A stretch of 64,000 nt of DNA from Aequorivita aurantiaca (GTDB lineage: Bacteria > Bacteroidota > Bacteroidia > Flavobacteriales > Flavobacteriaceae): positions 62,001 through 126,000 of the forward strand of contig NZ_JAUGQQ010000001.1 in NCBI RefSeq assembly GCF_030410135.1, written 5' to 3'. Under the pieces are notes generated by a model, which saw only the letters and a program-made list of their open reading frames with translations, was not told the DNA's origin and ran no database searches. The position numbers were made by a program, and so were the translations under genes. Below are positions 1-64,000 of the stretch, piece by piece; the stretch's first letter is position 1, and the number at the start of each line of letters is the position of its first letter.

Positions 1-59
1 GTTTTGCCATTGAAGTGTATGCCATTTTGTTGAAGCCAGAAAACAAAGAAGAAAATTAG
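1..59 (+). CDS. DUF3098 family membrane protein, C-terminal end only
   Basis: Only the last 18 codons are inside the window. The frame reads FAIEVYAILLKPENKEEN then TAG, which resembles the end of the second membrane helix and tail of the small DUF3098 proteins. The TAG shares its G with the GTG start of the next gene. Knowledge: in flavobacteria a DUF3098 gene commonly sits between ftsX and uppP, which fits this position. The function of the family is not established. Confidence 0.6.
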   Translation, partial: FAIEVYAILLKPENKEEN

Positions 60-853
60 TGGATTATATAGATGCCATAATCCTGGGAATTATTCAAGGT
101 TTTACTGAATTTTTACCCGTTTCCTCCAGCGGCCATCTTGAAATTGGAAAAGCAATTTTGGGAGACACCTCCGTGCCGCAGGAAAGTTTACTTTTTACGG
201 TAATCCTTCACTTTGCCACTGCGCTGAGCACTCTTGTGGTTTTTAGAAAAGACATTATCCAGATTTTTGGCGGCATTTTAAAATTTCAATGGAATGAGGA
301 AACGCAATTTGCCGTCAAAATTATTCTTTCCATGATTCCCGCGGTTTTTCTCGGATTGTTTTTTGAAGAAGAATTGGAATCATTTTTTGGCGGTAGTTTG
401 GCATTCGTGGGATCAATGCTTATTGTAACCGCCGTTTTATTATGGTTCGCAGACCGTGCAAAAAACACGGGAAAAGCAGTAACCTTAAAAGATTCCATAA
501 TTATAGGCGTTGCCCAGGCCATTGCCATGTTGCCCGGCATTTCGCGTAGTGGCGCAACAATTTCAACTTCGGTTTTATTGGGAAATGATAGAACTAAAGC
601 TGCCCGCTTTTCCTTTTTGATGGTTGTGCCTTTAATATTCGGAAAAATTGCAAAGGATCTTTTAAGTGGTGAAATTTCCACTCAAAATACGCAATTGGGC
701 GTTATGGGCGTAGGTTTTGTCGCTGCCTTTATTTGTGGCCTGATTGCTTGTACCTGGATGATTTCGCTCGTCAGAAAAAGTAAGCTTTGGTATTTTTCAG
801 TTTATTGCCTGCTCGTGGGTATTATCGCCATCATTTCTAGCTTCTACGTGTAA
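59..853 (+). CDS. uppP: Undecaprenyl-diphosphatase (UppP/BacA)
   Basis: Integral membrane phosphatase that dephosphorylates undecaprenyl diphosphate so the lipid carrier can be reused for peptidoglycan and glycan export. The 264 residues match the usual length. Both family signatures are visible: FTEFLPVSSSGHLEI near residues 16-30, containing the catalytic Glu and Ser-rich loop, and ISRSGATIS near residue 160, with several hydrophobic helices between. The start is GTG, overlapping the TAG of the upstream gene by one base. The TAA overlaps the ATG of truB (TAATG), so the three genes look translationally coupled. Confidence 0.95.
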   Translation: MDYIDAIILGIIQGFTEFLPVSSSGHLEIGKAILGDTSVPQESLLFTVILHFATALSTLVVFRKDIIQIFGGILKFQWNEETQFAVKIILSMIPAVFLGLFFEEELESFFGGSLAFVGSMLIVTAVLLWFADRAKNTGKAVTLKDSIIIGVAQAIAMLPGISRSGATISTSVLLGNDRTKAARFSFLMVVPLIFGKIAKDLLSGEISTQNTQLGVMGVGFVAAFICGLIACTWMISLVRKSKLWYFSVYCLLVGIIAIISSFYV

Positions 854-1542
854 TGACTGCTGAGGATTTCAAAGAAGGCCAAGTTATTTTGATTGACAAA
901 CCATTGGAATGGACTTCTTTTCAAGCGGTGAACAAAGTTAGATGGCTGATAAGAAAATCCTTCGGAATAAAAAAAATAAAAGTGGGCCATGCCGGCACGC
1001 TTGACCCTTTGGCAACGGGACTTTTGATTATCTGCACCGGAAAATTCACAAAAAAAATTGACACTTTCCAAGCGCAGGAAAAGGAATATACCGGAACCTT
1101 TACTTTTGGCGCAACCACTCCGAGCTACGATTTAGAAACCGAAATTGATCAAACTTTTGACATTTCAGAAATCACTTCCAATAGAATACACGAGGCAACA
1201 AAGCAGTTTGTTGGTGAAATAGATCAACAACCGCCCATTTTCTCGGCTTTAAAAAAGGATGGAAAACGATTGTACGAATTTGCACGTGGCGGGGAAGAAG
1301 TAGAAATTCCATTTCGAAAAATTACGATTTCAGAATTTGAGATAACCACAATAGAAATGCCCAATGTTAGTTTCAGGGTTGTTTGCAGCAAGGGCACGTA
1401 TATTCGCTCATTGGCGCATGATTTTGGAAAAGTATTGAATAATGGCGCCCATCTTACAGCCTTACGAAGAACCCGAATCGGAAACTATTCAATAGAAAAT
1501 GCAGTGAGTGTTGAAGCCTTTGAAACTTCGCTCCCGAGTTAA
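853..1542 (+). CDS. truB: tRNA pseudouridine(55) synthase TruB
   Basis: Makes pseudouridine 55 in the T-loop of tRNAs. The motif GHAGTLDPLATGLL contains the catalytic Asp (Asp51), preceded by the family N-terminal block IDKPLEWTSFQAVNKVR. A second conserved block (VVCSKGTYIRSLAHDFG) is near residue 177. At 229 residues it is a short TruB without a long C-terminal PUA extension. The ATG overlaps the stop codon of uppP, and the uppP-truB pairing is common in flavobacteria. Confidence 0.96.
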   Translation: MTAEDFKEGQVILIDKPLEWTSFQAVNKVRWLIRKSFGIKKIKVGHAGTLDPLATGLLIICTGKFTKKIDTFQAQEKEYTGTFTFGATTPSYDLETEIDQTFDISEITSNRIHEATKQFVGEIDQQPPIFSALKKDGKRLYEFARGGEEVEIPFRKITISEFEITTIEMPNVSFRVVCSKGTYIRSLAHDFGKVLNNGAHLTALRRTRIGNYSIENAVSVEAFETSLPS

Positions 1543-1613
1543 AATAACGCTAATACCAACTTAATTTTCAGCAGTTTTGTGGAATTTTGCGCAAAAATTC
1601 GGTACTTGCAACT

Positions 1614-2333
1614 ATGAATTTTAATTATTCATACAGAGCTTTTATTATTACCTCACTGCTAACGGGCATCTTGGTTTTATTTCTTTTTAGCGTAAAACTC
1701 TCAAGAGAAACAGTTGAAACCAATGAAGAAACTTATGACGTGGTGATGGCGCCGGAAGAGTTGCTCCCCGAAGATTTGGCCATTGTCGAATTAACGCCCG
1801 AAGTGGTAAAAGTGGAAACGAATCGCGCCTACAACGAAGCTGAAAAATTTATTTCCTCCGTAGAAAACGAGGATGAACTTACCGAAACCACCGAAGGCAA
1901 ACTTGAGGAAATGAGCGAGGCTATGGAAAATTCAAAGAACGATAATGGCAACGGCACCTCCATAACCACAAAGCCGGTTAAAGAGAAAAAGAAAAAATCT
2001 TCCAATAGTGAAACTGCCAAGGACGGCGCAGCGGTCGTGAAGAGCGGCAATAGAAATACTACAATTAGCTATCAGTTAGTAAACCGAAAAGATATTGATC
2101 TTCCGAACCCCGTTTACACCTGTTACGGTTCGGGGAAGGTTGTTATAAATGTGGAAGTGGACCATCTGGGGAAAGTGGTAAAAAATTCATATAATAAAAC
2201 TGCCTCTACCACCTCCAATGAGTGTTTGATTGATGCCGCTTTGGAATATTCTTCGCAATCGAGGTTCAATACTGACGCTTCAAAAAGCAGGCAGTTGGGC
2301 ACAATTACTTTTAATTTTCCTGGGCAGCAGTAA
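1614..2333 (+). CDS. TonB-like energy transducer family protein
   Basis: A 239-residue protein with an N-terminal membrane helix (ITSLLTGILVLFLFSV), a periplasmic stretch rich in Glu, Lys, Ser and Asn, and a C-terminal domain of about 80 residues. The segment NPVYTCYGSGKVVINVEVDHLGKVVK resembles the TonB C-terminal fold (GxVxVxxxIxxxGxV). The ATG at 1614 is preferred over the in-frame TTG at 1587, because it places the helix right after a short basic/polar start. No ExbB or ExbD genes are adjacent. It may be a diverged TonB or an envelope protein that only shares the fold. Confidence 0.6.
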   Translation: MNFNYSYRAFIITSLLTGILVLFLFSVKLSRETVETNEETYDVVMAPEELLPEDLAIVELTPEVVKVETNRAYNEAEKFISSVENEDELTETTEGKLEEMSEAMENSKNDNGNGTSITTKPVKEKKKKSSNSETAKDGAAVVKSGNRNTTISYQLVNRKDIDLPNPVYTCYGSGKVVINVEVDHLGKVVKNSYNKTASTTSNECLIDAALEYSSQSRFNTDASKSRQLGTITFNFPGQQ

Positions 2334-2337
2334 AATT

Positions 2338-2362
2338 AGTGTGCAGTGGTCAGTTGTTCAGT
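2338..2362. repeat. Heptamer-type repeat (AGTGTGC AGTGGTC AGTTGTT CAGT)
   Basis: The bases fall into successive 7-mers with an AGT core, directly after the stop of the TonB-like gene. Related 7-base-period tracts occur elsewhere in this window near 6512-6550, 13037-13101, 53962-53994 and 56699-56760. Seen directly; function unknown. Confidence 0.5.
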
Positions 2363-2429
2363 AAAAAAACAATATTTTTCTGAGAAATACTTTGGAATAA
2401 ATAATAAAAAATAACAACAAAAAATAAAA

Positions 2430-2999
2430 ATGGTTTCAGAGAAAAAACGCTGTGGGTGGTGCGGAACTGATCCGCTTTATGTGAAATATCACGATGAGGA
2501 ATGGGGCGTACCGGTGAAGGACGATAAAAAGATGTTTGAATTTCTTCTTTTGGAAACCTTCCAGGCGGGGTTGAGTTGGATAACCATTTTGCGAAAACGC
2601 GAAAATTTTAAACTCGCTTTTGATAATTTCGACTATAAAAAAATTGCGAAATACGACCAAGCCAAAATTGATTCCCTACTCCAGAATGAAGGTATAATTC
2701 GCAATAAATTAAAGGTACATTCCGCGGTTAATAATGCAATACATTTTATGGAAATCCAGAAGGAATTTGGCAGTTTTACCAACTATATCTGGAATTTTGT
2801 AAACCATAAACCCATCATAAATACTTGGAGTAGCCATAAAGACGCTCCGGCCACCAGCAAAGAAAGTGATGCCCTGAGTAAAGACTTGAAAAAGCGAGGC
2901 TTCAAATTTGTGGGCAGTACGGTGGTTTATGCACATATGCAAGCCACCGGAATGGTGAACGATCATATAGAGAGTTGCTTTCGTTTTCGGCAGGTGTGA
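2430..2999 (+). CDS. tag: DNA-3-methyladenine glycosylase I (Tag)
   Basis: Base-excision-repair enzyme that removes 3-methyladenine from alkylated DNA. It is 189 residues long, the usual size. Known E. coli Tag zinc ligands (Cys4, His17, His175, Cys179) have equivalents with the same spacing here: Cys8, His21, His179 and Cys183. The catalytic-site Glu corresponds to Glu42 in LLLETFQAGLSW. The ATG start leads straight into the CGWC motif. It stands alone on the plus strand and faces a minus-strand gene. Confidence 0.95.
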   Translation: MVSEKKRCGWCGTDPLYVKYHDEEWGVPVKDDKKMFEFLLLETFQAGLSWITILRKRENFKLAFDNFDYKKIAKYDQAKIDSLLQNEGIIRNKLKVHSAVNNAIHFMEIQKEFGSFTNYIWNFVNHKPIINTWSSHKDAPATSKESDALSKDLKKRGFKFVGSTVVYAHMQATGMVNDHIESCFRFRQV

Positions 3000-3003
3000 A
3001 CCC

Positions 3004-3345
3004 TTAAAAAAGCTTGCCGATCGATTTATCCGAATTGGCCACCGCCACCGCCTTTAAGGTTTGATTATATTGATGGGCTATTTCAGGATCCGTATTATTT
3101 TCTACGGAAAATAATCTCTGAAACCACGCTAAGGCCTTGCCATAGTCGCTTTTAAAATAATAAGCGGTTGCCAATTTTTTATAAATGAATGGAGTGCCGT
3201 ATCCTTCCTTTACCACTTGCTCATAAACACGAACTACATCAATATCTTTATTGACGTCAGTTTTGCGAACAATAGTTTGGGAAAAAGAGGAGGAAATTAC
3301 ACTGAAAAATAATAGCAAGGTAAGCAGGTTAAACTTTTTATTCAT
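3004..3345 (-). CDS. Small secreted protein with one TPR-like segment
   Basis: A 113-residue protein with a clear signal peptide (FNLLTLLLFFSVISSSFSQ). The mature part contains LATAYYFKSDYGKALAWFQRLF, which looks like a single tetratricopeptide helix pair. It resembles the N-terminal repeat region of larger flavobacterial OmpA-type proteins, but no OmpA domain follows. It may be a short member of such a family or a remnant. It is convergent with tag with only a 4-base gap. Function unknown. Confidence 0.6.
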   Translation of the reverse strand: MNKKFNLLTLLLFFSVISSSFSQTIVRKTDVNKDIDVVRVYEQVVKEGYGTPFIYKKLATAYYFKSDYGKALAWFQRLFSVENNTDPEIAHQYNQTLKAVAVANSDKSIGKLF

Positions 3346-3492
3346 GGGGAAAACAGAATTTTACGAATAGCATTTTACAATGAATGAGGCTATGCTATAG
3401 GTTCGTTTTGAACGCAAAACTTTAAAATTGACAATATATTGCCGCTACCTACATTTTTTAACAATTAGACCTCAATATGTTTTTTGTTTCCA

Positions 3493-5238
3493 TTATAACT
3501 TTATAACCTTTCTATGAATTTTCCCGAATTCACCTTCAAAGGAAACTAACAGGGTGCCTTGCCAGTTTTGGTTAAGATCCAACGTTATTTTTCCATCGCC
3601 GCTCTCAACAATCGCTTCATATAATTTTTGGCCAAGGAGGTTATGAATTTTTACTGAAACTTCACCTTGAATGGCATTCATTTTAAATGATACTTTTCCG
3701 CTAGTAGGATTGGGAAAGGCCGCTGAAATATGTTTCTGCGCCCATTCCTCCACAGAAAGCGTTTCCACTTGAATGGTCCAATATCCTTCCGGTGCTACAA
3801 TTGGTCGGTTTATTTCTTTGCCCGAAAAGGATTTCGCCCAAAGGTAATATTCTATATTGTTAGTATTTGGGATAGTCAAATCTGCGGTCCAATAATCAGA
3901 ATTAGTTGGCTCCATTACAATTTCATTGTACGTAGTTTCACCTTCTTCCCTCCAAAAAACTTTGGCCTGCTCTATTAACGAAATATGTTTTATTAATGCC
4001 TCGATGGTTACTGTACTGCCGGCATTTGCCTCATCAATAGGCTGATGTACGATCCAAAGTGGTTCCGAAACCCCTATTGTGTGCGTAATACAATGAATGG
4101 CACCCGATGAACTTATTAAATTTTCACCCGGATTATCCACGTCTATCCCAACAACATTATATCCTGGCAGGAGTTCCTGATATTTAGCAAGTGCCGGGCC
4201 ATCAACAGCTGGCCGATAGATAGGAACCATTATAGTTTTGTTTACAAAAATTGCATTGCTATAGGTATTATACGGGCCGCCCGTGTCGGGATAATTTCCG
4301 CCCACACTTGGTGGGGCATCAATCCATTCAATATTATAAGGAGTTCCAAAAGGTGATTCAAAATTGTCCAAAACATATTGGATGTTTGCCTCAATCTGAG
4401 GGCCATCGGCTACTCCCGTGGGATATTTGCTCACTAAAATAGTTTCTTCGTCCAACAATTTCATATGCATATCTATGTGATGGATTAGGTCATAAGGAAG
4501 TGTTTCCATCTTTATATAGCGGTTAATCCCCATATATTCCTGCATTATTCCATCTATTTGTGCTTCCGTTTTTACACTTACGCCATACGGGTTTCCGGCA
4601 GCGTTTTCGTCCAAGACTAATTTTGATGCAAAGGCATTTCCCAAACCATCACTCATATAATTTCCACCGGTGTTCACCAAATCATTCGTACCGGAATTGG
4701 TCACGTAAATTGGTATTCCAGCCTGCGTAGCGTGCGCAGTGGGCATTACATCATCACTTGGCCTGGGGCGATTGTAAATCCAATCCGAAAGCGCTAGCTC
4801 TCCCACATCGTCAGAGTATATGGTATTTCCCGCATAATCCCTAATCCAAATACTGTTCCACGGCGCGTTCATGAAAATAACATTGGTAAGGTCCACCCCA
4901 TTTGTAGTAAGGTAGTTAGAAACCGAGGCTTGATTTTGTGTGGTAATAATTACCTTACATTCCTGCACGCCCGCCTGTACAATTTGCCGGAGAATGATGG
5001 GATAGGCAGGGTTCCATGTAACCAAAAGATATTCCACTTCTTCCCATTCAGCGGCAGCACGAACGGGGCCCGAGGGCGGTGGGCTGTATCGTGTACTGGT
5101 AAACTGAAAATCCGAAATGAGTCCTTTCTCAGTTTCCGTTAAATAATGCGGAAGATTAGGTTTTTCCTGTGAAATGGCAACTGTCGTCTGCAAAGCCACC
5201 AATAATACCAAAAGGTATTTTGTGTAGTTATTTTTCAT
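3493..5238 (-). CDS. Secreted peptidylarginine-deiminase-like / agmatine deiminase family protein with T9SS sorting domain
   Basis: 581 residues. Layout: signal peptide (1-23), guanidino-modifying catalytic domain (about 50-395), Ig-like domain (about 400-492), and T9SS C-terminal domain (about 505-581, opening with AAFPNPTSGK and ending KVIKL). Deiminase catalytic residues are visible: Asp134 in WIRDYAGN, His254 and Asp256 in HHIDMH, and Cys383 in GAIHCITH. Known: Porphyromonas gingivalis PPAD has the same order (CD, Ig-like, CTD), catalytic Asp130/His236/Asp238/Cys351, and Arg152/Arg154 contacting a C-terminal arginine. Arg157 and Arg159 sit at nearly the same distance from the Asp here. 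Inference: an exported enzyme converting arginine (peptidyl C-terminal, or free agmatine) to citrulline and ammonia. A near-consensus -7 element, TATCTTCG, lies at 5261-5268. Confidence 0.85.
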   Translation of the reverse strand: MKNNYTKYLLVLLVALQTTVAISQEKPNLPHYLTETEKGLISDFQFTSTRYSPPPSGPVRAAAEWEEVEYLLVTWNPAYPIILRQIVQAGVQECKVIITTQNQASVSNYLTTNGVDLTNVIFMNAPWNSIWIRDYAGNTIYSDDVGELALSDWIYNRPRPSDDVMPTAHATQAGIPIYVTNSGTNDLVNTGGNYMSDGLGNAFASKLVLDENAAGNPYGVSVKTEAQIDGIMQEYMGINRYIKMETLPYDLIHHIDMHMKLLDEETILVSKYPTGVADGPQIEANIQYVLDNFESPFGTPYNIEWIDAPPSVGGNYPDTGGPYNTYSNAIFVNKTIMVPIYRPAVDGPALAKYQELLPGYNVVGIDVDNPGENLISSSGAIHCITHTIGVSEPLWIVHQPIDEANAGSTVTIEALIKHISLIEQAKVFWREEGETTYNEIVMEPTNSDYWTADLTIPNTNNIEYYLWAKSFSGKEINRPIVAPEGYWTIQVETLSVEEWAQKHISAAFPNPTSGKVSFKMNAIQGEVSVKIHNLLGQKLYEAIVESGDGKITLDLNQNWQGTLLVSFEGEFGKIHRKVIKL

Positions 5239-5348
5239 CTAATTAGGGAATTGTATAATACGAAGATATGTTTTTATATTTTTTCGCTGCTAATTATTAG
5301 TTAGATTAATTTCAGAAGAAATTTTTAAACCGGAAACCCAAAAGAAAT

Positions 5349-5990
5349 TTACGCTTTAAGCATTCGTAAAAACGCCGTTCTCCTTACCTCTTCAGCGCCC
5401 AAGCTTTCCAAATGGTCGTTATAGATTTGACAATCAATAAATTTATAATTGTGTGCTTTTGCATATTCCGATAGATGGTAAAAAGCCACTTTTGAGGCGT
5501 CGCTCACAAGGCTGAACATACTCTCGCCGCAAAACACTTTTTTATTTGGAAGATTGACGCCGTAAAGTCCGCCAACCAATTCATCGTTTTCCCAAACCTC
5601 AACGGAAACAGCGTGTCCGTCTTTGTGTAAATTTAAATAGGCATTTTGCATTTCTGCTGTAATCCATGTTCCGGCCTGCCCTTTTCTCGGGACCGTTGCG
5701 CAATTTTGAATGACTTCGGAAAAATTAAGGTTGAAGGTAATTTTGAATTTTCCATTATTTAGAATTTTCCGAAGACTTTTTGAAACCTTAAATTTTTCTG
5801 GAAACAAAACCATTCGCGGGTCGGGGCTCCACCAAAGCAGGGGCTGATCAGCCTCAAACCACGGGAAGATTCCGGAATTATACGCGAGCAACAAGCGCTC
5901 CACGGAAAGATTGCCGCCAATGGCGAGCAAACCATCCGAAGTGGTTTCTTCCGGTTTCGGAAACCAAATTTTTTCGGTTAGAAAATGCAT
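5349..5990 (-). CDS. aat: Leucyl/phenylalanyl-tRNA-protein transferase
   Basis: Transfers Leu or Phe from aminoacyl-tRNA to proteins with N-terminal Lys or Arg, marking them for ClpS/ClpAP degradation (N-degron pathway). 213 residues, normal length. Family blocks are clear: GIFPWF, WWSPDPR, and CGESMFS followed by SDASKVAF. The ATG start gives MHFLTEKIWFPKPEE. It is flanked by other minus-strand genes, but a terminator at 6024-6057 separates it from the upstream DUF3127 gene, so it probably has its own promoter. Confidence 0.96.
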   Translation of the reverse strand: MHFLTEKIWFPKPEETTSDGLLAIGGNLSVERLLLAYNSGIFPWFEADQPLLWWSPDPRMVLFPEKFKVSKSLRKILNNGKFKITFNLNFSEVIQNCATVPRKGQAGTWITAEMQNAYLNLHKDGHAVSVEVWENDELVGGLYGVNLPNKKVFCGESMFSLVSDASKVAFYHLSEYAKAHNYKFIDCQIYNDHLESLGAEEVRRTAFLRMLKA

Positions 5991-6017
5991 TGGTCAAAAT
6001 TCATCAAATTTTTCGCA

Positions 6018-6057
6018 TAAAAAAAGACCCCGGAGCCTGATTCGATTCCGGGGTCTT
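6018..6057 (-). terminator. Rho-independent terminator of the DUF3127 gene
   Basis: Perfect 11-bp inverted repeat (AAGACCCCGGA at 6024-6034 with TCCGGGGTCTT at 6047-6057) with a 12-nt loop. On the minus strand the stem is followed by a run of seven or more T residues. It lies about 35 bases past the stop codon at 6093. Confidence 0.9.
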
Positions 6058-6092
6058 AAAAGGTCTAATCTTAAGTTTGGCCTAGATGTTAT

Positions 6093-6470
6093 TTAAAAGG
6101 GAAGATCGTCATGTTCCTCTTCGTTAAAATCATTTGCCGGCTCGAATGCCTCAACTGGCGGCATTGGTGGCATTGTACCATTGCCCCCTGCCTGCGATAG
6201 ATTTTCCACGCGCCAACCTTGAATGCTGTTGAAATATTTGGTTTCGCCCTGAGGGTTCACCCATTCCCGACCGCGAACGTTGATGCTTACTTTCACGTCC
6301 TGCCCTACTTTAAAATTGTTCAGCAAATCGGTTTTGTCCTGTACAAATTCAATCAAAATATGTTGTGGATACTGCTCTTCAGTGGTAATTACCAATTCGC
6401 GCTTCCTAAACCCATTGTTTCCGTAGGTTTTGGTTTCATCTATCATTTTAATTTTTCCTTGTAATTCCAT
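6093..6470 (-). CDS. DUF3127 protein with SSB-like acidic C-terminal tail
   Basis: 125 residues. The first 90 residues form a beta-rich domain (ELQGKIKMIDETKTYGNNGF..., KVSINVRGREWVNPQGE) typical of DUF3127, an OB-fold-like family restricted largely to Bacteroidota. A flexible Gly/Met/Pro linker follows, and the protein ends NEEEHDDLPF. The true ssb at 62925-63365 ends EEDDLPF. Known: the terminal acidic-Leu-Pro-Phe tip of SSB recruits repair and replication proteins. Inference: this protein may bind the same partners or single-stranded DNA. It is monocistronic, with a terminator right behind it. Confidence 0.85.
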   Translation of the reverse strand: MELQGKIKMIDETKTYGNNGFRKRELVITTEEQYPQHILIEFVQDKTDLLNNFKVGQDVKVSINVRGREWVNPQGETKYFNSIQGWRVENLSQAGGNGTMPPMPPVEAFEPANDFNEEEHDDLPF

Positions 6471-6511
6471 CGTTTTATTATTTATTATCCATTGCTATTA
6501 TTTATTTCGAG

Positions 6512-6550
6512 ACTATTGATGCCAATGATACTGTTACTGGCCACTGAACA
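6512..6550. repeat. Heptamer-type repeat (ACTGnnn units)
   Basis: The stretch CTGTTACTGGCCACTGAACA and its left flank show ACTG/AATG cores at 7-base spacing; its reverse complement has the CAGT spacing seen at 2338-2362. It lies between the flavin reductase stop and the DUF3127 gene. No function is evident. Confidence 0.4.
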
Positions 6551-6554
6551 CGGA

Positions 6555-7430
6555 TTACCGCTTATAAAGCAGCACCTTCCATGCTTCCTCAATTTTTCCA
6601 TCGCAAAGAAACTCTTGTGCCTTTCTGTGGATTGCTTCTGAATTATTTGAGGAAATTATCTTTTTTAGTTCTTTCGAAGCATCGATAAAGATATTGATTT
6701 CTTCCGAATTTGGAAAATTTTCTACGTTACCCAACATTCCCAAATCATTCCCCGTCAATACTTTGCTCTGCCGGATTTCCTGAGGCAGTGAATCTATGCC
6801 CATACCCAATGTTGTTAATGGTTTTGGCACCTCAAAAAGTCCTGCTTTTGCGCGGCAGTACCAATTGCCTCCAAGCCTTGCCACGGTGTCAATTTTATGT
6901 GGATCGATGCTTCCATCTTCACTTAAAATTTCTTCTTTGATGTGAATTTTAACAACCTCGCAGATTACCAAATTTCCTGCGCCGCCTTCTTTTCCGAGGG
7001 ATATAACTTCGTTCACTTTACATTCCAATTGCACTGGAGCTTGGGCCACGCGTGGAGGTTTAACTATTTCCGAAGCCAATTCACTAAAACCCGCTTTTTT
7101 AAATTCATTTACGTCTTTTGCGTATTCGGTTGAGGCAAGCGAAACCTGCTGTACCATTTCATAACTCACAATGTTTATAACCACTTCGGGCACTTCCAAA
7201 ACATTTTCATAGGTATGTTTGGTAGTATTGTCGCGCCCGCGCCGAGCCGGGGAAAAAACCAGAATGGGTGGCCGTGCGCTAAATACATTGAAAAAACTAA
7301 ACGGCGAAAGGTTTACATTTCCTGCCGCGTCCGTCGTACTTGCGAAACAGATTGGCCTTGGTGCAACTGCTCCCAAAAGATAGCCGTGCAGTTTCCCGGT
7401 AGAAAGTTCGTGTGGTTCAAAAGAAATCAT
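6555..7430 (-). CDS. Flavin reductase family protein (FMN-binding split barrel)
   Basis: 291 residues from the ATG at 7430. The ORF extends 37 codons further upstream, but that part is unlike the family, while MISFEPHELSTGKLHGYLLGAVAPRPICF is a typical opening. The segment VNLSPFSFFNVFSARPPILVF is the conserved flavin-reductase/flavoredoxin block that binds FMN. Likely reduces flavin with NAD(P)H; the physiological partner is not apparent. A perfect -7 promoter element, TACATTTG (7437-7444), ends only six bases before the ATG, so the mRNA may be nearly leaderless. It is divergent from the histidine kinase at 7551. Confidence 0.85.
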   Translation of the reverse strand: MISFEPHELSTGKLHGYLLGAVAPRPICFASTTDAAGNVNLSPFSFFNVFSARPPILVFSPARRGRDNTTKHTYENVLEVPEVVINIVSYEMVQQVSLASTEYAKDVNEFKKAGFSELASEIVKPPRVAQAPVQLECKVNEVISLGKEGGAGNLVICEVVKIHIKEEILSEDGSIDPHKIDTVARLGGNWYCRAKAGLFEVPKPLTTLGMGIDSLPQEIRQSKVLTGNDLGMLGNVENFPNSEEINIFIDASKELKKIISSNNSEAIHRKAQEFLCDGKIEEAWKVLLYKR

Positions 7431-7436
7431 TGCCTG

Positions 7437-7444
7437 CAAATGTA
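7437..7444 (-). promoter_or_regulatory. Bacteroidota -7 promoter element TACATTTG
   Basis: Matches the consensus TAnnTTTG exactly on the minus strand. The start codon of the flavin reductase follows after six bases, so the inferred transcription start falls at or next to the ATG. No clear -33 TTG was seen; a T-rich tract occupies that place. Confidence 0.5.
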
Positions 7445-7550
7445 CCCAAAGATTATAGCTTGTAAAAACATGGCTGTACAATAATATCAACATATTTGCT
7501 TTATATTTAAACCTGCTTCTTTGAAAGCAATACTGCAACAATGTTTTAAT

Positions 7551-8711
7551 ATGTTTGGCAATAAATCACTCTCCCGTTGGGGTTTTATCCTGGCTTCCCT
7601 TATAATTATTACGCTAATTTTATGGAATACCTATGTATTTTTCACTCAGCTTAAAGCTAACGAACGCGCCAAAATGGAAATTTGGGCGGCGGCGCAACAG
7701 GAACTGGCCCAAAGTGAAGCCGGTGAGGGAAATATGCTGAGCGAAACGGCGCTGACCATTATCCAAAGCAACAGTTCAACACCGATGATTCTTCACACAA
7801 TAAAGGAAGACAGCTATACCGGACGAAATATTGACGAGGCAGTTTTAAACAATAAAAATGCACTGAAGAAAAAAATAGAACAATTCACCGAGGAATATAA
7901 ACCTCTGGAAATTACCTATAAAGATCAAGTGCTTTCGGTGATATATTTCGGAAATTCTCCTTTAATCAACAAGTTAAAATATTATCCGGCAGCGCTTATT
8001 TTAATTATTTTCCTTTTCATTCTTGCCGTTTATCTTTTTTACAAAACCTCCAAATCTGCCGAACAAAACCGACTTTGGGCAGGAATGGCAAAGGAAACGG
8101 CACATCAAATTGGCACGCCACTTTCTTCACTTGTGGGTTGGACCGAAATCTTGAAAACGGAAAATGTGAATCAAGAATATGTTTTGGAAATGGAAAAGGA
8201 CATTTCGCGATTGGAAACCATTACGGACCGTTTTTCAAAAATTGGATCTGTGCCCAAACTGGAGCTTCACGATCTGGTGGAGGAAACAAAGGCAACCTTT
8301 TATTATTTGCAAAAACGGAGTTCGAAGTTGATTGATTTTCAGTTGAAAATTCCGCAGAAACCAATTTATGTGAAAATGAATCCGCAACTTTTTAGCTGGA
8401 CCGTTGAAAACCTTGTGAAAAACGGAATTGATGCTATGAAAGGAAAAGGAACCATTACCTTGGCAATAGAGGAGAATTCAAAATTTGTATTTTTAAAAAT
8501 ATCCGACACCGGAAAAGGTATTACAAAACGCGAATTCAAAAGAATTTTCGCACCGGGTTATACCACAAAAAAACGCGGTTGGGGCCTGGGGCTTTCATTA
8601 GCAAAACGTATTATCGAAGAATATCATAACGGGAGAATCCGTGTTTCAAAAAGCAGTTTAAACCAAGGCACCACTATGGAAATTGCACTAAAGGCTGAGA
8701 GTGAATCATGA
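7551..8711 (+). CDS. Membrane sensor histidine kinase
   Basis: 386 residues from the ATG at 7551 (an in-frame TTG lies at 7521). Two membrane helices (about 11-33 and 145-165) enclose a small extracytoplasmic region. The dimerisation/phosphoacceptor helix reads KETAHQIGTPLSSLVGW with His185; HQIGTPL is the Bacteroidota variant of the usual H-E-x-x-x-P box. The ATPase domain has ENLVKNGIDAM (N box), DTGKGI (G1) and GWGLGLSLAKR (G2). There is no response regulator next door. The TGA overlaps the ATG of the zinc-ribbon gene, so the two are probably co-translated. Confidence 0.9.
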   Translation: MFGNKSLSRWGFILASLIIITLILWNTYVFFTQLKANERAKMEIWAAAQQELAQSEAGEGNMLSETALTIIQSNSSTPMILHTIKEDSYTGRNIDEAVLNNKNALKKKIEQFTEEYKPLEITYKDQVLSVIYFGNSPLINKLKYYPAALILIIFLFILAVYLFYKTSKSAEQNRLWAGMAKETAHQIGTPLSSLVGWTEILKTENVNQEYVLEMEKDISRLETITDRFSKIGSVPKLELHDLVEETKATFYYLQKRSSKLIDFQLKIPQKPIYVKMNPQLFSWTVENLVKNGIDAMKGKGTITLAIEENSKFVFLKISDTGKGITKREFKRIFAPGYTTKKRGWGLGLSLAKRIIEEYHNGRIRVSKSSLNQGTTMEIALKAESES

Positions 8712-9052
8712 AAAAGAAAATACACACCCTACATACGGCCCGTTTAAAAAACAACTGTCCCACCTGCTTTGGAACTGATGGTCTTGAAATAAATTTTACA
8801 CAAGCGGAAAAGGAAACTATGTTTTCTACCAAACCAGCGACGGATATTGAACATACCCTCTATTGTCATACCTGCAAAAACCAGATTTTTCCAGTGAATT
8901 GGACCGAGGATATTGAGCGGGTTTTTGACTACAACAAAAAAATAGCGGAAACCAATAAACATTATTTAAAGGTTAAACCACTATTTTATATAGTGTTCAT
9001 AGTCGCAATTGTTCTTGTAGCCACTACAACTTATCTATTGTTGCCCGCCTAA
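8708..9052 (+). CDS. Small zinc-ribbon protein with C-terminal membrane anchor
   Basis: 114 residues. Two cysteine pairs, CPTC (18-21) and CHTC (53-56), suggest a zinc ribbon. One hydrophobic helix close to the C-terminus (LFYIVFIVAIVLVATTTYLLL) suggests a tail-anchored inner-membrane protein with the ribbon in the cytoplasm. It overlaps the upstream kinase by ATGA and overlaps the stop of the convergent HIT gene by four bases. The function is unknown; the coupling suggests an accessory role with the kinase. Confidence 0.8.
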   Translation: MKKKIHTLHTARLKNNCPTCFGTDGLEINFTQAEKETMFSTKPATDIEHTLYCHTCKNQIFPVNWTEDIERVFDYNKKIAETNKHYLKVKPLFYIVFIVAIVLVATTTYLLLPA

Positions 9053-9444
9053 GACTTCAGCTTTTCGGCAATTGCTTGCGCCAAAATTTCAAATTCTTCC
9101 GCGGTCATTTTTACTTTTTTGGTGAAGCGCATATCGTCCATCTCATTTATAGGAATTAAGTGCACGTGTACGTGAGGTACTTCCAACCCGACAACGGCCA
9201 TTCCCACACGCTTGCAGGCAACGGTTTTGCCGAGCGCCCTCGCTACTTTTCGGGAAAACTGCATCAATTGAAGATACATATGCTCACCCATATCAAAAAT
9301 TTTGTCAACTTCTTCCTTTGGCACGCATAGGGTATGGCCTTTCGCATTAGGGTTTATATCCAAAAATGCAATGAAGTTGTCGTCTTCCGCTACTTTATAA
9401 CACGGAATTTCACCCTCGATTATTTGTGTGAAGATTGAAGCCAT
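9049..9444 (-). CDS. HIT family nucleotide-binding protein
   Basis: 131 residues with the histidine triad HVHVHLIP near residue 97 and the upstream block FLDINPNAKGHTLCVPK. Members hydrolyse nucleoside phosphoramidates or adenylated nucleotides (HINT-like); the exact substrate is unknown. The gap to the upstream greA stop is two bases, so greA and this gene form an operon, an arrangement common in flavobacteria. Confidence 0.93.
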   Translation of the reverse strand: MASIFTQIIEGEIPCYKVAEDDNFIAFLDINPNAKGHTLCVPKEEVDKIFDMGEHMYLQLMQFSRKVARALGKTVACKRVGMAVVGLEVPHVHVHLIPINEMDDMRFTKKVKMTAEEFEILAQAIAEKLKS

Positions 9445-9446
9445 AA

Positions 9447-9923
9447 TTAGTCTCTGGAAATTTCTAATATTTCAAATTTAAGCAAGCCATTTGGAACTTT
9501 AATTTCAGCAATTTCACCTTTTTGTTTGCCCAACAACCCCCTTCCGATAGGAGAATCCACTGAAATTTTACCAGTTTTAAGATCGGCTTCGCTTTGCGCC
9601 ACCAATTTATAGGTCATTTCCATGCCATTGGTCTGGTTTTTCATTTTAACAGTTGAATGCACCAAAACCTTACTCAAATCTAATTGCGATTCATCAATCA
9701 AACGAGCGTTTGCAAGCACCTCCTCAAGTTTTGCTATTCGCATTTCCAGCATTCCCTGCGCCTCTTTGGCAGCATCATATTCGGCATTTTCACTCAAATC
9801 GCCTTTATCGCGGGCCTCGGCAATTGCATTTGATGCCTTGGGACGTTCTACATCGCGCAGTTGGTCAACTTCATCGCGCAATTTTTTTAATCCTTCCTCA
9901 GTGTAATAAGATACTTTACTCAT
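9447..9923 (-). CDS. greA: Transcription elongation factor GreA
   Basis: 158 residues, the normal length. The N-terminal coiled coil has the conserved ARDKGDLSENAEYDAAKEAQG, including the acidic tip residues that reach the RNA polymerase active site and stimulate cleavage of backtracked RNA. The C-terminal FKBP-like domain holds SPIGRGLLGKQKGE. A TATATTTG element at 10038-10045 on the minus strand implies a leader of roughly 110 bases that contains two palindromic repeats. Confidence 0.97.
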   Translation of the reverse strand: MSKVSYYTEEGLKKLRDEVDQLRDVERPKASNAIAEARDKGDLSENAEYDAAKEAQGMLEMRIAKLEEVLANARLIDESQLDLSKVLVHSTVKMKNQTNGMEMTYKLVAQSEADLKTGKISVDSPIGRGLLGKQKGEIAEIKVPNGLLKFEILEISRD

Positions 9924-9981
9924 AACTTCATCGTTTGTTTTTTACAAACCCTTTTTTAATACTTTAAACGCCATATAACAA

Positions 9982-10029
9982 GATTCCCGCCGGTGCGGGA
10001 ATAGAAAAATCCCATACGGTGACGGGATT
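9982..10029. repeat. Tandem pair of short GC-rich palindromes
   Basis: Two hairpins in a row: GATTCCCGC...GCGGGAAT (9982-10002) and AATCCC...GGGATT (10008-10029). They resemble the palindromes after ahcY (24043-24063) and after the cupin gene (58037-58060). They lie in the probable greA leader. The remaining DNA between greA and the lipoprotein gene (9924-10193) shows no convincing gene. Confidence 0.6.
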
Positions 10030-10037
10030 GTGTTTAA

Positions 10038-10045
10038 CAAATATA
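10038..10045 (-). promoter_or_regulatory. Probable greA promoter -7 element TATATTTG
   Basis: Exact TAnnTTTG match on the minus strand, 115 bases before the greA start. No good -33 TTG at the usual 19-21 base distance was seen. Confidence 0.4.
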
Positions 10046-10193
10046 CTAAAAAATTACTTGTAGTATAATTTGTTGTAATTTCGACCAAAAATTTAATTGA
10101 TTGGATAAAGGGCTCTGTAATAGAATTTTTCAATCAAACCTGAATCACGTTCGAAGGTCGTAGAGGCTTTCTTCAATAAAAAAAGAAGAACCA

Positions 10194-10631
10194 ATGAAAA
10201 ATAGAATTTTTTTCCTTTTGATTTGCTTAATAATTGTATCATGTTCTAAAAATGATGATAAACAGGAGCGCAATCCATATTTGTCGGATCCTGTTGTGAG
10301 CTTGAACTTAAACCTGAATTTACCCGAATATAACTCCCTTAAGTTTCCCGGAAATTCCGTGATAACCACACAAGGCATTAAAGGAATTGTGGTGATTTGC
10401 GTGAGCGACACCCAATATTTCGCTTACGACTTAACGGATCCGAACCACGTACCAAGCAATTGTTCCCGTATGACAATTGAAGGCCCTATTGCCACTTGTC
10501 CATGCCAGAATGACGAAAATGAATATAATCTGGTGAATTTTGGAAGGCACACCTCAGAACCGGACGCTAAATACCCGATGCAATCCTATCGCGCCGAGCG
10601 CAACGGGAACACTGTTACCATCAGCAATTGA
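10194..10631 (+). CDS. Lipoprotein with degenerate Rieske-like domain
   Basis: 145 residues. The lipobox is LIIVSC with the acceptor Cys17, followed by SKNDDK, which resembles the acidic surface-export signal described for Bacteroidota lipoproteins. The C-terminal half (NHVPSNCSRMTIEGPIATC, then PCQ, then a Tyr/Val strand pattern ending GNTVTISN) has the layout of a Rieske [2Fe-2S] domain. A ligand His of the second box (CPCH) is Gln here, so a normal cluster is unlikely. Physiological role unknown. Confidence 0.7.
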   Translation: MKNRIFFLLICLIIVSCSKNDDKQERNPYLSDPVVSLNLNLNLPEYNSLKFPGNSVITTQGIKGIVVICVSDTQYFAYDLTDPNHVPSNCSRMTIEGPIATCPCQNDENEYNLVNFGRHTSEPDAKYPMQSYRAERNGNTVTISN

Positions 10632-10669
10632 TTTAGTACCTTCCTCCGTCATAAAAATATTTCATTCCC

Positions 10670-12862
10670 CTAAAACTTAACCGTTGCACCCACCAAAAAA
10701 TTTATGGTAGCCTGCGGATAATAGCCCGCACCTTCAATGGTAGTAACCGTTCCTGGATTGGTGAAATCGTCATCGTACGTATAAAAATATCCGTTTGAAA
10801 TATATTCCACGTTGAAAATATTATTCACCAAAGCTGAAAAAACTACTTCCTTTATCCACGGAAGCGTGTCCAAAGTGTACACAATATTCAAATCATTGAT
10901 GAAATAGCTATCCAATTTTGAGGCATCGCTGTCAATATTCCCCATATACTGCTCCCCCACAAACTTTGAAAGAAAGCCCAACTGCAACTTTTCAATTGGT
11001 GAATATTCCAGCATATTTCCCGCAACAACAGATGGCGAAAATGAGATATTTGTATTGCCCAGATTTACCAATTCGCCATCAATGGAAGCTACAAAATCAA
11101 CATTTTTATTAGTGCTTAAGGCAATATTTGGAAGCGTTTTAAGGTTTTTTAAAATTTGAATTTCAGCATCCACTTCCAGTCCCAATCGGTAACTTTTTCC
11201 GCTGCTCGTTCTCAAAGGCGCGCCCACGTCGTTCAATTCTCCCGAAAGCACTAATTGATCTTTGTAATCCATAAAATAAAGATTGGTATTCACTTTTGTT
11301 TTTTCGGAAGCGAAACGCCAGCCGAGTTCGTAATCATCCAATTTTTCGGCACTTGTAATACCTTGTTCGTAATCATTTCGGGAAGGTTCGCGGTGCGCTT
11401 TTCCGTAGGAAATATAGAATTGGTTTGACGGATTCAATTTATAGGAAGCACCCGCTTTCGGGTTGAAAAATGAATAATCTTCATCAATTGTCAACGCCAC
11501 CAAATCTGAAGTGATTCCCGAAGTTTTATAATTCACGAATCTTCCCTGCAAATCACCGAAAACGCTCCATTTTTCATTGACCCGATAAGTAGCTTTTGAA
11601 AAAACCGTGAATTCACTTTTCTCTCCATTCCCATCATAATAACGGTCACGAATTTCAGAATCACTGGCGTTACGCGCCCAAATAACTTCGCCGAAATGGT
11701 CGCCAGTGTAATAACTATAAAATGCCCCGCCCGTAAAATCAATTTTATTGTTTTTGTAATTCACGTTAGCATTTGCGGCGTAGAAATCATTATCCAGCCA
11801 ACGACGGCGTATCAAATCGGTCGTATTTATTGTATCTCCGCCAATTTCTATCGGCTCAAATCCGTAGGTTTCAAAATCCTCATTAGCTTTATATTGTTCA
11901 AAATAACCCTTCCCTTTTGTATAATTGAAGGAAATATTACTATTCCAATTATTATTGAAACGTTGATTCCAAAGCAATTGATAATGGTCTTGAGCATAAT
12001 TATCCACTTCATTGTCATAAAACTGAATATTGCCATTTGCATCGGTATACATTCCCGCCAAATTGAAAGTTCGGTCATTCTCGAGAATTTCTAAATCCTC
12101 TATTCCATTCCACGCCTGATAAGTTTCCTCTCTTCCTCCAAAAACCAAGGCTTTAACCAAAGTATTGCCATCAACAAATGCCCCCTGCAGAAAATATGAT
12201 TTCAAGTCGGAACTGGCCCGGTCAATGTATCCATCAGATTGAATGGTTGACAACCTTCCCGCTAATTCAAAATGCTCGGAAAGCAAGCCAGTGCTGAACT
12301 TGACATTGTGTTTACGTGTATTAAAACTTCCAAAGGAATTGGCAATTTCGCCATAGGCCTCATTTGAAACGGCATCGCTCAACAGATTCAAACTGGCGCC
12401 AAATGCACCCGAGCCATTCGTTGAAGTTCCCACCCCGCGCTGCAATTGTAGACTTTCAACGGAAGATGTAAAATCGGGCAGATTCACCCAAAACGTGCCC
12501 TGACTTTCCGCATCATTGTACGGTATTCCATTTATCGTCACATTCACGCGAGAGGCATCGCTACCGCGTACCCGAATGTATGTATAGCCCACGCCGGCAC
12601 CGGCATCGCTCGTGGTCACAACGGACGGAAGATAATTGAGCATATACGGAATGTCCTGCCCAAGATTCCTTTTTTCCAAATCCTCCTTATCCAGATTTGA
12701 GTGCGTAATTGGCGAATCGGCATTAACGCGCACGGCTTGCACCAAAACTTCCTCCAGTGCTTCGACTTTCGTTGTATCCTGTGGCTTTGTCTGCGGTGTT
12801 TCCTGTGCGGAAATGGTAAATAAAAATAAGGTGAAAACTGCGGTAATCAATAATTTTTTCAT
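10670..12862 (-). CDS. TonB-dependent outer-membrane receptor, probably for thiamine or a thiamine precursor
   Basis: 730 residues: signal peptide (1-19), plug domain (about 50-175; YIRVRGSDASRVNVTINGIPY and LQLQRGVGTSTNGSGAFG), then a beta-barrel ending in Phe (GATVKF). No CarboxypepD-like N-terminal domain. The upstream leader holds a TPP riboswitch with a terminator. Known: TPP-controlled TonB receptors (Omr1 type) are predicted thiamine uptake genes in Bacteroidota. Substrate assignment is an inference from the riboswitch. No partner transporter is next to it, but a PnuC-type locus lies 8 kb away. Confidence 0.9.
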   Translation of the reverse strand: MKKLLITAVFTLFLFTISAQETPQTKPQDTTKVEALEEVLVQAVRVNADSPITHSNLDKEDLEKRNLGQDIPYMLNYLPSVVTTSDAGAGVGYTYIRVRGSDASRVNVTINGIPYNDAESQGTFWVNLPDFTSSVESLQLQRGVGTSTNGSGAFGASLNLLSDAVSNEAYGEIANSFGSFNTRKHNVKFSTGLLSEHFELAGRLSTIQSDGYIDRASSDLKSYFLQGAFVDGNTLVKALVFGGREETYQAWNGIEDLEILENDRTFNLAGMYTDANGNIQFYDNEVDNYAQDHYQLLWNQRFNNNWNSNISFNYTKGKGYFEQYKANEDFETYGFEPIEIGGDTINTTDLIRRRWLDNDFYAANANVNYKNNKIDFTGGAFYSYYTGDHFGEVIWARNASDSEIRDRYYDGNGEKSEFTVFSKATYRVNEKWSVFGDLQGRFVNYKTSGITSDLVALTIDEDYSFFNPKAGASYKLNPSNQFYISYGKAHREPSRNDYEQGITSAEKLDDYELGWRFASEKTKVNTNLYFMDYKDQLVLSGELNDVGAPLRTSSGKSYRLGLEVDAEIQILKNLKTLPNIALSTNKNVDFVASIDGELVNLGNTNISFSPSVVAGNMLEYSPIEKLQLGFLSKFVGEQYMGNIDSDASKLDSYFINDLNIVYTLDTLPWIKEVVFSALVNNIFNVEYISNGYFYTYDDDFTNPGTVTTIEGAGYYPQATINFLVGATVKF

Positions 12863-12928
12863 TCGTAAAAAAAATTTTATACGAATAAAAGGGGCGTTAT
12901 TCTTGATTTGTTAAAAATGGTTTTTCAT

Positions 12929-12972
12929 AAAAAAACCCTGAAAACAATGCGCTGTGCATTATTACAGGGGGT
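12929..12972 (-). terminator. Riboswitch expression-platform terminator
   Basis: On the minus strand CCCTGTAATAATGC pairs with GCATTGTTTTCAGGG, followed by seven T residues (the A run at 12929-12935). It starts about a dozen bases after the TPP aptamer and ends before the TonB-receptor start at 12862. This is the layout expected for ligand-induced transcription termination. Confidence 0.85.
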
Positions 12973-12983
12973 TCCTATTTGTT

Positions 12984-13124
12984 TTCCCTTGGCAGCATTA
13001 CCCGCCCAGGTTCTTTGGGTATAATCTCAGCTTCTTCGAGTTCAGAGTTCAGGGTTTAGAGTTAAGAGTATATCAACTCAAAACTCACAACCCATAACTC
13101 GTAACTAAAATCTGCACCCCTTTG
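12984..13124 (-). promoter_or_regulatory. TPP riboswitch (THI element)
   Basis: On the minus strand all conserved blocks occur in order: GGGGTGC (13120-13114), CTGAGA (13030-13025), ATACCC, GAACCTG (13013-13007), GGGTAATGC (13003-12995) and AAGGGAA (12990-12984). The P3 arm is unusually long, a 65-nt hairpin from 13037 to 13101 made of 7-base units. Known: this RNA senses thiamine pyrophosphate and usually represses thiamine synthesis or uptake. Here it precedes a TonB receptor and a terminator. Confidence 0.95.
13037..13101. repeat. Heptamer-repeat hairpin inside the riboswitch P3 arm
   Basis: On the plus strand CGAGTT-CAGAGTT-CAGGGTT-TAGAGTT-AAGAGT faces its approximate complement ending AACTCG, with a small loop around 13070. 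Both arms are built of 7-mers with a GAGTT/GGGTT core. A related hairpin is at 56699-56760 between atpD and atpC. Confidence 0.75.
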
Positions 13125-13251
13125 AGATGTGCGACAAAAGTACATTTCTTTTTTCAATTTCACACTGGATTATGATTTCGATTTCGCTTTGGATTTAATT
13201 TTTACCATATCCTTAATACTTCCCCTTTTTTATAGTCTTTACATTTGGGCA

Positions 13252-15726
13252 ATGGCCACCTCAAAGAATAAATTCACTTTAAAAATCATTCTCAGTTATC
13301 TGGTTTTAGGGGCGTTGGCGGTGCTTGTGGGAATATTCCTCTATACAGAATTTAAAAAATATACTGCCGAAAAGAACGAAACAAACGGCGAGAAAAAATT
13401 CGTTGAAACCGGAACGCTCATCAACCTAGTTTATGAAACCGATGGCTTTTCAAGACTCGCATTGTTAACCGAAAGCGATGCCGATTTTGAAAAATATATG
13501 ACGAAAACCGATTCGCTTTTCAGAAAAATTGAAGATATAAAACGGCTTACAACGAACGATTTTCAGGTGAAACAACTTGACAGCGTAAAAACGCTTCTCG
13601 AGGAAAAAAACCGAAATATCGAACAACTCAGAATTCTTCGGCTTACCAATCAAAAGGATACTTCGCTGGACGATATTATGAAGGAAGTGCGAAAATTGGA
13701 AGCTTCCATCGGACTAAATTCCGTGGAATCGATGGTGAGAAATCCTGCCAATCTCAGCAAGCGCGACCGTAGAATTTGGGAAGCATATGCCGATTATCTC
13801 AACAGCAGTTGGCTTCGCGACACTTCCACCGTAAAATCCCAAACCGTAGATTCTATGCTTACCGCATCGCGCTACATTGTTGCTGAGGCGAAAAAGGAAA
13901 ATTCCCGAATCCGTGAATCGTTGATGCAAAAAGAAAATGAATTAATTCGAAATGATCTTAATATTTCAGAAAGACTGCGCGAAATTATCGCCAGTTTTGA
14001 CCGTGAAATCACCAAAAACAACAATCTCGAAAAACAGCAACGTGCCGATTCCATTGCACGAACTAGCGAAATCTTAAAATTTGCGGGCATTTTGGGCGGC
14101 ATTGTGGTTTTGCTTTTCTCCTATTTTATCCTTTCGGATTTTTTTAAGGCGGAACGTTATAAAAAGAATTTGGAGGAATCAAAAAATTATGCCGAATCGC
14201 TGCTGAAAAGCCGTGAACAGCTCATTTCCACCGTGAGCCACGATTTAAAGACACCTTTGAATACTATAAGCGGCTATTCCGAATTGTTCGAAAACTCTTC
14301 CCTTTCCGAAAAGCAGAAATACTATTTGGCGCAAATCACTTCCAGTTCTCATTTCATTTCACATTTAGTAGACGATTTACTGGATTTTTCAAAACTGGAA
14401 GCCGGAAAATTGTCAATAGAAAGCATTCCCTTTTCGCTTGAAAATATTATTGTAGAAGCCGGAAATGCCGTTAAACAACAATTTCCGCAAAAACCCGTGG
14501 CACTAAAATTTTCCATATCGGAAGAAATTAAAAACAAAATTTTTGAAAGTGATCCGCTGCGGATTCGGCAGATTATAAACAATTTGGTGGGCAACGCCTT
14601 TAAATTTACCGAAGCCGGAAGCGTCGAAATTGAAGTGCGAGAAATTGAAAATTTTTACCAAACTTCAAAGGTGGAAATAGCCGTGAATGATACGGGCATC
14701 GGCATTTCAAAAGAAAAACAGGAAGTTATTTTTCACGAATTTACACAGGCAGAAAAAGAAATTGCAAACAAATTTGGCGGAAGCGGACTCGGTCTCGCGA
14801 TCTCTAAAAAGCTTGCTGAACTTTTGGGTGGAAGTTTAAAAGTGCAAAGTATATTGGGTGACGGAAGTTCATTTATACTTACCGTTCCCTTAAAGAATTC
14901 AGAACGGGTTTTGCCCAAAATCGCTCCGGAAATAAATGAATCCTTTAAAAATTTACGTGCAGTAATCATTGATGACGACGACGCGATGCGTTCCCTTTTG
15001 AAGGAAATTTTTGAACAAATGGAGATTGCCTCGGAAGCATTTCAAAGCTTTGAAGCTTTTAACGCCTCCACTAGCTCAGCGGGACAACTTGATTATGATT
15101 TCATTTTAACGGATATCCAAATGCCAAAAACCGATGGGTTTACGGTTCTGAAAAACTTGAAAAAAGGTGAAATCAATTCATATAAAAATCAACCTGTTAT
15201 CGCAATGACAGGAAGCAGGGAGCATTCCCGGCATTTTTATTTGGCGAAAGGTTTCAGTGAGATGCTTTCAAAACCATTTTCAAAACGCGAACTCGTTGCA
15301 GCTCTAACACATATTTTCCCTGAAAGAAATCATTCGATTATAAATAACGACCTAACAAAATGGAGCGAGGAATTTATAGCTGCAAACGAAAAATTTGACC
15401 TCTCGCTTTTAAAATCGTTTTTGGACACGCCGCAATCGTTAAATGAAGTTTTAAATGTTTTCGATTCCCAAACCGAAACAGATTTGCAGGAAATTAAAAC
15501 AGCGATTTCAGAAAAAAACTTGGAACGAATCAAAGCAATTGCGCACAGAATGTTGACGATGTTCCGGCAAATAAGGGCGAGCGGAGTGATTCCAATATTG
15601 GAAAAAATGGAGAATTACAATGAAATCGATCCCGATAGTTATGGGAACGAAATAGAAATGAAAAAAGATTTTGAAAAATTAATTATGAATGTTCGCGAGT
15701 TGCAAAAAGCTTTGGAAACACGATAA
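13252..15726 (+). CDS. Hybrid sensor histidine kinase with receiver and Hpt domains
   Basis: 824 residues from the ATG at 13252; the ORF runs 41 codons further upstream but MATSKNKFTLKIILSYLVLG fits a normal start. Layout: membrane helix (about 10-30), a long helical sensor region (about 35-275), second helix (about 278-298), HisKA with TVSHDLKTPLNTISGYSE (His330), HATPase (NNLVGNAFKF, DTGIGI, GSGLGLAISKKL), receiver with VIIDDDDAM and phospho-acceptor Asp621 (LTDIQMPKTDG), and C-terminal Hpt-like helices with His765 (IAHRMLTMFRQ). Inference: a phosphorelay feeding the adjacent convergent NtrC-type regulator, whose gene ends two bases away. Confidence 0.93.
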   Translation: MATSKNKFTLKIILSYLVLGALAVLVGIFLYTEFKKYTAEKNETNGEKKFVETGTLINLVYETDGFSRLALLTESDADFEKYMTKTDSLFRKIEDIKRLTTNDFQVKQLDSVKTLLEEKNRNIEQLRILRLTNQKDTSLDDIMKEVRKLEASIGLNSVESMVRNPANLSKRDRRIWEAYADYLNSSWLRDTSTVKSQTVDSMLTASRYIVAEAKKENSRIRESLMQKENELIRNDLNISERLREIIASFDREITKNNNLEKQQRADSIARTSEILKFAGILGGIVVLLFSYFILSDFFKAERYKKNLEESKNYAESLLKSREQLISTVSHDLKTPLNTISGYSELFENSSLSEKQKYYLAQITSSSHFISHLVDDLLDFSKLEAGKLSIESIPFSLENIIVEAGNAVKQQFPQKPVALKFSISEEIKNKIFESDPLRIRQIINNLVGNAFKFTEAGSVEIEVREIENFYQTSKVEIAVNDTGIGISKEKQEVIFHEFTQAEKEIANKFGGSGLGLAISKKLAELLGGSLKVQSILGDGSSFILTVPLKNSERVLPKIAPEINESFKNLRAVIIDDDDAMRSLLKEIFEQMEIASEAFQSFEAFNASTSSAGQLDYDFILTDIQMPKTDGFTVLKNLKKGEINSYKNQPVIAMTGSREHSRHFYLAKGFSEMLSKPFSKRELVAALTHIFPERNHSIINNDLTKWSEEFIAANEKFDLSLLKSFLDTPQSLNEVLNVFDSQTETDLQEIKTAISEKNLERIKAIAHRMLTMFRQIRASGVIPILEKMENYNEIDPDSYGNEIEMKKDFEKLIMNVRELQKALETR

Positions 15727-15728
15727 TT

Positions 15729-17111
15729 TTACAGCTCTATTTGATATTGCTCAATCTTATTATAAAGTGTTTTTCGAGTAATATTCAGCAATTTTGCCGC
15801 TTTGGTTTTATTAAAATCTGCCGCTTTTAAGGCGTTTAAAATAAGTTGTTTTTCATTGCTTTCCCGTGAAAAATCCATTTGGCTCCTTTTTGAATTTTCA
15901 GATAATATGACTTCGCGCGGAATCACTTCCAACGGGATAAATTGTGAATTGGTCAACAAAACCGAACGTTTTATCACATTCTTCAATTCGCGTAGATTGC
16001 CCGGCCAGGAGTAATTTTTAAATGCTTCCTCCACCTCTTTCGAAAGCCCTATTACATCCTTTCCCAATGAATTGTTGGCTTCAGCCAAAAAATATTCTAT
16101 GAAAAGAAACAGATCCTCTTTCCGCTCGTGCAATGATGGAATATGGATTGAAAATTCATTCAAACGGTGGTACAAATCTTCCCGAAATTTCCCTTCGGAA
16201 ACAGCCTTTTGCAAATCTTCGTTCGTGGCAGAAAGTATGCGAACATCCACATCGATCTCTGCATTGCTTCCCACTGGTTTTATGCGGCGCTCTTGAAGTG
16301 CGCGCAACAATTGTATTTGGTTTTCATAGGAAAGATTTCCAACTTCATCCAAAAAAAGCGTGCCCCCATCGGCTGCTTCAAAGTGACCTTTTTTATCATT
16401 TACCGCGCCGGTGAAACTTCCCTTTACGTGGCCAAAAAATTCACTTGCTGCAATTTCCTTCGGAATGGCGCCACAATCTACAGCTACAAAATTTTTATCT
16501 TTTCGTTTGCTATAATTATGGATTGCTTTTGCGGCAACTTCTTTACCAGTACCGCTCTCGCCCTGTATCAAAACACACATATCGGTGGGGCCGACAAGCT
16601 TTAAATATTCATTGAATTTTTTGGAGGATTCACTGATTCCAACAACAAAATTTGGTTTCGATTGAAAATTATCGGTGCTTTTAAAATCATTTTCATGGGC
16701 AACTGAATCATCATTTTCCTTTTCTGATTTCGATTTCAGTTTTGTTTTCAATTCTCGTGATTCCGCTTCTATTACCATCAGCAATTCCTCGGGACGAAAG
16801 GGTTTGGAGATATAATCAAGCGCCCCTTTTTTTATTGCCTTCACCGCAGTATCAACTTCGGCATAACCCGTCATTAATATAACTTTGGTTTTTGGCGATA
16901 CTTTTTGGGAAAATTCAAGAAGGTCCAATCCCGAATCATCGGGCAAGTGTAAATCTGTAATAAGCAGATCAAAATTATTTTCGGCTATTGCCTTTCGCGC
17001 ATTTTTACCCGTTAATGAAACGGATACTGCAAAACCTTTTCGCTCCAAAAAAGACGTGAGCATTTTTCCAAAGGCCACATCGTCTTCCACTATATGTATT
17101 TGCTGCGTCAT
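15729..17111 (-). CDS. Sigma-54-dependent response regulator (NtrC family)
   Basis: 460 residues from the ATG at 17111. Receiver domain with VEDD and phospho-acceptor Asp53 (ITDLHLPDDSG); AAA+ domain with Walker A GESGTGKE (184-191), the sigma-54 contact loop GSFTGA (231-236) and Walker B TLFLDE (251-256); C-terminal Fis-type helix-turn-helix (FNKTKAAKLLNITRKTLYNKI). It activates RpoN-dependent promoters when phosphorylated. It is convergent with the hybrid kinase. A possible target promoter and operator lie upstream of the next minus-strand gene (17686-17825). Confidence 0.96.
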   Translation of the reverse strand: MTQQIHIVEDDVAFGKMLTSFLERKGFAVSVSLTGKNARKAIAENNFDLLITDLHLPDDSGLDLLEFSQKVSPKTKVILMTGYAEVDTAVKAIKKGALDYISKPFRPEELLMVIEAESRELKTKLKSKSEKENDDSVAHENDFKSTDNFQSKPNFVVGISESSKKFNEYLKLVGPTDMCVLIQGESGTGKEVAAKAIHNYSKRKDKNFVAVDCGAIPKEIAASEFFGHVKGSFTGAVNDKKGHFEAADGGTLFLDEVGNLSYENQIQLLRALQERRIKPVGSNAEIDVDVRILSATNEDLQKAVSEGKFREDLYHRLNEFSIHIPSLHERKEDLFLFIEYFLAEANNSLGKDVIGLSKEVEEAFKNYSWPGNLRELKNVIKRSVLLTNSQFIPLEVIPREVILSENSKRSQMDFSRESNEKQLILNALKAADFNKTKAAKLLNITRKTLYNKIEQYQIEL

Positions 17112-17173
17112 TTTGTTTTGTGAAGAACGCAAAAATACTGTGTAAATGTTTGGGCATACTCTAAATTTATCAT

Positions 17174-17205
17174 AAAAAAAAGACGTCCAAAATTGGACGT
17201 CTTTT
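17174..17205 (-). terminator. Rho-independent terminator of the PepSY-like gene
   Basis: Inverted repeat AAGACGTCCAA / TTGGACGTCTT (17180-17203) with a two-base loop; on the minus strand it is followed by a T-run of eight. It ends about 30 bases beyond the stop at 17237. Confidence 0.9.
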
Positions 17206-17236
17206 CCAGAAGTATTGAATCTAAAATACCTGCAGC

Positions 17237-17626
17237 TTACTGCTTCTTCATTTCATTTTTAATCCACTCGCCTTTTGCATTTGCATACACCGTTGAAGAT
17301 TTTGCATCTGCAGTGGTAAGTTGGATTTTATAATCCCCTTGGGCATTCACATAAGCCTTAGAAATAGTGGCACCGCTAAAGTCTGCAGCAACTGCATCTT
17401 GAACGGTTTTTGGTACTTCAGAAGCTTTTACTTCTTTATAATCCTGAACCGGTTCTGCTACAACCGCAGTTTCCGCAGCTTGTGCCGCCTCAATTCTATT
17501 TTCTACTTGCGCTTCAACGGCAGTTTGTTTTTGCTCGTTCATAGCGGTGGCTTCCTTGTCGGTTTGTGCTGTTGCAGCGGTTAAACCTCCCAATACGATT
17601 GCTGTACTTAAAATTAACTTTTTCAT
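17237..17626 (-). CDS. Secreted PepSY-like (DUF2874-type) protein
   Basis: 129 residues. Signal peptide MKKLILSTAIVLGGLTAATAQ; then a low-complexity Ala/Glu/Val/Gln linker (25-65); then one PepSY-like beta-alpha unit (VPKTVQDAVAADFSGATISK, followed by GDYKIQLTTADAKSSTVY and GEW). Such domains are periplasmic and of unclear function. The gene is single, has its own terminator, and is preceded by a sigma-54-like promoter and a double dyad, next to a sigma-54 activator gene. Confidence 0.75.
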   Translation of the reverse strand: MKKLILSTAIVLGGLTAATAQTDKEATAMNEQKQTAVEAQVENRIEAAQAAETAVVAEPVQDYKEVKASEVPKTVQDAVAADFSGATISKAYVNAQGDYKIQLTTADAKSSTVYANAKGEWIKNEMKKQ

Positions 17627-17685
17627 TTTTTTGTTTTAAAAATTATTATTTATTCGTTCTAAGTTTGTTGGTTGCTTAACCTATT

Positions 17686-17701
17686 AGAAAAAGTAGTGCC
17701 A
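17686..17701 (-). promoter_or_regulatory. Candidate sigma-54 promoter
   Basis: On the minus strand TGGCAC (17701-17696), five bases, then TTTC (17690-17687). The consensus is TGGCAC-N5-TTGC, so the -24 part is perfect and the -12 part has one mismatch (the G of GC is T). It lies about 60 bases upstream of the PepSY-like start codon. Confidence 0.5.
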
Positions 17702-17788
17702 TAGAAAATTTCCTGCTGAAGAATAACATAGTGTGCTGTTTAACAGTTATTTAAAAAGATAAATGCTATTTTTAAGAATAAAAGAAAC

Positions 17789-17825
17789 TGTATAAAAACA
17801 AATACACGTGTATAAATTTTATACA
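17789..17825. promoter_or_regulatory. Two adjacent TGTAT-N7/8-ATACA dyads, possible enhancer site
   Basis: TGTAT (17789-17793), 8 bases, ATACA (17802-17806), then CG, then TGTAT (17809-17813), 7 bases, ATACA (17821-17825). The centre lies about 110 bases upstream of the candidate sigma-54 promoter, a usual distance for an NtrC-family binding site. The outer arms also form a hairpin that could terminate the arfB transcript, so the element may have either role or both. Confidence 0.5.
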
Positions 17826-17840
17826 GTTTTTGTGTAAACA

Positions 17841-18245
17841 CTATTCAATTTTTGGCGGTTTACGCGAAGATTTTCTAAGTGCGTTTTCCTTTTTTGATTT
17901 TAAACGCTTTTCAATCGCACCTTTAGAAGGTTTCGTTTTTTTTCGGGGTTTTGCCACTTTTAGGTTTTGCTGAAGCAGCGCAATTAGGCGCTCAATCACG
18001 ATGGCCTTATTTTTATGCTGGCTTCGTGTCTCGCCGCATTGCAGTGTAATAATTCCTTCAGAAGAAATTTTTGTTGGAATTTTATTTCGAAGCCGTTCCT
18101 TTTCAATTTCTGAAAGAGAATGCGAGTTTTCCAAATCAAAGGAAACCTCAACCTTTGAGGCCGTTTTGTTCACATGCTGCCCGCCCGGCCCACTACTACG
18201 GACGGCCTTAAAATTCAATTCAGAAATTAAATGCTCCGTATTCAT
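17841..18245 (-). CDS. arfB: Peptidyl-tRNA hydrolase ArfB (ribosome rescue factor)
   Basis: 134 residues from the ATG at 18245 (the ORF continues upstream but overlaps DUF4301). The release-factor GGQ motif is in SSGPGGQHVNKTASKV, and the C-terminal tail is very basic (KPRKKTKPSKGAIEKRLKSK), which in ArfB enters the empty mRNA channel of stalled ribosomes. It frees nascent chains on non-stop complexes. The start overlaps the DUF4301 stop by four bases (ATGA), making it the last gene of the operon. Confidence 0.93.
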   Translation of the reverse strand: MNTEHLISELNFKAVRSSGPGGQHVNKTASKVEVSFDLENSHSLSEIEKERLRNKIPTKISSEGIITLQCGETRSQHKNKAIVIERLIALLQQNLKVAKPRKKTKPSKGAIEKRLKSKKENALRKSSRKPPKIE

Positions 18246-19768
18246 TGGGTTTGGTGCACTTCGTTCAAAAGGTCGTTTACCGTTTTTACTGGATTGAAAG
18301 TAATCAACGGCACTTCCACAAAAACCGTGTTCCAATTTGCCATCGCGCCATTCCAAAGTCCGGGAAGTTCGAGGGCCTTTATTTCCTTTCCATTGTGGGA
18401 TTTATTCGAAATAAATCCGGCATCGGGATCGGAAAATTCCAAAAGATTGAATTTTTCACCTTTATAAGTACGAACGCCACAAACCAAATCCACCGGATTG
18501 AAATGTGTAGCTTTTTCAACCAAAGCCTTTTGTTGCGGATTATTTATGTCAATTTGTGACATTTCCACGATTTGAAAGGATTCGTTTCCATTTTTATCTT
18601 TTACAAGAAAGGGCCCACCGCCGGGAGCGCCCGTATTTTCAACCACGCCGCAAACTCGAATGGGTCGTTCCAAAATTTTCAAAATTGCCTCCTTAATTGT
18701 AGGCGTGCTTTTTATGTGAAGTTCCTCGGAAATAAATTTTGACGCAGCTTTTAAAACTTCTTCGGAAGAAATTTCAGAATGAAGTTTTTCTACAAAATCA
18801 AATATTTTCTGTTGAAGCGAAATCAATTTTCCGGCTAAAACCTTTTTCTGAAAAGCAATAGTTTCCACATAATTTTGCGAAACCACGTTGTCAATATTTT
18901 TAATGAAAATGATGTCGGCATCTACTTCATTTAAATTTTGCAGCAATGCGCCATGGCCGGACGGACGGAAAACCAAATTTCCGCTTTCATCAAAAAAGGG
19001 ATTGTTTTCAAGTGTTGCCGCAATGGTGTCGGTTTCCTTTTTTTGAAAGGAATACGAAATATTAAATTTTGCTCCAGTTTTTTTCTCAACGATTTCCTGA
19101 ATTTCCTCGTATCTTTTTTTGAACTTTTCTTCGTGCTCCTCAGAAACGGTGAAATGTAGATTTGCAACTCCGTTGGAGGTTGCATAAAAAGCAGCTTCGT
19201 ACAGTTGCTCTCCAAACGCGGTCACATAATTTTCGCCGTATTTATGAAACGGAACAAGGCCTTTTGGGGTTTCGCTCAAATTGATACCAGTTTTATCGAG
19301 CGTTTCCTTTACGAACAAATAATATTGCTTTCCTTTTTCAAAATGCTGGAAATCTGAATATTTTCGATGAAGATTTTCCGTAACCAAATCCGCGAACGCA
19401 AACTTATCCGTGGAACCGAAAAACTTCTTTAATTCCCTGTTTTCTTCCTTTTGAAGAAACTCATCGATATTGTTTTTCTCAAAATTAAATCGATCCAAAA
19501 AAGCATGCAAAAATTTGAACATCCGGGTCGCTGCCCCCGAAGCGGGCACGAATTTTAACAAGCTTAGCTTTTCCTTTTCAATGTCAAAAAGTGTTGCGAA
19601 CTGGTGCTGTTGATCGGGCGAAAGTGTTTCAATTCCATTGCCGACGGCAGCCGCCGCAACCACATTTGCAAACGGAATTCCATTTTTAAAAATCGTGAGT
19701 TGTCGGTTTATCTCGGCCTCCGAGAGCCCGTGGCTGTTTATTTGGAGTAAGTTTTTTTCAGTAAACAT
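18242..19768 (-). CDS. DUF4301 family protein
   Basis: 508 residues, soluble, no signal peptide. Recognised by FVPASGAATRMFK near residue 76 and RVCGVVENTGAPGGGPF near residue 370, glycine-rich loops of the sort seen in nucleotidyltransferase-like folds. The function is not established. It starts immediately after the NadR-like stop (no gap) and overlaps arfB, so it is clearly part of the operon. Confidence 0.85.
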   Translation of the reverse strand: MFTEKNLLQINSHGLSEAEINRQLTIFKNGIPFANVVAAAAVGNGIETLSPDQQHQFATLFDIEKEKLSLLKFVPASGAATRMFKFLHAFLDRFNFEKNNIDEFLQKEENRELKKFFGSTDKFAFADLVTENLHRKYSDFQHFEKGKQYYLFVKETLDKTGINLSETPKGLVPFHKYGENYVTAFGEQLYEAAFYATSNGVANLHFTVSEEHEEKFKKRYEEIQEIVEKKTGAKFNISYSFQKKETDTIAATLENNPFFDESGNLVFRPSGHGALLQNLNEVDADIIFIKNIDNVVSQNYVETIAFQKKVLAGKLISLQQKIFDFVEKLHSEISSEEVLKAASKFISEELHIKSTPTIKEAILKILERPIRVCGVVENTGAPGGGPFLVKDKNGNESFQIVEMSQIDINNPQQKALVEKATHFNPVDLVCGVRTYKGEKFNLLEFSDPDAGFISNKSHNGKEIKALELPGLWNGAMANWNTVFVEVPLITFNPVKTVNDLLNEVHQTQ

Positions 19769-20302
19769 TTAATTTTTCTTCAGCAATGTGTCAATGATTT
19801 TGACTGCGTTTTTAAATCTTTCCTTTTCGTTGCCCTTTAAAATTTCATAAGGAAAACCCTGTTTTTTCAATTCGGCTTCGAAAATACGGAACATTTCCTC
19901 GCGATTGTTCGGCCTATCACGCAAAATATCTGCTTCCCAAGGCGTGTCGATATAGGTTAAAAGATAGATGTTATAATTATTTTTGGTTGCTTCTTCCTTA
20001 ATTTCGTCGGGACAATATCCATCGTAATAATATTCGGAATATACTTTCAATTCGAGCAAATTTGTGTCGCAAATCAACAAATCATTAACCCGTTCCGAGC
20101 GTTCATTTTCAAGTCGCAATTGCCCTTTTGCTATGGGAATTAAGTCTTCCCTTTCAACCAATTTCTTTTTGGAATCCCATTTTTTTTGAAGAAATTCCCG
20201 CATAAATTCCGGCACCCAAAGTGTGTTGTAATGTTCCGCCAATTGCTTGGCAAGCGTAGTTTTGCCGGTGGATTCGGGACCGTATAAAACTACTTTAATC
20301 AA
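19769..20302 (-). CDS. NadR-type ATP-binding kinase domain protein
   Basis: 177 residues starting at the TTG at 20302, which overlaps the PnuC TGA as TTGA; the longer ORF upstream is only the other frame of pnuC. Walker A is YGPESTGKTTLAKQL at the N-terminus, followed by VPEFMREF and LLICDTNLLELKVYSEYYY. It matches the ribosylnicotinamide-kinase domain of NadR, without the DNA-binding or adenylyltransferase domains. It likely phosphorylates the substrate imported by the upstream PnuC protein (nicotinamide riboside, or possibly thiamine). Confidence 0.85.
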   Translation of the reverse strand: MIKVVLYGPESTGKTTLAKQLAEHYNTLWVPEFMREFLQKKWDSKKKLVEREDLIPIAKGQLRLENERSERVNDLLICDTNLLELKVYSEYYYDGYCPDEIKEEATKNNYNIYLLTYIDTPWEADILRDRPNNREEMFRIFEAELKKQGFPYEILKGNEKERFKNAVKIIDTLLKKN

Positions 20303-20937
20303 TTCAGAAGGCTGGTTTCGGGTTTGTTCAAGTTTTTCTTCCACGCGCGGTATCCATAAATTGAAATAATGACAAAAAGCAAAAATTGAAACGATGTAAA
20401 AATCAATCCTTTGTAAAAATACAATGGTAGCGAAATTACATTTCCGACGAGCAAAAACGTCCAATTTTCAAGTTTCTTTCTCGCCAAAAGCCACATTGCA
20501 ACAAAAAATATGGCCGTTGTGAGAGTGTCAACATAGGCTGTCCAACTATCCCATTTATCGAAAATTTCATAAATGACATAAATAAAAATTAGCGTTCCAA
20601 CAAAAATAAAAATGCTGATTTGCTTTTCCTTTGAAGTGGTTTTCGTGATTGGCGTATAATGTTCGGCATCTACTTTTCGCGTCCAAATGTACCACCCGTA
20701 AATGCTCATTGAAAAATAATAGGCGTTGATTACCAAATCACCCAGCAAATCATAAAACCACAAAATGTAAACAAAAATGGCGGTGCTTAAAATTCCCGTG
20801 GGATAGATTAAAATATTATCCTGTTTTGAGAACCAAGCACTCAACAATCCAAACGAAACTCCGGCAATTTCAAGAATTACGATATGTGTGGGAACGTTTT
20901 GGTACTGCTGAAAAAACCAATCAAAAATGGGGTTCAT
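20299..20937 (-). CDS. pnuC: PnuC-family vitamin transporter
   Basis: 212 residues with about seven membrane helices. Family blocks: INAYYFSMSIYGWYIWTRK and FLLVGNVISLPLYFYKGL followed by IISIYGYRAWKK. PnuC proteins carry out facilitated diffusion of nicotinamide riboside; the PnuT branch carries thiamine. The kinase downstream favours nicotinamide riboside, while the thiamine-binding-family gene upstream favours thiamine. The start overlaps the upstream gene by 17 bases. Confidence 0.9.
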   Translation of the reverse strand: MNPIFDWFFQQYQNVPTHIVILEIAGVSFGLLSAWFSKQDNILIYPTGILSTAIFVYILWFYDLLGDLVINAYYFSMSIYGWYIWTRKVDAEHYTPITKTTSKEKQISIFIFVGTLIFIYVIYEIFDKWDSWTAYVDTLTTAIFFVAMWLLARKKLENWTFLLVGNVISLPLYFYKGLIFTSFQFLLFVIISIYGYRAWKKNLNKPETSLLN

Positions 20938-21181
20938 AATCGCTGCGATCGGATTTTACGATTTTTATATAAAGCAAACCACGCTCCACGGCTTCCAATG
21001 CAACTTTCATTTCCTTTTGAAGCAAATCCATAACAGCGTCATAATCGCCATAAACCTGTGTACTTAACGGATTTTCCAAAACGGCAAGTCCCGAATTTCG
21101 TAAACTTTTTATGAAATTGATGATTGCCGGTTCGTAATCGTCCTGCAAAGGTGTGAGGGTAAGTTCAACTGAAATTTTCAT
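20921..21181 (-). CDS. Thiamine-binding family protein (MTH1187/YkoF-like)
   Basis: 86 residues, a complete ferredoxin-like unit (MKISVELTLTPLQDDYEPAI, LRNSGLAVLENPLSTQVYGDYD, then an amphipathic helix ending ALEAVERG). Known: this family includes proteins that bind thiamine. It is the first gene of the five-gene operon and overlaps pnuC. No TPP riboswitch lies just upstream; the 108-base gap contains a palindromic repeat. Confidence 0.8.
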   Translation of the reverse strand: MKISVELTLTPLQDDYEPAIINFIKSLRNSGLAVLENPLSTQVYGDYDAVMDLLQKEMKVALEAVERGLLYIKIVKSDRSDYEPHF

Positions 21182-21276
21182 TTTCTTTAATTTTTTTCAA
21201 AACTACAATTTTAAAAAGTATTCAGTCGAAGTCGCAGTTTGCAGTTTTGGAATTTGGATTTTGAGATTTATGTATT

Positions 21277-21297
21277 CCCCCCTTGGGGGTTAGGGGG
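21277..21297. repeat. CCCCCTAACCCCCAAGGGGGG palindromic repeat
   Basis: A G/C-run palindrome that I recognise as a type scattered through Bacteroidota intergenic DNA. Here it overlaps the end of the upstream gene and supplies its last two codons and TAA. Confidence 0.6.
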
Positions 21298-21991
21298 CAT
21301 TTTCAAATGCAGTTCCCATAACAACCATATCTGCGCCGGAATTATAGGCGGCTTGTTTTTGATTATCGGTTTTAATTCCGCCGCCTACGATTAATGGGAT
21401 ATTTATTGCTTTTTTAACTTCGCAAATAATTTCTTGTTTTACTGGAAATTTCGCCCCACTACCCGCTTCCAAATAAATAAGTTTTGCGCCCACAAATTGA
21501 CCGGCCAAAGCCGTGTGCACAATGATTTCAATATTTTCCTGTGGAAGTGGCTCCGTATTTGTCACTTTTGAAACTGAGGAATTTTTGCCGCCGTCAATTA
21601 AAATATAGCCCGTCGAAATGATTTCCAAAGGGGAATTCTTCAATTTTGAAATGGACTTAATTTGCTGTCCGATTAAATATTCGGCATTTCTTCCCGATAG
21701 TAATGTCAAAAACAGTAGCGCATCCGCCAAATCCGAAATCTGCGAATGATTTCCCGGAAATAGAAAAATGGGAAGTTTTGTTTCAGCCTTTAAAGCTTTT
21801 ACGGTTTCTTCAGTTTCCCCATTTGCAACGGTGCTTCCGCCGACAAATAGATGTGTAGTTTCTTTGGGAATTTTCTTCAGAAATGTATCGATTTCGGAAT
21901 TATTGAATTTATCGGGATCAATCAAAATGGCGAGTTGCTTTTCTTTTTCGGCAACCGATTTCAGAAAAATTTTGTAAAAAATTCCTTCCAT
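21290..21991 (-). CDS. Geranylgeranylglyceryl phosphate synthase family protein
   Basis: 233 residues with the TIM-barrel signatures of the PcrB/GGGPS family: LAILIDPDKF, THLFVGGSTV, IFLFPGNHSQIS, YLEAGSGAKFPV and LIVGGGIKT. It couples a polyprenyl diphosphate to glycerol-1-phosphate; the role in bacteria of this phylum is not settled. The protein stops after MGTAFENAP, apparently short of the usual last helix, where a palindromic repeat gives the stop codon. Three bases separate it from the phosphopantetheinyl transferase. Confidence 0.88.
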   Translation of the reverse strand: MEGIFYKIFLKSVAEKEKQLAILIDPDKFNNSEIDTFLKKIPKETTHLFVGGSTVANGETEETVKALKAETKLPIFLFPGNHSQISDLADALLFLTLLSGRNAEYLIGQQIKSISKLKNSPLEIISTGYILIDGGKNSSVSKVTNTEPLPQENIEIIVHTALAGQFVGAKLIYLEAGSGAKFPVKQEIICEVKKAINIPLIVGGGIKTDNQKQAAYNSGADMVVMGTAFENAP

Positions 21992-21994
21992 CTA

Positions 21995-22630
21995 TTATTT
22001 TTCTGAAATAAGGGCGTAGGCACAGGTGAAACCTTCAAATTCCAGAAAATCAACATCGTATTTTTGTTGTTTATCCTCATAAGTCACGGCTGCTGTGGTT
22101 TTGGATTCGTCGAGCGCAAAATCTTCCACATAAATATGTTCTAAAAAGCTCACTCCTTTTTCGGCAAAACTTTTATATAAAGATTCTTTTGCGCACCAAA
22201 CAATTGTTAGTTTCCGCATCATTGCATCTTCATTTGCAATGGTTCGGTACTCTTCGATTGGCGTGAACTTATGTGCAATTTTCAGAATTTTATTTCGTTG
22301 TTTTTCAATGTCAATTCCCACTTCGACATCGCTAACAATTATCGCCGAAAAGTTGAATGAATGGGTTATTGAAATATTTTTGCCGTCCGTTAAATGTGGC
22401 TTCCCATTTTCATCATAGCGCAAATCGTGATCGGTATATCCTTCCAAAGCGAGCAAATGCCGAATACTCATAAATCCCCGCCTGTGAAGTTCACTTTTCA
22501 TATTCGCCACACGATTGCTGCAATTGCTTGTAAGGTCGGTGCCCTTGGAAAGCGCTTCAAAAGATTCTTCAATCTTCCAAATGAAGACTTTAGTTGCAGG
22601 ATTTACTGTTATAGTTTTGTAAAGTGGCAT
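21995..22630 (-). CDS. 4'-phosphopantetheinyl transferase superfamily protein
   Basis: 211 residues. The magnesium-binding motif VGIDIEK and the WCAKESLYKSF motif identify the Sfp/AcpS superfamily, which transfers phosphopantetheine from CoA to carrier proteins. Size and motif order suggest the Sfp (pseudo-dimer) type. It forms a two-gene unit with the GGGPS-like gene and is divergent from ahcY, a common flavobacterial neighbourhood. Confidence 0.92.
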   Translation of the reverse strand: MPLYKTITVNPATKVFIWKIEESFEALSKGTDLTSNCSNRVANMKSELHRRGFMSIRHLLALEGYTDHDLRYDENGKPHLTDGKNISITHSFNFSAIIVSDVEVGIDIEKQRNKILKIAHKFTPIEEYRTIANEDAMMRKLTIVWCAKESLYKSFAEKGVSFLEHIYVEDFALDESKTTAAVTYEDKQQKYDVDFLEFEGFTCAYALISEK

Positions 22631-22651
22631 AAAATTTCAAAGGATATTTAG

Positions 22652-22659
22652 TACTTTCG
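22652..22659 (+). promoter_or_regulatory. Likely ahcY promoter -7 element TACTTTCG
   Basis: One mismatch to TAnnTTTG, 65 bases before the ahcY start. No -33 TTG at standard distance. Confidence 0.35.
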
Positions 22660-22724
22660 CAGACTTAAAACTAGAAAATTAATTTTTAATTAATGACCGC
22701 TTTTGCGGTATAAAGATAACAAAT

Positions 22725-24041
22725 ATGTCAACGAAAACTGTGCCTTACACGGCCTACAAAGTAAAAGATATTTCTCTGGCAGACTGGGGAAGAAAGGAAA
22801 TTGAGCTAGCCGAAGCTGAAATGCCGGGGCTTATGAGCCTACGCGAAGAGTACGGAAATGAACAGCCGTTGAAGGGTGCGCGCATTGCCGGATGCCTTCA
22901 CATGACTATCCAAACTGCCGTATTAATTGAAACATTGCAAGCTTTGGGTGCGGAAGTTACTTGGAGTTCTTGTAACATTTTTTCCACACAAGATCACGCT
23001 GCCGCTGCGATTGCCGCTGCTGGAATTCCAGTGTATGCTTGGAAAGGAATGACCGAGGAAGAATTTGATTGGTGCATTGAGCAAACGCTTTTCTTTGGTG
23101 AAGACCGCAAACCATTGAATATGATTCTTGACGATGGCGGCGATTTAACGAATATGGTTTTGGACAAATATCCGGAGCTTGCCGCGGGCGTAAAAGGTAT
23201 TTCGGAAGAAACAACTACTGGCGTGCACCGTCTTTACGAGCGCATGAAAAAAGGCACGTTGCCAATGCCGGCCATCAATATTAATGACAGCGTTACCAAA
23301 AGTAAATTCGACAATAAATACGGATGCCGTGAAAGCGCTGTGGATGCAATTCGCCGCGCTACTGATATTATGCTTGCCGGAAAACGCGTAGTTGTTTGTG
23401 GTTATGGTGATGTTGGTAAAGGAACTGCCGCTTCTTTTAAAGGTGCGGGAAGTATTGTTACCGTTACCGAAATTGACCCAATTTGTGCATTACAAGCTGC
23501 AATGGACGGTTTTGAAGTGAAAAAATTGGAAACTGTTATAGCTAATGCCGATATCGTAATCACTACAACCGGAAATAAAGACATCGTGCGCGGAGAACAT
23601 TTTGAAGCGATGAAAGACAAAACCATCGTAGCCAATATTGGTCATTTTGACAACGAAATTGCCGTTGCCTGGTTGAAGAAAAATCACGGACATACGCATG
23701 TTGAGATTAAGCCGCAAGTTGATAAGTACACCATTAATGGAAAAGATATCATCCTTTTGGCCGAAGGTCGTTTGGTAAATCTTGGTTGTGCCACGGGCCA
23801 CCCAAGTTTTGTGATGAGTAATAGTTTTACGAACCAAACATTGGCGCAAATCGAGCTTTGGAAAAATGGTGAAAACTATGAAAACGAAGTTTATATGCTT
23901 CCAAAACATTTGGATGAAAAAGTAGCGAAACTTCACCTTGAGAAGATTGGGGTTGAGCTTACAGAACTTCGTCAAGACCAAGCCGAATATATTGGTGTAG
24001 AGATTGAAGGACCTTTTAAGCCTGAGTATTACAGATATTAA
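22725..24041 (+). CDS. ahcY: Adenosylhomocysteinase
   Basis: 438 residues. Hydrolyses S-adenosylhomocysteine to adenosine and homocysteine, relieving inhibition of methyltransferases. NAD-binding loop [17 protein letters not shown], substrate segments [16 protein letters not shown] and [20 protein letters not shown], and the C-terminal KPEYYRY. It is monocistronic, with a palindrome and a terminator behind it. Confidence 0.98.
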
Positions 24042-24042
24042 G

Positions 24043-24063
24043 AATTCCCGCGAAGGCGGGAAT
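24043..24063. repeat. Short palindrome ATTCCCGCGAAGGCGGGAAT
   Basis: Follows the ahcY stop codon directly. A near-identical element follows the stop of the cupin gene (58037-58060), and related ones are at 9982-10029. Confidence 0.7.
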
Positions 24064-24080
24064 CTCTTAAGTTGAAATTG

Positions 24081-24106
24081 AACCCTCGCATTTTGTGAGG
24101 GTTTTT
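24081..24106 (+). terminator. ahcY terminator
   Basis: AACCCTCGCA TTTT GTGAGGGTT stem-loop followed by a T-run; about 40 bases after the ahcY stop. Confidence 0.9.
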
Positions 24107-24157
24107 ATTTGGAAAATATTTAACTTTTGGGACCGGCGATTATTCTTATTTTAAGTG

Positions 24158-24628
24158 ATGGTTTATGAAGAAGAAAAAATAATTGTTCCAAGATTCAACG
24201 AAGAGTCCGGCTTTTACACCACGAAAAAGCGCTCAAAAATGATGGGCAAAATCCGTGGGAAGAATACGAAGCCCGAATTGCTTTTCAGAAAAGCCATTTG
24301 GAAAAAGGGGATCCGGTATCGCGTGGACAATAAAAAACTTCCCGGAAAACCTGATGTTTCCATCATAAAATACAAACTTGCCATTTTTATTGATGGCGAA
24401 TTTTGGCACGGTTACAATTGGCCGGAACGAAAGGAAACCTTGAAAACCAATAGAGGGTTTTGGATTCCGAAAATTGAACGCAATATGCAGCGAGACCGCG
24501 AAGTAAATAGTCAACTCGAAGAATTGGGCTTCACTGTTTTCAGGTTTTGGTCCAATGAGATAAAACAAGATTTAGAAAAATGCATCAACGATATTTTAGT
24601 GTACATAAATACAGGACAAAATGATTAA
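24158..24628 (+). CDS. Very short patch repair (Vsr)-like endonuclease
   Basis: 156 residues from the ATG at 24158. Vsr-family blocks: MMGKIRGKNTKPELLFRKA, RYRVDNKKLPGKPDV, FIDGEFWHGYNW, and FWIPKIERNMQRDR. E. coli Vsr nicks at T:G mismatches in Dcm sites and has a structural zinc (Cys66, His71, Cys73, Cys117). In the equivalent CFWHHHHC stretch here the residues are E-F-W-H-G-Y-N-W, so the zinc ligands are gone while the active-site Asp and His remain. No cytosine methyltransferase is nearby. Its last 8 bases overlap the aminotransferase start. Confidence 0.85.
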   Translation: MVYEEEKIIVPRFNEESGFYTTKKRSKMMGKIRGKNTKPELLFRKAIWKKGIRYRVDNKKLPGKPDVSIIKYKLAIFIDGEFWHGYNWPERKETLKTNRGFWIPKIERNMQRDREVNSQLEELGFTVFRFWSNEIKQDLEKCINDILVYINTGQND

Positions 24629-25778
24629 CTCAAAACTCCCAAACGTTGAAACTTCCATTTTCGCCAAAATGAGCAAAATGGCGACAGACTTTGACGCTAT
24701 AAATCTTTCCCAGGGTTTTCCAAATTTCCCCAGCGATCCTGCTTTGATTGCCTTAGTTGAAAAAGCGATGAACGATGGTTATAATCAATACGCACCCTTG
24801 GCAGGCGATTTTGAATTGCGCATGGAAATTTCAAAAAAGATTGAAAAACTTCACAACCATTTTTACAATCCCGAAACGGAAATCACGATTACGGCCGGCG
24901 CTACGCAGGCTATTTTTACAGTAATTGCGGCAACCATAAACAAAGGCGATGAAGTAATTAATTTCACACCGGCCTATGATTGCTATGCCCCGACGGTAGA
25001 ATTATTTGGAGGAAAAATTATTCCAATTCAACTGGAACCTCCATATTATAAAGCGGATTGGCAAGAAGTCGCTGATAAAATTTCGGCAAAAACAAAAATG
25101 ATAATCATCAATTCGCCTCACAATCCCACCGGAATGCTGTTTTCTGAAGAAGATATGCTTCATTTGCAAGATTTAGCCGAAAAAAATAATCTTTTGGTCT
25201 TAAGCGATGAGGTTTATGAGCATATTATTTTCGATGGAAATGTGCATCAAAGCGCCTCAAAATTTGAAGCCCTGGCAGCGCGAAGTTTTGTTACGGCTTC
25301 CTTCGGCAAAACATTTCATAACACTGGGTGGAAAATGGGGTATTGCGCCGCGCCCGAAAAATTGATGAAGGAATTTCAAAAAGTGCATCAGTTCGTGGTT
25401 TTCTGCGTAAACCATCCCATTCAAAAAGCTATGGCTACATATTTAAAAGATGAAAACCACTATTTAAAACTGGGAGATTTTTATCAACAAAAGCGGGATT
25501 TCTTTTTGAATTTATTGAAAGGTTCTAATTTCAAAATTATTCCTTCCAAAGGAACTTATTTCCAAATGCTTGATTTTTCGGAAATTTCAGATGAAAGTGA
25601 TATCGCCTTTGTGGAACGGCTTTCGAAAGAATATAAAATAGCCACCATACCCACTTCAGTTTTCAACGAAGGCGGAAGGGATTTTAAGCAAATTCGGGTG
25701 TGTTTTGCAAAAACGGATGAGACGTTAGCCGAAGCGGCATTGATTTTAAAGAAATTCGAAATTTTAAAGAATAAGTAA
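24621..25778 (+). CDS. Methionine/glutamine-type aminotransferase (PLP fold type I)
   Basis: 385 residues, class I/II aminotransferase of the YbdL/kynurenine aminotransferase group: NLSQGFPNFP, YNQYAPLAG, NSPHNPTGMLF, LSDEVYEHIIFDG, and the PLP-lysine motif SFGKTFHNTGWKMGY. Likely moves an amino group between methionine or aromatic amino acids and 2-oxo acids. The omega-amidase gene follows after two bases, suggesting use of glutamine as amino donor: the by-product 2-oxoglutaramate would be hydrolysed by the next enzyme. Confidence 0.9.
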   Translation: MINSKLPNVETSIFAKMSKMATDFDAINLSQGFPNFPSDPALIALVEKAMNDGYNQYAPLAGDFELRMEISKKIEKLHNHFYNPETEITITAGATQAIFTVIAATINKGDEVINFTPAYDCYAPTVELFGGKIIPIQLEPPYYKADWQEVADKISAKTKMIIINSPHNPTGMLFSEEDMLHLQDLAEKNNLLVLSDEVYEHIIFDGNVHQSASKFEALAARSFVTASFGKTFHNTGWKMGYCAAPEKLMKEFQKVHQFVVFCVNHPIQKAMATYLKDENHYLKLGDFYQQKRDFFLNLLKGSNFKIIPSKGTYFQMLDFSEISDESDIAFVERLSKEYKIATIPTSVFNEGGRDFKQIRVCFAKTDETLAEAALILKKFEILKNK

Positions 25779-25780
25779 AA

Positions 25781-26560
25781 ATGGAAAATGAATTAAAAGT
25801 TACAATTATTCAAAGCGAACTACAGTGGGAAAATGCCGAGGCGAATCTCTCTATGTTTTCTGATAAAATGAACAATCTTCACGCGGAAACAGATTTAATT
25901 GTCTTGCCAGAAATGTTCACTACCGGATTTTCAATGAACGCCAAAAAACTTGCTGAGGAAAATAAAGGCAAGACGCTTCAATGGATGAAAGATGAAGCAC
26001 AAAAACACAATGCAGCGATTTGCGGAAGTGTGATTATTTCAGAAAAGAACCAATTTTATAACCGGTTATTTTTTGTTTTTCCTAATGGCACCTATAAAAA
26101 ATATGATAAACGGCATACGTTCACTTTGGCAAAAGAAAATGAAACCTACGCCGCCGGCACTGAAAAGCTGATAGTGGACTATAAAGGGTGGAAAATCTGC
26201 CCGCTTGTTTGTTACGATTTGCGTTTCCCTGTTTGGGCGCGAAATACGGAGGATTACGATGTTTTAATTTATGTAGCTAATTGGCCAAAAGTACGAACCC
26301 TCGCGTGGGACACGCTGCTTAGAGCACGTGCTATTGAAAATATGGCGTATTGCATTGGCGTGAACAGAATAGGTTTTGATGGAAATGATCACGAATATGT
26401 GGGCCATTCTGCAATTTATGATGTTTTGGGGAAACAAATTTCTACCGAAAATTTTGAAACGGAATTTTGGGAAACGATAGTTTTATATAAACAGGAAATT
26501 GAAACCAACCGTCAAAAGTTGCAGTTTCTAAATGACAGAGATTCCTTTACTTTAATGTAA
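25781..26560 (+). CDS. Omega-amidase (nitrilase superfamily)
   Basis: 259 residues. The Glu-Lys-Cys catalytic triad of the nitrilase fold is visible: Glu44 (VLPEMFTTGF), Lys110 (YDKRHTFTLA) and Cys144 (CPLVCYDLRFPVW). It is most like the YafV/Nit2 group, which hydrolyses 2-oxoglutaramate and 2-oxosuccinamate. Position behind the aminotransferase supports that. Its 3' end overlaps the convergent lipoprotein gene by 14 bases. Confidence 0.92.
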   Translation: MENELKVTIIQSELQWENAEANLSMFSDKMNNLHAETDLIVLPEMFTTGFSMNAKKLAEENKGKTLQWMKDEAQKHNAAICGSVIISEKNQFYNRLFFVFPNGTYKKYDKRHTFTLAKENETYAAGTEKLIVDYKGWKICPLVCYDLRFPVWARNTEDYDVLIYVANWPKVRTLAWDTLLRARAIENMAYCIGVNRIGFDGNDHEYVGHSAIYDVLGKQISTENFETEFWETIVLYKQEIETNRQKLQFLNDRDSFTLM

Positions 26561-28151
26561 ATGTTTCATTCAAACTCCAATTGGCGCGCACTTCTATTTG
26601 TTTTGGATAATAAATTATTCTTTCCGGGGCCATTCTGTTTAAAAAACTACCCGTGTCCCATTGTTTATTTCCGTTATCATCATATACTATTCTTAGGAAA
26701 TATTTATCCGGCGAAAGTTCGTCAAAAAATACGTTTTTGCTCTGGGTCAAATATTCTTCCGCAACAACATTATATTTAGAATCAATTATTTGAACTATAA
26801 TTGGAAACCGGTTTGCATTATTTAAAGTAAGATTGAGCGTGCCGTAATCTGAAGCAAGCCGTGTATTCACGGAATATTGGAGAGTATCATTGTTTCTTTC
26901 AAAAAAATCTGTGATGGCGCCGGGCAGGAGTTGTATCGAATAAGTTTGCTCCTCTGTTTTTGGGAAAAAAACCTCAGCCAAATTATATTTTTTATTTATT
27001 TGGACCGTGGCATCAACCAAAGTCGAATCCTTTGTGATAACCTGAAATTTTTCCGCATCAACAATTGTGATGGGCGTATTTACGCGAAGTTTGAATGTAT
27101 CTCTTAGTTTTAATACTCCAGTTTTAACTGCCGAAATATTTAGCGAATCTTTATAAAGTTCGCGCATTCTTACTGTAACAGTATCTAGCCGAGCTCCATT
27201 CGCAACCATAAAGTTGAGGGAATCGGCTTCAATTGAGGGTTTATACCAATAGTGGATTGTATCTTTCTTTTCATCTTTATAGAAGGTGGAAATGAAATCC
27301 TGTGGACTCGCAGAAAGCAGCTGTACATTCAGACTGTCCACTTGGCCTTCATACCCAAAAATAATGTGGTTTTGGCCTATTTGGTTTGGTCGCGCAACTT
27401 TATAATCGGAAGTTTCCTTGAACAGTGTCAAGGAGTAAAAGGAATCTGTGGGTATGGTTATTGGTTTTTCAATAAATCCAATTTTATCATTTTGAGGTTG
27501 AAAGGTATAGTCATTATTTTTTTCCTTTAAAGCAACTAACATATATTGGCCTCCCTTTAAATTCGCGAATTCGAATACGCCAGTAGTATCCGTGGTTACC
27601 GTTACGTAAGTAGGTTTTTGAAAATAAATTAGGGAATCACTATAGGTTTCTCCAGTTTCATAGAGCATTACGGTGGTGGGAATTTCCGGAAAAATAAGTT
27701 GTGCATCCTTTGCTCTTCCGGATAACTTTAGGCTGTCAATATAACTGCCGGTGGAAAAAATATATTTATAATAATCAAATTGGTTTCCTTCGTTATTGTC
27801 CACAATACTTCTTCCAAAATTGAAAGAATAGGTAGTGTTTGGCTTTAAGGTATCCAATATTTTAATTTTCAGCGTTTTTGAAGTACTCAACGGAGTTATG
27901 ATGGGCGTATATTCCATGGGTGGCGAAATAATGAGCTCCTTTGATAAATCTTTCAACTTTATATATTCGTCAAAACGGATTTCTATTTCGCTGCCATTAA
28001 AATTTGTATTATAATTTTCGGGGTTGCTTTTAACAATTATCGGCGGAATTGTATCCCGTGGTCCGCCAGAAGGAGTTCCCTTTTTGGCACAATCCACAAA
28101 GGAAAGTATAAAAAGAAAAGCGATGGGTAAATAAAGAAGGCGGTGTTTCAC
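26547..28151 (-). CDS. Ig-like domain lipoprotein
   Basis: 534 residues. The lipobox SFVDC places the lipid on Cys21, followed by AKKGTPSGGPRDTIPP, a start common in flavobacterial lipoproteins carrying a bacterial Ig-like (Big_5/SbsA type) domain; that domain spans about 35-130 (IEIRFDEYIKL, LKPNTTYSFNFG). The rest is beta-rich (carboxypeptidase-regulatory-like unit around 185-215), ending in a region with YVVAEEYL-type strands. An outer-membrane-associated role is likely; specific function unknown. Confidence 0.85.
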   Translation of the reverse strand: MKHRLLYLPIAFLFILSFVDCAKKGTPSGGPRDTIPPIIVKSNPENYNTNFNGSEIEIRFDEYIKLKDLSKELIISPPMEYTPIITPLSTSKTLKIKILDTLKPNTTYSFNFGRSIVDNNEGNQFDYYKYIFSTGSYIDSLKLSGRAKDAQLIFPEIPTTVMLYETGETYSDSLIYFQKPTYVTVTTDTTGVFEFANLKGGQYMLVALKEKNNDYTFQPQNDKIGFIEKPITIPTDSFYSLTLFKETSDYKVARPNQIGQNHIIFGYEGQVDSLNVQLLSASPQDFISTFYKDEKKDTIHYWYKPSIEADSLNFMVANGARLDTVTVRMRELYKDSLNISAVKTGVLKLRDTFKLRVNTPITIVDAEKFQVITKDSTLVDATVQINKKYNLAEVFFPKTEEQTYSIQLLPGAITDFFERNNDTLQYSVNTRLASDYGTLNLTLNNANRFPIIVQIIDSKYNVVAEEYLTQSKNVFFDELSPDKYFLRIVYDDNGNKQWDTGSFLNRMAPERIIYYPKQIEVRANWSLNETFTLK

Positions 28152-28234
28152 TTACTATTTTTATGAAATTTAACGGGAATTTTCTTTTAAGCTCCCAAAA
28201 ATAAACAATAACCAAATACCAACTATAAATTACT

Positions 28235-28897
28235 TTAGGTTGTTGCGATTGTTGCAATGCTGATGCTCACATTTTCCCCCTTCAACAATTGAAGCGCACA
28301 TTTTTCCAAAGTGGCGCCCGTGGTAATAATGTCATCCACCAATAAAACATGCTTATTTTTAATATCGTCCAGATTTTGGGTAAAGAAAACTTCTTCAGCT
28401 TCAAAACGAAGAATCCTTGTTTTGAAAACCTGCGATCCGGTTTTGGAAATTTTTATCAAAATATCATCGCGATAGGGAACATTTAGGGCCAGCGCAATTT
28501 CCTTTCCAAAGCCCTCCACTTGGTTGAAACCTCGCTTTTTCAATTTTTGCTTATGCAAAGGCACGGGAATTACCATTTCCACCTGCGTATAATCTGAATG
28601 TTCCGCCAATTCGGCGCCCATCCATTTACCGAAAAAAAAGCTAATCTCCTTTTTTCCCCGATACTTTAAGTTGTGAAGCAATTGCTGAGTCAAGCCACGC
28701 TTGTGAAAATATAGTAATGCCGTGGCATTTTTCAATAAGAATCGACCATAAAACTTATCCTTCAGCGTTTCGCTGCCAGTTTTGTGAAATGACGCGATTG
28801 GAAGCGAGTGGAGACAGTCCAGACACAACACGTTTTCCCCCGAATTCAGTAGCTCCGTGCAGCAAACGCACACCTTTGGGAAAAGTAGATTTAACAT
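28235..28897 (-). CDS. ComF family phosphoribosyltransferase-like protein
   Basis: 220 residues. N-terminal four-cysteine zinc ribbon (CVCCTELL and CLDCLHS), then a type I phosphoribosyltransferase domain with the PRPP loop VLLVDDIITTGATLE and the KRGFNQVEG segment typical of ComF. In other bacteria ComF supports DNA uptake during transformation. It is upstream of the Ig-like lipoprotein gene with an 83-base gap that shows no other gene. Confidence 0.93.
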   Translation of the reverse strand: MLNLLFPKVCVCCTELLNSGENVLCLDCLHSLPIASFHKTGSETLKDKFYGRFLLKNATALLYFHKRGLTQQLLHNLKYRGKKEISFFFGKWMGAELAEHSDYTQVEMVIPVPLHKQKLKKRGFNQVEGFGKEIALALNVPYRDDILIKISKTGSQVFKTRILRFEAEEVFFTQNLDDIKNKHVLLVDDIITTGATLEKCALQLLKGENVSISIATIATT

Positions 28898-28980
28898 ACT
28901 TTAAGAATTTTTACCATTTTGTAAACATATGTTAAACGAATACCTACCTACATTTACCGCCTAAACTTAACTTATTAATT

Positions 28981-29868
28981 ATGAGTACTGAAAACGAAAA
29001 CAATAGTGGCAAATTCAAGATTCTCATTGGGGTCCTTTCGGTTTTGCTTATTGCCTTGGCAGTTTATACCGTTACATTGTTCAACGACAATAAATCTACG
29101 ATTTCAAATCTTGAAACGCAAAAGGCAGATATCGAACAAGAACTGGAAGGTTTAATTGCCAATTATGATGAAGTAATAAAGGACAACGAATTAAAGGACA
29201 AGGACCTATTAGCCGCTCGTGAAAGGATAACGGTTCTTTTGGATTCAGTGAGGGATGCAAAAGCGAATGTTGGTTTAATTGAAAGATACAAAGCCGAAGT
29301 TGGAAGACTAAAACAAGAGCGCGCCATGCTCTTCAAACGTGCCGATAGTTTAATAGCTGCCAACAAACAACTCGCAATGGAACGCGACAGCACATCCACG
29401 GAATTAACAAATACCCGTATGGTAGTGGATTCGGTTAGCCAGGAAAACATGGCAATGACCGAAACCATTAAAAAAGGGTCAATTGTAAAAGCAACAGATT
29501 TGCGCGGAGAAGCCGTTATCATTAGAAACAGCGGAAAGGTTGTGGATACCAAACGTGCCAGCCGCGCCGACAAAATTAGAGCCTGCTTTACCTTAGCCCC
29601 CAACGCTATTGCCCAAAAAGGAGACAGAATTTTTTACGTTCAGGTTATCAATCCTAGAAATAAAATGATGGGTGACAATACCGTAAAACAGTTTGAGGAT
29701 AAAAATCTTAACTACAGTGCCTCATCCAATGTTTATTATGAAAATGACGAACTCGATGTCTGTATTCTTGTAAATGCATCCGACACAGATCTTGTTGAAG
29801 GACGATATACTCTCAATCTTTATGATGGTTCCAGCCTAATTTCAACAACCACCATGGAGCTGAAATAA
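28981..29868 (+). CDS. Membrane-anchored coiled-coil protein
   Basis: 295 residues: one membrane helix (about 12-30), a long coiled coil (about 35-165; LETQKADIEQELEGLIANYDEV and similar heptads), and a C-terminal beta-rich domain (about 170-295) that reads like an Ig/MG-type unit. The coiled coil and the final domain would be periplasmic. Such proteins are conserved in flavobacteria but of unknown function. A terminator follows. Confidence 0.8.
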   Translation: MSTENENNSGKFKILIGVLSVLLIALAVYTVTLFNDNKSTISNLETQKADIEQELEGLIANYDEVIKDNELKDKDLLAARERITVLLDSVRDAKANVGLIERYKAEVGRLKQERAMLFKRADSLIAANKQLAMERDSTSTELTNTRMVVDSVSQENMAMTETIKKGSIVKATDLRGEAVIIRNSGKVVDTKRASRADKIRACFTLAPNAIAQKGDRIFYVQVINPRNKMMGDNTVKQFEDKNLNYSASSNVYYENDELDVCILVNASDTDLVEGRYTLNLYDGSSLISTTTMELK

Positions 29869-29910
29869 CCTTATTTTATAAAGAGTAGGTAATTTATAAA
29901 ATAAATGATA

Positions 29911-29940
29911 CCGCCGTGAAGTTATCACGGCGGTTTTTTT
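29911..29940 (+). terminator. Terminator between the coiled-coil gene and glyS
   Basis: CCGCCGTGA / TCACGGCGG nine-bp stem with a five-base loop and a T-run. The T-run merges with the glyS promoter element. Confidence 0.92.
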
Positions 29941-29947
29941 ATTTTTG
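29940..29947 (+). promoter_or_regulatory. glyS -7 promoter element TATTTTTG
   Basis: Exact TAnnTTTG match ending four bases before the glyS ATG (29952), inside the tail of the upstream terminator. Transcription would start at about the start codon, so the mRNA is probably leaderless. The -33 region overlaps the terminator stem. Confidence 0.5.
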
Positions 29948-29951
29948 CGCT

Positions 29952-31490
29952 ATGGCAAACAATGAAGACCAATTCAAAAAAGTAGTCTCCCACGCAAAGG
30001 AGTATGGGTATATTTTCGCATCCAGTGAAATCTATGATGGCTTGAGCGCCGTATATGATTATGCGCAGAACGGAGTGGAATTGAAAAAAAATATTCGTGA
30101 ATATTGGTGGCGCAGTATGGTTTACATGCACCAAAATATTGTGGGAATCGATTCCGCAATATTGATGCACCCCACCACTTGGAAAGCTTCGGGCCACGTT
30201 GATGCTTTCAATGATCCGCTAATTGACAATAAGGATTCCAAAAAAAGATATCGCGCCGATGTGCTAATTGAGGAATATGCGGAAAAACAATATCAAAAAG
30301 CTCAAAAGGAAATTGAAAAAGCGAAAGTTCGTTTTGGCGATAACTTTGACGAACAACAGTTCATAACAACCAATCCCCGCGTTGTTAAATATTTGGAGGA
30401 GCAGCGGAACGTTCTGGCGCGAATGGCCCATTCTTTAGAAAAGGAAGATTTGGCCGATGTAAAGGCTCTTATTGAAGAGCTTGAAATTGCTGATCCCGAA
30501 ACAGGTTCTAGAAACTGGACCGAGGTGCGCCAATTCAATTTAATGTTTGGTACAAAATTGGGCGCTTCCGCAGAAAATGCCATGGATCTTTACCTTAGGC
30601 CCGAAACGGCACAAGGTATTTTTGTGAATTTCTTGAACGTTCAAAAGAGCGGAAGAATGAAAATTCCTTTCGGCATCGCACAAACCGGAAAAGCCTTCCG
30701 TAATGAAATAGTGGCCCGACAATTTATCTTTCGTATGCGAGAGTTCGAACAGATGGAAATGCAATTCTTCGTTCGTCCGGGCGAGGAACTGAAATGGTAT
30801 GAATACTGGAAAGAAACACGATTAAAATGGCATCTTTCATTGGGAATGGGCGAAGAAAATTACCGTTTCCACGACCACGAGAAGTTGGCACATTACGCCA
30901 ATGCCGCCGCCGATATTGAGTTTAACTTTCCTTTCGGTTTTAAGGAATTGGAAGGAATCCATTCCCGAACCGACTTCGATTTAAAGGCTCACGAAAAATT
31001 CTCTGGAAAAAAGCTACAATTTTTTGATCCGGAACTTAATGAAAATTACGTTCCCTACGTTGTGGAAACCTCCATAGGCCTGGATAGAATGTTCCTGGCG
31101 GTTTTGAGCCACTCGCTCCAGGACGAAACTTTGGAAGATGGAAGCGTGCGCACCGTTCTTAAACTGCCCGCAATTCTGGCGCCTGTGAAGGCTGCTATTC
31201 TTCCATTGGTGAAAAAAGATGGGCTTCCCGAAATTGCCCAAAATATAATCCAAAATCTTCAATGGGATTACAACGTTATTTATGACGAAAAGGACGCCGT
31301 TGGTAGACGCTATCGTCGCCAAGATGCCGTTGGAACTCCATTTTGTATTACCGTGGACCATCAAACCCTCGAGGACAACACGGTAACCATACGTTATCGA
31401 GACTCCATGCAACAGGAACGAATTAAAATTGAAGAGATTTCAGAAAAAATGAAGGAAACCATCTCATACAAAAATTGGCTTTCCGAATAA
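29952..31490 (+). CDS. glyS: Glycine-tRNA ligase
   Basis: 512 residues, the single-chain (alpha2, archaeal/eukaryal-like) class II glycyl-tRNA synthetase. Motif 2 region FRNEIVARQFIFRMREFEQMEMQFF, motif 3 IGLDRMFLAVL and the C-terminal anticodon-binding domain (LAPVKAAILPLVKKDGLPEIA) are present. The ATG at 29952 is chosen over the ORF start at 29916, which lies in the terminator. Confidence 0.97.
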   Translation: MANNEDQFKKVVSHAKEYGYIFASSEIYDGLSAVYDYAQNGVELKKNIREYWWRSMVYMHQNIVGIDSAILMHPTTWKASGHVDAFNDPLIDNKDSKKRYRADVLIEEYAEKQYQKAQKEIEKAKVRFGDNFDEQQFITTNPRVVKYLEEQRNVLARMAHSLEKEDLADVKALIEELEIADPETGSRNWTEVRQFNLMFGTKLGASAENAMDLYLRPETAQGIFVNFLNVQKSGRMKIPFGIAQTGKAFRNEIVARQFIFRMREFEQMEMQFFVRPGEELKWYEYWKETRLKWHLSLGMGEENYRFHDHEKLAHYANAAADIEFNFPFGFKELEGIHSRTDFDLKAHEKFSGKKLQFFDPELNENYVPYVVETSIGLDRMFLAVLSHSLQDETLEDGSVRTVLKLPAILAPVKAAILPLVKKDGLPEIAQNIIQNLQWDYNVIYDEKDAVGRRYRRQDAVGTPFCITVDHQTLEDNTVTIRYRDSMQQERIKIEEISEKMKETISYKNWLSE

Positions 31491-31523
31491 ATTTTTTTAA
31501 GTGGTTAATTCTATATTTCAAGA

Positions 31524-31555
31524 GGGGAGGATATTAGTTTATCCTCCTTTTTTTC
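31524..31555 (+). terminator. glyS terminator
   Basis: GGAGGATA / TATCCTCC stem followed by seven T residues, about 40 bases beyond the glyS stop. Confidence 0.88.
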
Positions 31556-31558
31556 CAC

Positions 31559-31942
31559 CTATTCATCTCGGTTTTTTATCTCTGTAATTGATACCGGCGC
31601 GGCTTTCTCACAGCGGTTCATTCTTCGTAAACCATTAAATTTTACCCAAATCGTGAGATTGTTTCTTCTAAAGATTTCATCCAAATTTATGGGATCTACA
31701 TAATAAAAATCCTTATCGCCATCTTTTAACTGGATGGTGTATTCACAATCATCGGCCAAATCAGAATAAATTATTCTGCCCGGTAAGTAGCCATCGGCCA
31801 TCATTTTTTCTCCAAGAATTTTCTTGGCCTCAATTTCGGCCGGACTATTTGTTTCCACATTTAGTGATTTGTTTTGCGAAGACACGCAGGATAAAACCGA
31901 AAACCCAAAAAGAAGTATTGAAATGGAAATTTTGGACAACAT
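31559..31942 (-). CDS. Small lipoprotein of unknown function
   Basis: 127 residues from the ATG at 31942. Lipobox FSVLSC with Cys19. The rest is a soluble domain with two further cysteines (DDCEYTIQLKDGDKDFYY and NRCEKAAP) that could form a disulfide. No family recognised. The start at 32047 is rejected because it would put 35 atypical residues before the signal peptide and overlap the upstream gene. Confidence 0.7.
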   Translation of the reverse strand: MLSKISISILLFGFSVLSCVSSQNKSLNVETNSPAEIEAKKILGEKMMADGYLPGRIIYSDLADDCEYTIQLKDGDKDFYYVDPINLDEIFRRNNLTIWVKFNGLRRMNRCEKAAPVSITEIKNRDE

Positions 31943-31979
31943 TTTAATTTTTTTTAAGTGGTTTATGAAGATACAAAAA

Positions 31980-34900
31980 TTAAAAATAAGCCCGTAATTG
32001 AATACTTCCCGTATGAACCGTATTGGTTGTTTCGCTTTTTCTGCCAAAATAGGATAGATTTGCGTCCAGATATTTGGTTAATCTTTTTTGAAAAAGCAAG
32101 CGCCATGTAAAATTGGTGCCCGGCTGCAGCCCTTCCAACATTTGGTAAGCAACGGGAGAAAAGGGACTTCCATCAAATTTATTATCGATATAATTAAACT
32201 CGCCGTTAATCGAAATTTTTTCGGCATTGGTATATGCAAATGAAAATCCTATGGTTTGCTGGTCCAGTTTTTCCATTTCGCCCAATTGGTTTTCCTGGTT
32301 TGCGAATTCATAGAACACGTCAAACCGGGCCTGCTGGCTGAATAAATATGAAAGCTTCGGGTTGAATTCATATCCATCCAAGCGATAATTTCTGTTGGCA
32401 AAATTCTCTGAAATACTTTCATTGCTGCCCGTGGCGGCTTTTAAATTCAACAACCAACTTTCCCAAAATTTATGGTTGAAGTTAAACTGGTGGCTTTTCA
32501 ATTCATTTCGCTGTAAACCCACGGCCAACAAATTGTCGCTGGAGGTGGAAATAAAAGTATAGCTTGTGGTGAAGTATTGCTTCCCCCGATTAAAGAACAA
32601 CGCATTCCGAAAATTCAATGTCAAGCCCAATTGATCTTCACCGCCATCCTCAAATGGATTTATGTTGAAACCATCATTTTTTCGCCTCACTTTTCGGTCC
32701 AAAACATACGAAGATTGATTGTAGAAATGGGAGAGCACTTTTCGGAAACCTTCCCTATTGGACCAATTTTGGGGGTTCAACGTTAAAATTTGACTGAACT
32801 TATTCTGCCTTATTTTTAGGAATATTTGGTTCGGAAGCAAAATCCGAATATACTCCGCTTGATCCTGAAACTGCGCAACCTCAAACTCCTCGAGCTCTTG
32901 AATACCATTGTTGTTATAATCTATCCACGTATAAACCCCCTGACCCGGTTCGGTTTTTAAATAGGTAAATTCCTGCTGCGGTATCACCCCGTTGTTGGAT
33001 TCCAGGGCGGTATTGAAGCGAACGCCGCCATCAAAAAGCGATTGATTGTAAATTATTCGCGAATTTAGGGAGCGCTCGGTTTCGCGGTTATTACTGGTTG
33101 TGGGAAGAGAATCATTTGGGTCAAAACCAGCACCTGCAACATTTTCATACTTTAAAGTCCGGTAATTGGCAAAGGCCGAAAGTTCGGTATTTTCGGTATT
33201 TATCAACTTCGATTTTAAATAGTAGGTATTCGACGAATTTACTTTTTGAAGCATATTGTTGCGCACGCTATCATTCACCCGAAATTGATAGCCCGCTTCC
33301 ACGAAAACCCGCGTGCTGTCGCCAATGCCCGAAAACACTTCAAAGGCTGTAAATTTTTGACTTATGGGAGAAATGCTATCTCGCGAAACATCCTTAATTT
33401 CATTATTTTCCAAAGCCACCTTTCCCCCAACCCAGGCCTTTTCAAATGAATAGGTGGAGGTATTATTCAATCTGAAAAATCTGGAAGTTATGGTATCTGC
33501 CTTACTGTCCAAAAAGCTTCCGTAAGTAAGCAATCGTAAGTTTTTCATTTTTATATTGGAAGCAATAACATGCCGCGTACCATTAAAATTTTCGGAATAA
33601 TTCAGATTTTGGAACTCATATCGCCCACCGCCAATTTTTGGATGCGAAACTTCGAAACCGGAAATAACAAAACTTTGATTTCCCATAGGATTTATAAGAT
33701 TCCAATCACGGCTGAATTCAATATTATATAGCCTTTCAATGGTTCTAAAATCCTTTTGAACAAAATCCAAAGAGCCAAAGGCATCCAATTTAAGGGTATC
33801 TGCTGTTGTCAGTACACGCTGTTTAAAAGCCAATCTGCCAGCAAAACCATCATTGTTATTGTCATCAATATCACTGAATAGATTGAGATCGTTTTGGCTT
33901 CCCGCAACCTCAAAGTCAATTCTGGTTTTTTCCGAAGGATGAAAACTGCCGTTTAAGCCACCAACCTGCAGTTTTACTGGCGCATTGAGCCTAATTACCG
34001 GTTCGTAATTCCCCTGCATTACCCCATTTATGGGCGGTACATATTCAAAAATACGACTTATGGCATTTGCATCGCCAATCACATAATTGCCGTTGTTATT
34101 GCCTACCAGCGAAAACCGCACGCTAAAAAGTTCATCCTCCGGATTATTTGAAAAAACGAAAATTTCCTCACCATTGCTGATTTCCTTTTTATAGAGAATT
34201 TTATTTTCGGAATATGTGTCCGGCACCGCAGAAGGTGCCACCATTGAATCCTTGTCATCGCCAGCTGATTTCAATATGTCCACTTGCTCCTCGGTTAAAT
34301 TTTGTTGCAACGGTTGGTTTTTCGCATCATTTTCTGAATAAACATACACGCCCAAATCTAGTTTTTCACTAGTATAATTTCCGCCGCCATAGCCTATAAA
34401 TCGAGTATAGCTTCGGTCCGTGTATTGATATTCCACAGTAATGCGCATATTGCTGGTTATTGGATAAGTGGGATTAAATTTTATTTCGCCGGCGTTGTAA
34501 TCAATAACATAATCTTCGTTTTCGCCTCTTTTCAAAAGAAGACCATTCACATAAACCCGCTCGCTCCCCGAAACTACCAAAATATAAAGTTCGCCATTTG
34601 GCCCCACCAATTTGTACGGGCCCTGATTGCCCTCCTGGCCAATAAATTCGCTTTTGGAAAAAACGCCACGTACCAAAGCCCCAGAGGCAAAAGCCGAAAT
34701 TTTTGAACCATCTTCATTGTTAAAAGTTCCGCCAAGGGAAATTCCCTGTACTTTTTTGGTGAACCTTCCGAAGTAACTATTGTTGTTTTGAAGATCTATA
34801 TCGCCTGCACGGATGTTCCAGTTTTCACCAAAAAGCTCGATGAAAATTTGATCAAATTCATTCAAACTCTGGGAATAGCCACCTTCTTGAGTGGGAATAT

Positions 34901-35447
34901 TGGCATCTTGAATGGACGCGCGGATGGAAACTTTATCGCTCAATTTTCCCGTGATTTGAAGATCCAATTCACTATTCACAACCGCATTTTGATTATTGCC
35001 AATAGTAATGCCGCGCGAAATGCTTCCCGAGGTATTCAAACCGTCAAAAGGAGTAAAAATATTTTTATTCGTATTCTCGTCCAACGAATATAATTTATCC
35101 ATTTGACCTGTATTTTCAACAATAATGCTTGGGTCGAGGACAAAATAATCCCGGGTCAGAAAATCGGGATATTGTAAATATTGTATGGTGAGGGAATCTT
35201 GCTGCTGTTGCAGTTCTTCAGAAAAAATAATGGTTCCTTTTTTAAAATCAATTCTATAACTAAAAGGGCTTGGCGTATTTCCGGCATTATCCGTTATTAT
35301 AAATCGTGTGGGGTTTATGCCGGCACTGTCCAAAACCACAGTATCCTTCACCGCCACTTTTTTCTGGCGATAATTTGATGAAATATCCTGCGCTTGGCCA
35401 ATTGCCGCAAGGAAAAGAAAAGATACAAACAGGTAAAACTTCATCAA
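31980..35447 (-). CDS. Large outer-membrane beta-barrel protein
   Basis: 1155 residues with a signal peptide (FYLFVSFLFLAAIGQAQ). The N-terminal 400 residues contain SRGITIGNNQNAVVNSELDLQ and repeated strand pairs, including VNGLLLKRGENEDYVIDYNAGEI, a pattern also seen in SprA-type translocon proteins. A segment WIDYNNNGIQELEEFE near residue 835 looks like an EF-hand/dockerin calcium loop (Asp, Asn, Asn, Gly, Glu at loop positions). The C-terminal 400 residues are alternating strands ending in Phe (SIQLRAYF), as expected for a barrel. Function unknown; it is not SprA itself, which is twice as long. Confidence 0.75.
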   Translation of the reverse strand: MMKFYLFVSFLFLAAIGQAQDISSNYRQKKVAVKDTVVLDSAGINPTRFIITDNAGNTPSPFSYRIDFKKGTIIFSEELQQQQDSLTIQYLQYPDFLTRDYFVLDPSIIVENTGQMDKLYSLDENTNKNIFTPFDGLNTSGSISRGITIGNNQNAVVNSELDLQITGKLSDKVSIRASIQDANIPTQEGGYSQSLNEFDQIFIELFGENWNIRAGDIDLQNNNSYFGRFTKKVQGISLGGTFNNEDGSKISAFASGALVRGVFSKSEFIGQEGNQGPYKLVGPNGELYILVVSGSERVYVNGLLLKRGENEDYVIDYNAGEIKFNPTYPITSNMRITVEYQYTDRSYTRFIGYGGGNYTSEKLDLGVYVYSENDAKNQPLQQNLTEEQVDILKSAGDDKDSMVAPSAVPDTYSENKILYKKEISNGEEIFVFSNNPEDELFSVRFSLVGNNNGNYVIGDANAISRIFEYVPPINGVMQGNYEPVIRLNAPVKLQVGGLNGSFHPSEKTRIDFEVAGSQNDLNLFSDIDDNNNDGFAGRLAFKQRVLTTADTLKLDAFGSLDFVQKDFRTIERLYNIEFSRDWNLINPMGNQSFVISGFEVSHPKIGGGRYEFQNLNYSENFNGTRHVIASNIKMKNLRLLTYGSFLDSKADTITSRFFRLNNTSTYSFEKAWVGGKVALENNEIKDVSRDSISPISQKFTAFEVFSGIGDSTRVFVEAGYQFRVNDSVRNNMLQKVNSSNTYYLKSKLINTENTELSAFANYRTLKYENVAGAGFDPNDSLPTTSNNRETERSLNSRIIYNQSLFDGGVRFNTALESNNGVIPQQEFTYLKTEPGQGVYTWIDYNNNGIQELEEFEVAQFQDQAEYIRILLPNQIFLKIRQNKFSQILTLNPQNWSNREGFRKVLSHFYNQSSYVLDRKVRRKNDGFNINPFEDGGEDQLGLTLNFRNALFFNRGKQYFTTSYTFISTSSDNLLAVGLQRNELKSHQFNFNHKFWESWLLNLKAATGSNESISENFANRNYRLDGYEFNPKLSYLFSQQARFDVFYEFANQENQLGEMEKLDQQTIGFSFAYTNAEKISINGEFNYIDNKFDGSPFSPVAYQMLEGLQPGTNFTWRLLFQKRLTKYLDANLSYFGRKSETTNTVHTGSIQLRAYF

Positions 35448-35555
35448 CTATTAAACTAAACACTTAGGTTTTTATTTTGTCGGTTTTTTGGTGATAACCT
35501 TTTGGGAAATGATTGGCGTAAAAATACAATCTTATTTACTTTAGCAAACGCAAAC

Positions 35556-35594
35556 CCTCCGTGGAACTCTACGGGCCTCCGCGAAACTCTGTGG
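35556..35594. repeat. CTCCGYGRAACTCT-type repeat upstream of exonuclease III gene
   Basis: CCTCCGTGGAACTCTACGGG followed by CCTCCGCGAAACTCTGTGG: two near-copies of a 20-base unit. The 208-base gap between the barrel gene and xth otherwise shows only AT-rich DNA. Confidence 0.6.
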
Positions 35595-35655
35595 AATAAT
35601 CATAACGGAGCTTTTCGCAGGAAAATACTGAAAGAAATACAGAAAAACTTCAATT

Positions 35656-36426
35656 TTGAAAATAATATCATACAACGTAAATGGCATCCGCGCCGCAATG
35701 CGCAAAGGTTTTATAGATTGGCTAAAAGCTGCAAATCCGGATGTTATATGTCTGCAGGAAACAAAAGCGAATTTTGACCAAGTGGAAATTGAGCAAATTG
35801 AAGCCGCCGGATATCCCTATCATTATTGGTACAGCGCCGTAAAAAAAGGCTACAGTGGCGTAGCAATTTTTTCAAAAATAAAACCGAATCACGTGGAATA
35901 CGGCACCGGCATTGAATATATGGATGCCGAAGGAAGAAATATTCGTGTAGATTTTGACGATGTTTCGGTGATGAGTCTCTATTTGCCCAGCGGCACAAAC
36001 ATAAACCGGTTGGAGCACAAATTCACATATATGGCCGATTTTCAGAAATATATTGACAGTCTGAAAATGAAAATCCCAAATTTGGTGATTTGCGGCGATT
36101 ACAACATTTGCCACGAATCGCTTGATATTCACGACCCAATCCGCAACGCCAATGTTTCCGGATTTTTACCCGTTGAACGGAAATGGCTCGATGGATTTAT
36201 GAAAAGTGGCTTTATAGACAGTTTTCGCCATTTCAACAAAGAACCGCACAATTATACGTGGTGGAGCTACCGTGCCAATGCGCGCAACAATAACAAAGGT
36301 TGGCGAATTGATTATTGTATGGTTTCTGAACCGTTGCAGAAAAATTTGAAACGTGCCGTAATTTTGCCTGATGCGATGCACAGTGACCATTGCCCGCACT
36401 TGGTGGAACTCGAATTTCCTGCGTAG
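35656..36426 (+). CDS. xth: Exodeoxyribonuclease III
   Basis: 256 residues starting with TTG (the first M of MKIISYNVNGIRAAMRKG); no ATG fits, since the motif begins at once. AP endonuclease/3'-5' exonuclease for base-excision repair. Conserved blocks: ICLQETKA (metal-binding Glu), YSGVAIFSK, LVICGDYNICH (Asp, Asn), WWSYR, WRIDYCMVS and SDHCPH (catalytic Asp-His). Confidence 0.95.
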   Translation: MKIISYNVNGIRAAMRKGFIDWLKAANPDVICLQETKANFDQVEIEQIEAAGYPYHYWYSAVKKGYSGVAIFSKIKPNHVEYGTGIEYMDAEGRNIRVDFDDVSVMSLYLPSGTNINRLEHKFTYMADFQKYIDSLKMKIPNLVICGDYNICHESLDIHDPIRNANVSGFLPVERKWLDGFMKSGFIDSFRHFNKEPHNYTWWSYRANARNNNKGWRIDYCMVSEPLQKNLKRAVILPDAMHSDHCPHLVELEFPA

Positions 36427-36457
36427 CAAAAGGAATCTTTCTTATTAGCAAATTACA

Positions 36458-37495
36458 ATGAAATACACAACCCTACCCAACACCAATTTAAAAATCAGCA
36501 AACTTTGCCTCGGCACAATGACTTGGGGGCAACAAAACACTGAAGCCGAAGCACACGAGCAACTTGATTTCGCCATTGAAAAAGGAATTAATTTTATTGA
36601 TTGTGCCGAAATGTATCCCGTGCCAGCGAACCCTAAAACCCAGGGAAGAACTGAAACCTACATTGGGAACTGGCTTTCAAAAAATAAAAATCGGGCCGAT
36701 TTAATTATTACTTCAAAAATTGCCGGGCCCAGTCGAAATATGGATCACATCCGCACACCTTTGGATTTTAGCAAAAAATCTTTGGAAGATGCTATTCATT
36801 CTAGTTTAAAAAGATTGCACACGGATTACATCGATTTATACCAACTGCATTGGCCGGAGCGAAACACGAATTATTTTGGGCAACGCGATTATTCACATAA
36901 AGTAGATGAGAAATGGAACGATAATTTTTCTGAAGTTTTAACTCATTTAGAGGAATTTGTAAATGCTGGAAAAATCCGCCATATTGGACTTTCAAACGAA
37001 ACTCCTTTTGGGGTAATGCGTTGCATTGAGGAATCTCGAAAGGGGAAAATGAAAATTGCTTCGGTACAGAATCCATATAATTTGGTAAACCGAAAAGATG
37101 AAATTGGTCTTTCGGAAATTCTTCATCGCGAAAACATTGGCTATTTGGCTTATTCTCCATTGGGTTTCGGAACACTTACCGGAAAATATTTAGTCGGTAA
37201 AGCTGATGAAAATTCAAGAATAAACCAATTTAAACAATACACGCGCTACAGCAGCAAGCAGGCTTTTAAAGCCATCGAAAAATATTTTGATATATCTAAA
37301 AAACACAATTTAAGCTTTGCGCAAATGTCTTTGGCATTTATTCTTCAAAAGAAATTTGTGACAGCTCCAATCATCGGTGCCACTTCCATCGAGCAACTTT
37401 CCGAAAACATTGACAGCATCTACATTTCACTTTCAAAAGAAATTTTAAAAGAGATTGATGCGGTTCATCATCAAATTCCGAATCCGGCGCCTTAG
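36458..37495 (+). CDS. NADP(H)-dependent aldo/keto reductase, Tas-like
   Basis: 345 residues. The Asp-Tyr-Lys-His tetrad of aldo/keto reductases is present: INFIDCAEMYP, LIITSKIAG and LYQLHWPE. The loop YPVPANPKTQGRTETYIGNWL is the hallmark of the E. coli Tas subgroup. Cofactor-binding APIIGATSIEQL is near the C-terminus. The natural substrate is unknown. It lies 31 bases after xth and may be co-transcribed. Confidence 0.9.
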   Translation: MKYTTLPNTNLKISKLCLGTMTWGQQNTEAEAHEQLDFAIEKGINFIDCAEMYPVPANPKTQGRTETYIGNWLSKNKNRADLIITSKIAGPSRNMDHIRTPLDFSKKSLEDAIHSSLKRLHTDYIDLYQLHWPERNTNYFGQRDYSHKVDEKWNDNFSEVLTHLEEFVNAGKIRHIGLSNETPFGVMRCIEESRKGKMKIASVQNPYNLVNRKDEIGLSEILHRENIGYLAYSPLGFGTLTGKYLVGKADENSRINQFKQYTRYSSKQAFKAIEKYFDISKKHNLSFAQMSLAFILQKKFVTAPIIGATSIEQLSENIDSIYISLSKEILKEIDAVHHQIPNPAP

Positions 37496-37513
37496 GCTTC
37501 GCTGGAGTTGGCT

Positions 37514-38878
37514 TTACACAAACGCACTATATCCAGTAATGGCCCGCCCCACAATCAAAGAATTGATTTCCTTGGTACCCTCGTAACTATAAATTGCTTC
37601 AGCGTCGGCTACGAAACGGGCAACATCATACTCCAAAAGTATCCCATTTCCGCCCATAACTTCGCGAGCTTGGCTAACTACATCACGGGTTCGCATACTG
37701 CAAAAAACTTTTGCGAGTGAAGCGTGTTCATCGGTCAACAAACCGTCATCCTGCAGTTCGGAAAGGCGGAAACACATGGTCTGCATGGCTGTAAGGTTCG
37801 CAACCATTTCCACCAAGTGGTTTTGTATCAATTGAAAAGAAGCAATTGGTTTTCCAAACTGTTCACGTTTTTTTGTGTATTTCAAAGCTGCTTCATACGC
37901 TCCGCGCGAACAACCCACCGCCTGCCACGCTACGGCAGCGCGAGTCATCTTTAAAACTTTAGCGGTATCTTTAAATGAATCACATTTTTGGAGTCTATCG
38001 CTTTCCGGCACGCGGCAATCAGTCAATGTTATAATTGCATTTTGCACGGTTCGCAGTGCCATTTTATTTTCGATTTTTTCAGCCACAAAACCTGGATTTC
38101 CCTTTCTTACCAAAAATCCCTTCACCTGGTCCGAAGCTTCATCGCGCGCCCAAATGATGGTAACATCAGCAAATGTGGCGTTTCCAATCCATTTTTTCTG
38201 TCCGTTTAATACCCAATCATCACCTTCCCGCCTGCACGTTGTTCCCAAACCACCCGCTACGGCTGAGCCCACTTCTGGTTCCGTCAAACCAAAGGCGCCA
38301 ATTGCTTCCATCCGTTGCATTTTCGGCAACCATTCCTGCTTTTGTTCCTCGCTTCCGCATACGTAAATGGAGCCCATCGCCAACCCGCTGTGAACGCCAA
38401 AAAATGTGGAAATAGAAACGTCCACCCGGGCCAATTCCATTGCAATGATTCCTTCCATTAAAAATGGCTGTTGATATTTCCCGATTCCTTCGTAAGAAAT
38501 TCCGCAAATGTCGAGTTCAGCCATTTTTGGAATAATTTGAAATGGAAATTCCGCCCGGTTCCAATATTCATTGGCAATTGGGCGGATTTCATCTTCCATG
38601 AAATTTCGGACTTTTATTTGCAGTTCGCGTTGCTCGGGTGAAAGTTTTAAGGCCAAATCATAAAAATCGCCATCAATGGGCGGCAATTTGTGCTGCCCTT
38701 TTTTTCCGCCTTTGTGTTTCAGCATTTTCATTAAACCCGCCAATTGTCTATCATCAAGTTCACCCACGGTTTTCATAATTTCGGAAAGATCTACCTTTTG
38801 CGAGAGTTTCCCCAACGCATCAAGGTCAATTTCTTTCATTAAATGTATGGTCTGCTTAATTTTGGAGAAAATGGACAT
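37514..38878 (-). CDS. Acyl-CoA dehydrogenase
   Basis: 454 residues. After an atypical 75-residue helical, lysine-rich extension come the acyl-CoA dehydrogenase domains: FGLTEPEVGSAVAG (FAD contact), WVLNGQKKWIGNATFAD, REQFGKPIASFQLIQ, and the catalytic Glu in AIYSYEGTKEINSLIVGR. The motif set is closest to the glutaryl-CoA-type group. The substrate cannot be told from sequence. Single gene, convergent with the aldo/keto reductase. Confidence 0.92.
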   Translation of the reverse strand: MSIFSKIKQTIHLMKEIDLDALGKLSQKVDLSEIMKTVGELDDRQLAGLMKMLKHKGGKKGQHKLPPIDGDFYDLALKLSPEQRELQIKVRNFMEDEIRPIANEYWNRAEFPFQIIPKMAELDICGISYEGIGKYQQPFLMEGIIAMELARVDVSISTFFGVHSGLAMGSIYVCGSEEQKQEWLPKMQRMEAIGAFGLTEPEVGSAVAGGLGTTCRREGDDWVLNGQKKWIGNATFADVTIIWARDEASDQVKGFLVRKGNPGFVAEKIENKMALRTVQNAIITLTDCRVPESDRLQKCDSFKDTAKVLKMTRAAVAWQAVGCSRGAYEAALKYTKKREQFGKPIASFQLIQNHLVEMVANLTAMQTMCFRLSELQDDGLLTDEHASLAKVFCSMRTRDVVSQAREVMGGNGILLEYDVARFVADAEAIYSYEGTKEINSLIVGRAITGYSAFV

Positions 38879-38944
38879 AACGGAGTTTTTCAGAATTGAA
38901 TTCTAAAGATAATGTTATGACCTTTTTAAATGGCTAAAAAAAAG

Positions 38945-40081
38945 TTAATTCAATGGAAGCTCCTTCAGCAAGGATTGGTGTACAAAACCCTTTAAACTGT
39001 CGCGAACCTGAATGTGGAACCACTGTTGATTTTTCCCGAGAATAAAAACTGTGTCATTTTTTTTCAACGATGCGAATTGCTTAAAAACCGCGGCAGGACC
39101 TTTCCGCAACTCCGCCCTATTTTTTGAGACGGTGGCGGATACACTTTTTACAGTATCCTTTACCTGCTGGATTTCGGTCATTTTTATATATGGATACGGA
39201 TTTACGGCGCCGGTATTTCGATAAATCCCAAAATGAAGATGGGGTGCAGTGGTTTTGGCATTGCCGGTATTGCCAACAAAACCAAGGGTATCGCCTAATT
39301 TAACACGTTGCGCCGAAGAAACTGCTACACTGTCTAAATGTGCATAGTACACATTTTTGCCAAAAAGTCCGTCCCGAAGCCAAACCTGTTTACCACCCAA
39401 ACCGCGCTCGCCCGTAAAACCAATTCTGCCATCGGCAACGGCCACAACCGGTGTGCCGCGGGCAGCGAAAATATCAACCCCTTCGTGCGAACGCCGGCCC
39501 GCATCTCGTGGATCTGCCCAAAAGCTCTGTACATTTTCGTTGGTTGCGCCGCTTACAGGAAAGGCATACATGGGCTGCGAATAGATTTTTAAAACAAAGG
39601 GGATTTCCCGTTTCATTTCGGGCTGTACGATTATTTTATATACGTCACTTTTGTCAATTTCAAAAGAAAGAGATGCAGATTTTTTTTCAGAACTTTTCAC
39701 TAATTGAAAAGTTTGAATCGAGTCATTTTGCTGCTGAAATAAATCGATAAAAACATTGGCAGTATCGGGATTTTTTTCAACCTCAACTACTAATTTTTCA
39801 CCCTCTTTTAATTGAAGATTGTAACTGTACACGAGAAAATTTTCCGAAGAAAAAATCCCACTTTCCGAATAAGGGAGTGTTATTTGAAGACTGTCCCTTT
39901 TCGCTTTTTCAAAAGCATTTTGCCACCGTACCAAAAGTGGGTCATCTTTCTTGAAATTGCGTTCGTAAACCTCACGGGCAGTGGGTTGGATTACCACATC
40001 CGCAACTTTTTGGACTTGCTTACAGCTTACAATTATTAAACTGAAAAGAATTAAAATATAAGATAAATTTCTGTTTTTCAT
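38945..40081 (-). CDS. M23 (LytM) peptidase lipoprotein with C-terminal SH3 domain
   Basis: 378 residues. Lipobox LIIVSC at Cys20. A beta-rich N-terminal part (about 55-165) is followed by the LytM domain with zinc ligands in RSHEGVDIFA (His, Asp) and APHLHFGIY (HxH), and an SH3-like domain at the C-terminus (NRAELRKGPAAVFKQFASL). It probably cuts peptidoglycan cross-bridges from its membrane anchor. The gap to radA is 33 bases, so they may share a transcript. Confidence 0.92.
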   Translation of the reverse strand: MKNRNLSYILILFSLIIVSCKQVQKVADVVIQPTAREVYERNFKKDDPLLVRWQNAFEKAKRDSLQITLPYSESGIFSSENFLVYSYNLQLKEGEKLVVEVEKNPDTANVFIDLFQQQNDSIQTFQLVKSSEKKSASLSFEIDKSDVYKIIVQPEMKREIPFVLKIYSQPMYAFPVSGATNENVQSFWADPRDAGRRSHEGVDIFAARGTPVVAVADGRIGFTGERGLGGKQVWLRDGLFGKNVYYAHLDSVAVSSAQRVKLGDTLGFVGNTGNAKTTAPHLHFGIYRNTGAVNPYPYIKMTEIQQVKDTVKSVSATVSKNRAELRKGPAAVFKQFASLKKNDTVFILGKNQQWFHIQVRDSLKGFVHQSLLKELPLN

Positions 40082-40114
40082 AGCATCGCTAATTTAGCAG
40101 AAATTGTACCAAAA

Positions 40115-41476
40115 TTATTCAAAAAGATGGCGAACAACATCGTGCACTTTGGCAACTTTAATAATATTAATATGAAAATTTTGCTTCGGAATTTTGCAGT
40201 ATTTTGAAACAACGATGGAAGTGAAACCAAGCTTTTCGGCCTCCAAAATACGTTGCTCCACACGGGTTACGGGGCGTACTTCACCGGCGAGTCCCACTTC
40301 AGCAGCAAAACATAGGCGCTTGTCAATGGCAATGTCAATATTTGAGGAAAGCACGGCGGCGACCACGGCCAAATCTATTGCGGGGTCGTCAACGGTTATT
40401 CCACCGGTAATGTTTAAAAACACATCTTTTGCACCAAGTTTGAAGCCCGCGCGCTTTTCCAAAACAGCGAGAATCATATTCAAACGTTTTGCGTTGTAGC
40501 CCGTGGCGCTGCGTTGCGGGGTGCCGTAAACGGCGCTGCTTACCAAAGCTTGAATTTCGATCATAAGCGGACGCATGCCTTCCAAAGTTGCGGAGATTGC
40601 GGTGCCGCTTAAATCTTCGTCATTTTTCGATATCAATATTTCCGAGGGGTTGGAAACTTCGCGAAGACCGCTGCCCTGCATTTCGTAAATACCCAATTCA
40701 TTTGTACTTCCGAACCGATTTTTATTGGCTCGGAGGATTCGGTAAATGTGGTTTCGATCGCCTTCAAATTGCAAAACAGTATCAACCATATGTTCCAAAA
40801 TTTTTGGACCGGCGATGTTTCCGTCTTTTGTAATGTGGCCAATTAAAATTACGGGCGTGCCGGTTTCCTTTGCAAATTTTATAAGCTCGGCAGTAGTTTC
40901 CCGAATTTGTGAAATGCTTCCGGCGGTACTTTCAATATGATCGGTGTGCAGCGTTTGTATGGAATCAATCACCACAATATCGGGTTCAATTTCTTCAATA
41001 TTTCTGAAGATATTCTGGGTTTTTGTTTCGGTTAAAATGAAACAATTCTCAGAAATCGGTTGTATTCTTTCGGCCCTCATCTTTATTTGCTGCGCACTTT
41101 CCTCGCCCGAAACATACAGCGTTTTATAGGGAAGTTGCAGCGCAATCTGCAACATCAGCGTACTTTTGCCAATGCCGGGTTCACCTCCCAAAAGCGTTAA
41201 CGAACCCGGCACCAAGCCGCCGCCAAGCACTCGATTCAGTTCATTGTTTTTTGTATTTAACCGTGCTTCGGATTGGGTTGAAATTTCTGAAATGCGCTGT
41301 GGTTTGGCCACTCTTTTTGAAATGTTTTCAGAAGATTTCCAACTTACTTTTTCGGCTTTTTGGATAATTTCCTCCGCAATGGTGTTCCATTCCTTGCAAC
41401 TATTGCATTGTCCTTGCCATTTGGCATATTGGGCGCCGCAGTTTTGGCAGAAAAAAGTGGTTTTTGTTTTGGTCAT
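40115..41476 (-). CDS. radA: DNA repair protein RadA
   Basis: 453 residues. N-terminal zinc finger (FCQNCGAQYAKWQGQCNSC), RecA-like core with Walker A GGEPGIGKST and the RadA-specific KNRFG motif, and a Lon-like C-terminal domain (GGITVDDPAIDLAVVAAVLSS). A helicase that promotes branch migration in recombination. All motifs are intact. Confidence 0.97.
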   Translation of the reverse strand: MTKTKTTFFCQNCGAQYAKWQGQCNSCKEWNTIAEEIIQKAEKVSWKSSENISKRVAKPQRISEISTQSEARLNTKNNELNRVLGGGLVPGSLTLLGGEPGIGKSTLMLQIALQLPYKTLYVSGEESAQQIKMRAERIQPISENCFILTETKTQNIFRNIEEIEPDIVVIDSIQTLHTDHIESTAGSISQIRETTAELIKFAKETGTPVILIGHITKDGNIAGPKILEHMVDTVLQFEGDRNHIYRILRANKNRFGSTNELGIYEMQGSGLREVSNPSEILISKNDEDLSGTAISATLEGMRPLMIEIQALVSSAVYGTPQRSATGYNAKRLNMILAVLEKRAGFKLGAKDVFLNITGGITVDDPAIDLAVVAAVLSSNIDIAIDKRLCFAAEVGLAGEVRPVTRVEQRILEAEKLGFTSIVVSKYCKIPKQNFHINIIKVAKVHDVVRHLFE

Positions 41477-41522
41477 AATGTTTGGCTAAAATAAATATAT
41501 TTACGCTACAAATCTTCATTAA

Positions 41523-44393
41523 ATGAAATGCCTTTTCCTCACATTTTTTCTATTTTTTAGTTGTACAATTTCAATAAATGCCCAGCGGTACCAGTTTAAA
41601 AAATACAAAACTGAGGAAGGATTGGTCAATAATGAAACCTTCGCAATAATCCAAGACAGCCAAAATAGAATTTGGGTGAGCAGTACCGGTGGAATTAGCT
41701 GCTTTAACGGGAAAACTTTTAAAAACTTCACGACGGATGAGGGTTTAGCATCAAACATTGTGTTCAGCATTTTTGAGGATTCCAAAGGCAGAATTTGGGC
41801 CGGCACGTTGGACAATGGCATAAGCATAATTGAAAATGGGAAAATAACCAACCCCACTGGGGTGGATTTTAATTTTTTGGGAAGTGCCACCAAAATTTTG
41901 GAAGGTGTGGACGGCACAATTTACCTCATTTTTTTAAATGGGATTGTAACTTACAAAAATGGAAAATTAGATTATTTATTAAAGGGTACAGAAGACAATC
42001 AGATTGCGGGGTTGCAGTACGCCGCTTGGTACGACAGCAATACCATCTTTTTGGCTTCCTTAAAGAAAGGTATTTTTAAGATGACCCTAAACCCGCTGAA
42101 TATTGAAAATATTTATAATGAAAAAGACGGCGTAAATAATATTTGCTACTCGGTTTTCGTGGATTCCAAAAAAGATGTTTGGGTTGGCGCATATGGCGAA
42201 TTGTATCAAATTTCCCAAGGGAAATTAAATAAATTCAGATTCAAACCTGAGGATTTTGACAACAACCGGATATATGGAATATACGGAGAAAATGAAAATG
42301 AACTTTATTTAAGCTTCGAGGGCAACGGATTTGGAATATTCAATAAGCAGACCGGTGATTTAAGAACTATTAATGAATCGCAAGGTTTGCCCACAAAATA
42401 CATTTATCGGATGATTAAGGATACCGAAGGTAATCACTGGATGACCAGTTTTGGCGAAGGGATTATTCGATTCAGGGATACTGCTTTCAAAATTTATGAT
42501 AAAACCCAGGGTTTGCCCTCGGTGAATGCCGTTGCAGAATGGAATAATAAATTGACCATAGCCAGTGATGAAGGCCTTTTGATGATGGATGCAACTGGAA
42601 AAATTAGCCCAGTAATAAAAGGGGATGCAGTAAAAACGCTTTTCGTTACTCCAGAAAATAATATGCTGTTCAATACCAATCGTGCTGTTTTTGAGCTGTT
42701 AGAAACCAGCGCGAATCCTACACTTATAGACGAAGGTGATTACAATCAATTGTTCAAGGCAAAGGAAAAAACTTATCTTTTTGGTACTGATAACATCAAG
42801 ATTCTAGCAAAAGATTCCACTTATTTTATAAACACGAGAAGATCAATATCCATTAAACCAATTGGAGACCGTTATATACTTTGCAAATTGGGAGGATTGT
42901 TTCAAATGGATGAAACCGGCACCGATACTATTCCGGGCCTTCATCCGAAAGTTCATTTTGATTTCAGAAGTCTGGATGCCATCAATGAAAATGAAGTGCT
43001 TGCCGGAAGCGAAAAAAATCTATACCACATTTCGTTGGATCGCGGCATTTTCAAAATACGGAAATTTAACCTGGATCGGTTTACCGGTTTAAAACATTTT
43101 CGCGCATTGAAAGTGGATGGCAACAATTTATGGTTGGCGGGAAGGGACATGCTTTTGAAAGTGGATTTGAATCTTCTGCTTAAAAAGGATACAATAAAGG
43201 CGGAGAAATTCAACACTACCGCCAATTTTCTGGAAAATCATATTGATTTAAATTCACTTCTGATTACGGGTGATAAAACTGTACTCGCAACCTCTCTAAG
43301 CGGAATATTAGCCTTTAACGAGAAAGCATATATTCCCAACACACAACCTCCCAAGCTTGCCATTTCAGAGATTCTCCTATTTTCCGAACCTCTTGCCGAT
43401 AGCTTATACCGAACAAAAAATGGTATTGTCCTACCCTATCAAAAAAATTATTTAAGCTTTTCAATGGAGGCAATTACATTCACTAATCCGGAGAATGTTT
43501 ACTATCAGTACCGAATGAGGGGTCTTCGAGATGGAGATGAGTGGTCCCTACCTACTAAAGATCCGAACGTCGTTTTTTCATATTTACCTCCGGGCGATTA
43601 TTCGTTTGAATTCCGGGCGGACAATGGTAATGGAGTTTGGCAAACTGCACCTTATGAATATTCGTTCAAAATATCTGTACCATTTTGGAAAACTTGGTTT
43701 TTTTGGGTGTTCTTGATTTTTGGAACTTCAATAGCTGTTTTTCTTTTTTATTATTATAAAAATCAGGCCGAACGAAAAAGAAACGAGGCCTTCACCCATA
43801 ATTTAATAAAAGCACAAGAGGAGGAGCGAACCCGCGTGGCACGCGAACTGCACGACAGTGTGGGTCAAAAACTTATGCTCCTCACAAAAAAAACGAAATC
43901 TACAGGAAACCAGGAAATGGAATTCTTGGCAACAAATACGTTACAGGAACTTCGGTCCATTTCCAAAGGGTTGCATCCCGCAACACTTGAACGTTTAGGA
44001 CCCACAGTAGCCATCAGAAATATGGTTGATGAAGTGGACTCTAATACCAGCATTTTTTTTACGCACGAAATTGAGGACATAGATGCATTGTTAAGCAAGG
44101 AAGCATCGCTACATTTGTATAGAATTATTCAGGAAGTGCTAAACAACATGGTAAAACATGCTGAGGCCAAAGCTGCCTCAATAACCATTGAAAAGAAGAA
44201 GAATAGTATTGAAGCTATTATTTCTGACAATGGAATAGGGTTTGAATTTTCCGAAAAAGTTAAAACCAGTGATAGTTTAGGTATGAAAACAATCTTGGAA
44301 CGCGCCAAAATACTTCATTCAAAAATTGACATCAAAAGCCAAATCAATAAAGGAACCACCGTCACTTTAACCATTCCACTAATAAATGCATAA
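41523..44393 (+). CDS. Two-component sensor kinase with beta-propeller sensor
   Basis: 956 residues: signal peptide, an extracytoplasmic propeller of repeated FEDSKGRIWAGT/DSQNRIWVSS units (about 20-600), a Y_Y_Y domain (about 650-715; LPPGDYSFEFRADNGNGVW), one membrane helix (about 725-743), HisKA_3 with RVARELHDSVGQK, and a HATPase (DNGIGFEF, DSLGMKTI). The G box is of the NarX/LiaS type. The downstream NarL-type regulator overlaps by 8 bases, giving a complete two-component pair. Such periplasmic propeller kinases often sense glycans, but no carbohydrate genes are near. Confidence 0.93.
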   Translation: MKCLFLTFFLFFSCTISINAQRYQFKKYKTEEGLVNNETFAIIQDSQNRIWVSSTGGISCFNGKTFKNFTTDEGLASNIVFSIFEDSKGRIWAGTLDNGISIIENGKITNPTGVDFNFLGSATKILEGVDGTIYLIFLNGIVTYKNGKLDYLLKGTEDNQIAGLQYAAWYDSNTIFLASLKKGIFKMTLNPLNIENIYNEKDGVNNICYSVFVDSKKDVWVGAYGELYQISQGKLNKFRFKPEDFDNNRIYGIYGENENELYLSFEGNGFGIFNKQTGDLRTINESQGLPTKYIYRMIKDTEGNHWMTSFGEGIIRFRDTAFKIYDKTQGLPSVNAVAEWNNKLTIASDEGLLMMDATGKISPVIKGDAVKTLFVTPENNMLFNTNRAVFELLETSANPTLIDEGDYNQLFKAKEKTYLFGTDNIKILAKDSTYFINTRRSISIKPIGDRYILCKLGGLFQMDETGTDTIPGLHPKVHFDFRSLDAINENEVLAGSEKNLYHISLDRGIFKIRKFNLDRFTGLKHFRALKVDGNNLWLAGRDMLLKVDLNLLLKKDTIKAEKFNTTANFLENHIDLNSLLITGDKTVLATSLSGILAFNEKAYIPNTQPPKLAISEILLFSEPLADSLYRTKNGIVLPYQKNYLSFSMEAITFTNPENVYYQYRMRGLRDGDEWSLPTKDPNVVFSYLPPGDYSFEFRADNGNGVWQTAPYEYSFKISVPFWKTWFFWVFLIFGTSIAVFLFYYYKNQAERKRNEAFTHNLIKAQEEERTRVARELHDSVGQKLMLLTKKTKSTGNQEMEFLATNTLQELRSISKGLHPATLERLGPTVAIRNMVDEVDSNTSIFFTHEIEDIDALLSKEASLHLYRIIQEVLNNMVKHAEAKAASITIEKKKNSIEAIISDNGIGFEFSEKVKTSDSLGMKTILERAKILHSKIDIKSQINKGTTVTLTIPLINA

Positions 44394-45036
44394 AAAAGAT
44401 ATTTCAATAATAATAGCGGACGACCACCCGATGATCCTCAAAGGGCTACACGATGAATTGGCGGCCAGCAATTATAACGTGGTCGGGCAGGGTGCAAATG
44501 GAATGCAGGCGTTGGAACTTATTTTAACCCATAACCCAACACTAGCTCTTTTAGATATTGATATGCCACTTTTAACAGGGTTTGAGGTAATAAAAATGGC
44601 CAAACAGAAAAACGTGCAAACCAAATTTATAATATTATCCTTTCACAAAGAGAATGAATACATTTCCCAAGCCAAGGCGCTTCAAATTAATGGTTATCTG
44701 CTAAAGGAAGATTCCTTTTCCGAAATCGAAACTTGTATTGATACCGTATTAAAAGATGAAACTTATTTTAGTCATTCCTTCGTTCCAGCCTCACTAGTCA
44801 GCGTTTCGGAGGAATTAAAAAAAATGAAACATTTAACTTCTTCGGAAAAAACTGTACTGAAATTGGTGGCAGAGCAAAAAAGCAGCGGTGAAATTGCCGA
44901 AAAGCTTTTTATCTCCATTCGGACCGTTGAAAAACACCGCAGCAACATTATTTTGAAATTGGAAATGGAAAATACCCACACTAATGTTCTTACCAATTGG
45001 GCTTATTTAAACAGAAATCTTATCAAGGAGCTTTAG
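44386..45036 (+). CDS. NarL/LuxR-type response regulator
   Basis: 216 residues: receiver domain with IIIADDHPM, phospho-acceptor Asp57 (LALLDIDMPLLTG) and Lys in LLKEDSF, followed by a LuxR helix-turn-helix (LTSSEKTVLKLVAEQKSSGEIAEKLF, then RTVEKHRSNI). The start overlaps the kinase gene. Targets are not evident. Confidence 0.95.
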   Translation: MHKKDISIIIADDHPMILKGLHDELAASNYNVVGQGANGMQALELILTHNPTLALLDIDMPLLTGFEVIKMAKQKNVQTKFIILSFHKENEYISQAKALQINGYLLKEDSFSEIETCIDTVLKDETYFSHSFVPASLVSVSEELKKMKHLTSSEKTVLKLVAEQKSSGEIAEKLFISIRTVEKHRSNIILKLEMENTHTNVLTNWAYLNRNLIKEL

Positions 45037-45039
45037 AAA

Positions 45040-46188
45040 TTAATACCCGAAATCACTTTTTATTTTGTCCGCTCTATCCAATAATTTATCAATCGTAATA
45101 AAATCAACTTCTTCCTTGTCATAAGCTCCTTGGTAGATTTTCATCGCCTTTTTTGGCTCCCCAGTTTCTTCATAATAGCGTCCTAAATAATAATCTCCAA
45201 GCACCGTATTCGGGTATTGTCTTTTGGCGAGTGTCGCAATTTCACGAAGCGATTCCCACTGACTTTTCTTTTCTGCAGCGGTTGCGGTAGCTATAAAATC
45301 GTTAACCCGAATGTTGTTCGTTATTCCGAAAAGATCTTCAATCACTTTATATTTATCCAACAAATATTGGTGAATCGGCGTGTCCATTTTCAACAAAACC
45401 TCATTGTATTCCTTTTTGCTAATAGGCCTATAAACTGAAAATATTTTTTCCAATGCGTTGGGAATACCGCGGCCGCCAAGGGAATAATGCGTGGCGCCGT
45501 CAAAATTGTCATAATAGTAACTGAAGGAATTACTTTTCAGTCCGCTCAAACGGCTGTTCAGATCTTCGGCCGCTTCCATTAATCCCTTAATATCGTCCGT
45601 CCCCGTTGCAACATAATAAAATATCTTCCCCGGTATTTTCGGAATGCGCTCTATAAGTCGATCTTCCATCATCGGTGCCATATCCGGGCTTAGGTTAATA
45701 TAACCGTTTAACAAAGGCGGATCCTTAAAAAGATAATAATTCAGAAAATTTGCCGTAAAATCGTGCCCAACGCCAATTATGAATTTTGCGGTACGATATT
45801 TTCCATCAATATACGGCAGCAGTTCCATACCGATAAATTCGAAAAATTTAGCGCCTTTTTCCCCCGGCATAAAAGTATTGTCATCATAAGCGCAATCGTC
45901 ATAACGGCTGTCTCCCTGCATAATTCCAACTACGATAGACTCCGGCATGTCTTCCCAATAGCTGAAATAATCCACATTTCCAGCAACGGGCTCAAAAAGA
46001 TAATCGGCGTCCAGCACCAAAACTATGGGATATTTTTTTTCAACGTTTGAATCGTAATTCCGTGGAAGTTGAATTTTCAATCTTCGGGATTCGCCCAATT
46101 TGGAGGAGTTGAATTCCTCATAAATTATTTGGGAAATTGAGGCATGGCTGATAAAAGCGCATAAAGCGAAAAGCAACAATTTTTTCAT
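45040..46188 (-). CDS. Secreted esterase-fold (EstA/Fes-like) protein with Asp in place of the nucleophilic Ser
   Basis: 382 residues with a signal peptide. The alpha/beta-hydrolase core spans about 25-270 (KYPIVLVLDADYLFEPVAG, FFEFIGMELLPYIDGKYRT). Where esterases of this family have G-H-S-x-G-G, this protein reads G141-H-D-F-T-A, so Ser is replaced by Asp143. A His in DGATHYSLGG fits the catalytic His position. A C-terminal TPR-like region (YLGRYYEETGEPKKAMKIYQGAY) follows. Either non-hydrolytic, or altered chemistry with an Asp nucleophile. Its gene ends 4 bases from the regulator's stop. Confidence 0.8.
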   Translation of the reverse strand: MKKLLLFALCAFISHASISQIIYEEFNSSKLGESRRLKIQLPRNYDSNVEKKYPIVLVLDADYLFEPVAGNVDYFSYWEDMPESIVVGIMQGDSRYDDCAYDDNTFMPGEKGAKFFEFIGMELLPYIDGKYRTAKFIIGVGHDFTANFLNYYLFKDPPLLNGYINLSPDMAPMMEDRLIERIPKIPGKIFYYVATGTDDIKGLMEAAEDLNSRLSGLKSNSFSYYYDNFDGATHYSLGGRGIPNALEKIFSVYRPISKKEYNEVLLKMDTPIHQYLLDKYKVIEDLFGITNNIRVNDFIATATAAEKKSQWESLREIATLAKRQYPNTVLGDYYLGRYYEETGEPKKAMKIYQGAYDKEEVDFITIDKLLDRADKIKSDFGY

Positions 46189-46270
46189 TGGGTAGATTTT
46201 TTTTTAATCTTCGGAAAGATAACAATTTTTGAATTTGTGGTTTTTTCGAAGTAAAAAAATAAAAAAGAAA

Positions 46271-47242
46271 CTATAGTTTCAATCGCCTGCGGTTGTAGAG
46301 AGGAAGGAACACGAGCGAAAGTACCCCGAAGAAAACAATGGACGCAATGTTTGATATCCACACGATCCATCCGAAAGCGGTGCCAACAGTTTTTAAAACT
46401 CCGAAAACAACCAAAATTCCGGCCACCGCTGCTGGATAGGTTCCAAAACCGCTATTGGTAAAGGCGAAGGTGAAACTGCCCACAACGAAGGCTATGATTA
46501 TGGTTCCTAATGGAATGTTCGAAGTTTCGGGAAGCGCGTAAAGTGCGGCATAGAATGATAGCACATAAAGCCCCCAAATGGCGCACGTATGCATTAGGAA
46601 AGGCAACTTTTTTTTCATTTTCACAATGCTGAAAACGCCTTCCTTTAAACCGATTATGAAACTTTTCAGTTTTTTGTGTATGTTCGATTTTGAAAATTTG
46701 ATGTAGAGCAAAGTAATGATGGTAATAAAAAGAATTCCGAAAATGAGCAGGTATAAAATTGAGGGCGGAATACTTTGCATTACATAGCCATACAGCACAT
46801 CAAATTTGATTGCCATTGCCAAAACCGTAAAAATTAAAAGAAAAATAAGGTCAACAATTCTTTCAGAAATTATAGTTCCGAAGCCTTTTTGAAAAGGTAC
46901 GCCTTCGTATTTGTCCAAAATAATGCCGCGGGAAACCTCCCCACTTTTCGGAATAAACACATTCATTAGATACGCCACGGAAATTGCCATAAAATTATTG
47001 GCGAGTTTTGTGCGATAGCCCAACGGCTGCAACATAAAATTCCAGCGATAGGCGCGAGAGATGTGGCTGAGCAAACTTAGCGCGACCGACAACAGTACAA
47101 ACCAATAATTAGCATCGGCAAAATATTTTTTTGTTTCGGTAAGTTGTTGCGGGGTGAAGGATTGGTAAATATACCAAATCAGGAAAATCCCCAATGCCAG
47201 GGGAATGGCAATCTGCAAAAATTTTGAAAGGGAGCGGCCCAC
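46271..47242 (-). CDS. YbhN/LPG-synthase-TM family membrane protein
   Basis: 323 residues, about eight membrane helices, GTG start directly next to the panD stop. Recognised by FIPKSGEVSRGIILDKYEGVPFQKG and TNSGFGTYPAAVAGIL, typical of the flippase-like domain without a synthase domain. Substrate unknown. It shares an operon with panC and panD, but no link to pantothenate synthesis is known. Confidence 0.88.
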   Translation of the reverse strand: MGRSLSKFLQIAIPLALGIFLIWYIYQSFTPQQLTETKKYFADANYWFVLLSVALSLLSHISRAYRWNFMLQPLGYRTKLANNFMAISVAYLMNVFIPKSGEVSRGIILDKYEGVPFQKGFGTIISERIVDLIFLLIFTVLAMAIKFDVLYGYVMQSIPPSILYLLIFGILFITIITLLYIKFSKSNIHKKLKSFIIGLKEGVFSIVKMKKKLPFLMHTCAIWGLYVLSFYAALYALPETSNIPLGTIIIAFVVGSFTFAFTNSGFGTYPAAVAGILVVFGVLKTVGTAFGWIVWISNIASIVFFGVLSLVFLPLYNRRRLKL

Positions 47243-47593
47243 TTAACGAAGCAAGTTTGTCTCTTCGTCGGGAAAGACCATTGAGGGCTTGAAGGTTTTA
47301 GCTTCTTCCAACTCCATCAAGGCGTAGGTTATAAGTATCAACACATCGCCGGGGGCCACGCGTCGGGCAGCGGCGCCGTTTAGCGTAATTTCGCCACTGT
47401 TCCGCGGGCCGGGAATGGCGTAAGTCTCAAGGCGTTCGCCGTTGTTGTTGTTTACTATCTGCACTTTTTCGCCTTCAATAATGTTGGCGGCGTCCATTAA
47501 ATCTTGGTCAATGGTAATGCTGCCAATATAATTTAGGTCGGCGCCGGTAACTTTTACTCTATGGATTTTAGATTTTACTACGTGTATTTGCAT
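47243..47593 (-). CDS. panD: Aspartate 1-decarboxylase
   Basis: 116 residues. Makes beta-alanine for pantothenate. The self-cleavage site Gly24-Ser25 in [17 protein letters not shown] gives the pyruvoyl group; [15 protein letters not shown] is also conserved. The next gene starts right after its stop, and panC lies 12 bases upstream. Confidence 0.97.
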
Positions 47594-47605
47594 GGTGCAA
47601 AGGTA

Positions 47606-48451
47606 TTAATTTAAAGGCATATTGTCTATCAACCTAACTTCGCCCGCAAACGCTGCGATGAAAGCCCTATATTTTGTGGCCTTATTTTTTCGCTTTGCGG
47701 TCTTGAGGGTTTTTTCGTTGGCGATTTCAAAATATTCCAATTTCAAGTCGGGGTTTTGCAAAAATCGTTCCGCAACCAAATGGTTCAAATCTGTAATGGA
47801 TGTGGAACCGAATTTATCCCGCACTTCGTTTAAAGTTTTATAAATAGTTGCAGCTTCTTCAAACTGTTTTGTGCTTAGTCGTTTGTTTCGCGAACTCATT
47901 GCAAGGCCGTTTTCTTCCCTTAAAATAGGGCAACCAATAATTTTTGTATGAAGCTTTTCAAGAGCGACCAATTTTTTTACGATTTGCAATTGCTGATAGT
48001 CCTTTTCTCCAAAATATGCCGCATCTGGCTTTACAATTCTGAAAAGTTTGTTTACGATTGTCCCCACTCCGTCAAAATGCCCTTTTCGGTGCTTTCCTTC
48101 CATTTCTTTTTCAATGTTTCCAAAATGATATTTTTTGGCAGCAACCGTATCTTCATACAAATCAGAAACTTCGGGCAGAAAAACAATTATTTCTTCATTT
48201 AAATCCTTTAAGAGGGAAATATCGGCATCGGGGGTGCGGGGATATTTTTGAAGATCGGCACTGTTGTTGAATTGGGTGGGGTTAACGAATATGCTTACCA
48301 CCACAATTTCGTTTTCGCTTAATGCTCTTTTTACCAAGGAAATATGGCCGGCGTGCAATGCTCCCATCGTTGGCACAAAACCTATTTTGTCAATTTTGTT
48401 AGCGAAAGACAAGGCCTGCACCAATGATTTTTTCTGGGTGTGTATTACCAT
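47606..48451 (-). CDS. panC: Pantoate-beta-alanine ligase
   Basis: 281 residues. Joins pantoate and beta-alanine with ATP. HIGH-type motif PTMGALHAGHISLV, FVNPTQF, YFGEKDYQQL and the KMSKS-type loop GLAMSSRNKRL are visible. It is the first gene of panC-panD-YbhN, with a -7 element at 48472-48479. Confidence 0.97.
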   Translation of the reverse strand: MVIHTQKKSLVQALSFANKIDKIGFVPTMGALHAGHISLVKRALSENEIVVVSIFVNPTQFNNSADLQKYPRTPDADISLLKDLNEEIIVFLPEVSDLYEDTVAAKKYHFGNIEKEMEGKHRKGHFDGVGTIVNKLFRIVKPDAAYFGEKDYQQLQIVKKLVALEKLHTKIIGCPILREENGLAMSSRNKRLSTKQFEEAATIYKTLNEVRDKFGSTSITDLNHLVAERFLQNPDLKLEYFEIANEKTLKTAKRKNKATKYRAFIAAFAGEVRLIDNMPLN

Positions 48452-48471
48452 AAAATTGGTTTAAGAGCGGG

Positions 48472-48479
48472 CAAAATTA
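48472..48479 (-). promoter_or_regulatory. panC promoter -7 element TAATTTTG
   Basis: Exact consensus on the minus strand, 20 bases before the panC ATG. Together with the element at 48511 it makes a divergent promoter pair. Confidence 0.55.
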
Positions 48480-48510
48480 ATATATTAAAGACAATCTACA
48501 TAAATTTTCG

Positions 48511-48518
48511 TAATTTTG
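48511..48518 (+). promoter_or_regulatory. Promoter -7 element TAATTTTG for the GT5-like gene
   Basis: Exact consensus, about 63 bases before the ATG at 48582; the two promoters are divergent, their -7 elements about 30 bases apart. Confidence 0.55.
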
Positions 48519-48581
48519 CGTGTTTTTAATTCCCTGCCCAATGCACGGAGGAAAATAGCATTAATACCTAAAACCCAATAG

Positions 48582-49391
48582 ATGAAAGATAAAAGAGTCT
48601 TGTATGTGTCTTCCGAAGTTATACCGTACCTTCCCGAGACCGAGATTTCTTCAATGTCGTTTGAAGCTCCGCGAATGATCAATAACCATGGTGGCCAAAT
48701 TAGAATTTTTATGCCTCGATATGGCAATATTAATGAAAGAAGGCACCAACTGCACGAAGTGATTCGCCTTTCCGGAATGAATTTGGTAATTAACGATCTT
48801 GATATGCCGCTTATAATCAAGGTTGCCTCAATCCCAAAAGAACGGATTCAAGTTTATTTTATTGATAACGAGGATTACTTTAAACGAAAGGCGACCTATA
48901 CTGATGAAGATGGCAATTTCTATAAAGACAACGATGAACGCGCCATTTTTTTTGCAAAAGGCGTTATCGAAACCGTTAAAAAACTGAACTGGTCACCAGA
49001 CATCATCCATGTTCACGGGTGGCTAGCTTCCTTTTTACCTCTATATCTTCGCAATTATTATGGCAATGAGCCACTTTTCGAGAACAGCAAAATAGTTACC
49101 TCGGTATACAATCAAGGCTTCGATGGAACGTTAGCCAATAATACTATTGACAAGGTTCGGTTTGATGCAATTGACGATGAAGCAATTGTAGAACTTGACG
49201 AGCCCAACTATGTAAACCTAATGAAGATTGCCGTCCGAAATTCAGACGCCGTAATTGTTGGATCGGAAGTTATACCGGATGAACTGGAAAAATATCTTAA
49301 CACTTTGGACAAACCGGTGTTAAAATATCATAATATGGAAAATTTTTCACAGGCATATTTGGACTTTTACCGCGAAAAAGTTTTAATATAA
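48582..49391 (+). CDS. Lone glycogen/starch synthase N-terminal (GT5) domain protein
   Basis: 269 residues, only the first Rossmann domain of GT5 glycogen synthases: VLYVSSEVIPYLPETEIS, GGQIRIFMPRYGNI, ERAIFFAKGVIETVKKLNW and IIHVHGWLASFLPLYLRN. The KxGGL loop that holds ADP-glucose in true synthases is replaced by ETEISSM, and the second domain is absent. Catalytic synthase activity is therefore unlikely. It precedes the DUF4270 gene and glmS, an order common in this family of bacteria. Function unknown. Confidence 0.85.
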   Translation: MKDKRVLYVSSEVIPYLPETEISSMSFEAPRMINNHGGQIRIFMPRYGNINERRHQLHEVIRLSGMNLVINDLDMPLIIKVASIPKERIQVYFIDNEDYFKRKATYTDEDGNFYKDNDERAIFFAKGVIETVKKLNWSPDIIHVHGWLASFLPLYLRNYYGNEPLFENSKIVTSVYNQGFDGTLANNTIDKVRFDAIDDEAIVELDEPNYVNLMKIAVRNSDAVIVGSEVIPDELEKYLNTLDKPVLKYHNMENFSQAYLDFYREKVLI

Positions 49392-49539
49392 AAATCTTCA
49401 TTCTATAGGATGAAATGATAGCAATTGTTTTCATCAAAAAAAGAATTAAATCAAAAATGGAATGCCTCGTTACAATGAACGAAACAACCGAAAATGAAAT
49501 CCTGGGGCGTTCAAAAATCTATCTCTCAAACATTTGCAA

Positions 49540-51081
49540 ATGAAAATTAAAAATCTGTTGCCAATAGCCGGCACTATTCTATTCCTGATTATTGCCCTGT
49601 CCTCTTGTCAAGAAGATGTAAGTACCATTGGTTCTGAAATTTTGGGAGATGAAACCCCAAATGGCATTTTAGACGATTCGCAATCAATTATCTCCTATAG
49701 CAGAAAATTGGGACCCGTGCAAAGCAACCGGCTTCCGGCATACCAACTTGGCGTATATAACGATCCGGTGTATGGAAAATCTACGGTAAACTTACTGTCG
49801 CAGCTCACTTTGGACCAAAGCGATCCAACCTTTGGCGACAGTGCCGCGGTGGATAGTGTGTATGTTTATCTGCCATTTTTCAGCACAGCTACAACGGCTA
49901 ATGACATAACAACATATGAACTGGATTCCATTTACGGCTCTTCGCCAATAAATGTAAATATTTCCGCTTCCAATTATTTTTTAAGGGATTTTGATCCCAA
50001 CACCGGATTTGAAGAACTCCAAAATTACTATACCGACCAAGGGCCAACCTTTGAGGCGAATCTTGGCGAACAATTGGGCGCGGTGGATAATTTTGTGCCA
50101 AGTAACCGAGGCTTTGTCCTAAATGCGGGAACGGATGACGAAGAGAAATTAGGCCCGGGATTTCGCATAAAATTGGATTCTGCATTTTTTCAGGATAACA
50201 TCATATTAATGGAAGGAACGGAAGAATTGCGCAACAATAATAACTTTAAAAATTTCTTGAGAGGAATTTATTTTGATGTAACAACATCTTCCAACGACGG
50301 GAGCCTATTTATTTTTGATATTACCAAAGCGCATATTTCTATTTTTTATACCGCAGATAACGCATCCAACCCGGACGAAAAAGAAAACAAAGTATTCAAA
50401 TTGAATTTTGGAGGAATTAACGTAAATACTTTTGAAAATGAACTGTCACCCGAAATCCAAACTGCCATCGCCAATCCGAATATAGAAACCGGAGAGGAAA
50501 ATCTTTATTTAAGAGGGGGCGACGGTATCATGTCGGTAGTGGAACTATTCGGAAAGGATAATGACAACAACGGCGTTGCAGATGAACTTCAAACGCTCCG
50601 AGATAAAAAATGGATTGTAAATGAAGCAAATCTAATTTTTTATGTAAACCAGGAATTAATGGTTGGCGGCGCCACCGAACCGGAAAGAATTATGATCTAC
50701 GACCTCAAAAACAGCAATGTTTTGGCAGATTATCTTTTAGACACCACCAATGGTTTGGAACCCATTGATGCCTTTACAAACCACTTTGGAAGATTAGAAA
50801 GAGGAAGCGACGGCAATGGAAAATACTACAAATTGAAAATAACCGCCCACATAAGCAATCTTATTAATAAAGATAGCACCAACGTGCCATTGGGAATTGT
50901 AGTTTCGCAGAACGTAGCCATCCGTACTACCCAAAAACTTCAAAATCCGATGGAACCTAATATTGAACAGATTCCATCAAGTTCAGTCGTTTCACCGGAA
51001 GGAACGATTCTATACGGCAACGCGGCGTCAGATCCAGCGAAAAGATTAAAACTTCAAATATATTATACCGAACCAAAATAA
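49540..51081 (+). CDS. DUF4270 family lipoprotein
   Basis: 513 residues from the ATG at 49540 (in-frame TTG at 49534). Lipobox LIIALSSC, then QEDVSTIGSEILGDE, the usual DUF4270 opening. The mature part is beta-rich with repeated short strands and no catalytic motif that I recognise. Probably outer-membrane-associated. It lies nine bases before glmS. Confidence 0.88.
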   Translation: MKIKNLLPIAGTILFLIIALSSCQEDVSTIGSEILGDETPNGILDDSQSIISYSRKLGPVQSNRLPAYQLGVYNDPVYGKSTVNLLSQLTLDQSDPTFGDSAAVDSVYVYLPFFSTATTANDITTYELDSIYGSSPINVNISASNYFLRDFDPNTGFEELQNYYTDQGPTFEANLGEQLGAVDNFVPSNRGFVLNAGTDDEEKLGPGFRIKLDSAFFQDNIILMEGTEELRNNNNFKNFLRGIYFDVTTSSNDGSLFIFDITKAHISIFYTADNASNPDEKENKVFKLNFGGINVNTFENELSPEIQTAIANPNIETGEENLYLRGGDGIMSVVELFGKDNDNNGVADELQTLRDKKWIVNEANLIFYVNQELMVGGATEPERIMIYDLKNSNVLADYLLDTTNGLEPIDAFTNHFGRLERGSDGNGKYYKLKITAHISNLINKDSTNVPLGIVVSQNVAIRTTQKLQNPMEPNIEQIPSSSVVSPEGTILYGNAASDPAKRLKLQIYYTEPK

Positions 51082-51090
51082 ACCTCGCAT

Positions 51091-52938
51091 ATGTGTGGAA
51101 TAGTAGGCTATATTGGCAAAAGAGAAGCATACCCAATCATCCTTAACGGTTTAAAACGTTTGGAATACCGAGGTTATGACAGTGCAGGAATTGCACTTTT
51201 TGACGGAACCGACATCCAACTGTGCAAAACAAAAGGCAAGGTTGCAAGTCTTGAGGAAAAAGCCGAAAAGGAAATAACCCGAAAAGGAAATCTTGGAATT
51301 GGCCACACCCGTTGGGCAACCCACGGAGTTCCGAATGATGTTAACAGCCATCCGCATTATTCAAATAGCGGTGATTTGGTAATTATCCACAATGGGATTA
51401 TAGAAAATTACGATTCGCTAAAAAAAGAATTGAAAAACCGCGGTTACACATTTACCTCCGATACCGATACCGAGGTTTTGGTAAACCTAATTGAAGACAT
51501 TCAAAAAAACGAAAATGTAAAACTTGGAAAAGCAGTTCAAATTGCATTAAACCAAGTTGTGGGCGCCTACGCAATTGCACTTTTTGACAGAAAAAAACCC
51601 GATGAAATTATAGTTGCAAAACTGGGTAGCCCATTGGCCATTGGTATTGGAAAGGATGAATTCTTCGTTGCCAGTGATGCCTCGCCTTTTATAGAATTTA
51701 CGAACAATGCCATCTATTTGGAAGATGAGGAAATGGCCATAATCCGCCTCGGAAGAGACGTAAAGGTTCGCAAAATTAAAGACGATAAATTGGTTGCACC
51801 TTACATTCAAGAACTTCAGCTTAATCTTGAGCAGATTGAAAAAGGCGGTTACGATCATTTTATGCTGAAAGAAATCCATGAACAGCCAGCAGTTATAAAA
51901 GACACCTATCGCGGACGTCTTCTCGCAGAAAAAGGCATCGTAAAACTAGGTGGGCTTGAAGATTATATTGAAAAATTTATCAATGCAGATCGCATTATCA
52001 TTGTGGCCTGCGGCACCTCATGGCACGCCGGTTTGGTGGCTGAATATATTTTCGAGGATTTGGTTCGAATTCCCGTTGAGGTGGAATACGCTTCCGAATT
52101 CCGATATCGAAACCCAATAATTTCCGAAAAAGATGTTGTAATCGCTATTTCACAGAGCGGCGAAACTGCAGATACACTTGCGGCAATTAAACTTGCCAAA
52201 TCTAAGGGTGCCTTTGTTTATGGCGTTTGTAATGTTGTGGGTTCCACAATTTCCCGCGAAACCCATAGCGGCACTTATACCCACGCCGGACCGGAAATTG
52301 GCGTAGCTTCCACAAAAGCCTTTACTACGCAAATTACTGTGTTAGCAATGATTGCCCTTCGTTTGGCGAAAGCCAAAGGAACGATAAGCCAAAGAGATTT
52401 TATGCTGTATTTGCGCGAATTGGAACTTATTCCAAGCCACGTAGAAGAAGCTCTTAAAACGGAGGAGAAAATAAAAGAAATTGCTTCAGTCTTCAAGGAT
52501 GTTCGCAATTTTCTTTATTTGGGAAGAGGCTACAATTTCCCTGTAGCCCTGGAAGGGGCGTTGAAATTAAAAGAAATCTCATACATCCACGCAGAAGGTT
52601 ATCCCGCCGCCGAAATGAAACACGGCCCAATAGCGCTAATTGATGAACAGATGCCCGTAGTGGTAATCGCCATTAAAAGCGACCATTACGATAAAGTAGT
52701 AAGCAATATTCAAGAAATTAAGGCACGAAAAGGTAAGATTATAGCCGTAGTTTCCGAAGGCGATACAGCCGTTCGCGAAATGGCAGATTATGTTATGGAA
52801 GTTCCGCACACACCGGAGACCCTATCGCCATTGGTAACCACTATTCCGCTACAACTACTTTCATACCACATTGCCGTTATGCTCGGCAGAAATGTGGACC
52901 AACCGCGTAATTTGGCAAAATCTGTAACCGTAGAATAA
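51091..52938 (+). CDS. glmS: Glutamine-fructose-6-phosphate aminotransferase (isomerizing)
   Basis: 615 residues. N-terminal glutaminase with Cys2 nucleophile (MCGIVGYIG), GIGHTRWATHG and HNGIIENYD; two SIS domains (CGTSWHAGLVAEY, SQSGETADTLAA; GRGYNFPVALEGALKLKEISY) and the C-terminal AKSVTVE. First committed step to UDP-GlcNAc for peptidoglycan and lipopolysaccharide. No glmS ribozyme is visible upstream; the upstream gene ends nine bases away. Confidence 0.98.
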   Translation: MCGIVGYIGKREAYPIILNGLKRLEYRGYDSAGIALFDGTDIQLCKTKGKVASLEEKAEKEITRKGNLGIGHTRWATHGVPNDVNSHPHYSNSGDLVIIHNGIIENYDSLKKELKNRGYTFTSDTDTEVLVNLIEDIQKNENVKLGKAVQIALNQVVGAYAIALFDRKKPDEIIVAKLGSPLAIGIGKDEFFVASDASPFIEFTNNAIYLEDEEMAIIRLGRDVKVRKIKDDKLVAPYIQELQLNLEQIEKGGYDHFMLKEIHEQPAVIKDTYRGRLLAEKGIVKLGGLEDYIEKFINADRIIIVACGTSWHAGLVAEYIFEDLVRIPVEVEYASEFRYRNPIISEKDVVIAISQSGETADTLAAIKLAKSKGAFVYGVCNVVGSTISRETHSGTYTHAGPEIGVASTKAFTTQITVLAMIALRLAKAKGTISQRDFMLYLRELELIPSHVEEALKTEEKIKEIASVFKDVRNFLYLGRGYNFPVALEGALKLKEISYIHAEGYPAAEMKHGPIALIDEQMPVVVIAIKSDHYDKVVSNIQEIKARKGKIIAVVSEGDTAVREMADYVMEVPHTPETLSPLVTTIPLQLLSYHIAVMLGRNVDQPRNLAKSVTVE

Positions 52939-52941
52939 ATT

Positions 52942-53124
52942 CTATCGTATACAGTTTTTCTTGTTTCTTTTGGCAAAATCAGTCAGAAAACAATGTATAA
53001 TTGTGTGAGCTAAAATAATTCCGAAGAACAGATAGTTGAAATTAGTGTGTCCGCTAAACAATGCCGCAGAACCAATTAACATTCCAGCCCACACCAGGGC
53101 ATTAATGATGATTATTTTTTTCAT
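52942..53124 (-). CDS. Small two-helix membrane protein
   Basis: 60 residues: two hydrophobic helices (IIIINALVWAGMLIGSAALF and FNYLFFGIILAHTIIHCFL) and a basic tail (AKRNKKNCIR). It is convergent with glmS with a three-base gap. No family recognised, but the composition is clearly membrane-like. Confidence 0.6.
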   Translation of the reverse strand: MKKIIIINALVWAGMLIGSAALFSGHTNFNYLFFGIILAHTIIHCFLTDFAKRNKKNCIR

Positions 53125-53171
53125 AAGCTATAAGTAAATCTTTTAATTCAATTGTTACAAATTCTTTCAAG

Positions 53172-53189
53172 TAGTTTAAATTTAAACTA
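53172..53189. promoter_or_regulatory. 18-bp perfect palindrome at the start codon
   Basis: TAGTTTAAATTTAAACTA, whose last base is the A of the ATG of the sulfotransferase-like gene. It could be an operator or a simple AT-rich hairpin. Confidence 0.35.
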
Positions 53190-53917
53190 TGAAAGTAATT
53201 AACCTCATTTCCGGCCCGCGAAATCTTTCCACGGCCCTAATGTATTCCTTCGCGCAGCGCAGTGATGTTACAGTTTTGGATGAACCATTTTATGGTTACT
53301 ATCTTCAAAATGCCTCTTTGGAAAATGAGCATCCTTCCCAAAAGGAAATTCTCAAATCCATGGAATTGAAAGAAGAAAAGATAATCGAGAACATTAATTC
53401 TCTTTCGGAAAAAAAACTCATTTTTATAAAAGGAATGGCGCACCATTATTTGACCGAGACACCCGAATTTATTTTGAATTGGGAAAATGTGATTTTAATC
53501 CGCCATCCAAAAAAGTTGATCGCTTCCTTTTCAAAAGTTATCCACTCGCCCACATTAAACGATATCGGCATCAAAAAAGCTTCGGAACTTTTTCTTTTTC
53601 TGAAAAAAAACGGAAAAACGCCCATTGTCATTGACAGTGACGAACTTTTGAAAAACCCCAAAATTTATCTCAATAAACTTTGTGATTTACTAAACATTCC
53701 TTTTTCTGAAAAAATGCTTCAATGGAAAAAAGGTGGAATTCCCGAAGATGGCATTTGGGCAAAACATTGGTATAAAAACGTACATAATTCAGAAGGGTTT
53801 GCAGTACAAAAAAGTAGCTCGGCGCCATTGCCAAAACATTTAGAGCCATTACTAAATGAGGCGCTGCCTTATTATGAAACTTTAAAAAATAATATTCTCA
53901 AAAATAATTCCGATTGA
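53189..53917 (+). CDS. Sulfotransferase-like protein
   Basis: 242 residues. N-terminal NLISGPRNLSTALMYSFAQR is a PAPS-binding-type loop (phosphosulfate-binding SGxRxxS/T), and VILIRHPKKLIASFSKV fits the second PAPS motif. The family is broad and substrates vary. The next gene, a class IV aminotransferase, starts 81 bases on, and the pair may be functionally linked. Confidence 0.75.
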   Translation: MKVINLISGPRNLSTALMYSFAQRSDVTVLDEPFYGYYLQNASLENEHPSQKEILKSMELKEEKIIENINSLSEKKLIFIKGMAHHYLTETPEFILNWENVILIRHPKKLIASFSKVIHSPTLNDIGIKKASELFLFLKKNGKTPIVIDSDELLKNPKIYLNKLCDLLNIPFSEKMLQWKKGGIPEDGIWAKHWYKNVHNSEGFAVQKSSSAPLPKHLEPLLNEALPYYETLKNNILKNNSD

Positions 53918-53961
53918 ATAATAGATTTTCTGTCTGTTCACGAACCATCCAAAAACAATAA

Positions 53962-53994
53962 ACTTTTAGCCTTAAGCTTTTAACTTTAAACTCA
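53962..53994. repeat. Heptamer-type repeat (AGCCTTA AGCTTTT AACTTTA AACTCAA)
   Basis: Four 7-base units with an A-R-C-T-T core just before the class IV aminotransferase start. Confidence 0.4.
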
Positions 53995-53998
53995 AAAA

Positions 53999-54892
53999 AT
54001 GCTTCAAAAATCCAATCCAAAAAACGACAACATCCAAGTTTTTATAAAAGATAGACTATTCGCGCGCAGCGAAGCAAAAGTTTCGGTTTTCGACAGTTCC
54101 GTGCAAGGCGGAGATGCGGTATGGGAAGGGTTGCGGGTGTATCCCGAAGGGGTGGTTTGTTTGGATAAACACTTAACCCGTTTACAGGAATCGGCTAAAA
54201 CCTTGATGTTCGCAGATATTCCTTCCAAAGAATTCATCAAAAACGCAATAAAACAAACCCTCGATGCCAACGGAATGACGGACGACACGCACATCCGTTT
54301 AACATTGACGCGAGGCGAAAAAATAACCAGCGGCATGGACCCGCGGTTAAACCAAAACGGGTCATGCCTAATTGTTTTGTCAGAATGGAAACCATTGGTT
54401 TACGATAACAATCAGGGTATAAAAGTGATAAGCACCAGCCAACGCCGTAACTCACCACAATTTTTGGACAGTAAAATACACCACAACAATCTGCTTAATA
54501 ATATTATCGCAAAAATACAGGCGAATGTCGCAGGAAAAGATGCCGGATTAATGCTGGACGATCGCGGTTTTGTTGCAGAATTGAATGGCAGCAATCTCTT
54601 TATGGTGAAAAATGGAAAAGTTTTTACGCCTTTCGGTCACGCATGTTTGCCTGGAATTACACGCAATTCAGTGATTAAAATGTGTCTAAAAAATGATATT
54701 GAAATTTCTGAAGAAGACATCACACTTTCACAATTTTATAATGCTGACGGGGTTTTTGCCACAGGCACGATGGGTGAGCTCACGCCAATTGTTGAAATTG
54801 ACGGGCGCAGTATTTCCAAAAACAATTCACTTCAGATAAAAATAATCGAGCTGTTCAAAACAGAAGTTCGAAACTTATGTGAAAAAATTTGA
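53999..54892 (+). CDS. Class IV aminotransferase (branched-chain aminotransferase-like)
   Basis: 297 residues. Fold-type IV PLP enzyme: VQGGDAVWEGLRVY, PLP-lysine candidate Lys159 (FLDSKIHHNNLLNN), Glu194 in FVAELNGSNLFMV and ATGTMGELTPIVEIDGR. It resembles branched-chain or D-amino-acid aminotransferases; the substrate is not fixed by motifs I can see. Confidence 0.88.
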   Translation: MLQKSNPKNDNIQVFIKDRLFARSEAKVSVFDSSVQGGDAVWEGLRVYPEGVVCLDKHLTRLQESAKTLMFADIPSKEFIKNAIKQTLDANGMTDDTHIRLTLTRGEKITSGMDPRLNQNGSCLIVLSEWKPLVYDNNQGIKVISTSQRRNSPQFLDSKIHHNNLLNNIIAKIQANVAGKDAGLMLDDRGFVAELNGSNLFMVKNGKVFTPFGHACLPGITRNSVIKMCLKNDIEISEEDITLSQFYNADGVFATGTMGELTPIVEIDGRSISKNNSLQIKIIELFKTEVRNLCEKI

Positions 54893-54967
54893 TTTAAATG
54901 GAATCTCAAACATAGAGGAAAAAGGCTATATGTTTCAACAAATAAGGTCAATTCAGCTCTACAAGTA

Positions 54968-55019
54968 AGTCTGAACTTGTCAAAGATCTAGCTGCACTTG
55001 GACAAGCTAAAGTGTGACA
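54968..55019. repeat. Degenerate inverted repeat of the CTTGTCnAAG / CTTnGACAAG type
   Basis: AGTCTGAACTTGTCAAAGAT faces CTTGGACAAGCTAAAGTGTG, a decayed version of a palindrome that I recognise as common in flavobacterial intergenic DNA. It lies in the 295-base gap between the aminotransferase and atpD, whose remainder shows AT-rich DNA and the atpD promoter. Confidence 0.55.
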
Positions 55020-55094
55020 AATCCCTTTCAAATAGAAATCGGAAAATTATTAAATTCAACAAGGCAAAAAACTCCATTTTTTTAAAGTTTGAGG

Positions 55095-55126
55095 TTGCAA
55101 ATTTCATTCAGAAAAAACTATCTTTG
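55095..55126 (+). promoter_or_regulatory. atpD promoter (TTG - 21 bp - TATCTTTG)
   Basis: -33 TTG at 55095-55097 and exact -7 element TATCTTTG at 55119-55126 with 21 bases between. It predicts a leader of about 55 bases; the leader contains AGGGGTG-loop-CGCCCTT, a weak hairpin. Confidence 0.75.
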
Positions 55127-55172
55127 CACCGTTCAAAACAGGGGTGGTTTTTTCGCCCTTAGTTAACTATAA

Positions 55173-56693
<1,521 letters not shown>

Positions 56694-56698
56694 ATACG

Positions 56699-56760
56699 TT
56701 CAGAGTTATGAGTTATGAGTTCAGAGTGGCTCATAACTCATAACCCCTAACTCCTAACTA
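56699..56760. repeat. Heptamer-repeat hairpin between atpD and atpC
   Basis: TTCAGAGTTATGAGTTATGAG and its facing arm CTCATAACTCATAACCCCTAA form a stem of 7-base units with a GAGTT core. It uses the same unit as the P3 arm of the TPP riboswitch at 13037-13101. It fills the whole gap between the two ATP synthase genes. Confidence 0.75.
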
Positions 56761-56769
56761 TCAAAAAAA

Positions 56770-57045
56770 ATGTACTTAGAAATAGTAACCCCAGAAGCAT
56801 CCTTAGTTTCCGGTCAAGTGGAAAGCGTAACTGTTCCAGGTGTTGAAGGCGAATTCCAAATGCTGAATAACCACGCGCCTATTGTTTCCGTTTTGCAGGA
56901 AGGAAAGGTAAAATTCAAAGGCAACCCTACTATTGCGGAAGCTTTTAAGAATAAATTCACCCAAGAAAATGGAAGTTGGGTTTTGCATATTTCCGGCGGG
57001 ACCGTTGAGTGCAATAACAATCGGGTAATGGTTTTGGCAGACTAA
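56770..57045 (+). CDS. atpC: F1Fo ATP synthase subunit epsilon (short form)
   Basis: 91 residues, only the N-terminal beta-sandwich (LEIVTPEASLVSGQVESVTVPG, GEFQMLNNHAPIVSVL). The C-terminal helical hairpin that inhibits the enzyme in many bacteria is missing, as is common in this phylum. A terminator follows at 57069-57103. Confidence 0.95.
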   Translation: MYLEIVTPEASLVSGQVESVTVPGVEGEFQMLNNHAPIVSVLQEGKVKFKGNPTIAEAFKNKFTQENGSWVLHISGGTVECNNNRVMVLAD

Positions 57046-57068
57046 TTGTTGAAAAGAGATATAAAATC

Positions 57069-57103
57069 AAATCCCAAATTCCACATGGAGTTTGGGATTT
57101 TTC
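57069..57103 (+). terminator. atpC terminator
   Basis: AAATCCCAAA / TTTGGGATTT stem with a 12-base loop and T-run, 24 bases after the stop codon. Confidence 0.88.
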
Positions 57104-57159
57104 CATTTTAAAAGCTTAAAGTTATATTAATAGGATTACAACTTTCGCAGGCAGATTTG

Positions 57160-57167
57160 TAAATTTG
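57160..57167 (+). promoter_or_regulatory. -7 promoter element TAAATTTG
   Basis: Exact consensus ending seven bases before the ATG at 57175 of the cupin-like gene; another possible leaderless promoter. Confidence 0.4.
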
Positions 57168-57174
57168 CCCGTTG

Positions 57175-58038
57175 ATGAAAACTATGCAACTACAGCAAAT
57201 AGATAGGGTAAAAACCATTACCAAAGAAGATTTTCTAGAAAAATATTTCAAACCCCAAAAACCTGTTGTTATTGAAAGGTTTATTGAGGATTGGCCTGCA
57301 TTTACCAAGTGGAATCTCGATTATATGGCGGATGTGGCTGGCGATAAAATGGTGCCCCTTTACGACAATCGCCCCGTTAGCCATAAGGACGGTTTCAATG
57401 AACCGCACGCCAAAATGAAAATGCGGGATTACATCGAGCTACTTAAAAAAGAACCCACTAAATACCGCATTTTTCTTTGGAATATTTTAAAGGAAGTGCC
57501 TCAACTGCAAAAGGATTTTTCATACCCTGATTTTGGCCTTAAACTAATGAAAGGCCTGCCAATGCTTTTTTTCGGAGGAAAGGACTCGTACACGTTTATG
57601 CACTACGATATTGATTTGGCAAATATCTTCCATTTTCATTTTGAAGGTAAAAAGGAAGTAATTCTTTTTGACCAGAAACAGAACGATTACCTCTACAAAA
57701 TTCCTCATTCGCTGATTACGCGAGAGGATATTGATTTTCATAATCCAGATTTCGACAAATGGCCAGCCCTTAAAAAAGCAAATGGTTATATTGCAAATTT
57801 GGAACACGGGAACGTTTTGTACATGCCAGAGGGCTATTGGCATTATATGCGCTACATCACTCCCGGATTTTCCATGAGCCTCCGCGCCATTGCCCGGAAC
57901 CCAAAAAATTTGGCGAAAGCCGTTTACAATATTGTGATTATGCGCTATTTTGACCAAATGATGCGAAAGTTGAAAGGCCAAAAATGGATTGATTGGAAAA
58001 ACGAACAAGCAATCGTCCGCACAAACAAAGTGCTGTAA
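57175..58038 (+). CDS. JmjC/cupin-like Fe(II)/2-oxoglutarate oxygenase family protein
   Basis: 287 residues from the ATG at 57175. Cupin_8/JmjC-type barrel with the 2-His-1-Asp facial triad His143, Asp145 (FMHYDIDLA) and His223 (MPEGYWHYMRY). Typical opening PVVIERFIEDWPAFTKWN. Known members hydroxylate proteins (ribosomal proteins, transcription factors) or tRNA; the target here is unknown. Confidence 0.85.
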   Translation: MKTMQLQQIDRVKTITKEDFLEKYFKPQKPVVIERFIEDWPAFTKWNLDYMADVAGDKMVPLYDNRPVSHKDGFNEPHAKMKMRDYIELLKKEPTKYRIFLWNILKEVPQLQKDFSYPDFGLKLMKGLPMLFFGGKDSYTFMHYDIDLANIFHFHFEGKKEVILFDQKQNDYLYKIPHSLITREDIDFHNPDFDKWPALKKANGYIANLEHGNVLYMPEGYWHYMRYITPGFSMSLRAIARNPKNLAKAVYNIVIMRYFDQMMRKLKGQKWIDWKNEQAIVRTNKVL

Positions 58039-58060
58039 TTCCCCGCGAAGGCGGTAATCT
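58037..58060. repeat. Short palindrome after the cupin gene
   Basis: AATTCCCCGCGAAGGCGGTAATCT; it overlaps the TAA stop, and is a close copy of the ahcY element at 24043-24063. Confidence 0.65.
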
Positions 58061-58141
58061 GTCGAACTTTGTTACGCATTAGTTCTTATGACATTCAATT
58101 TAATTATCTTTCCCTATTATTTTTTTTAAATTTTAAAAAGA

Positions 58142-58657
58142 ATGAAGACATTCCTAACATTTATAGCCCTCCTTTGTTTTCAGCTAACTTTTGCGCAAGC
58201 CTTTTCTGGGCAGGGCGATGTGAAATTCCAGATTGGCGCCAATTTCCAAAACAACGGCACCGGAATTATGGGAAGTCTGGATTTTGGAATTGGCGAAAAT
58301 ATTTCGCTTGGCGTGGCCTCTGCCTATTTATTGGGAATTGACAAAATAACAAACGAAGAGGGCGACGAGGAGCCATTCGCCGCATTCGAGGACCGGTTCG
58401 ATTTTCGCGCGCGGTTCAATGCCAACCTTGGCAATGTGATAAACGTAGATGAAAACTTTGATGTTTATCCCGGACTTTACGCCAGTTTGAAAAACTTCGG
58501 CGGCCATTTGGGGGCGCGGTACTTTTTTACCAGCGGTTTTGGTGTGTTTACAGAAGTGAATATCCCAATTTCAAAATACAATACTGACGTTCTGAGTCCT
58601 GCGGAAAAACTTCATAATCAGGTTTCGGTTAATGTTGGGGCTTCTTTTAATATTTAA
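58142..58657 (+). CDS. Small outer-membrane beta-barrel protein (DUF6646-like)
   Basis: 171 residues with a signal peptide (TFLTFIALLCFQLTFAQA). The mature part is short alternating strands (DVKFQIGANFQNNGTGIMG, GGHLGARYFFTSGFGVFTEV) ending VGASFNI, as in an eight-stranded barrel. Similar flavobacterial proteins are classed as DUF6646. Function unknown. Confidence 0.75.
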   Translation: MKTFLTFIALLCFQLTFAQAFSGQGDVKFQIGANFQNNGTGIMGSLDFGIGENISLGVASAYLLGIDKITNEEGDEEPFAAFEDRFDFRARFNANLGNVINVDENFDVYPGLYASLKNFGGHLGARYFFTSGFGVFTEVNIPISKYNTDVLSPAEKLHNQVSVNVGASFNI

Positions 58658-58734
58658 AAATTTCAAAAATATTTTTGAACAGGTATTTAAATAATCTCGA
58701 AATTTTTAAAGGCAAGTTGCAAACTGAAATCGAA

Positions 58735-59205
58735 TTAAATTCCATTCACTTTTTCATAAACCAACTCACTCTCCCATCCCCGATAAAAAAGATAATCGGC
58801 AAGTTTCTTCCTCTTTTTCTGAAGATTTTTTTCTGAAGCCAATTGCTGCATTCGCTTTTCAGCCAAAGCTTCAAAAGTTTTAAAATATTCCGAATCGGGT
58901 ATTTCCTTTAATGCAATTTGAATATTGTATTTAGAGATTTCGCGCTGTTTTAGCTCATTCACTATTCTATTTTTGCCCCATTTTTTCGTTCTAAATTTTC
59001 CTCGTGCAAAAGCCTGGGCAAAACGAGTTTCATTTAAAAAATTGTGCCGCAGCAAATGATCAATTATTTGGTCAACTGCCACGGGAATCATCCGCATTTC
59101 ATACAATTTTTGGTGCACTTCCTTGTGGCAACGCTCTTGGTATGCACAATAGCGTTCCATGCGTTTTTTGGCTTCATCAACTGTGTATATTTTGTAAGTA
59201 TTCAA
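58735..59205 (-). CDS. recX: Regulatory protein RecX
   Basis: 156 residues of three-helix repeats: RMERYCAYQERCHKEVHQKL, NFLNETRFAQAFARGKF, KWGKNRIVNELKQREIS, and YLFYRGWESELVYEKV at the end. RecX modulates RecA filaments. RecA itself is not in the window. Confidence 0.93.
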   Translation of the reverse strand: MNTYKIYTVDEAKKRMERYCAYQERCHKEVHQKLYEMRMIPVAVDQIIDHLLRHNFLNETRFAQAFARGKFRTKKWGKNRIVNELKQREISKYNIQIALKEIPDSEYFKTFEALAEKRMQQLASEKNLQKKRKKLADYLFYRGWESELVYEKVNGI

Positions 59206-59364
59206 AGTGCGGATTTAATTGTTCGGTGAAGATAAAACATTTTATTTCCGCATAAAAGAACCACGAACCACGACCGCTGTGCTAAAAGAATCAAAACTTC
59301 AAATTAAAAACCAAGACAAGAGTAAAAAAATTCGTTCCTTTTACGAGGGTCTGGGGGTGGGCCA

Positions 59365-59404
59365 TAAAAAAACCCCTTTCGAAGTAATCCTTCAAAAGGG
59401 GTTT
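59365..59404 (-). terminator. RNase G gene terminator
   Basis: AAACCCCTTT / AAAGGGGTTT stem (59370-59379 with 59395-59404) and a T-run on the minus strand, just past the stop at 59408. Confidence 0.88.
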
Positions 59405-59407
59405 AGG

Positions 59408-60967
59408 TTATTTTATCAATCCACCATCTTTGTCGTGGAAGTGATATTCGAGATATGTATAAGCATCCCGAGGTTGAATTTTGACCCATTTTTTGTGCTC
59501 CAAAAACCATTTGGTACGCACGCTTGGGAATCCTTTTGTGAGAAACGCGGCTATAAAAGGATGCGTGTTCAGCGTTATCTTTTTATAGTCCTTTGTGAAA
59601 AGGCGTTTCACCTCTTCATTAATCCTATTGATTACGATAATGGGCGCTTCAATTTCGCCATTTTCATCGCCTCCACTTCCATTGGAGTTTGGATCTTCTT
59701 CCCTCGTTTTGATGTTCATTTCAGGCCTAACTCGCTGGCGGGTAATCTGGATCAACCCAAATTTACTTGGGGGCAGTATTTTGTGTTTTGCCCTATCGTC
59801 CTTCATTTCATCGCGAAGGTGATTGTAGAGCTGTTTCCGATGATTGGCGTTTGCCAAATCAATAAAATCGATTACAATAATTCCGCCCATATCGCGCAAC
59901 CTTAGTTGCCTTGCCACCTCGGTGGCTGCAATCATGTTCACTTCCAGCGCTGTGCCTTCCTGTGTTTTTTGCTTATTGCTACGGTTACCGCTGTTCACGT
60001 CTATCACGTGCATGGCTTCTGTGTGTTCAATTACTAAATAAGCGCCTTTGCTACCTGATACTGTCTTTCCGAAGGAAGTTTTAATCTGCCGTTCAATCCC
60101 GAATTTTTCAAAAATCGGAACATTGGAATCATAGAACTTTACGATATTTTCCTTTTTCGGTGCAATTTCCTGCACATAGTCTTTTATTTGCAAATAAAGG
60201 GTTTCATCGTCAATATGTATTGCAGAGAAAGAATCATTGAACATATCACGGATGATGGATGCACCCCGGTTTAATTCGCTAAGCACCTTTGATGGGTGAT
60301 GCGCCCCTTGTAGCTTCTTACACATCGCCGTCCAGCGTTCGGTAAGGTTCTGTAAATCTTTGTCCAGTTCTGCTACTTTTTTGCCCTCGGCTACGGTTCT
60401 GATTATTACGCCAAATCCTTTAGGCTTTATGCTCGTTATCAAGCGTTTTAGCCTATCTTTTTCTTCGTTGCTTTCAATTTTTTGCGAAACTGAAACGCGG
60501 TCAGAAAATGGTACCAGCACAATATATCTTCCGGCTATTGAAAGCTCGGAACTGATGCGCGGTCCCTTGGTGGATATGGGTTCTTTTACAATTTGAACCA
60601 AGATGGATTGATTGGTTTTCAGGGCATCATTTAAGTTGCCGTGTTTATCAATCTCCTTTTCGAATGGAAAATTATTCAACGAATAATCCTTTAACTTACC
60701 TGAGGCCACATTTTTCACAAATTTTAATTGCGAAAGTACTTTTGGTCCGAGATCGTGATAGTGTAAAAAACCATCTTTCTCATAACCTACATTTACGAAG
60801 GCGGCGTTTAGACCTGGCACTGTTTTACGTATTTTGGCGAGAAAAATGTCGCCTACAGTAAAATTGTTGCCTTCCTCCTCTTTATGGAGCTCTATAAGTT
60901 TTCCATCCTTTAAAAGGGCAAAATCAACTTCTTGTGAACCGGACCTAATAAATAATTCGTAGTTCAC
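59408..60967 (-). CDS. rng: Ribonuclease G/E family protein
   Basis: 519 residues. S1-like RNA-binding region at the N-terminus (VGDIFLAKIRKTVPGLNAAFVNVG), RNase E/G catalytic domain with metal-binding Asp in HVIDVNSGNRS and GGIIVIDFIDLANANHR, and TRQRVRPEMN. The CPxCxGxG zinc-link motif of RNases E and G is missing; an acidic Ser/Gly stretch (EEDPNSNGSGGDENGEIE) occupies its place. Endoribonuclease for rRNA maturation and mRNA decay. Last gene of a HU - basic 30-mer - rng run on the minus strand. Confidence 0.92.
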   Translation of the reverse strand: MNYELFIRSGSQEVDFALLKDGKLIELHKEEEGNNFTVGDIFLAKIRKTVPGLNAAFVNVGYEKDGFLHYHDLGPKVLSQLKFVKNVASGKLKDYSLNNFPFEKEIDKHGNLNDALKTNQSILVQIVKEPISTKGPRISSELSIAGRYIVLVPFSDRVSVSQKIESNEEKDRLKRLITSIKPKGFGVIIRTVAEGKKVAELDKDLQNLTERWTAMCKKLQGAHHPSKVLSELNRGASIIRDMFNDSFSAIHIDDETLYLQIKDYVQEIAPKKENIVKFYDSNVPIFEKFGIERQIKTSFGKTVSGSKGAYLVIEHTEAMHVIDVNSGNRSNKQKTQEGTALEVNMIAATEVARQLRLRDMGGIIVIDFIDLANANHRKQLYNHLRDEMKDDRAKHKILPPSKFGLIQITRQRVRPEMNIKTREEDPNSNGSGGDENGEIEAPIIVINRINEEVKRLFTKDYKKITLNTHPFIAAFLTKGFPSVRTKWFLEHKKWVKIQPRDAYTYLEYHFHDKDGGLIK

Positions 60968-61163
60968 TTTACATTTATTTTGTGGTCCCGGTTTAAAAAC
61001 CGGAACTAATTAAACAATATTTTTTGACAGGTTTTGTGAAAAACCCGGTGAAATTGCAACTACACCATAGACCGGTGTCGCAATTTCAATTTCAAAGAAC
61101 GAAATTTCCTTTGTGTGGAAAAGATGCCAGAAAAGCAACCATTCCGAAACACTTTTAAAACAG

Positions 61164-61190
61164 AAAAAGTAGTTTAGAAAACTACTTTTT
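61164..61190 (-). terminator. Terminator hairpin overlapping the stop codon of the 30-residue gene
   Basis: 12-bp perfect inverted repeat AAAAAGTAGTTT / AAACTACTTTTT with a three-base loop. The TAG stop (61182-61184) is inside the right arm. The region 60968-61163 before rng has short inverted repeats but no gene. Confidence 0.85.
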
Positions 61191-61274
61191 CTTTTTGTGG
61201 CGGTTTGCGCGACGTCTCTTTTTTCGCTTATGGGTCGCTACCTTATGTCTTTTTCTTTTTTTACCGCTTGGCAT
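61182..61274 (-). CDS. 30-residue very basic protein, possible small ribosomal protein
   Basis: Reads MPSGKKRKRHKVATHKRKKR then RRANRHKKKK and TAG; 19 of 30 residues are Lys or Arg and three more are His, with no acidic residue. Composition and length resemble short ribosomal proteins such as THX, and I recall near-identical short proteins in many Bacteroidota. Which ribosomal protein it is, if any, I cannot say. It lies 59 bases after the HU gene, and its stop is inside a terminator. Confidence 0.8.
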   Translation of the reverse strand: MPSGKKRKRHKVATHKRKKRRRANRHKKKK

Positions 61275-61333
61275 ACTGATGATTTTTATTAATGCTCCCT
61301 CCTTAAAAGTTGCGGAATGGAACTGGGTTATTA

Positions 61334-61624
61334 TTATTTTATATCCACGTTTGTTTTTACGCCTTCAACAAAAACTTTTGCGGGTTTGAAAGCCGGAATA
61401 TTGTGGGCAGGTATTTTAATGGTTGTGTTTTTAGAAATGTTTCTACCTGTTTTCTCAGCTCTTGTTTTGATAATAAAGCTTCCAAAACCTCTTAAATAAA
61501 CGTTGTCACCACTTTCCAAGGAATTCTTCACTTCATCCATAAAGGTTTCAACTGTAGCTTGTACTTCATTCTTTTCCATTCCTAATTTTTCTGAAATCTT
61601 CGCTACGATATCTGCTTTCGTCAT
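61334..61624 (-). CDS. HU family DNA-binding protein
   Basis: 96 residues. MTKADIVAKISEKLGMEKNEVQ start, VYLRGFGSFIIKTRAEKTGRN (GFGxF and the beta-arm), and IPAHNIPAFKPAK. Nucleoid-associated dimeric protein bending DNA. Promoter at 61676-61708. Confidence 0.96.
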   Translation of the reverse strand: MTKADIVAKISEKLGMEKNEVQATVETFMDEVKNSLESGDNVYLRGFGSFIIKTRAEKTGRNISKNTTIKIPAHNIPAFKPAKVFVEGVKTNVDIK

Positions 61625-61675
61625 TACTTTTAAATTTAATTAATTATTCTTTTACTAGATTTTTTTTAGAGACCG

Positions 61676-61708
61676 CAAATATACGTATTTTAAAATCAAT
61701 AAATCAAA
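61676..61708 (-). promoter_or_regulatory. HU gene promoter (TTTG - 21 bp - TATATTTG)
   Basis: On the minus strand TTTG (61708-61705), 21 bases, TATATTTG (61683-61676): both consensus elements at consensus spacing. Leader about 45 bases. Confidence 0.8.
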
Positions 61709-61741
61709 GCATAATCCTTTAAAATTTAAAGGTATATAGAT

Positions 61742-61749
61742 TAATTTTG
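61742..61749 (+). promoter_or_regulatory. mutY -7 promoter element TAATTTTG
   Basis: Exact consensus ending four bases before the mutY ATG; transcript likely begins at or next to the start codon. Confidence 0.5.
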
Positions 61750-61753
61750 CCCA

Positions 61754-62818
61754 ATGCCGAAAAACTCCCCTAGCTTTTCCAACAAACTCATTACGTGGTA
61801 TTTACAAAACACGCGCGATTTGCCGTGGCGAACAACCAATAATCCATATTATATATGGCTGTCTGAAATAATACTGCAGCAAACACGGGTTTTGCAAGGT
61901 TTGCCCTACTATTTAAAATTCGTGGAAACCTATCCCAAGGTGGAAGATTTGGCCAATGCCCATGAGGACGAAATTATGAAACTTTGGCAAGGATTGGGCT
62001 ACTATTCCCGCGCGCGAAATTTGCACGCTACGGCAAAAATCGTTTCTGAAGAAATGAATGGTGCCTTTCCAAATAATTACAAAGATTTATTAAAGTTGAA
62101 AGGCGTGGGCGATTATACCGCAAGTGCCATTGCCAGCATCTGCTTCAATCAACCTGAAGCAGTTGTGGACGGCAATGTGTACCGCACACTTTCACGCGTT
62201 TTCGGAATTTCCACTCCTATTAATACACCTGCAGGGCAAAAGGAATTTAAACAAATGGCACAGCTGCTCATTGATAAAACCCAGCCCGGAACTTTCAATC
62301 AAGCCATCATGGAATTTGGAGCAAGATATTGCGTACCACAAAACCCCGATTGCCCAAATTGCATTTTTAATGAAAACTGTAAAGCCTTTCAGCACAACAA
62401 AGTTTCGGAACTGCCGGTAAAAATTAAGGCCAAACCCATAAAAAAAAGATATTTCAACTATTTGGTGGTGCTATCCGTAAAAGAAAAAACCGTACTGCGG
62501 CAACGCACCGGCAAAGGAATTTGGCACAGATTATATGAATTTCCAATGATTGAAACTTCCGAGGATATAAATCTGCCAACCCTGGAAAAACTGCCGAAGT
62601 TTCAAAGTTTTTCAGAAGAATTTCAAATTGAAAACATTTCGCTCTACAATGAAAAACCTGTTATCCACAAGCTTTCGCATCAACATTTAATCACCCGCTT
62701 TTGGATAGTTGAAAGTCGGGAAAATTCCGAAGTTGCAATTCCCGTTTCCGAAATTGGCAACTATGCGGTGCCCGTACTGATCGAGAATTTTGTTTCAGAT
62801 TTTTTTGGCAATTACTAA
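61754..62818 (+). CDS. mutY: A/G-specific adenine glycosylase MutY
   Basis: 354 residues. Removes A opposite 8-oxoG. Catalytic Glu in WLSEIILQQTRV, helix-hairpin-helix LKGVGDYTASAIASI, catalytic Asp in EAVVDGNVYR, and the [4Fe-4S] cysteines CVPQNPDCPNCIFNENC. The C-terminal MutT-like domain (about 235-350) recognises 8-oxoG. First of the mutY-ssb-gldE run. Confidence 0.97.
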   Translation: MPKNSPSFSNKLITWYLQNTRDLPWRTTNNPYYIWLSEIILQQTRVLQGLPYYLKFVETYPKVEDLANAHEDEIMKLWQGLGYYSRARNLHATAKIVSEEMNGAFPNNYKDLLKLKGVGDYTASAIASICFNQPEAVVDGNVYRTLSRVFGISTPINTPAGQKEFKQMAQLLIDKTQPGTFNQAIMEFGARYCVPQNPDCPNCIFNENCKAFQHNKVSELPVKIKAKPIKKRYFNYLVVLSVKEKTVLRQRTGKGIWHRLYEFPMIETSEDINLPTLEKLPKFQSFSEEFQIENISLYNEKPVIHKLSHQHLITRFWIVESRENSEVAIPVSEIGNYAVPVLIENFVSDFFGNY

Positions 62819-62892
62819 TTGCACCTTACCTCCTTCCCCGTAAATGGATTCATATAAAAATTTAAAAAATCATTATATTTAAAATGCAAAAT

Positions 62893-62900
62893 TTACCTTT
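62893..62900 (+). promoter_or_regulatory. ssb -7 promoter element TACCTTTG
   Basis: Exact consensus, 24 bases before the ssb ATG. Confidence 0.55.
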
Positions 62901-62924
62901 GCACAAATTGAAAAAGAAACTATT

Positions 62925-63365
62925 ATGAGCGGAACATTGAATAAGGTAATGCTTATTGGGCATACGGGTGATGATGTAAAAATGCATTATTTTGAAGGCG
63001 GTAGCAGCTTGGGTCGCTTTCCGATGGCCACCAATGAAACCTATACAAACAAAACCACTGGCGAGCGCGTCACAAATACCGAATGGCACAATATTGTGGT
63101 TCGGAACAAAGCTGCCGAAATCTGCGAAAAATACTTAAAAAAGGGCGATATGGTTTATATTGAAGGGCGCCTGAAAACCCGCAAATGGCAGGATGACAAA
63201 GGGTTGGATAGATATAGCACCGAAATACATTGTACAGATTTTACCTTTTTGTCCCCCAAAGGCGAAAGTGGTAATTCGGGACAAAATATGTCCAGTCAAC
63301 AAGCAACGTCTGCACCTCAAAATAGCAACATAAATTCTGGCGAAGAGGACGACTTACCTTTTTAA
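62925..63365 (+). CDS. ssb: Single-stranded DNA-binding protein
   Basis: 146 residues: OB fold (about 1-110; KVMLIGHTGDDVKMHY, TEWHNIVVRNKAAEICEKYL, YIEGRLKTRKW), a Ser/Gln/Asn-rich linker, and the interaction tip EEDDLPF. Same tip as in the DUF3127 protein at 6093-6470. Confidence 0.97.
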   Translation: MSGTLNKVMLIGHTGDDVKMHYFEGGSSLGRFPMATNETYTNKTTGERVTNTEWHNIVVRNKAAEICEKYLKKGDMVYIEGRLKTRKWQDDKGLDRYSTEIHCTDFTFLSPKGESGNSGQNMSSQQATSAPQNSNINSGEEDDLPF

Positions 63366-63386
63366 TTGTAAATTAAACCCATCACC

Positions 63387-64000
63387 TTGGACACGGAGCC
63401 CCCTGGTTTACTATTTTTTTCTGTTTTGGATTTTACCCAAATAACAAGTGGTGTTATGCTATTTGTTTTGTTAGCATGCTCTGCACTAATTTCTGGCGCC
63501 GAAGTGGCTTTCTTTTCGTTAACCCCAACCGATTTTGAAACAAACCAAGAAAAAGCTATTGCTAAAAAATTGGGTATTGCCCAACGATTACTAGCCAAGC
63601 CGAAAAAATTGCTGGCAACCATTTTGGTATCCAACAATTTCATAAACATCGCGATAGTCCTGCTTTTTGATTCCATGAGCGAAACACTTTTTTCCGGAAT
63701 CCAATCCAATTTCTATGGAATTGATGTGCGCTTTATCGTGGAAGTGGGCGTGGTCACATTCCTGATTTTGCTTTTCGGGGAAATTCTTCCTAAAATCTAT
63801 GCCAACCGCAACCGCATTTCTTTCGCCGTTTTTATGGCCCAACCGCTAAACATTTTGGACACGCTATTATCCCCCATCAGTTTGCCCATGCGTTCTGCCA
63901 CCACCTATCTTAACAACCGTTACGGCAAACAGAAGTCCAACATTAGTGTGGACCATCTTTCACAAGCGCTGGAACTTTCTAACAAGGATACAACTCACGA
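63387..64000 (+). CDS. gldE: Gliding-motility-associated protein GldE, N-terminal part
   Basis: The first 204 residues, running off the window. TTG start at 63387 (in-frame TAA at 63369, no ATG near the start), giving MDTEPPGLLFFSVLDF. Then the CNNM/DUF21 membrane domain (ACSALISGAEVAFFSL, LLATILVSNNFINIAIVLLF, TFLILLFGEILPKIYANRNR). In flavobacteria GldE lies next to gldD and supports gliding. Position after mutY and ssb matches that synteny. Confidence 0.88.
   Translation, partial: MDTEPPGLLFFSVLDFTQITSGVMLFVLLACSALISGAEVAFFSLTPTDFETNQEKAIAKKLGIAQRLLAKPKKLLATILVSNNFINIAIVLLFDSMSETLFSGIQSNFYGIDVRFIVEVGVVTFLILLFGEILPKIYANRNRISFAVFMAQPLNILDTLLSPISLPMRSATTYLNNRYGKQKSNISVDHLSQALELSNKDTTH

What the first reader, a model, noticed from the sequence alone, without database searches (positions are those of the whole stretch)
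3493..5238. PPAD-like secreted deiminase outside the oral pathogens
Seen: signal peptide, guanidino-modifying-enzyme core with Asp134, His254/Asp256 and Cys383, an Ig-like domain, and a T9SS C-terminal domain, the same order as P. gingivalis PPAD. Arg157 and Arg159 (NRPRP) sit at the position of PPAD Arg152/Arg154, the pair reported to hold the C-terminal carboxylate of the substrate; Trp131 also lines up with PPAD Trp127. Inference: a surface or secreted enzyme that citrullinates C-terminal arginines, or deiminates agmatine, in an environmental flavobacterium.
Basis: partly seen in the sequence, partly recalled or inferred. Interest (0 to 1): 0.8.

Follow-up and report, generated by a model that had tools for sequence, protein, structure and literature searches.

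The report
Secreted PPAD-related deiminase in marine bacteria
A marine bacterium carries a gene for a secreted enzyme that resembles the gum-disease enzyme PPAD, which alters the amino acid arginine; it belongs to a widespread, apparently untested sister family that keeps PPAD's catalytic and arginine-gripping residues but lacks its tyrosine lid.

Summary
Window 3493-5238(-) encodes 581 aa: signal peptide, PAD_porph catalytic domain, Ig-like domain, T9SS tail. By sequence and predicted fold the nearest solved relative is Porphyromonas gingivalis PPAD, over both domains; agmatine deiminases are far behind. The catalytic residues and the Arg157/Arg159 pair are invariant in 111 of 111 'group A' rows (101 distinct).

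It is not a PPAD orthologue. PPAD groups with another Bacteroidota subfamily (B) and with lipoproteins (C) that lack the Arg pair; group A lies apart. At PPAD Tyr233 group A has no Tyr (0 of 111); Cys239 is Met and Asp347 is Gly; Asp250 is invariant. The Arg pair alone does not prove C-terminal specificity: PPAD's authors equate it with human PAD4 Arg372/Arg374. Agmatine is unlikely: agmatine deiminases have Glu and no Arg there, and the genome has no canonical AguA or AguB. The only C25 peptidase is PorU, so there is no gingipain-type partner.

Best reading: a secreted deiminase of carboxylate-bearing arginine, probably C-terminal peptidyl-Arg. Its substrate is untested.

The parts
3493..5238 (-). 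CDS of the secreted PAD_porph protein, 581 aa
   Evidence: Pfam and NCBIfam; nearest solved structure PPAD
5170..5238 (-). signal peptide, residues 1-23, likely cut before Gln24
   Evidence: read from the sequence (no predictor run); AF2 helix 4-24
4063..5079 (-). catalytic guanidino-modifying domain, about residues 54-392
   Evidence: Pfam PAD_porph 64-387; alignment to PPAD from residue 52; AF2 model
3763..4062 (-). Ig-like domain, about residues 393-492
   Evidence: phmmer alignment to PPAD runs to residue 482; beta strands in the model; no Pfam family over cut-off here
3499..3717 (-). T9SS type A C-terminal sorting domain, residues 508-580
   Evidence: PF18962 27.8 bits (cut-off 27), TIGR04183 30.8 bits (cut-off 23)
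4837..4848 (-). Trp131-Asp134, equal to PPAD Trp127 and Asp130
   Evidence: 111 of 111 group A rows
4762..4770 (-). Arg157 and Arg159 (NRPRP), equal to PPAD Arg152 and Arg154
   Evidence: 111 of 111 group A rows
4468..4494 (-). mobile-loop segment Tyr249-Asp250-Leu251 with His254, Asp256 and Met257; Leu251 is at PPAD Tyr233 and Met257 at PPAD Cys239
4255..4257 (-). Asn328, equal to PPAD Asn297
4090..4092 (-). Cys383, the nucleophile, equal to PPAD Cys351

Best explanation
A T9SS-exported, Ca2+-independent arginine deiminase of the PAD_porph family, founding member here of a subfamily ('group A') that is a relative of PPAD and not PPAD itself. Shown by computation: signal peptide reading, T9SS tail in a genome that has T9SS and PorU, PPAD-type catalytic plus Ig-like fold, all five catalytic residues, Trp131 and the Arg157/Arg159 pair. 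Inferred: Cys383 attacks the guanidinium held by Asp134 and Asp256, His254 acts as acid/base, ammonia leaves, citrulline results; Arg157 and Arg159 hold the alpha-carboxylate, so the substrate is an arginine with a free carboxylate, most likely the C-terminal Arg of peptides made by other extracellular proteases, acted on at the cell surface or in the medium. The lid differs from PPAD (no Tyr233; Asp250 and an aromatic at 249 instead; Met257 and Gly379 in place of Cys239 and Asp347), so how tightly it reads the peptide bond is open. Likely use: releasing nitrogen from, or changing the charge of, arginine-ended peptides during protein breakdown.
For: PPAD is the closest solved structure by sequence and by fold over both domains. 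W131, D134, R157, R159, H254, D256, N328 and C383 are invariant in 111 of 111 group A rows, 101 distinct; in PPAD the R152A mutant is inactive and R154A keeps about 30% activity (Goulas 2015). T9SS tail over cut-off, 83 of 84 TIGR04183 matches over cut-off in the genome, PorU present (1362.8 bits, cut-off 420). Agmatine deiminases differ at the very positions that bind the substrate backbone. One PAD_porph gene and no AguB over cut-off in the genome. Purifying selection. The gene keeps its place next to aat in most loci examined (56 of 81, 53 scored upstream on the same strand), so it looks long established.
Against: No activity has been measured. Tyr233, which in PPAD binds the carboxylate and the amide, is missing in all 111 rows. 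Human PAD4 has Arg at both positions and acts on internal arginines. PPAD Cys239 mutants keep only about 8% activity or none (Goulas 2015), and Cys239 is Met here. No gingipain-type partner: the only C25 peptidase is PorU, and no C11 peptidase was found.
Confidence: 0.5

Rival explanations
1. An extracellular deiminase of free L-arginine: Arg157/Arg159 take the alpha-carboxylate and the invariant Asp250 of the lid takes the alpha-amino group.
For: Asp250 is invariant in 111 of 111 group A rows and the same column is Asp in 11 of 11 agmatine deiminases. Tyr233, which in PPAD also contacts the amide, is missing. A 2025 review says PPAD itself can deiminate free L-arginine (PMC12599369, passages).
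Against: PPAD has Glu232 at the same column, so an acid there does not exclude peptide substrates. That the acid binds the amino group is my inference; the agmatine deiminase paper that could show it was not held.
Confidence: 0.2
2. An endo-acting peptidylarginine deiminase: without the tyrosine lid, internal or extended arginines fit, as in human PAD4, where Arg372/Arg374 sit at the same places and Ser468 replaces the Tyr.
For: Equivalences given in Goulas 2015 figure legend; small or variable residues at the Tyr233 column (V 35, G 28, Q 15, A 12, E 10, L 4, P 4, N 2, D 1 of 111).
Against: Goulas 2015 also names Arg152 as clashing with extended substrates and that Arg is invariant here. The aromatic at 249 (Y 101, F 9, W 1) may serve as a lid instead.
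Confidence: 0.12
3. An exported agmatine deiminase, as the usual automatic annotation of the Pfam family would suggest.
For: Weak matches to the agmatine deiminase models (43.7 and 38.2 bits; cut-offs 483 and 381.8). Asp250 and Gly379 are shared with 11 of 11 agmatine deiminases.
Against: Far under the equivalog cut-offs; Glu to Thr and Ala/Ser/Gly to Arg in the pocket; no AguB over cut-off; 9 of 14 group A carriers outside the window's family have a second, high-scoring agmatine-deiminase-like gene.
Confidence: 0.06
4. Some other guanidino substrate with a carboxylate (for example a guanidino acid or an arginine-containing natural product) outside protein breakdown.
For: The remodelled lid and channel (Met257, His258, Ser/Gly270, Tyr272, Gly379) is conserved within group A and differs from PPAD.
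Against: No neighbour gene points to such a pathway; neighbours are housekeeping genes.
Confidence: 0.12

Closest known systems
Porphyromonas gingivalis PPAD (PDB 4yt9, 5ak7, 6i0x)
   Same: Domain order, fold over catalytic and Ig-like domains, five catalytic residues, Trp127, Arg152/Arg154, Thr180, Ile234, T9SS export.
   Different: 30.5% identity. No Tyr at 233, Met for Cys239, Gly for Asp347, Ser/Gly for Arg252, Ile for Arg352; different clade; no gingipain-type partner in the genome.
Group B PPAD-like proteins (L019, L112-L115) of other Bacteroidota
   Same: Arg pair, catalytic residues, T9SS tail in the two scanned complete members (L112, L113).
   Different: Group B shares Trp240, Asp347 and Arg352 with PPAD; group A has His, Gly and Ile (110 of 111) there.
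Agmatine deiminase (AguA; PDB 2jer, 1xkn, 3hvm; TIGR03380)
   Same: Catalytic domain fold and catalytic residues; Asp at 250 and Gly at 379.
   Different: Cytosolic single domain, Glu at the Thr190 column, no Arg pair; scores far under the equivalog cut-off.
Human peptidylarginine deiminases (PAD4)
   Same: Mechanism and, per Goulas 2015, Arg at both positions.
   Different: No PAD_C match in Pfam at E up to 1; human PADs need calcium (Montgomery 2015).

Membership tests
PAD_porph (PF04371) | score over the curated cut-off | tested here: met
   101.1 bits against 25
PAD_porph (PF04371) | catalytic Asp, His, Asp, Asn, Cys | tested here: met
   D134, H254, D256, N328, C383; 111 of 111 group A rows
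PPAD subfamily | falls in one clade with P. gingivalis PPAD | tested here: not met
   PPAD with L019 99/93; group B 100/98; B with C 100/98; group A outside, support for A as one clade only 54/87
PPAD subfamily | Arg152/Arg154 carboxylate pair | tested here: met
   R157/R159, 111 of 111
PPAD subfamily | Tyr233 lid | tested here: not met
   Leu251 here; no Tyr in 111 rows. Also absent in 4 of 5 group B rows, so it may mark PPAD proper and L019 only
PPAD subfamily | catalytic plus Ig-like domain plus T9SS tail | tested here: met
PPAD subfamily | activity on C-terminal peptidyl-Arg | not testable with these tools
   needs enzyme assay
Agmatine deiminase AguA | equivalog score | tested here: not met
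   38.2 bits against 381.8 (TIGR03380) and 43.7 against 483 (NF010070)
Agmatine deiminase AguA | Glu in the EGG motif (residue 157 of 2jer) | tested here: not met
   Thr190 here, Glu in 11 of 11 agmatine deiminases aligned
T9SS type A cargo | C-terminal sorting domain over cut-off in a genome with PorU | tested here: met
T9SS type A cargo | export and tail removal | not testable with these tools
   needs proteomics
Vertebrate-type PADI | PAD_C domain | tested here: not met
   no such Pfam match at E up to 1

The most novel reading that the evidence does not exclude
Group A is a large environmental lineage of calcium-independent, exported peptidylarginine deiminases in which the missing tyrosine lid lets the enzyme act on arginines that are not C-terminal, or on free arginine; PPAD would then be a late, C-terminus-specialised offshoot of an old Bacteroidota family whose secreted catalytic-plus-Ig form and Arg pair existed before Porphyromonas had it, contrary to the published idea that PPAD arose from an agmatine deiminase fused to gingipain-like domains.
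Probability: 0.2. Interest if true: 0.75.

Novelty: new variant of a known kind. Interest (0 to 1): 0.48.

Why it matters
PPAD has been called the only known prokaryotic PAD (Montgomery 2015, passage), and a 2025 review names homologues only in other Porphyromonas species. [quoted passage not shown] It also warns that 'agmatine deiminase family protein' labels may hide secreted peptidyl-type enzymes.

Tried and rejected
Agmatine deiminase reading: rejected as the main one. Gingipain-style partner: sought as C25 and C11 in the genome; only PorU found, no C11; other Arg-specific proteases (for example trypsin-like) were not searched. Gene-neighbourhood function: neighbours are housekeeping genes (Leu/Phe-tRNA transferase, DUF3127, methyladenine glycosylase, TruB, BacA family), no functional link seen. 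Plasmid carriage: 6 records, all under 26% identity, none covering 80% of the query. Structure of a second protein: not run, 1 of 2 jobs used. Two divergent rows (L024, L133) were in the first tree, where L024 (branch 4.9) fell inside group A; I left them out, with near-copies L115 and L123, in the second tree. Arg pair as a shared derived mark of A and B: holding A and B together is rejected, p-AU 0.005, so the pair is either older than the split and lost in C, or gained twice; long branches are in play and the sample is small. Last literature search for PPAD homologues, orthologues or PPAD-like: 6 papers, of which I looked into two (and Goulas); earlier searches. Subscription journals and preprints are not held, and the supplementary tree of Cummings et al. 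was not seen.

Full report
What is there. Window 3493-5238 on the minus strand is an intact 581-codon gene. The protein has a signal peptide (my reading), a PAD_porph catalytic domain at 64-387, an Ig-like region aligned to PPAD, and a T9SS type A tail at 508-580. The tail scores only just over the Pfam cut-off (27.8 against 27) but clearly over the NCBIfam one (30.8 against 23). The genome has 84 matches to the tail model, 83 over cut-off, and its single C25 peptidase is the T9SS sortase PorU. The nearest named relatives are Aequorivita at 82-87% identity, and a locus of a genome called 'same genus' has the identical protein to Aequorivita aquimaris D-24, so the window is most likely an Aequorivita.

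Fold. The AlphaFold2 model from 53 sequences has mean pLDDT 83.8. Foldseek puts seven PPAD chains first (TM 0.84-0.86 on target length), then agmatine deiminases and putative relatives from E 1.2e-20. The second structural aligner was not available.

Residues. I aligned 111 group A rows (101 distinct sequences; 10 pairs are the same protein from two collections), 5 group B, 3 group C, 11 agmatine deiminases and PPAD; two divergent rows (L024, L133) were in the alignment but in no group. In group A, W131, D134, R157, R159, D250, H254, D256, M257, N328, G379 and C383 are invariant (111 of 111). Thr190 is Thr in 107. The PPAD Tyr233 column holds V 35, G 28, Q 15, A 12, E 10, L 4, P 4, N 2, D 1. 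Position 249 is Y 101, F 9, W 1. Agmatine deiminases have Glu at the Thr190 column (11 of 11) and A 8, S 2, G 1 at the first Arg. Group C lacks the Arg pair (0 of 3). Group B has it in 5 of 5, but only 1 of 5 (L019) has Tyr at 233.

What the Arg pair means. In PPAD, Arg152 makes a double salt bridge to the carboxylate and is indispensable, Arg154 is less important, and Tyr233 closes over the carboxylate and blocks extended substrates (Goulas 2015, PMC4487231, passages and section 5; Montgomery 2015, PMC4893104, passages). The same Goulas paper lists Arg152/Arg154 as equivalent to PAD4 Arg372/Arg374 and Tyr233 to Ser468. So the pair supports recognition of an arginine backbone or carboxylate but does not settle exo against endo action. 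Group A also changes residues that line PPAD's ammonia channel (Cys239, Arg252, His258) and the partner of Trp127 (Asp347), while keeping Ile197 as Leu and Glu201 as Glu in 110 of 111.

Relatives and history. In 149 genomes of the window's family 25 have a match at E up to 1e-10: by my reading 17 group A (own included), 1 broken copy, 1 group B, 3 group C, 1 divergent, 2 agmatine deiminases. In 296 genomes of the phylum 22 match L019 at E up to 1e-20: 15 group A (own included), 4 group B (one genus), 2 group C, 1 odd. The group B member L019 of the window's family lies on a 9.65 kb contig and could be a stray contig. In the tree of 46 catalytic domains rooted on agmatine deiminases, PPAD pairs with L019 (99/93), group B is 100/98, B with C 100/98, and group A is one side with weak support (54/87; 56% of 200 bootstrap trees); a tree with A and B together is rejected at p-AU 0.005. 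In the first tree, with two long rows kept, group A was not one clade because L024 fell inside it. The three A members, two B members and one class-level relative scanned carry T9SS tails, and the C members scanned carry none.

Setting. Group A carriers in the window's family have one PAD_porph gene each (17 of 17), so no separate agmatine deiminase; 9 of 14 carriers elsewhere have a second, agmatine-deiminase-like one. C25 peptidases: 16 of 17 family carriers have exactly one, of 1279-1373 aa, and one (88% complete) has none; the 14 others have 2-10. The own genome has no C11 and no AguB over cut-off (two matches of 59.7 and 40.5 bits against 410). The gene lies next to aat (Pfam Leu_Phe_trans) in 56 of 81 loci and the wider order is kept in about as many; the labels counted there are genus names or record titles. 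Within Aequorivita dN/dS is 0.035-0.059.

Function. Best reading: an exported deiminase of arginine with a free carboxylate, most likely C-terminal peptidyl-Arg (0.5). Free arginine (0.2), endo-deimination (0.12), another guanidino acid (0.12) and agmatine (0.06) remain. All chemistry is inferred from homology.

Novelty. PPAD-type sequences outside oral bacteria are not new as such: Cummings 2021 (PMC8826395, passages) say pPAD genes are more widespread than thought, the centipede venom paper (PMC7864903, passages) used thousands of bacterial PAD homologues and reports one Bacteroidetes donor, and the Pfam family is old. What I did not find in the listings is a description of this exported sister family, its invariant Arg pair without the Tyr lid, or its bearing on PPAD's origin. 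Hence new variant of a known kind.

Noticed in passing
window 3004-3345 (-): Small exported-looking 113-aa ORF just downstream, with a relative in 46 of 81 loci and no Pfam match at E up to 0.01; it reads like a short tetratricopeptide piece (my recall).
   Followed up: partly
window 5349-5990 (-): aat (Leu/Phe-tRNA protein transferase) lies 110 bases upstream on the same strand, with the pairing kept in 56 of 81 loci; synteny or a shared transcript, function link doubtful.
   Followed up: partly
L020, L027, L028 (genome G122): Broken copy of the gene in one family member, in three pieces with stops: recent loss. Not mended.
   Followed up: no
L021, L022, L023: Group C: lipoprotein-like PAD_porph proteins without T9SS tail and without the Arg pair, yet sister to the PPAD subfamily. 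Substrate unknown.
   Followed up: partly
L112-L115: PPAD-like group B proteins in one Bacteroidota genus, 880-933 aa when complete, with a long stretch between catalytic domain and T9SS tail.
   Followed up: partly
L093: Record titled Candidatus Rokubacteria holds a group A gene at 62% identity; probably a mis-binned flavobacterial contig.
   Followed up: no
window 24155-24628 (+): Vsr-type DNA mismatch endonuclease (Pfam Vsr 99.8 bits) with no methylase looked for nearby.
   Followed up: no
L024 and L133: Two very divergent PAD_porph proteins on long branches whose place in the family is unsettled.
   Followed up: no
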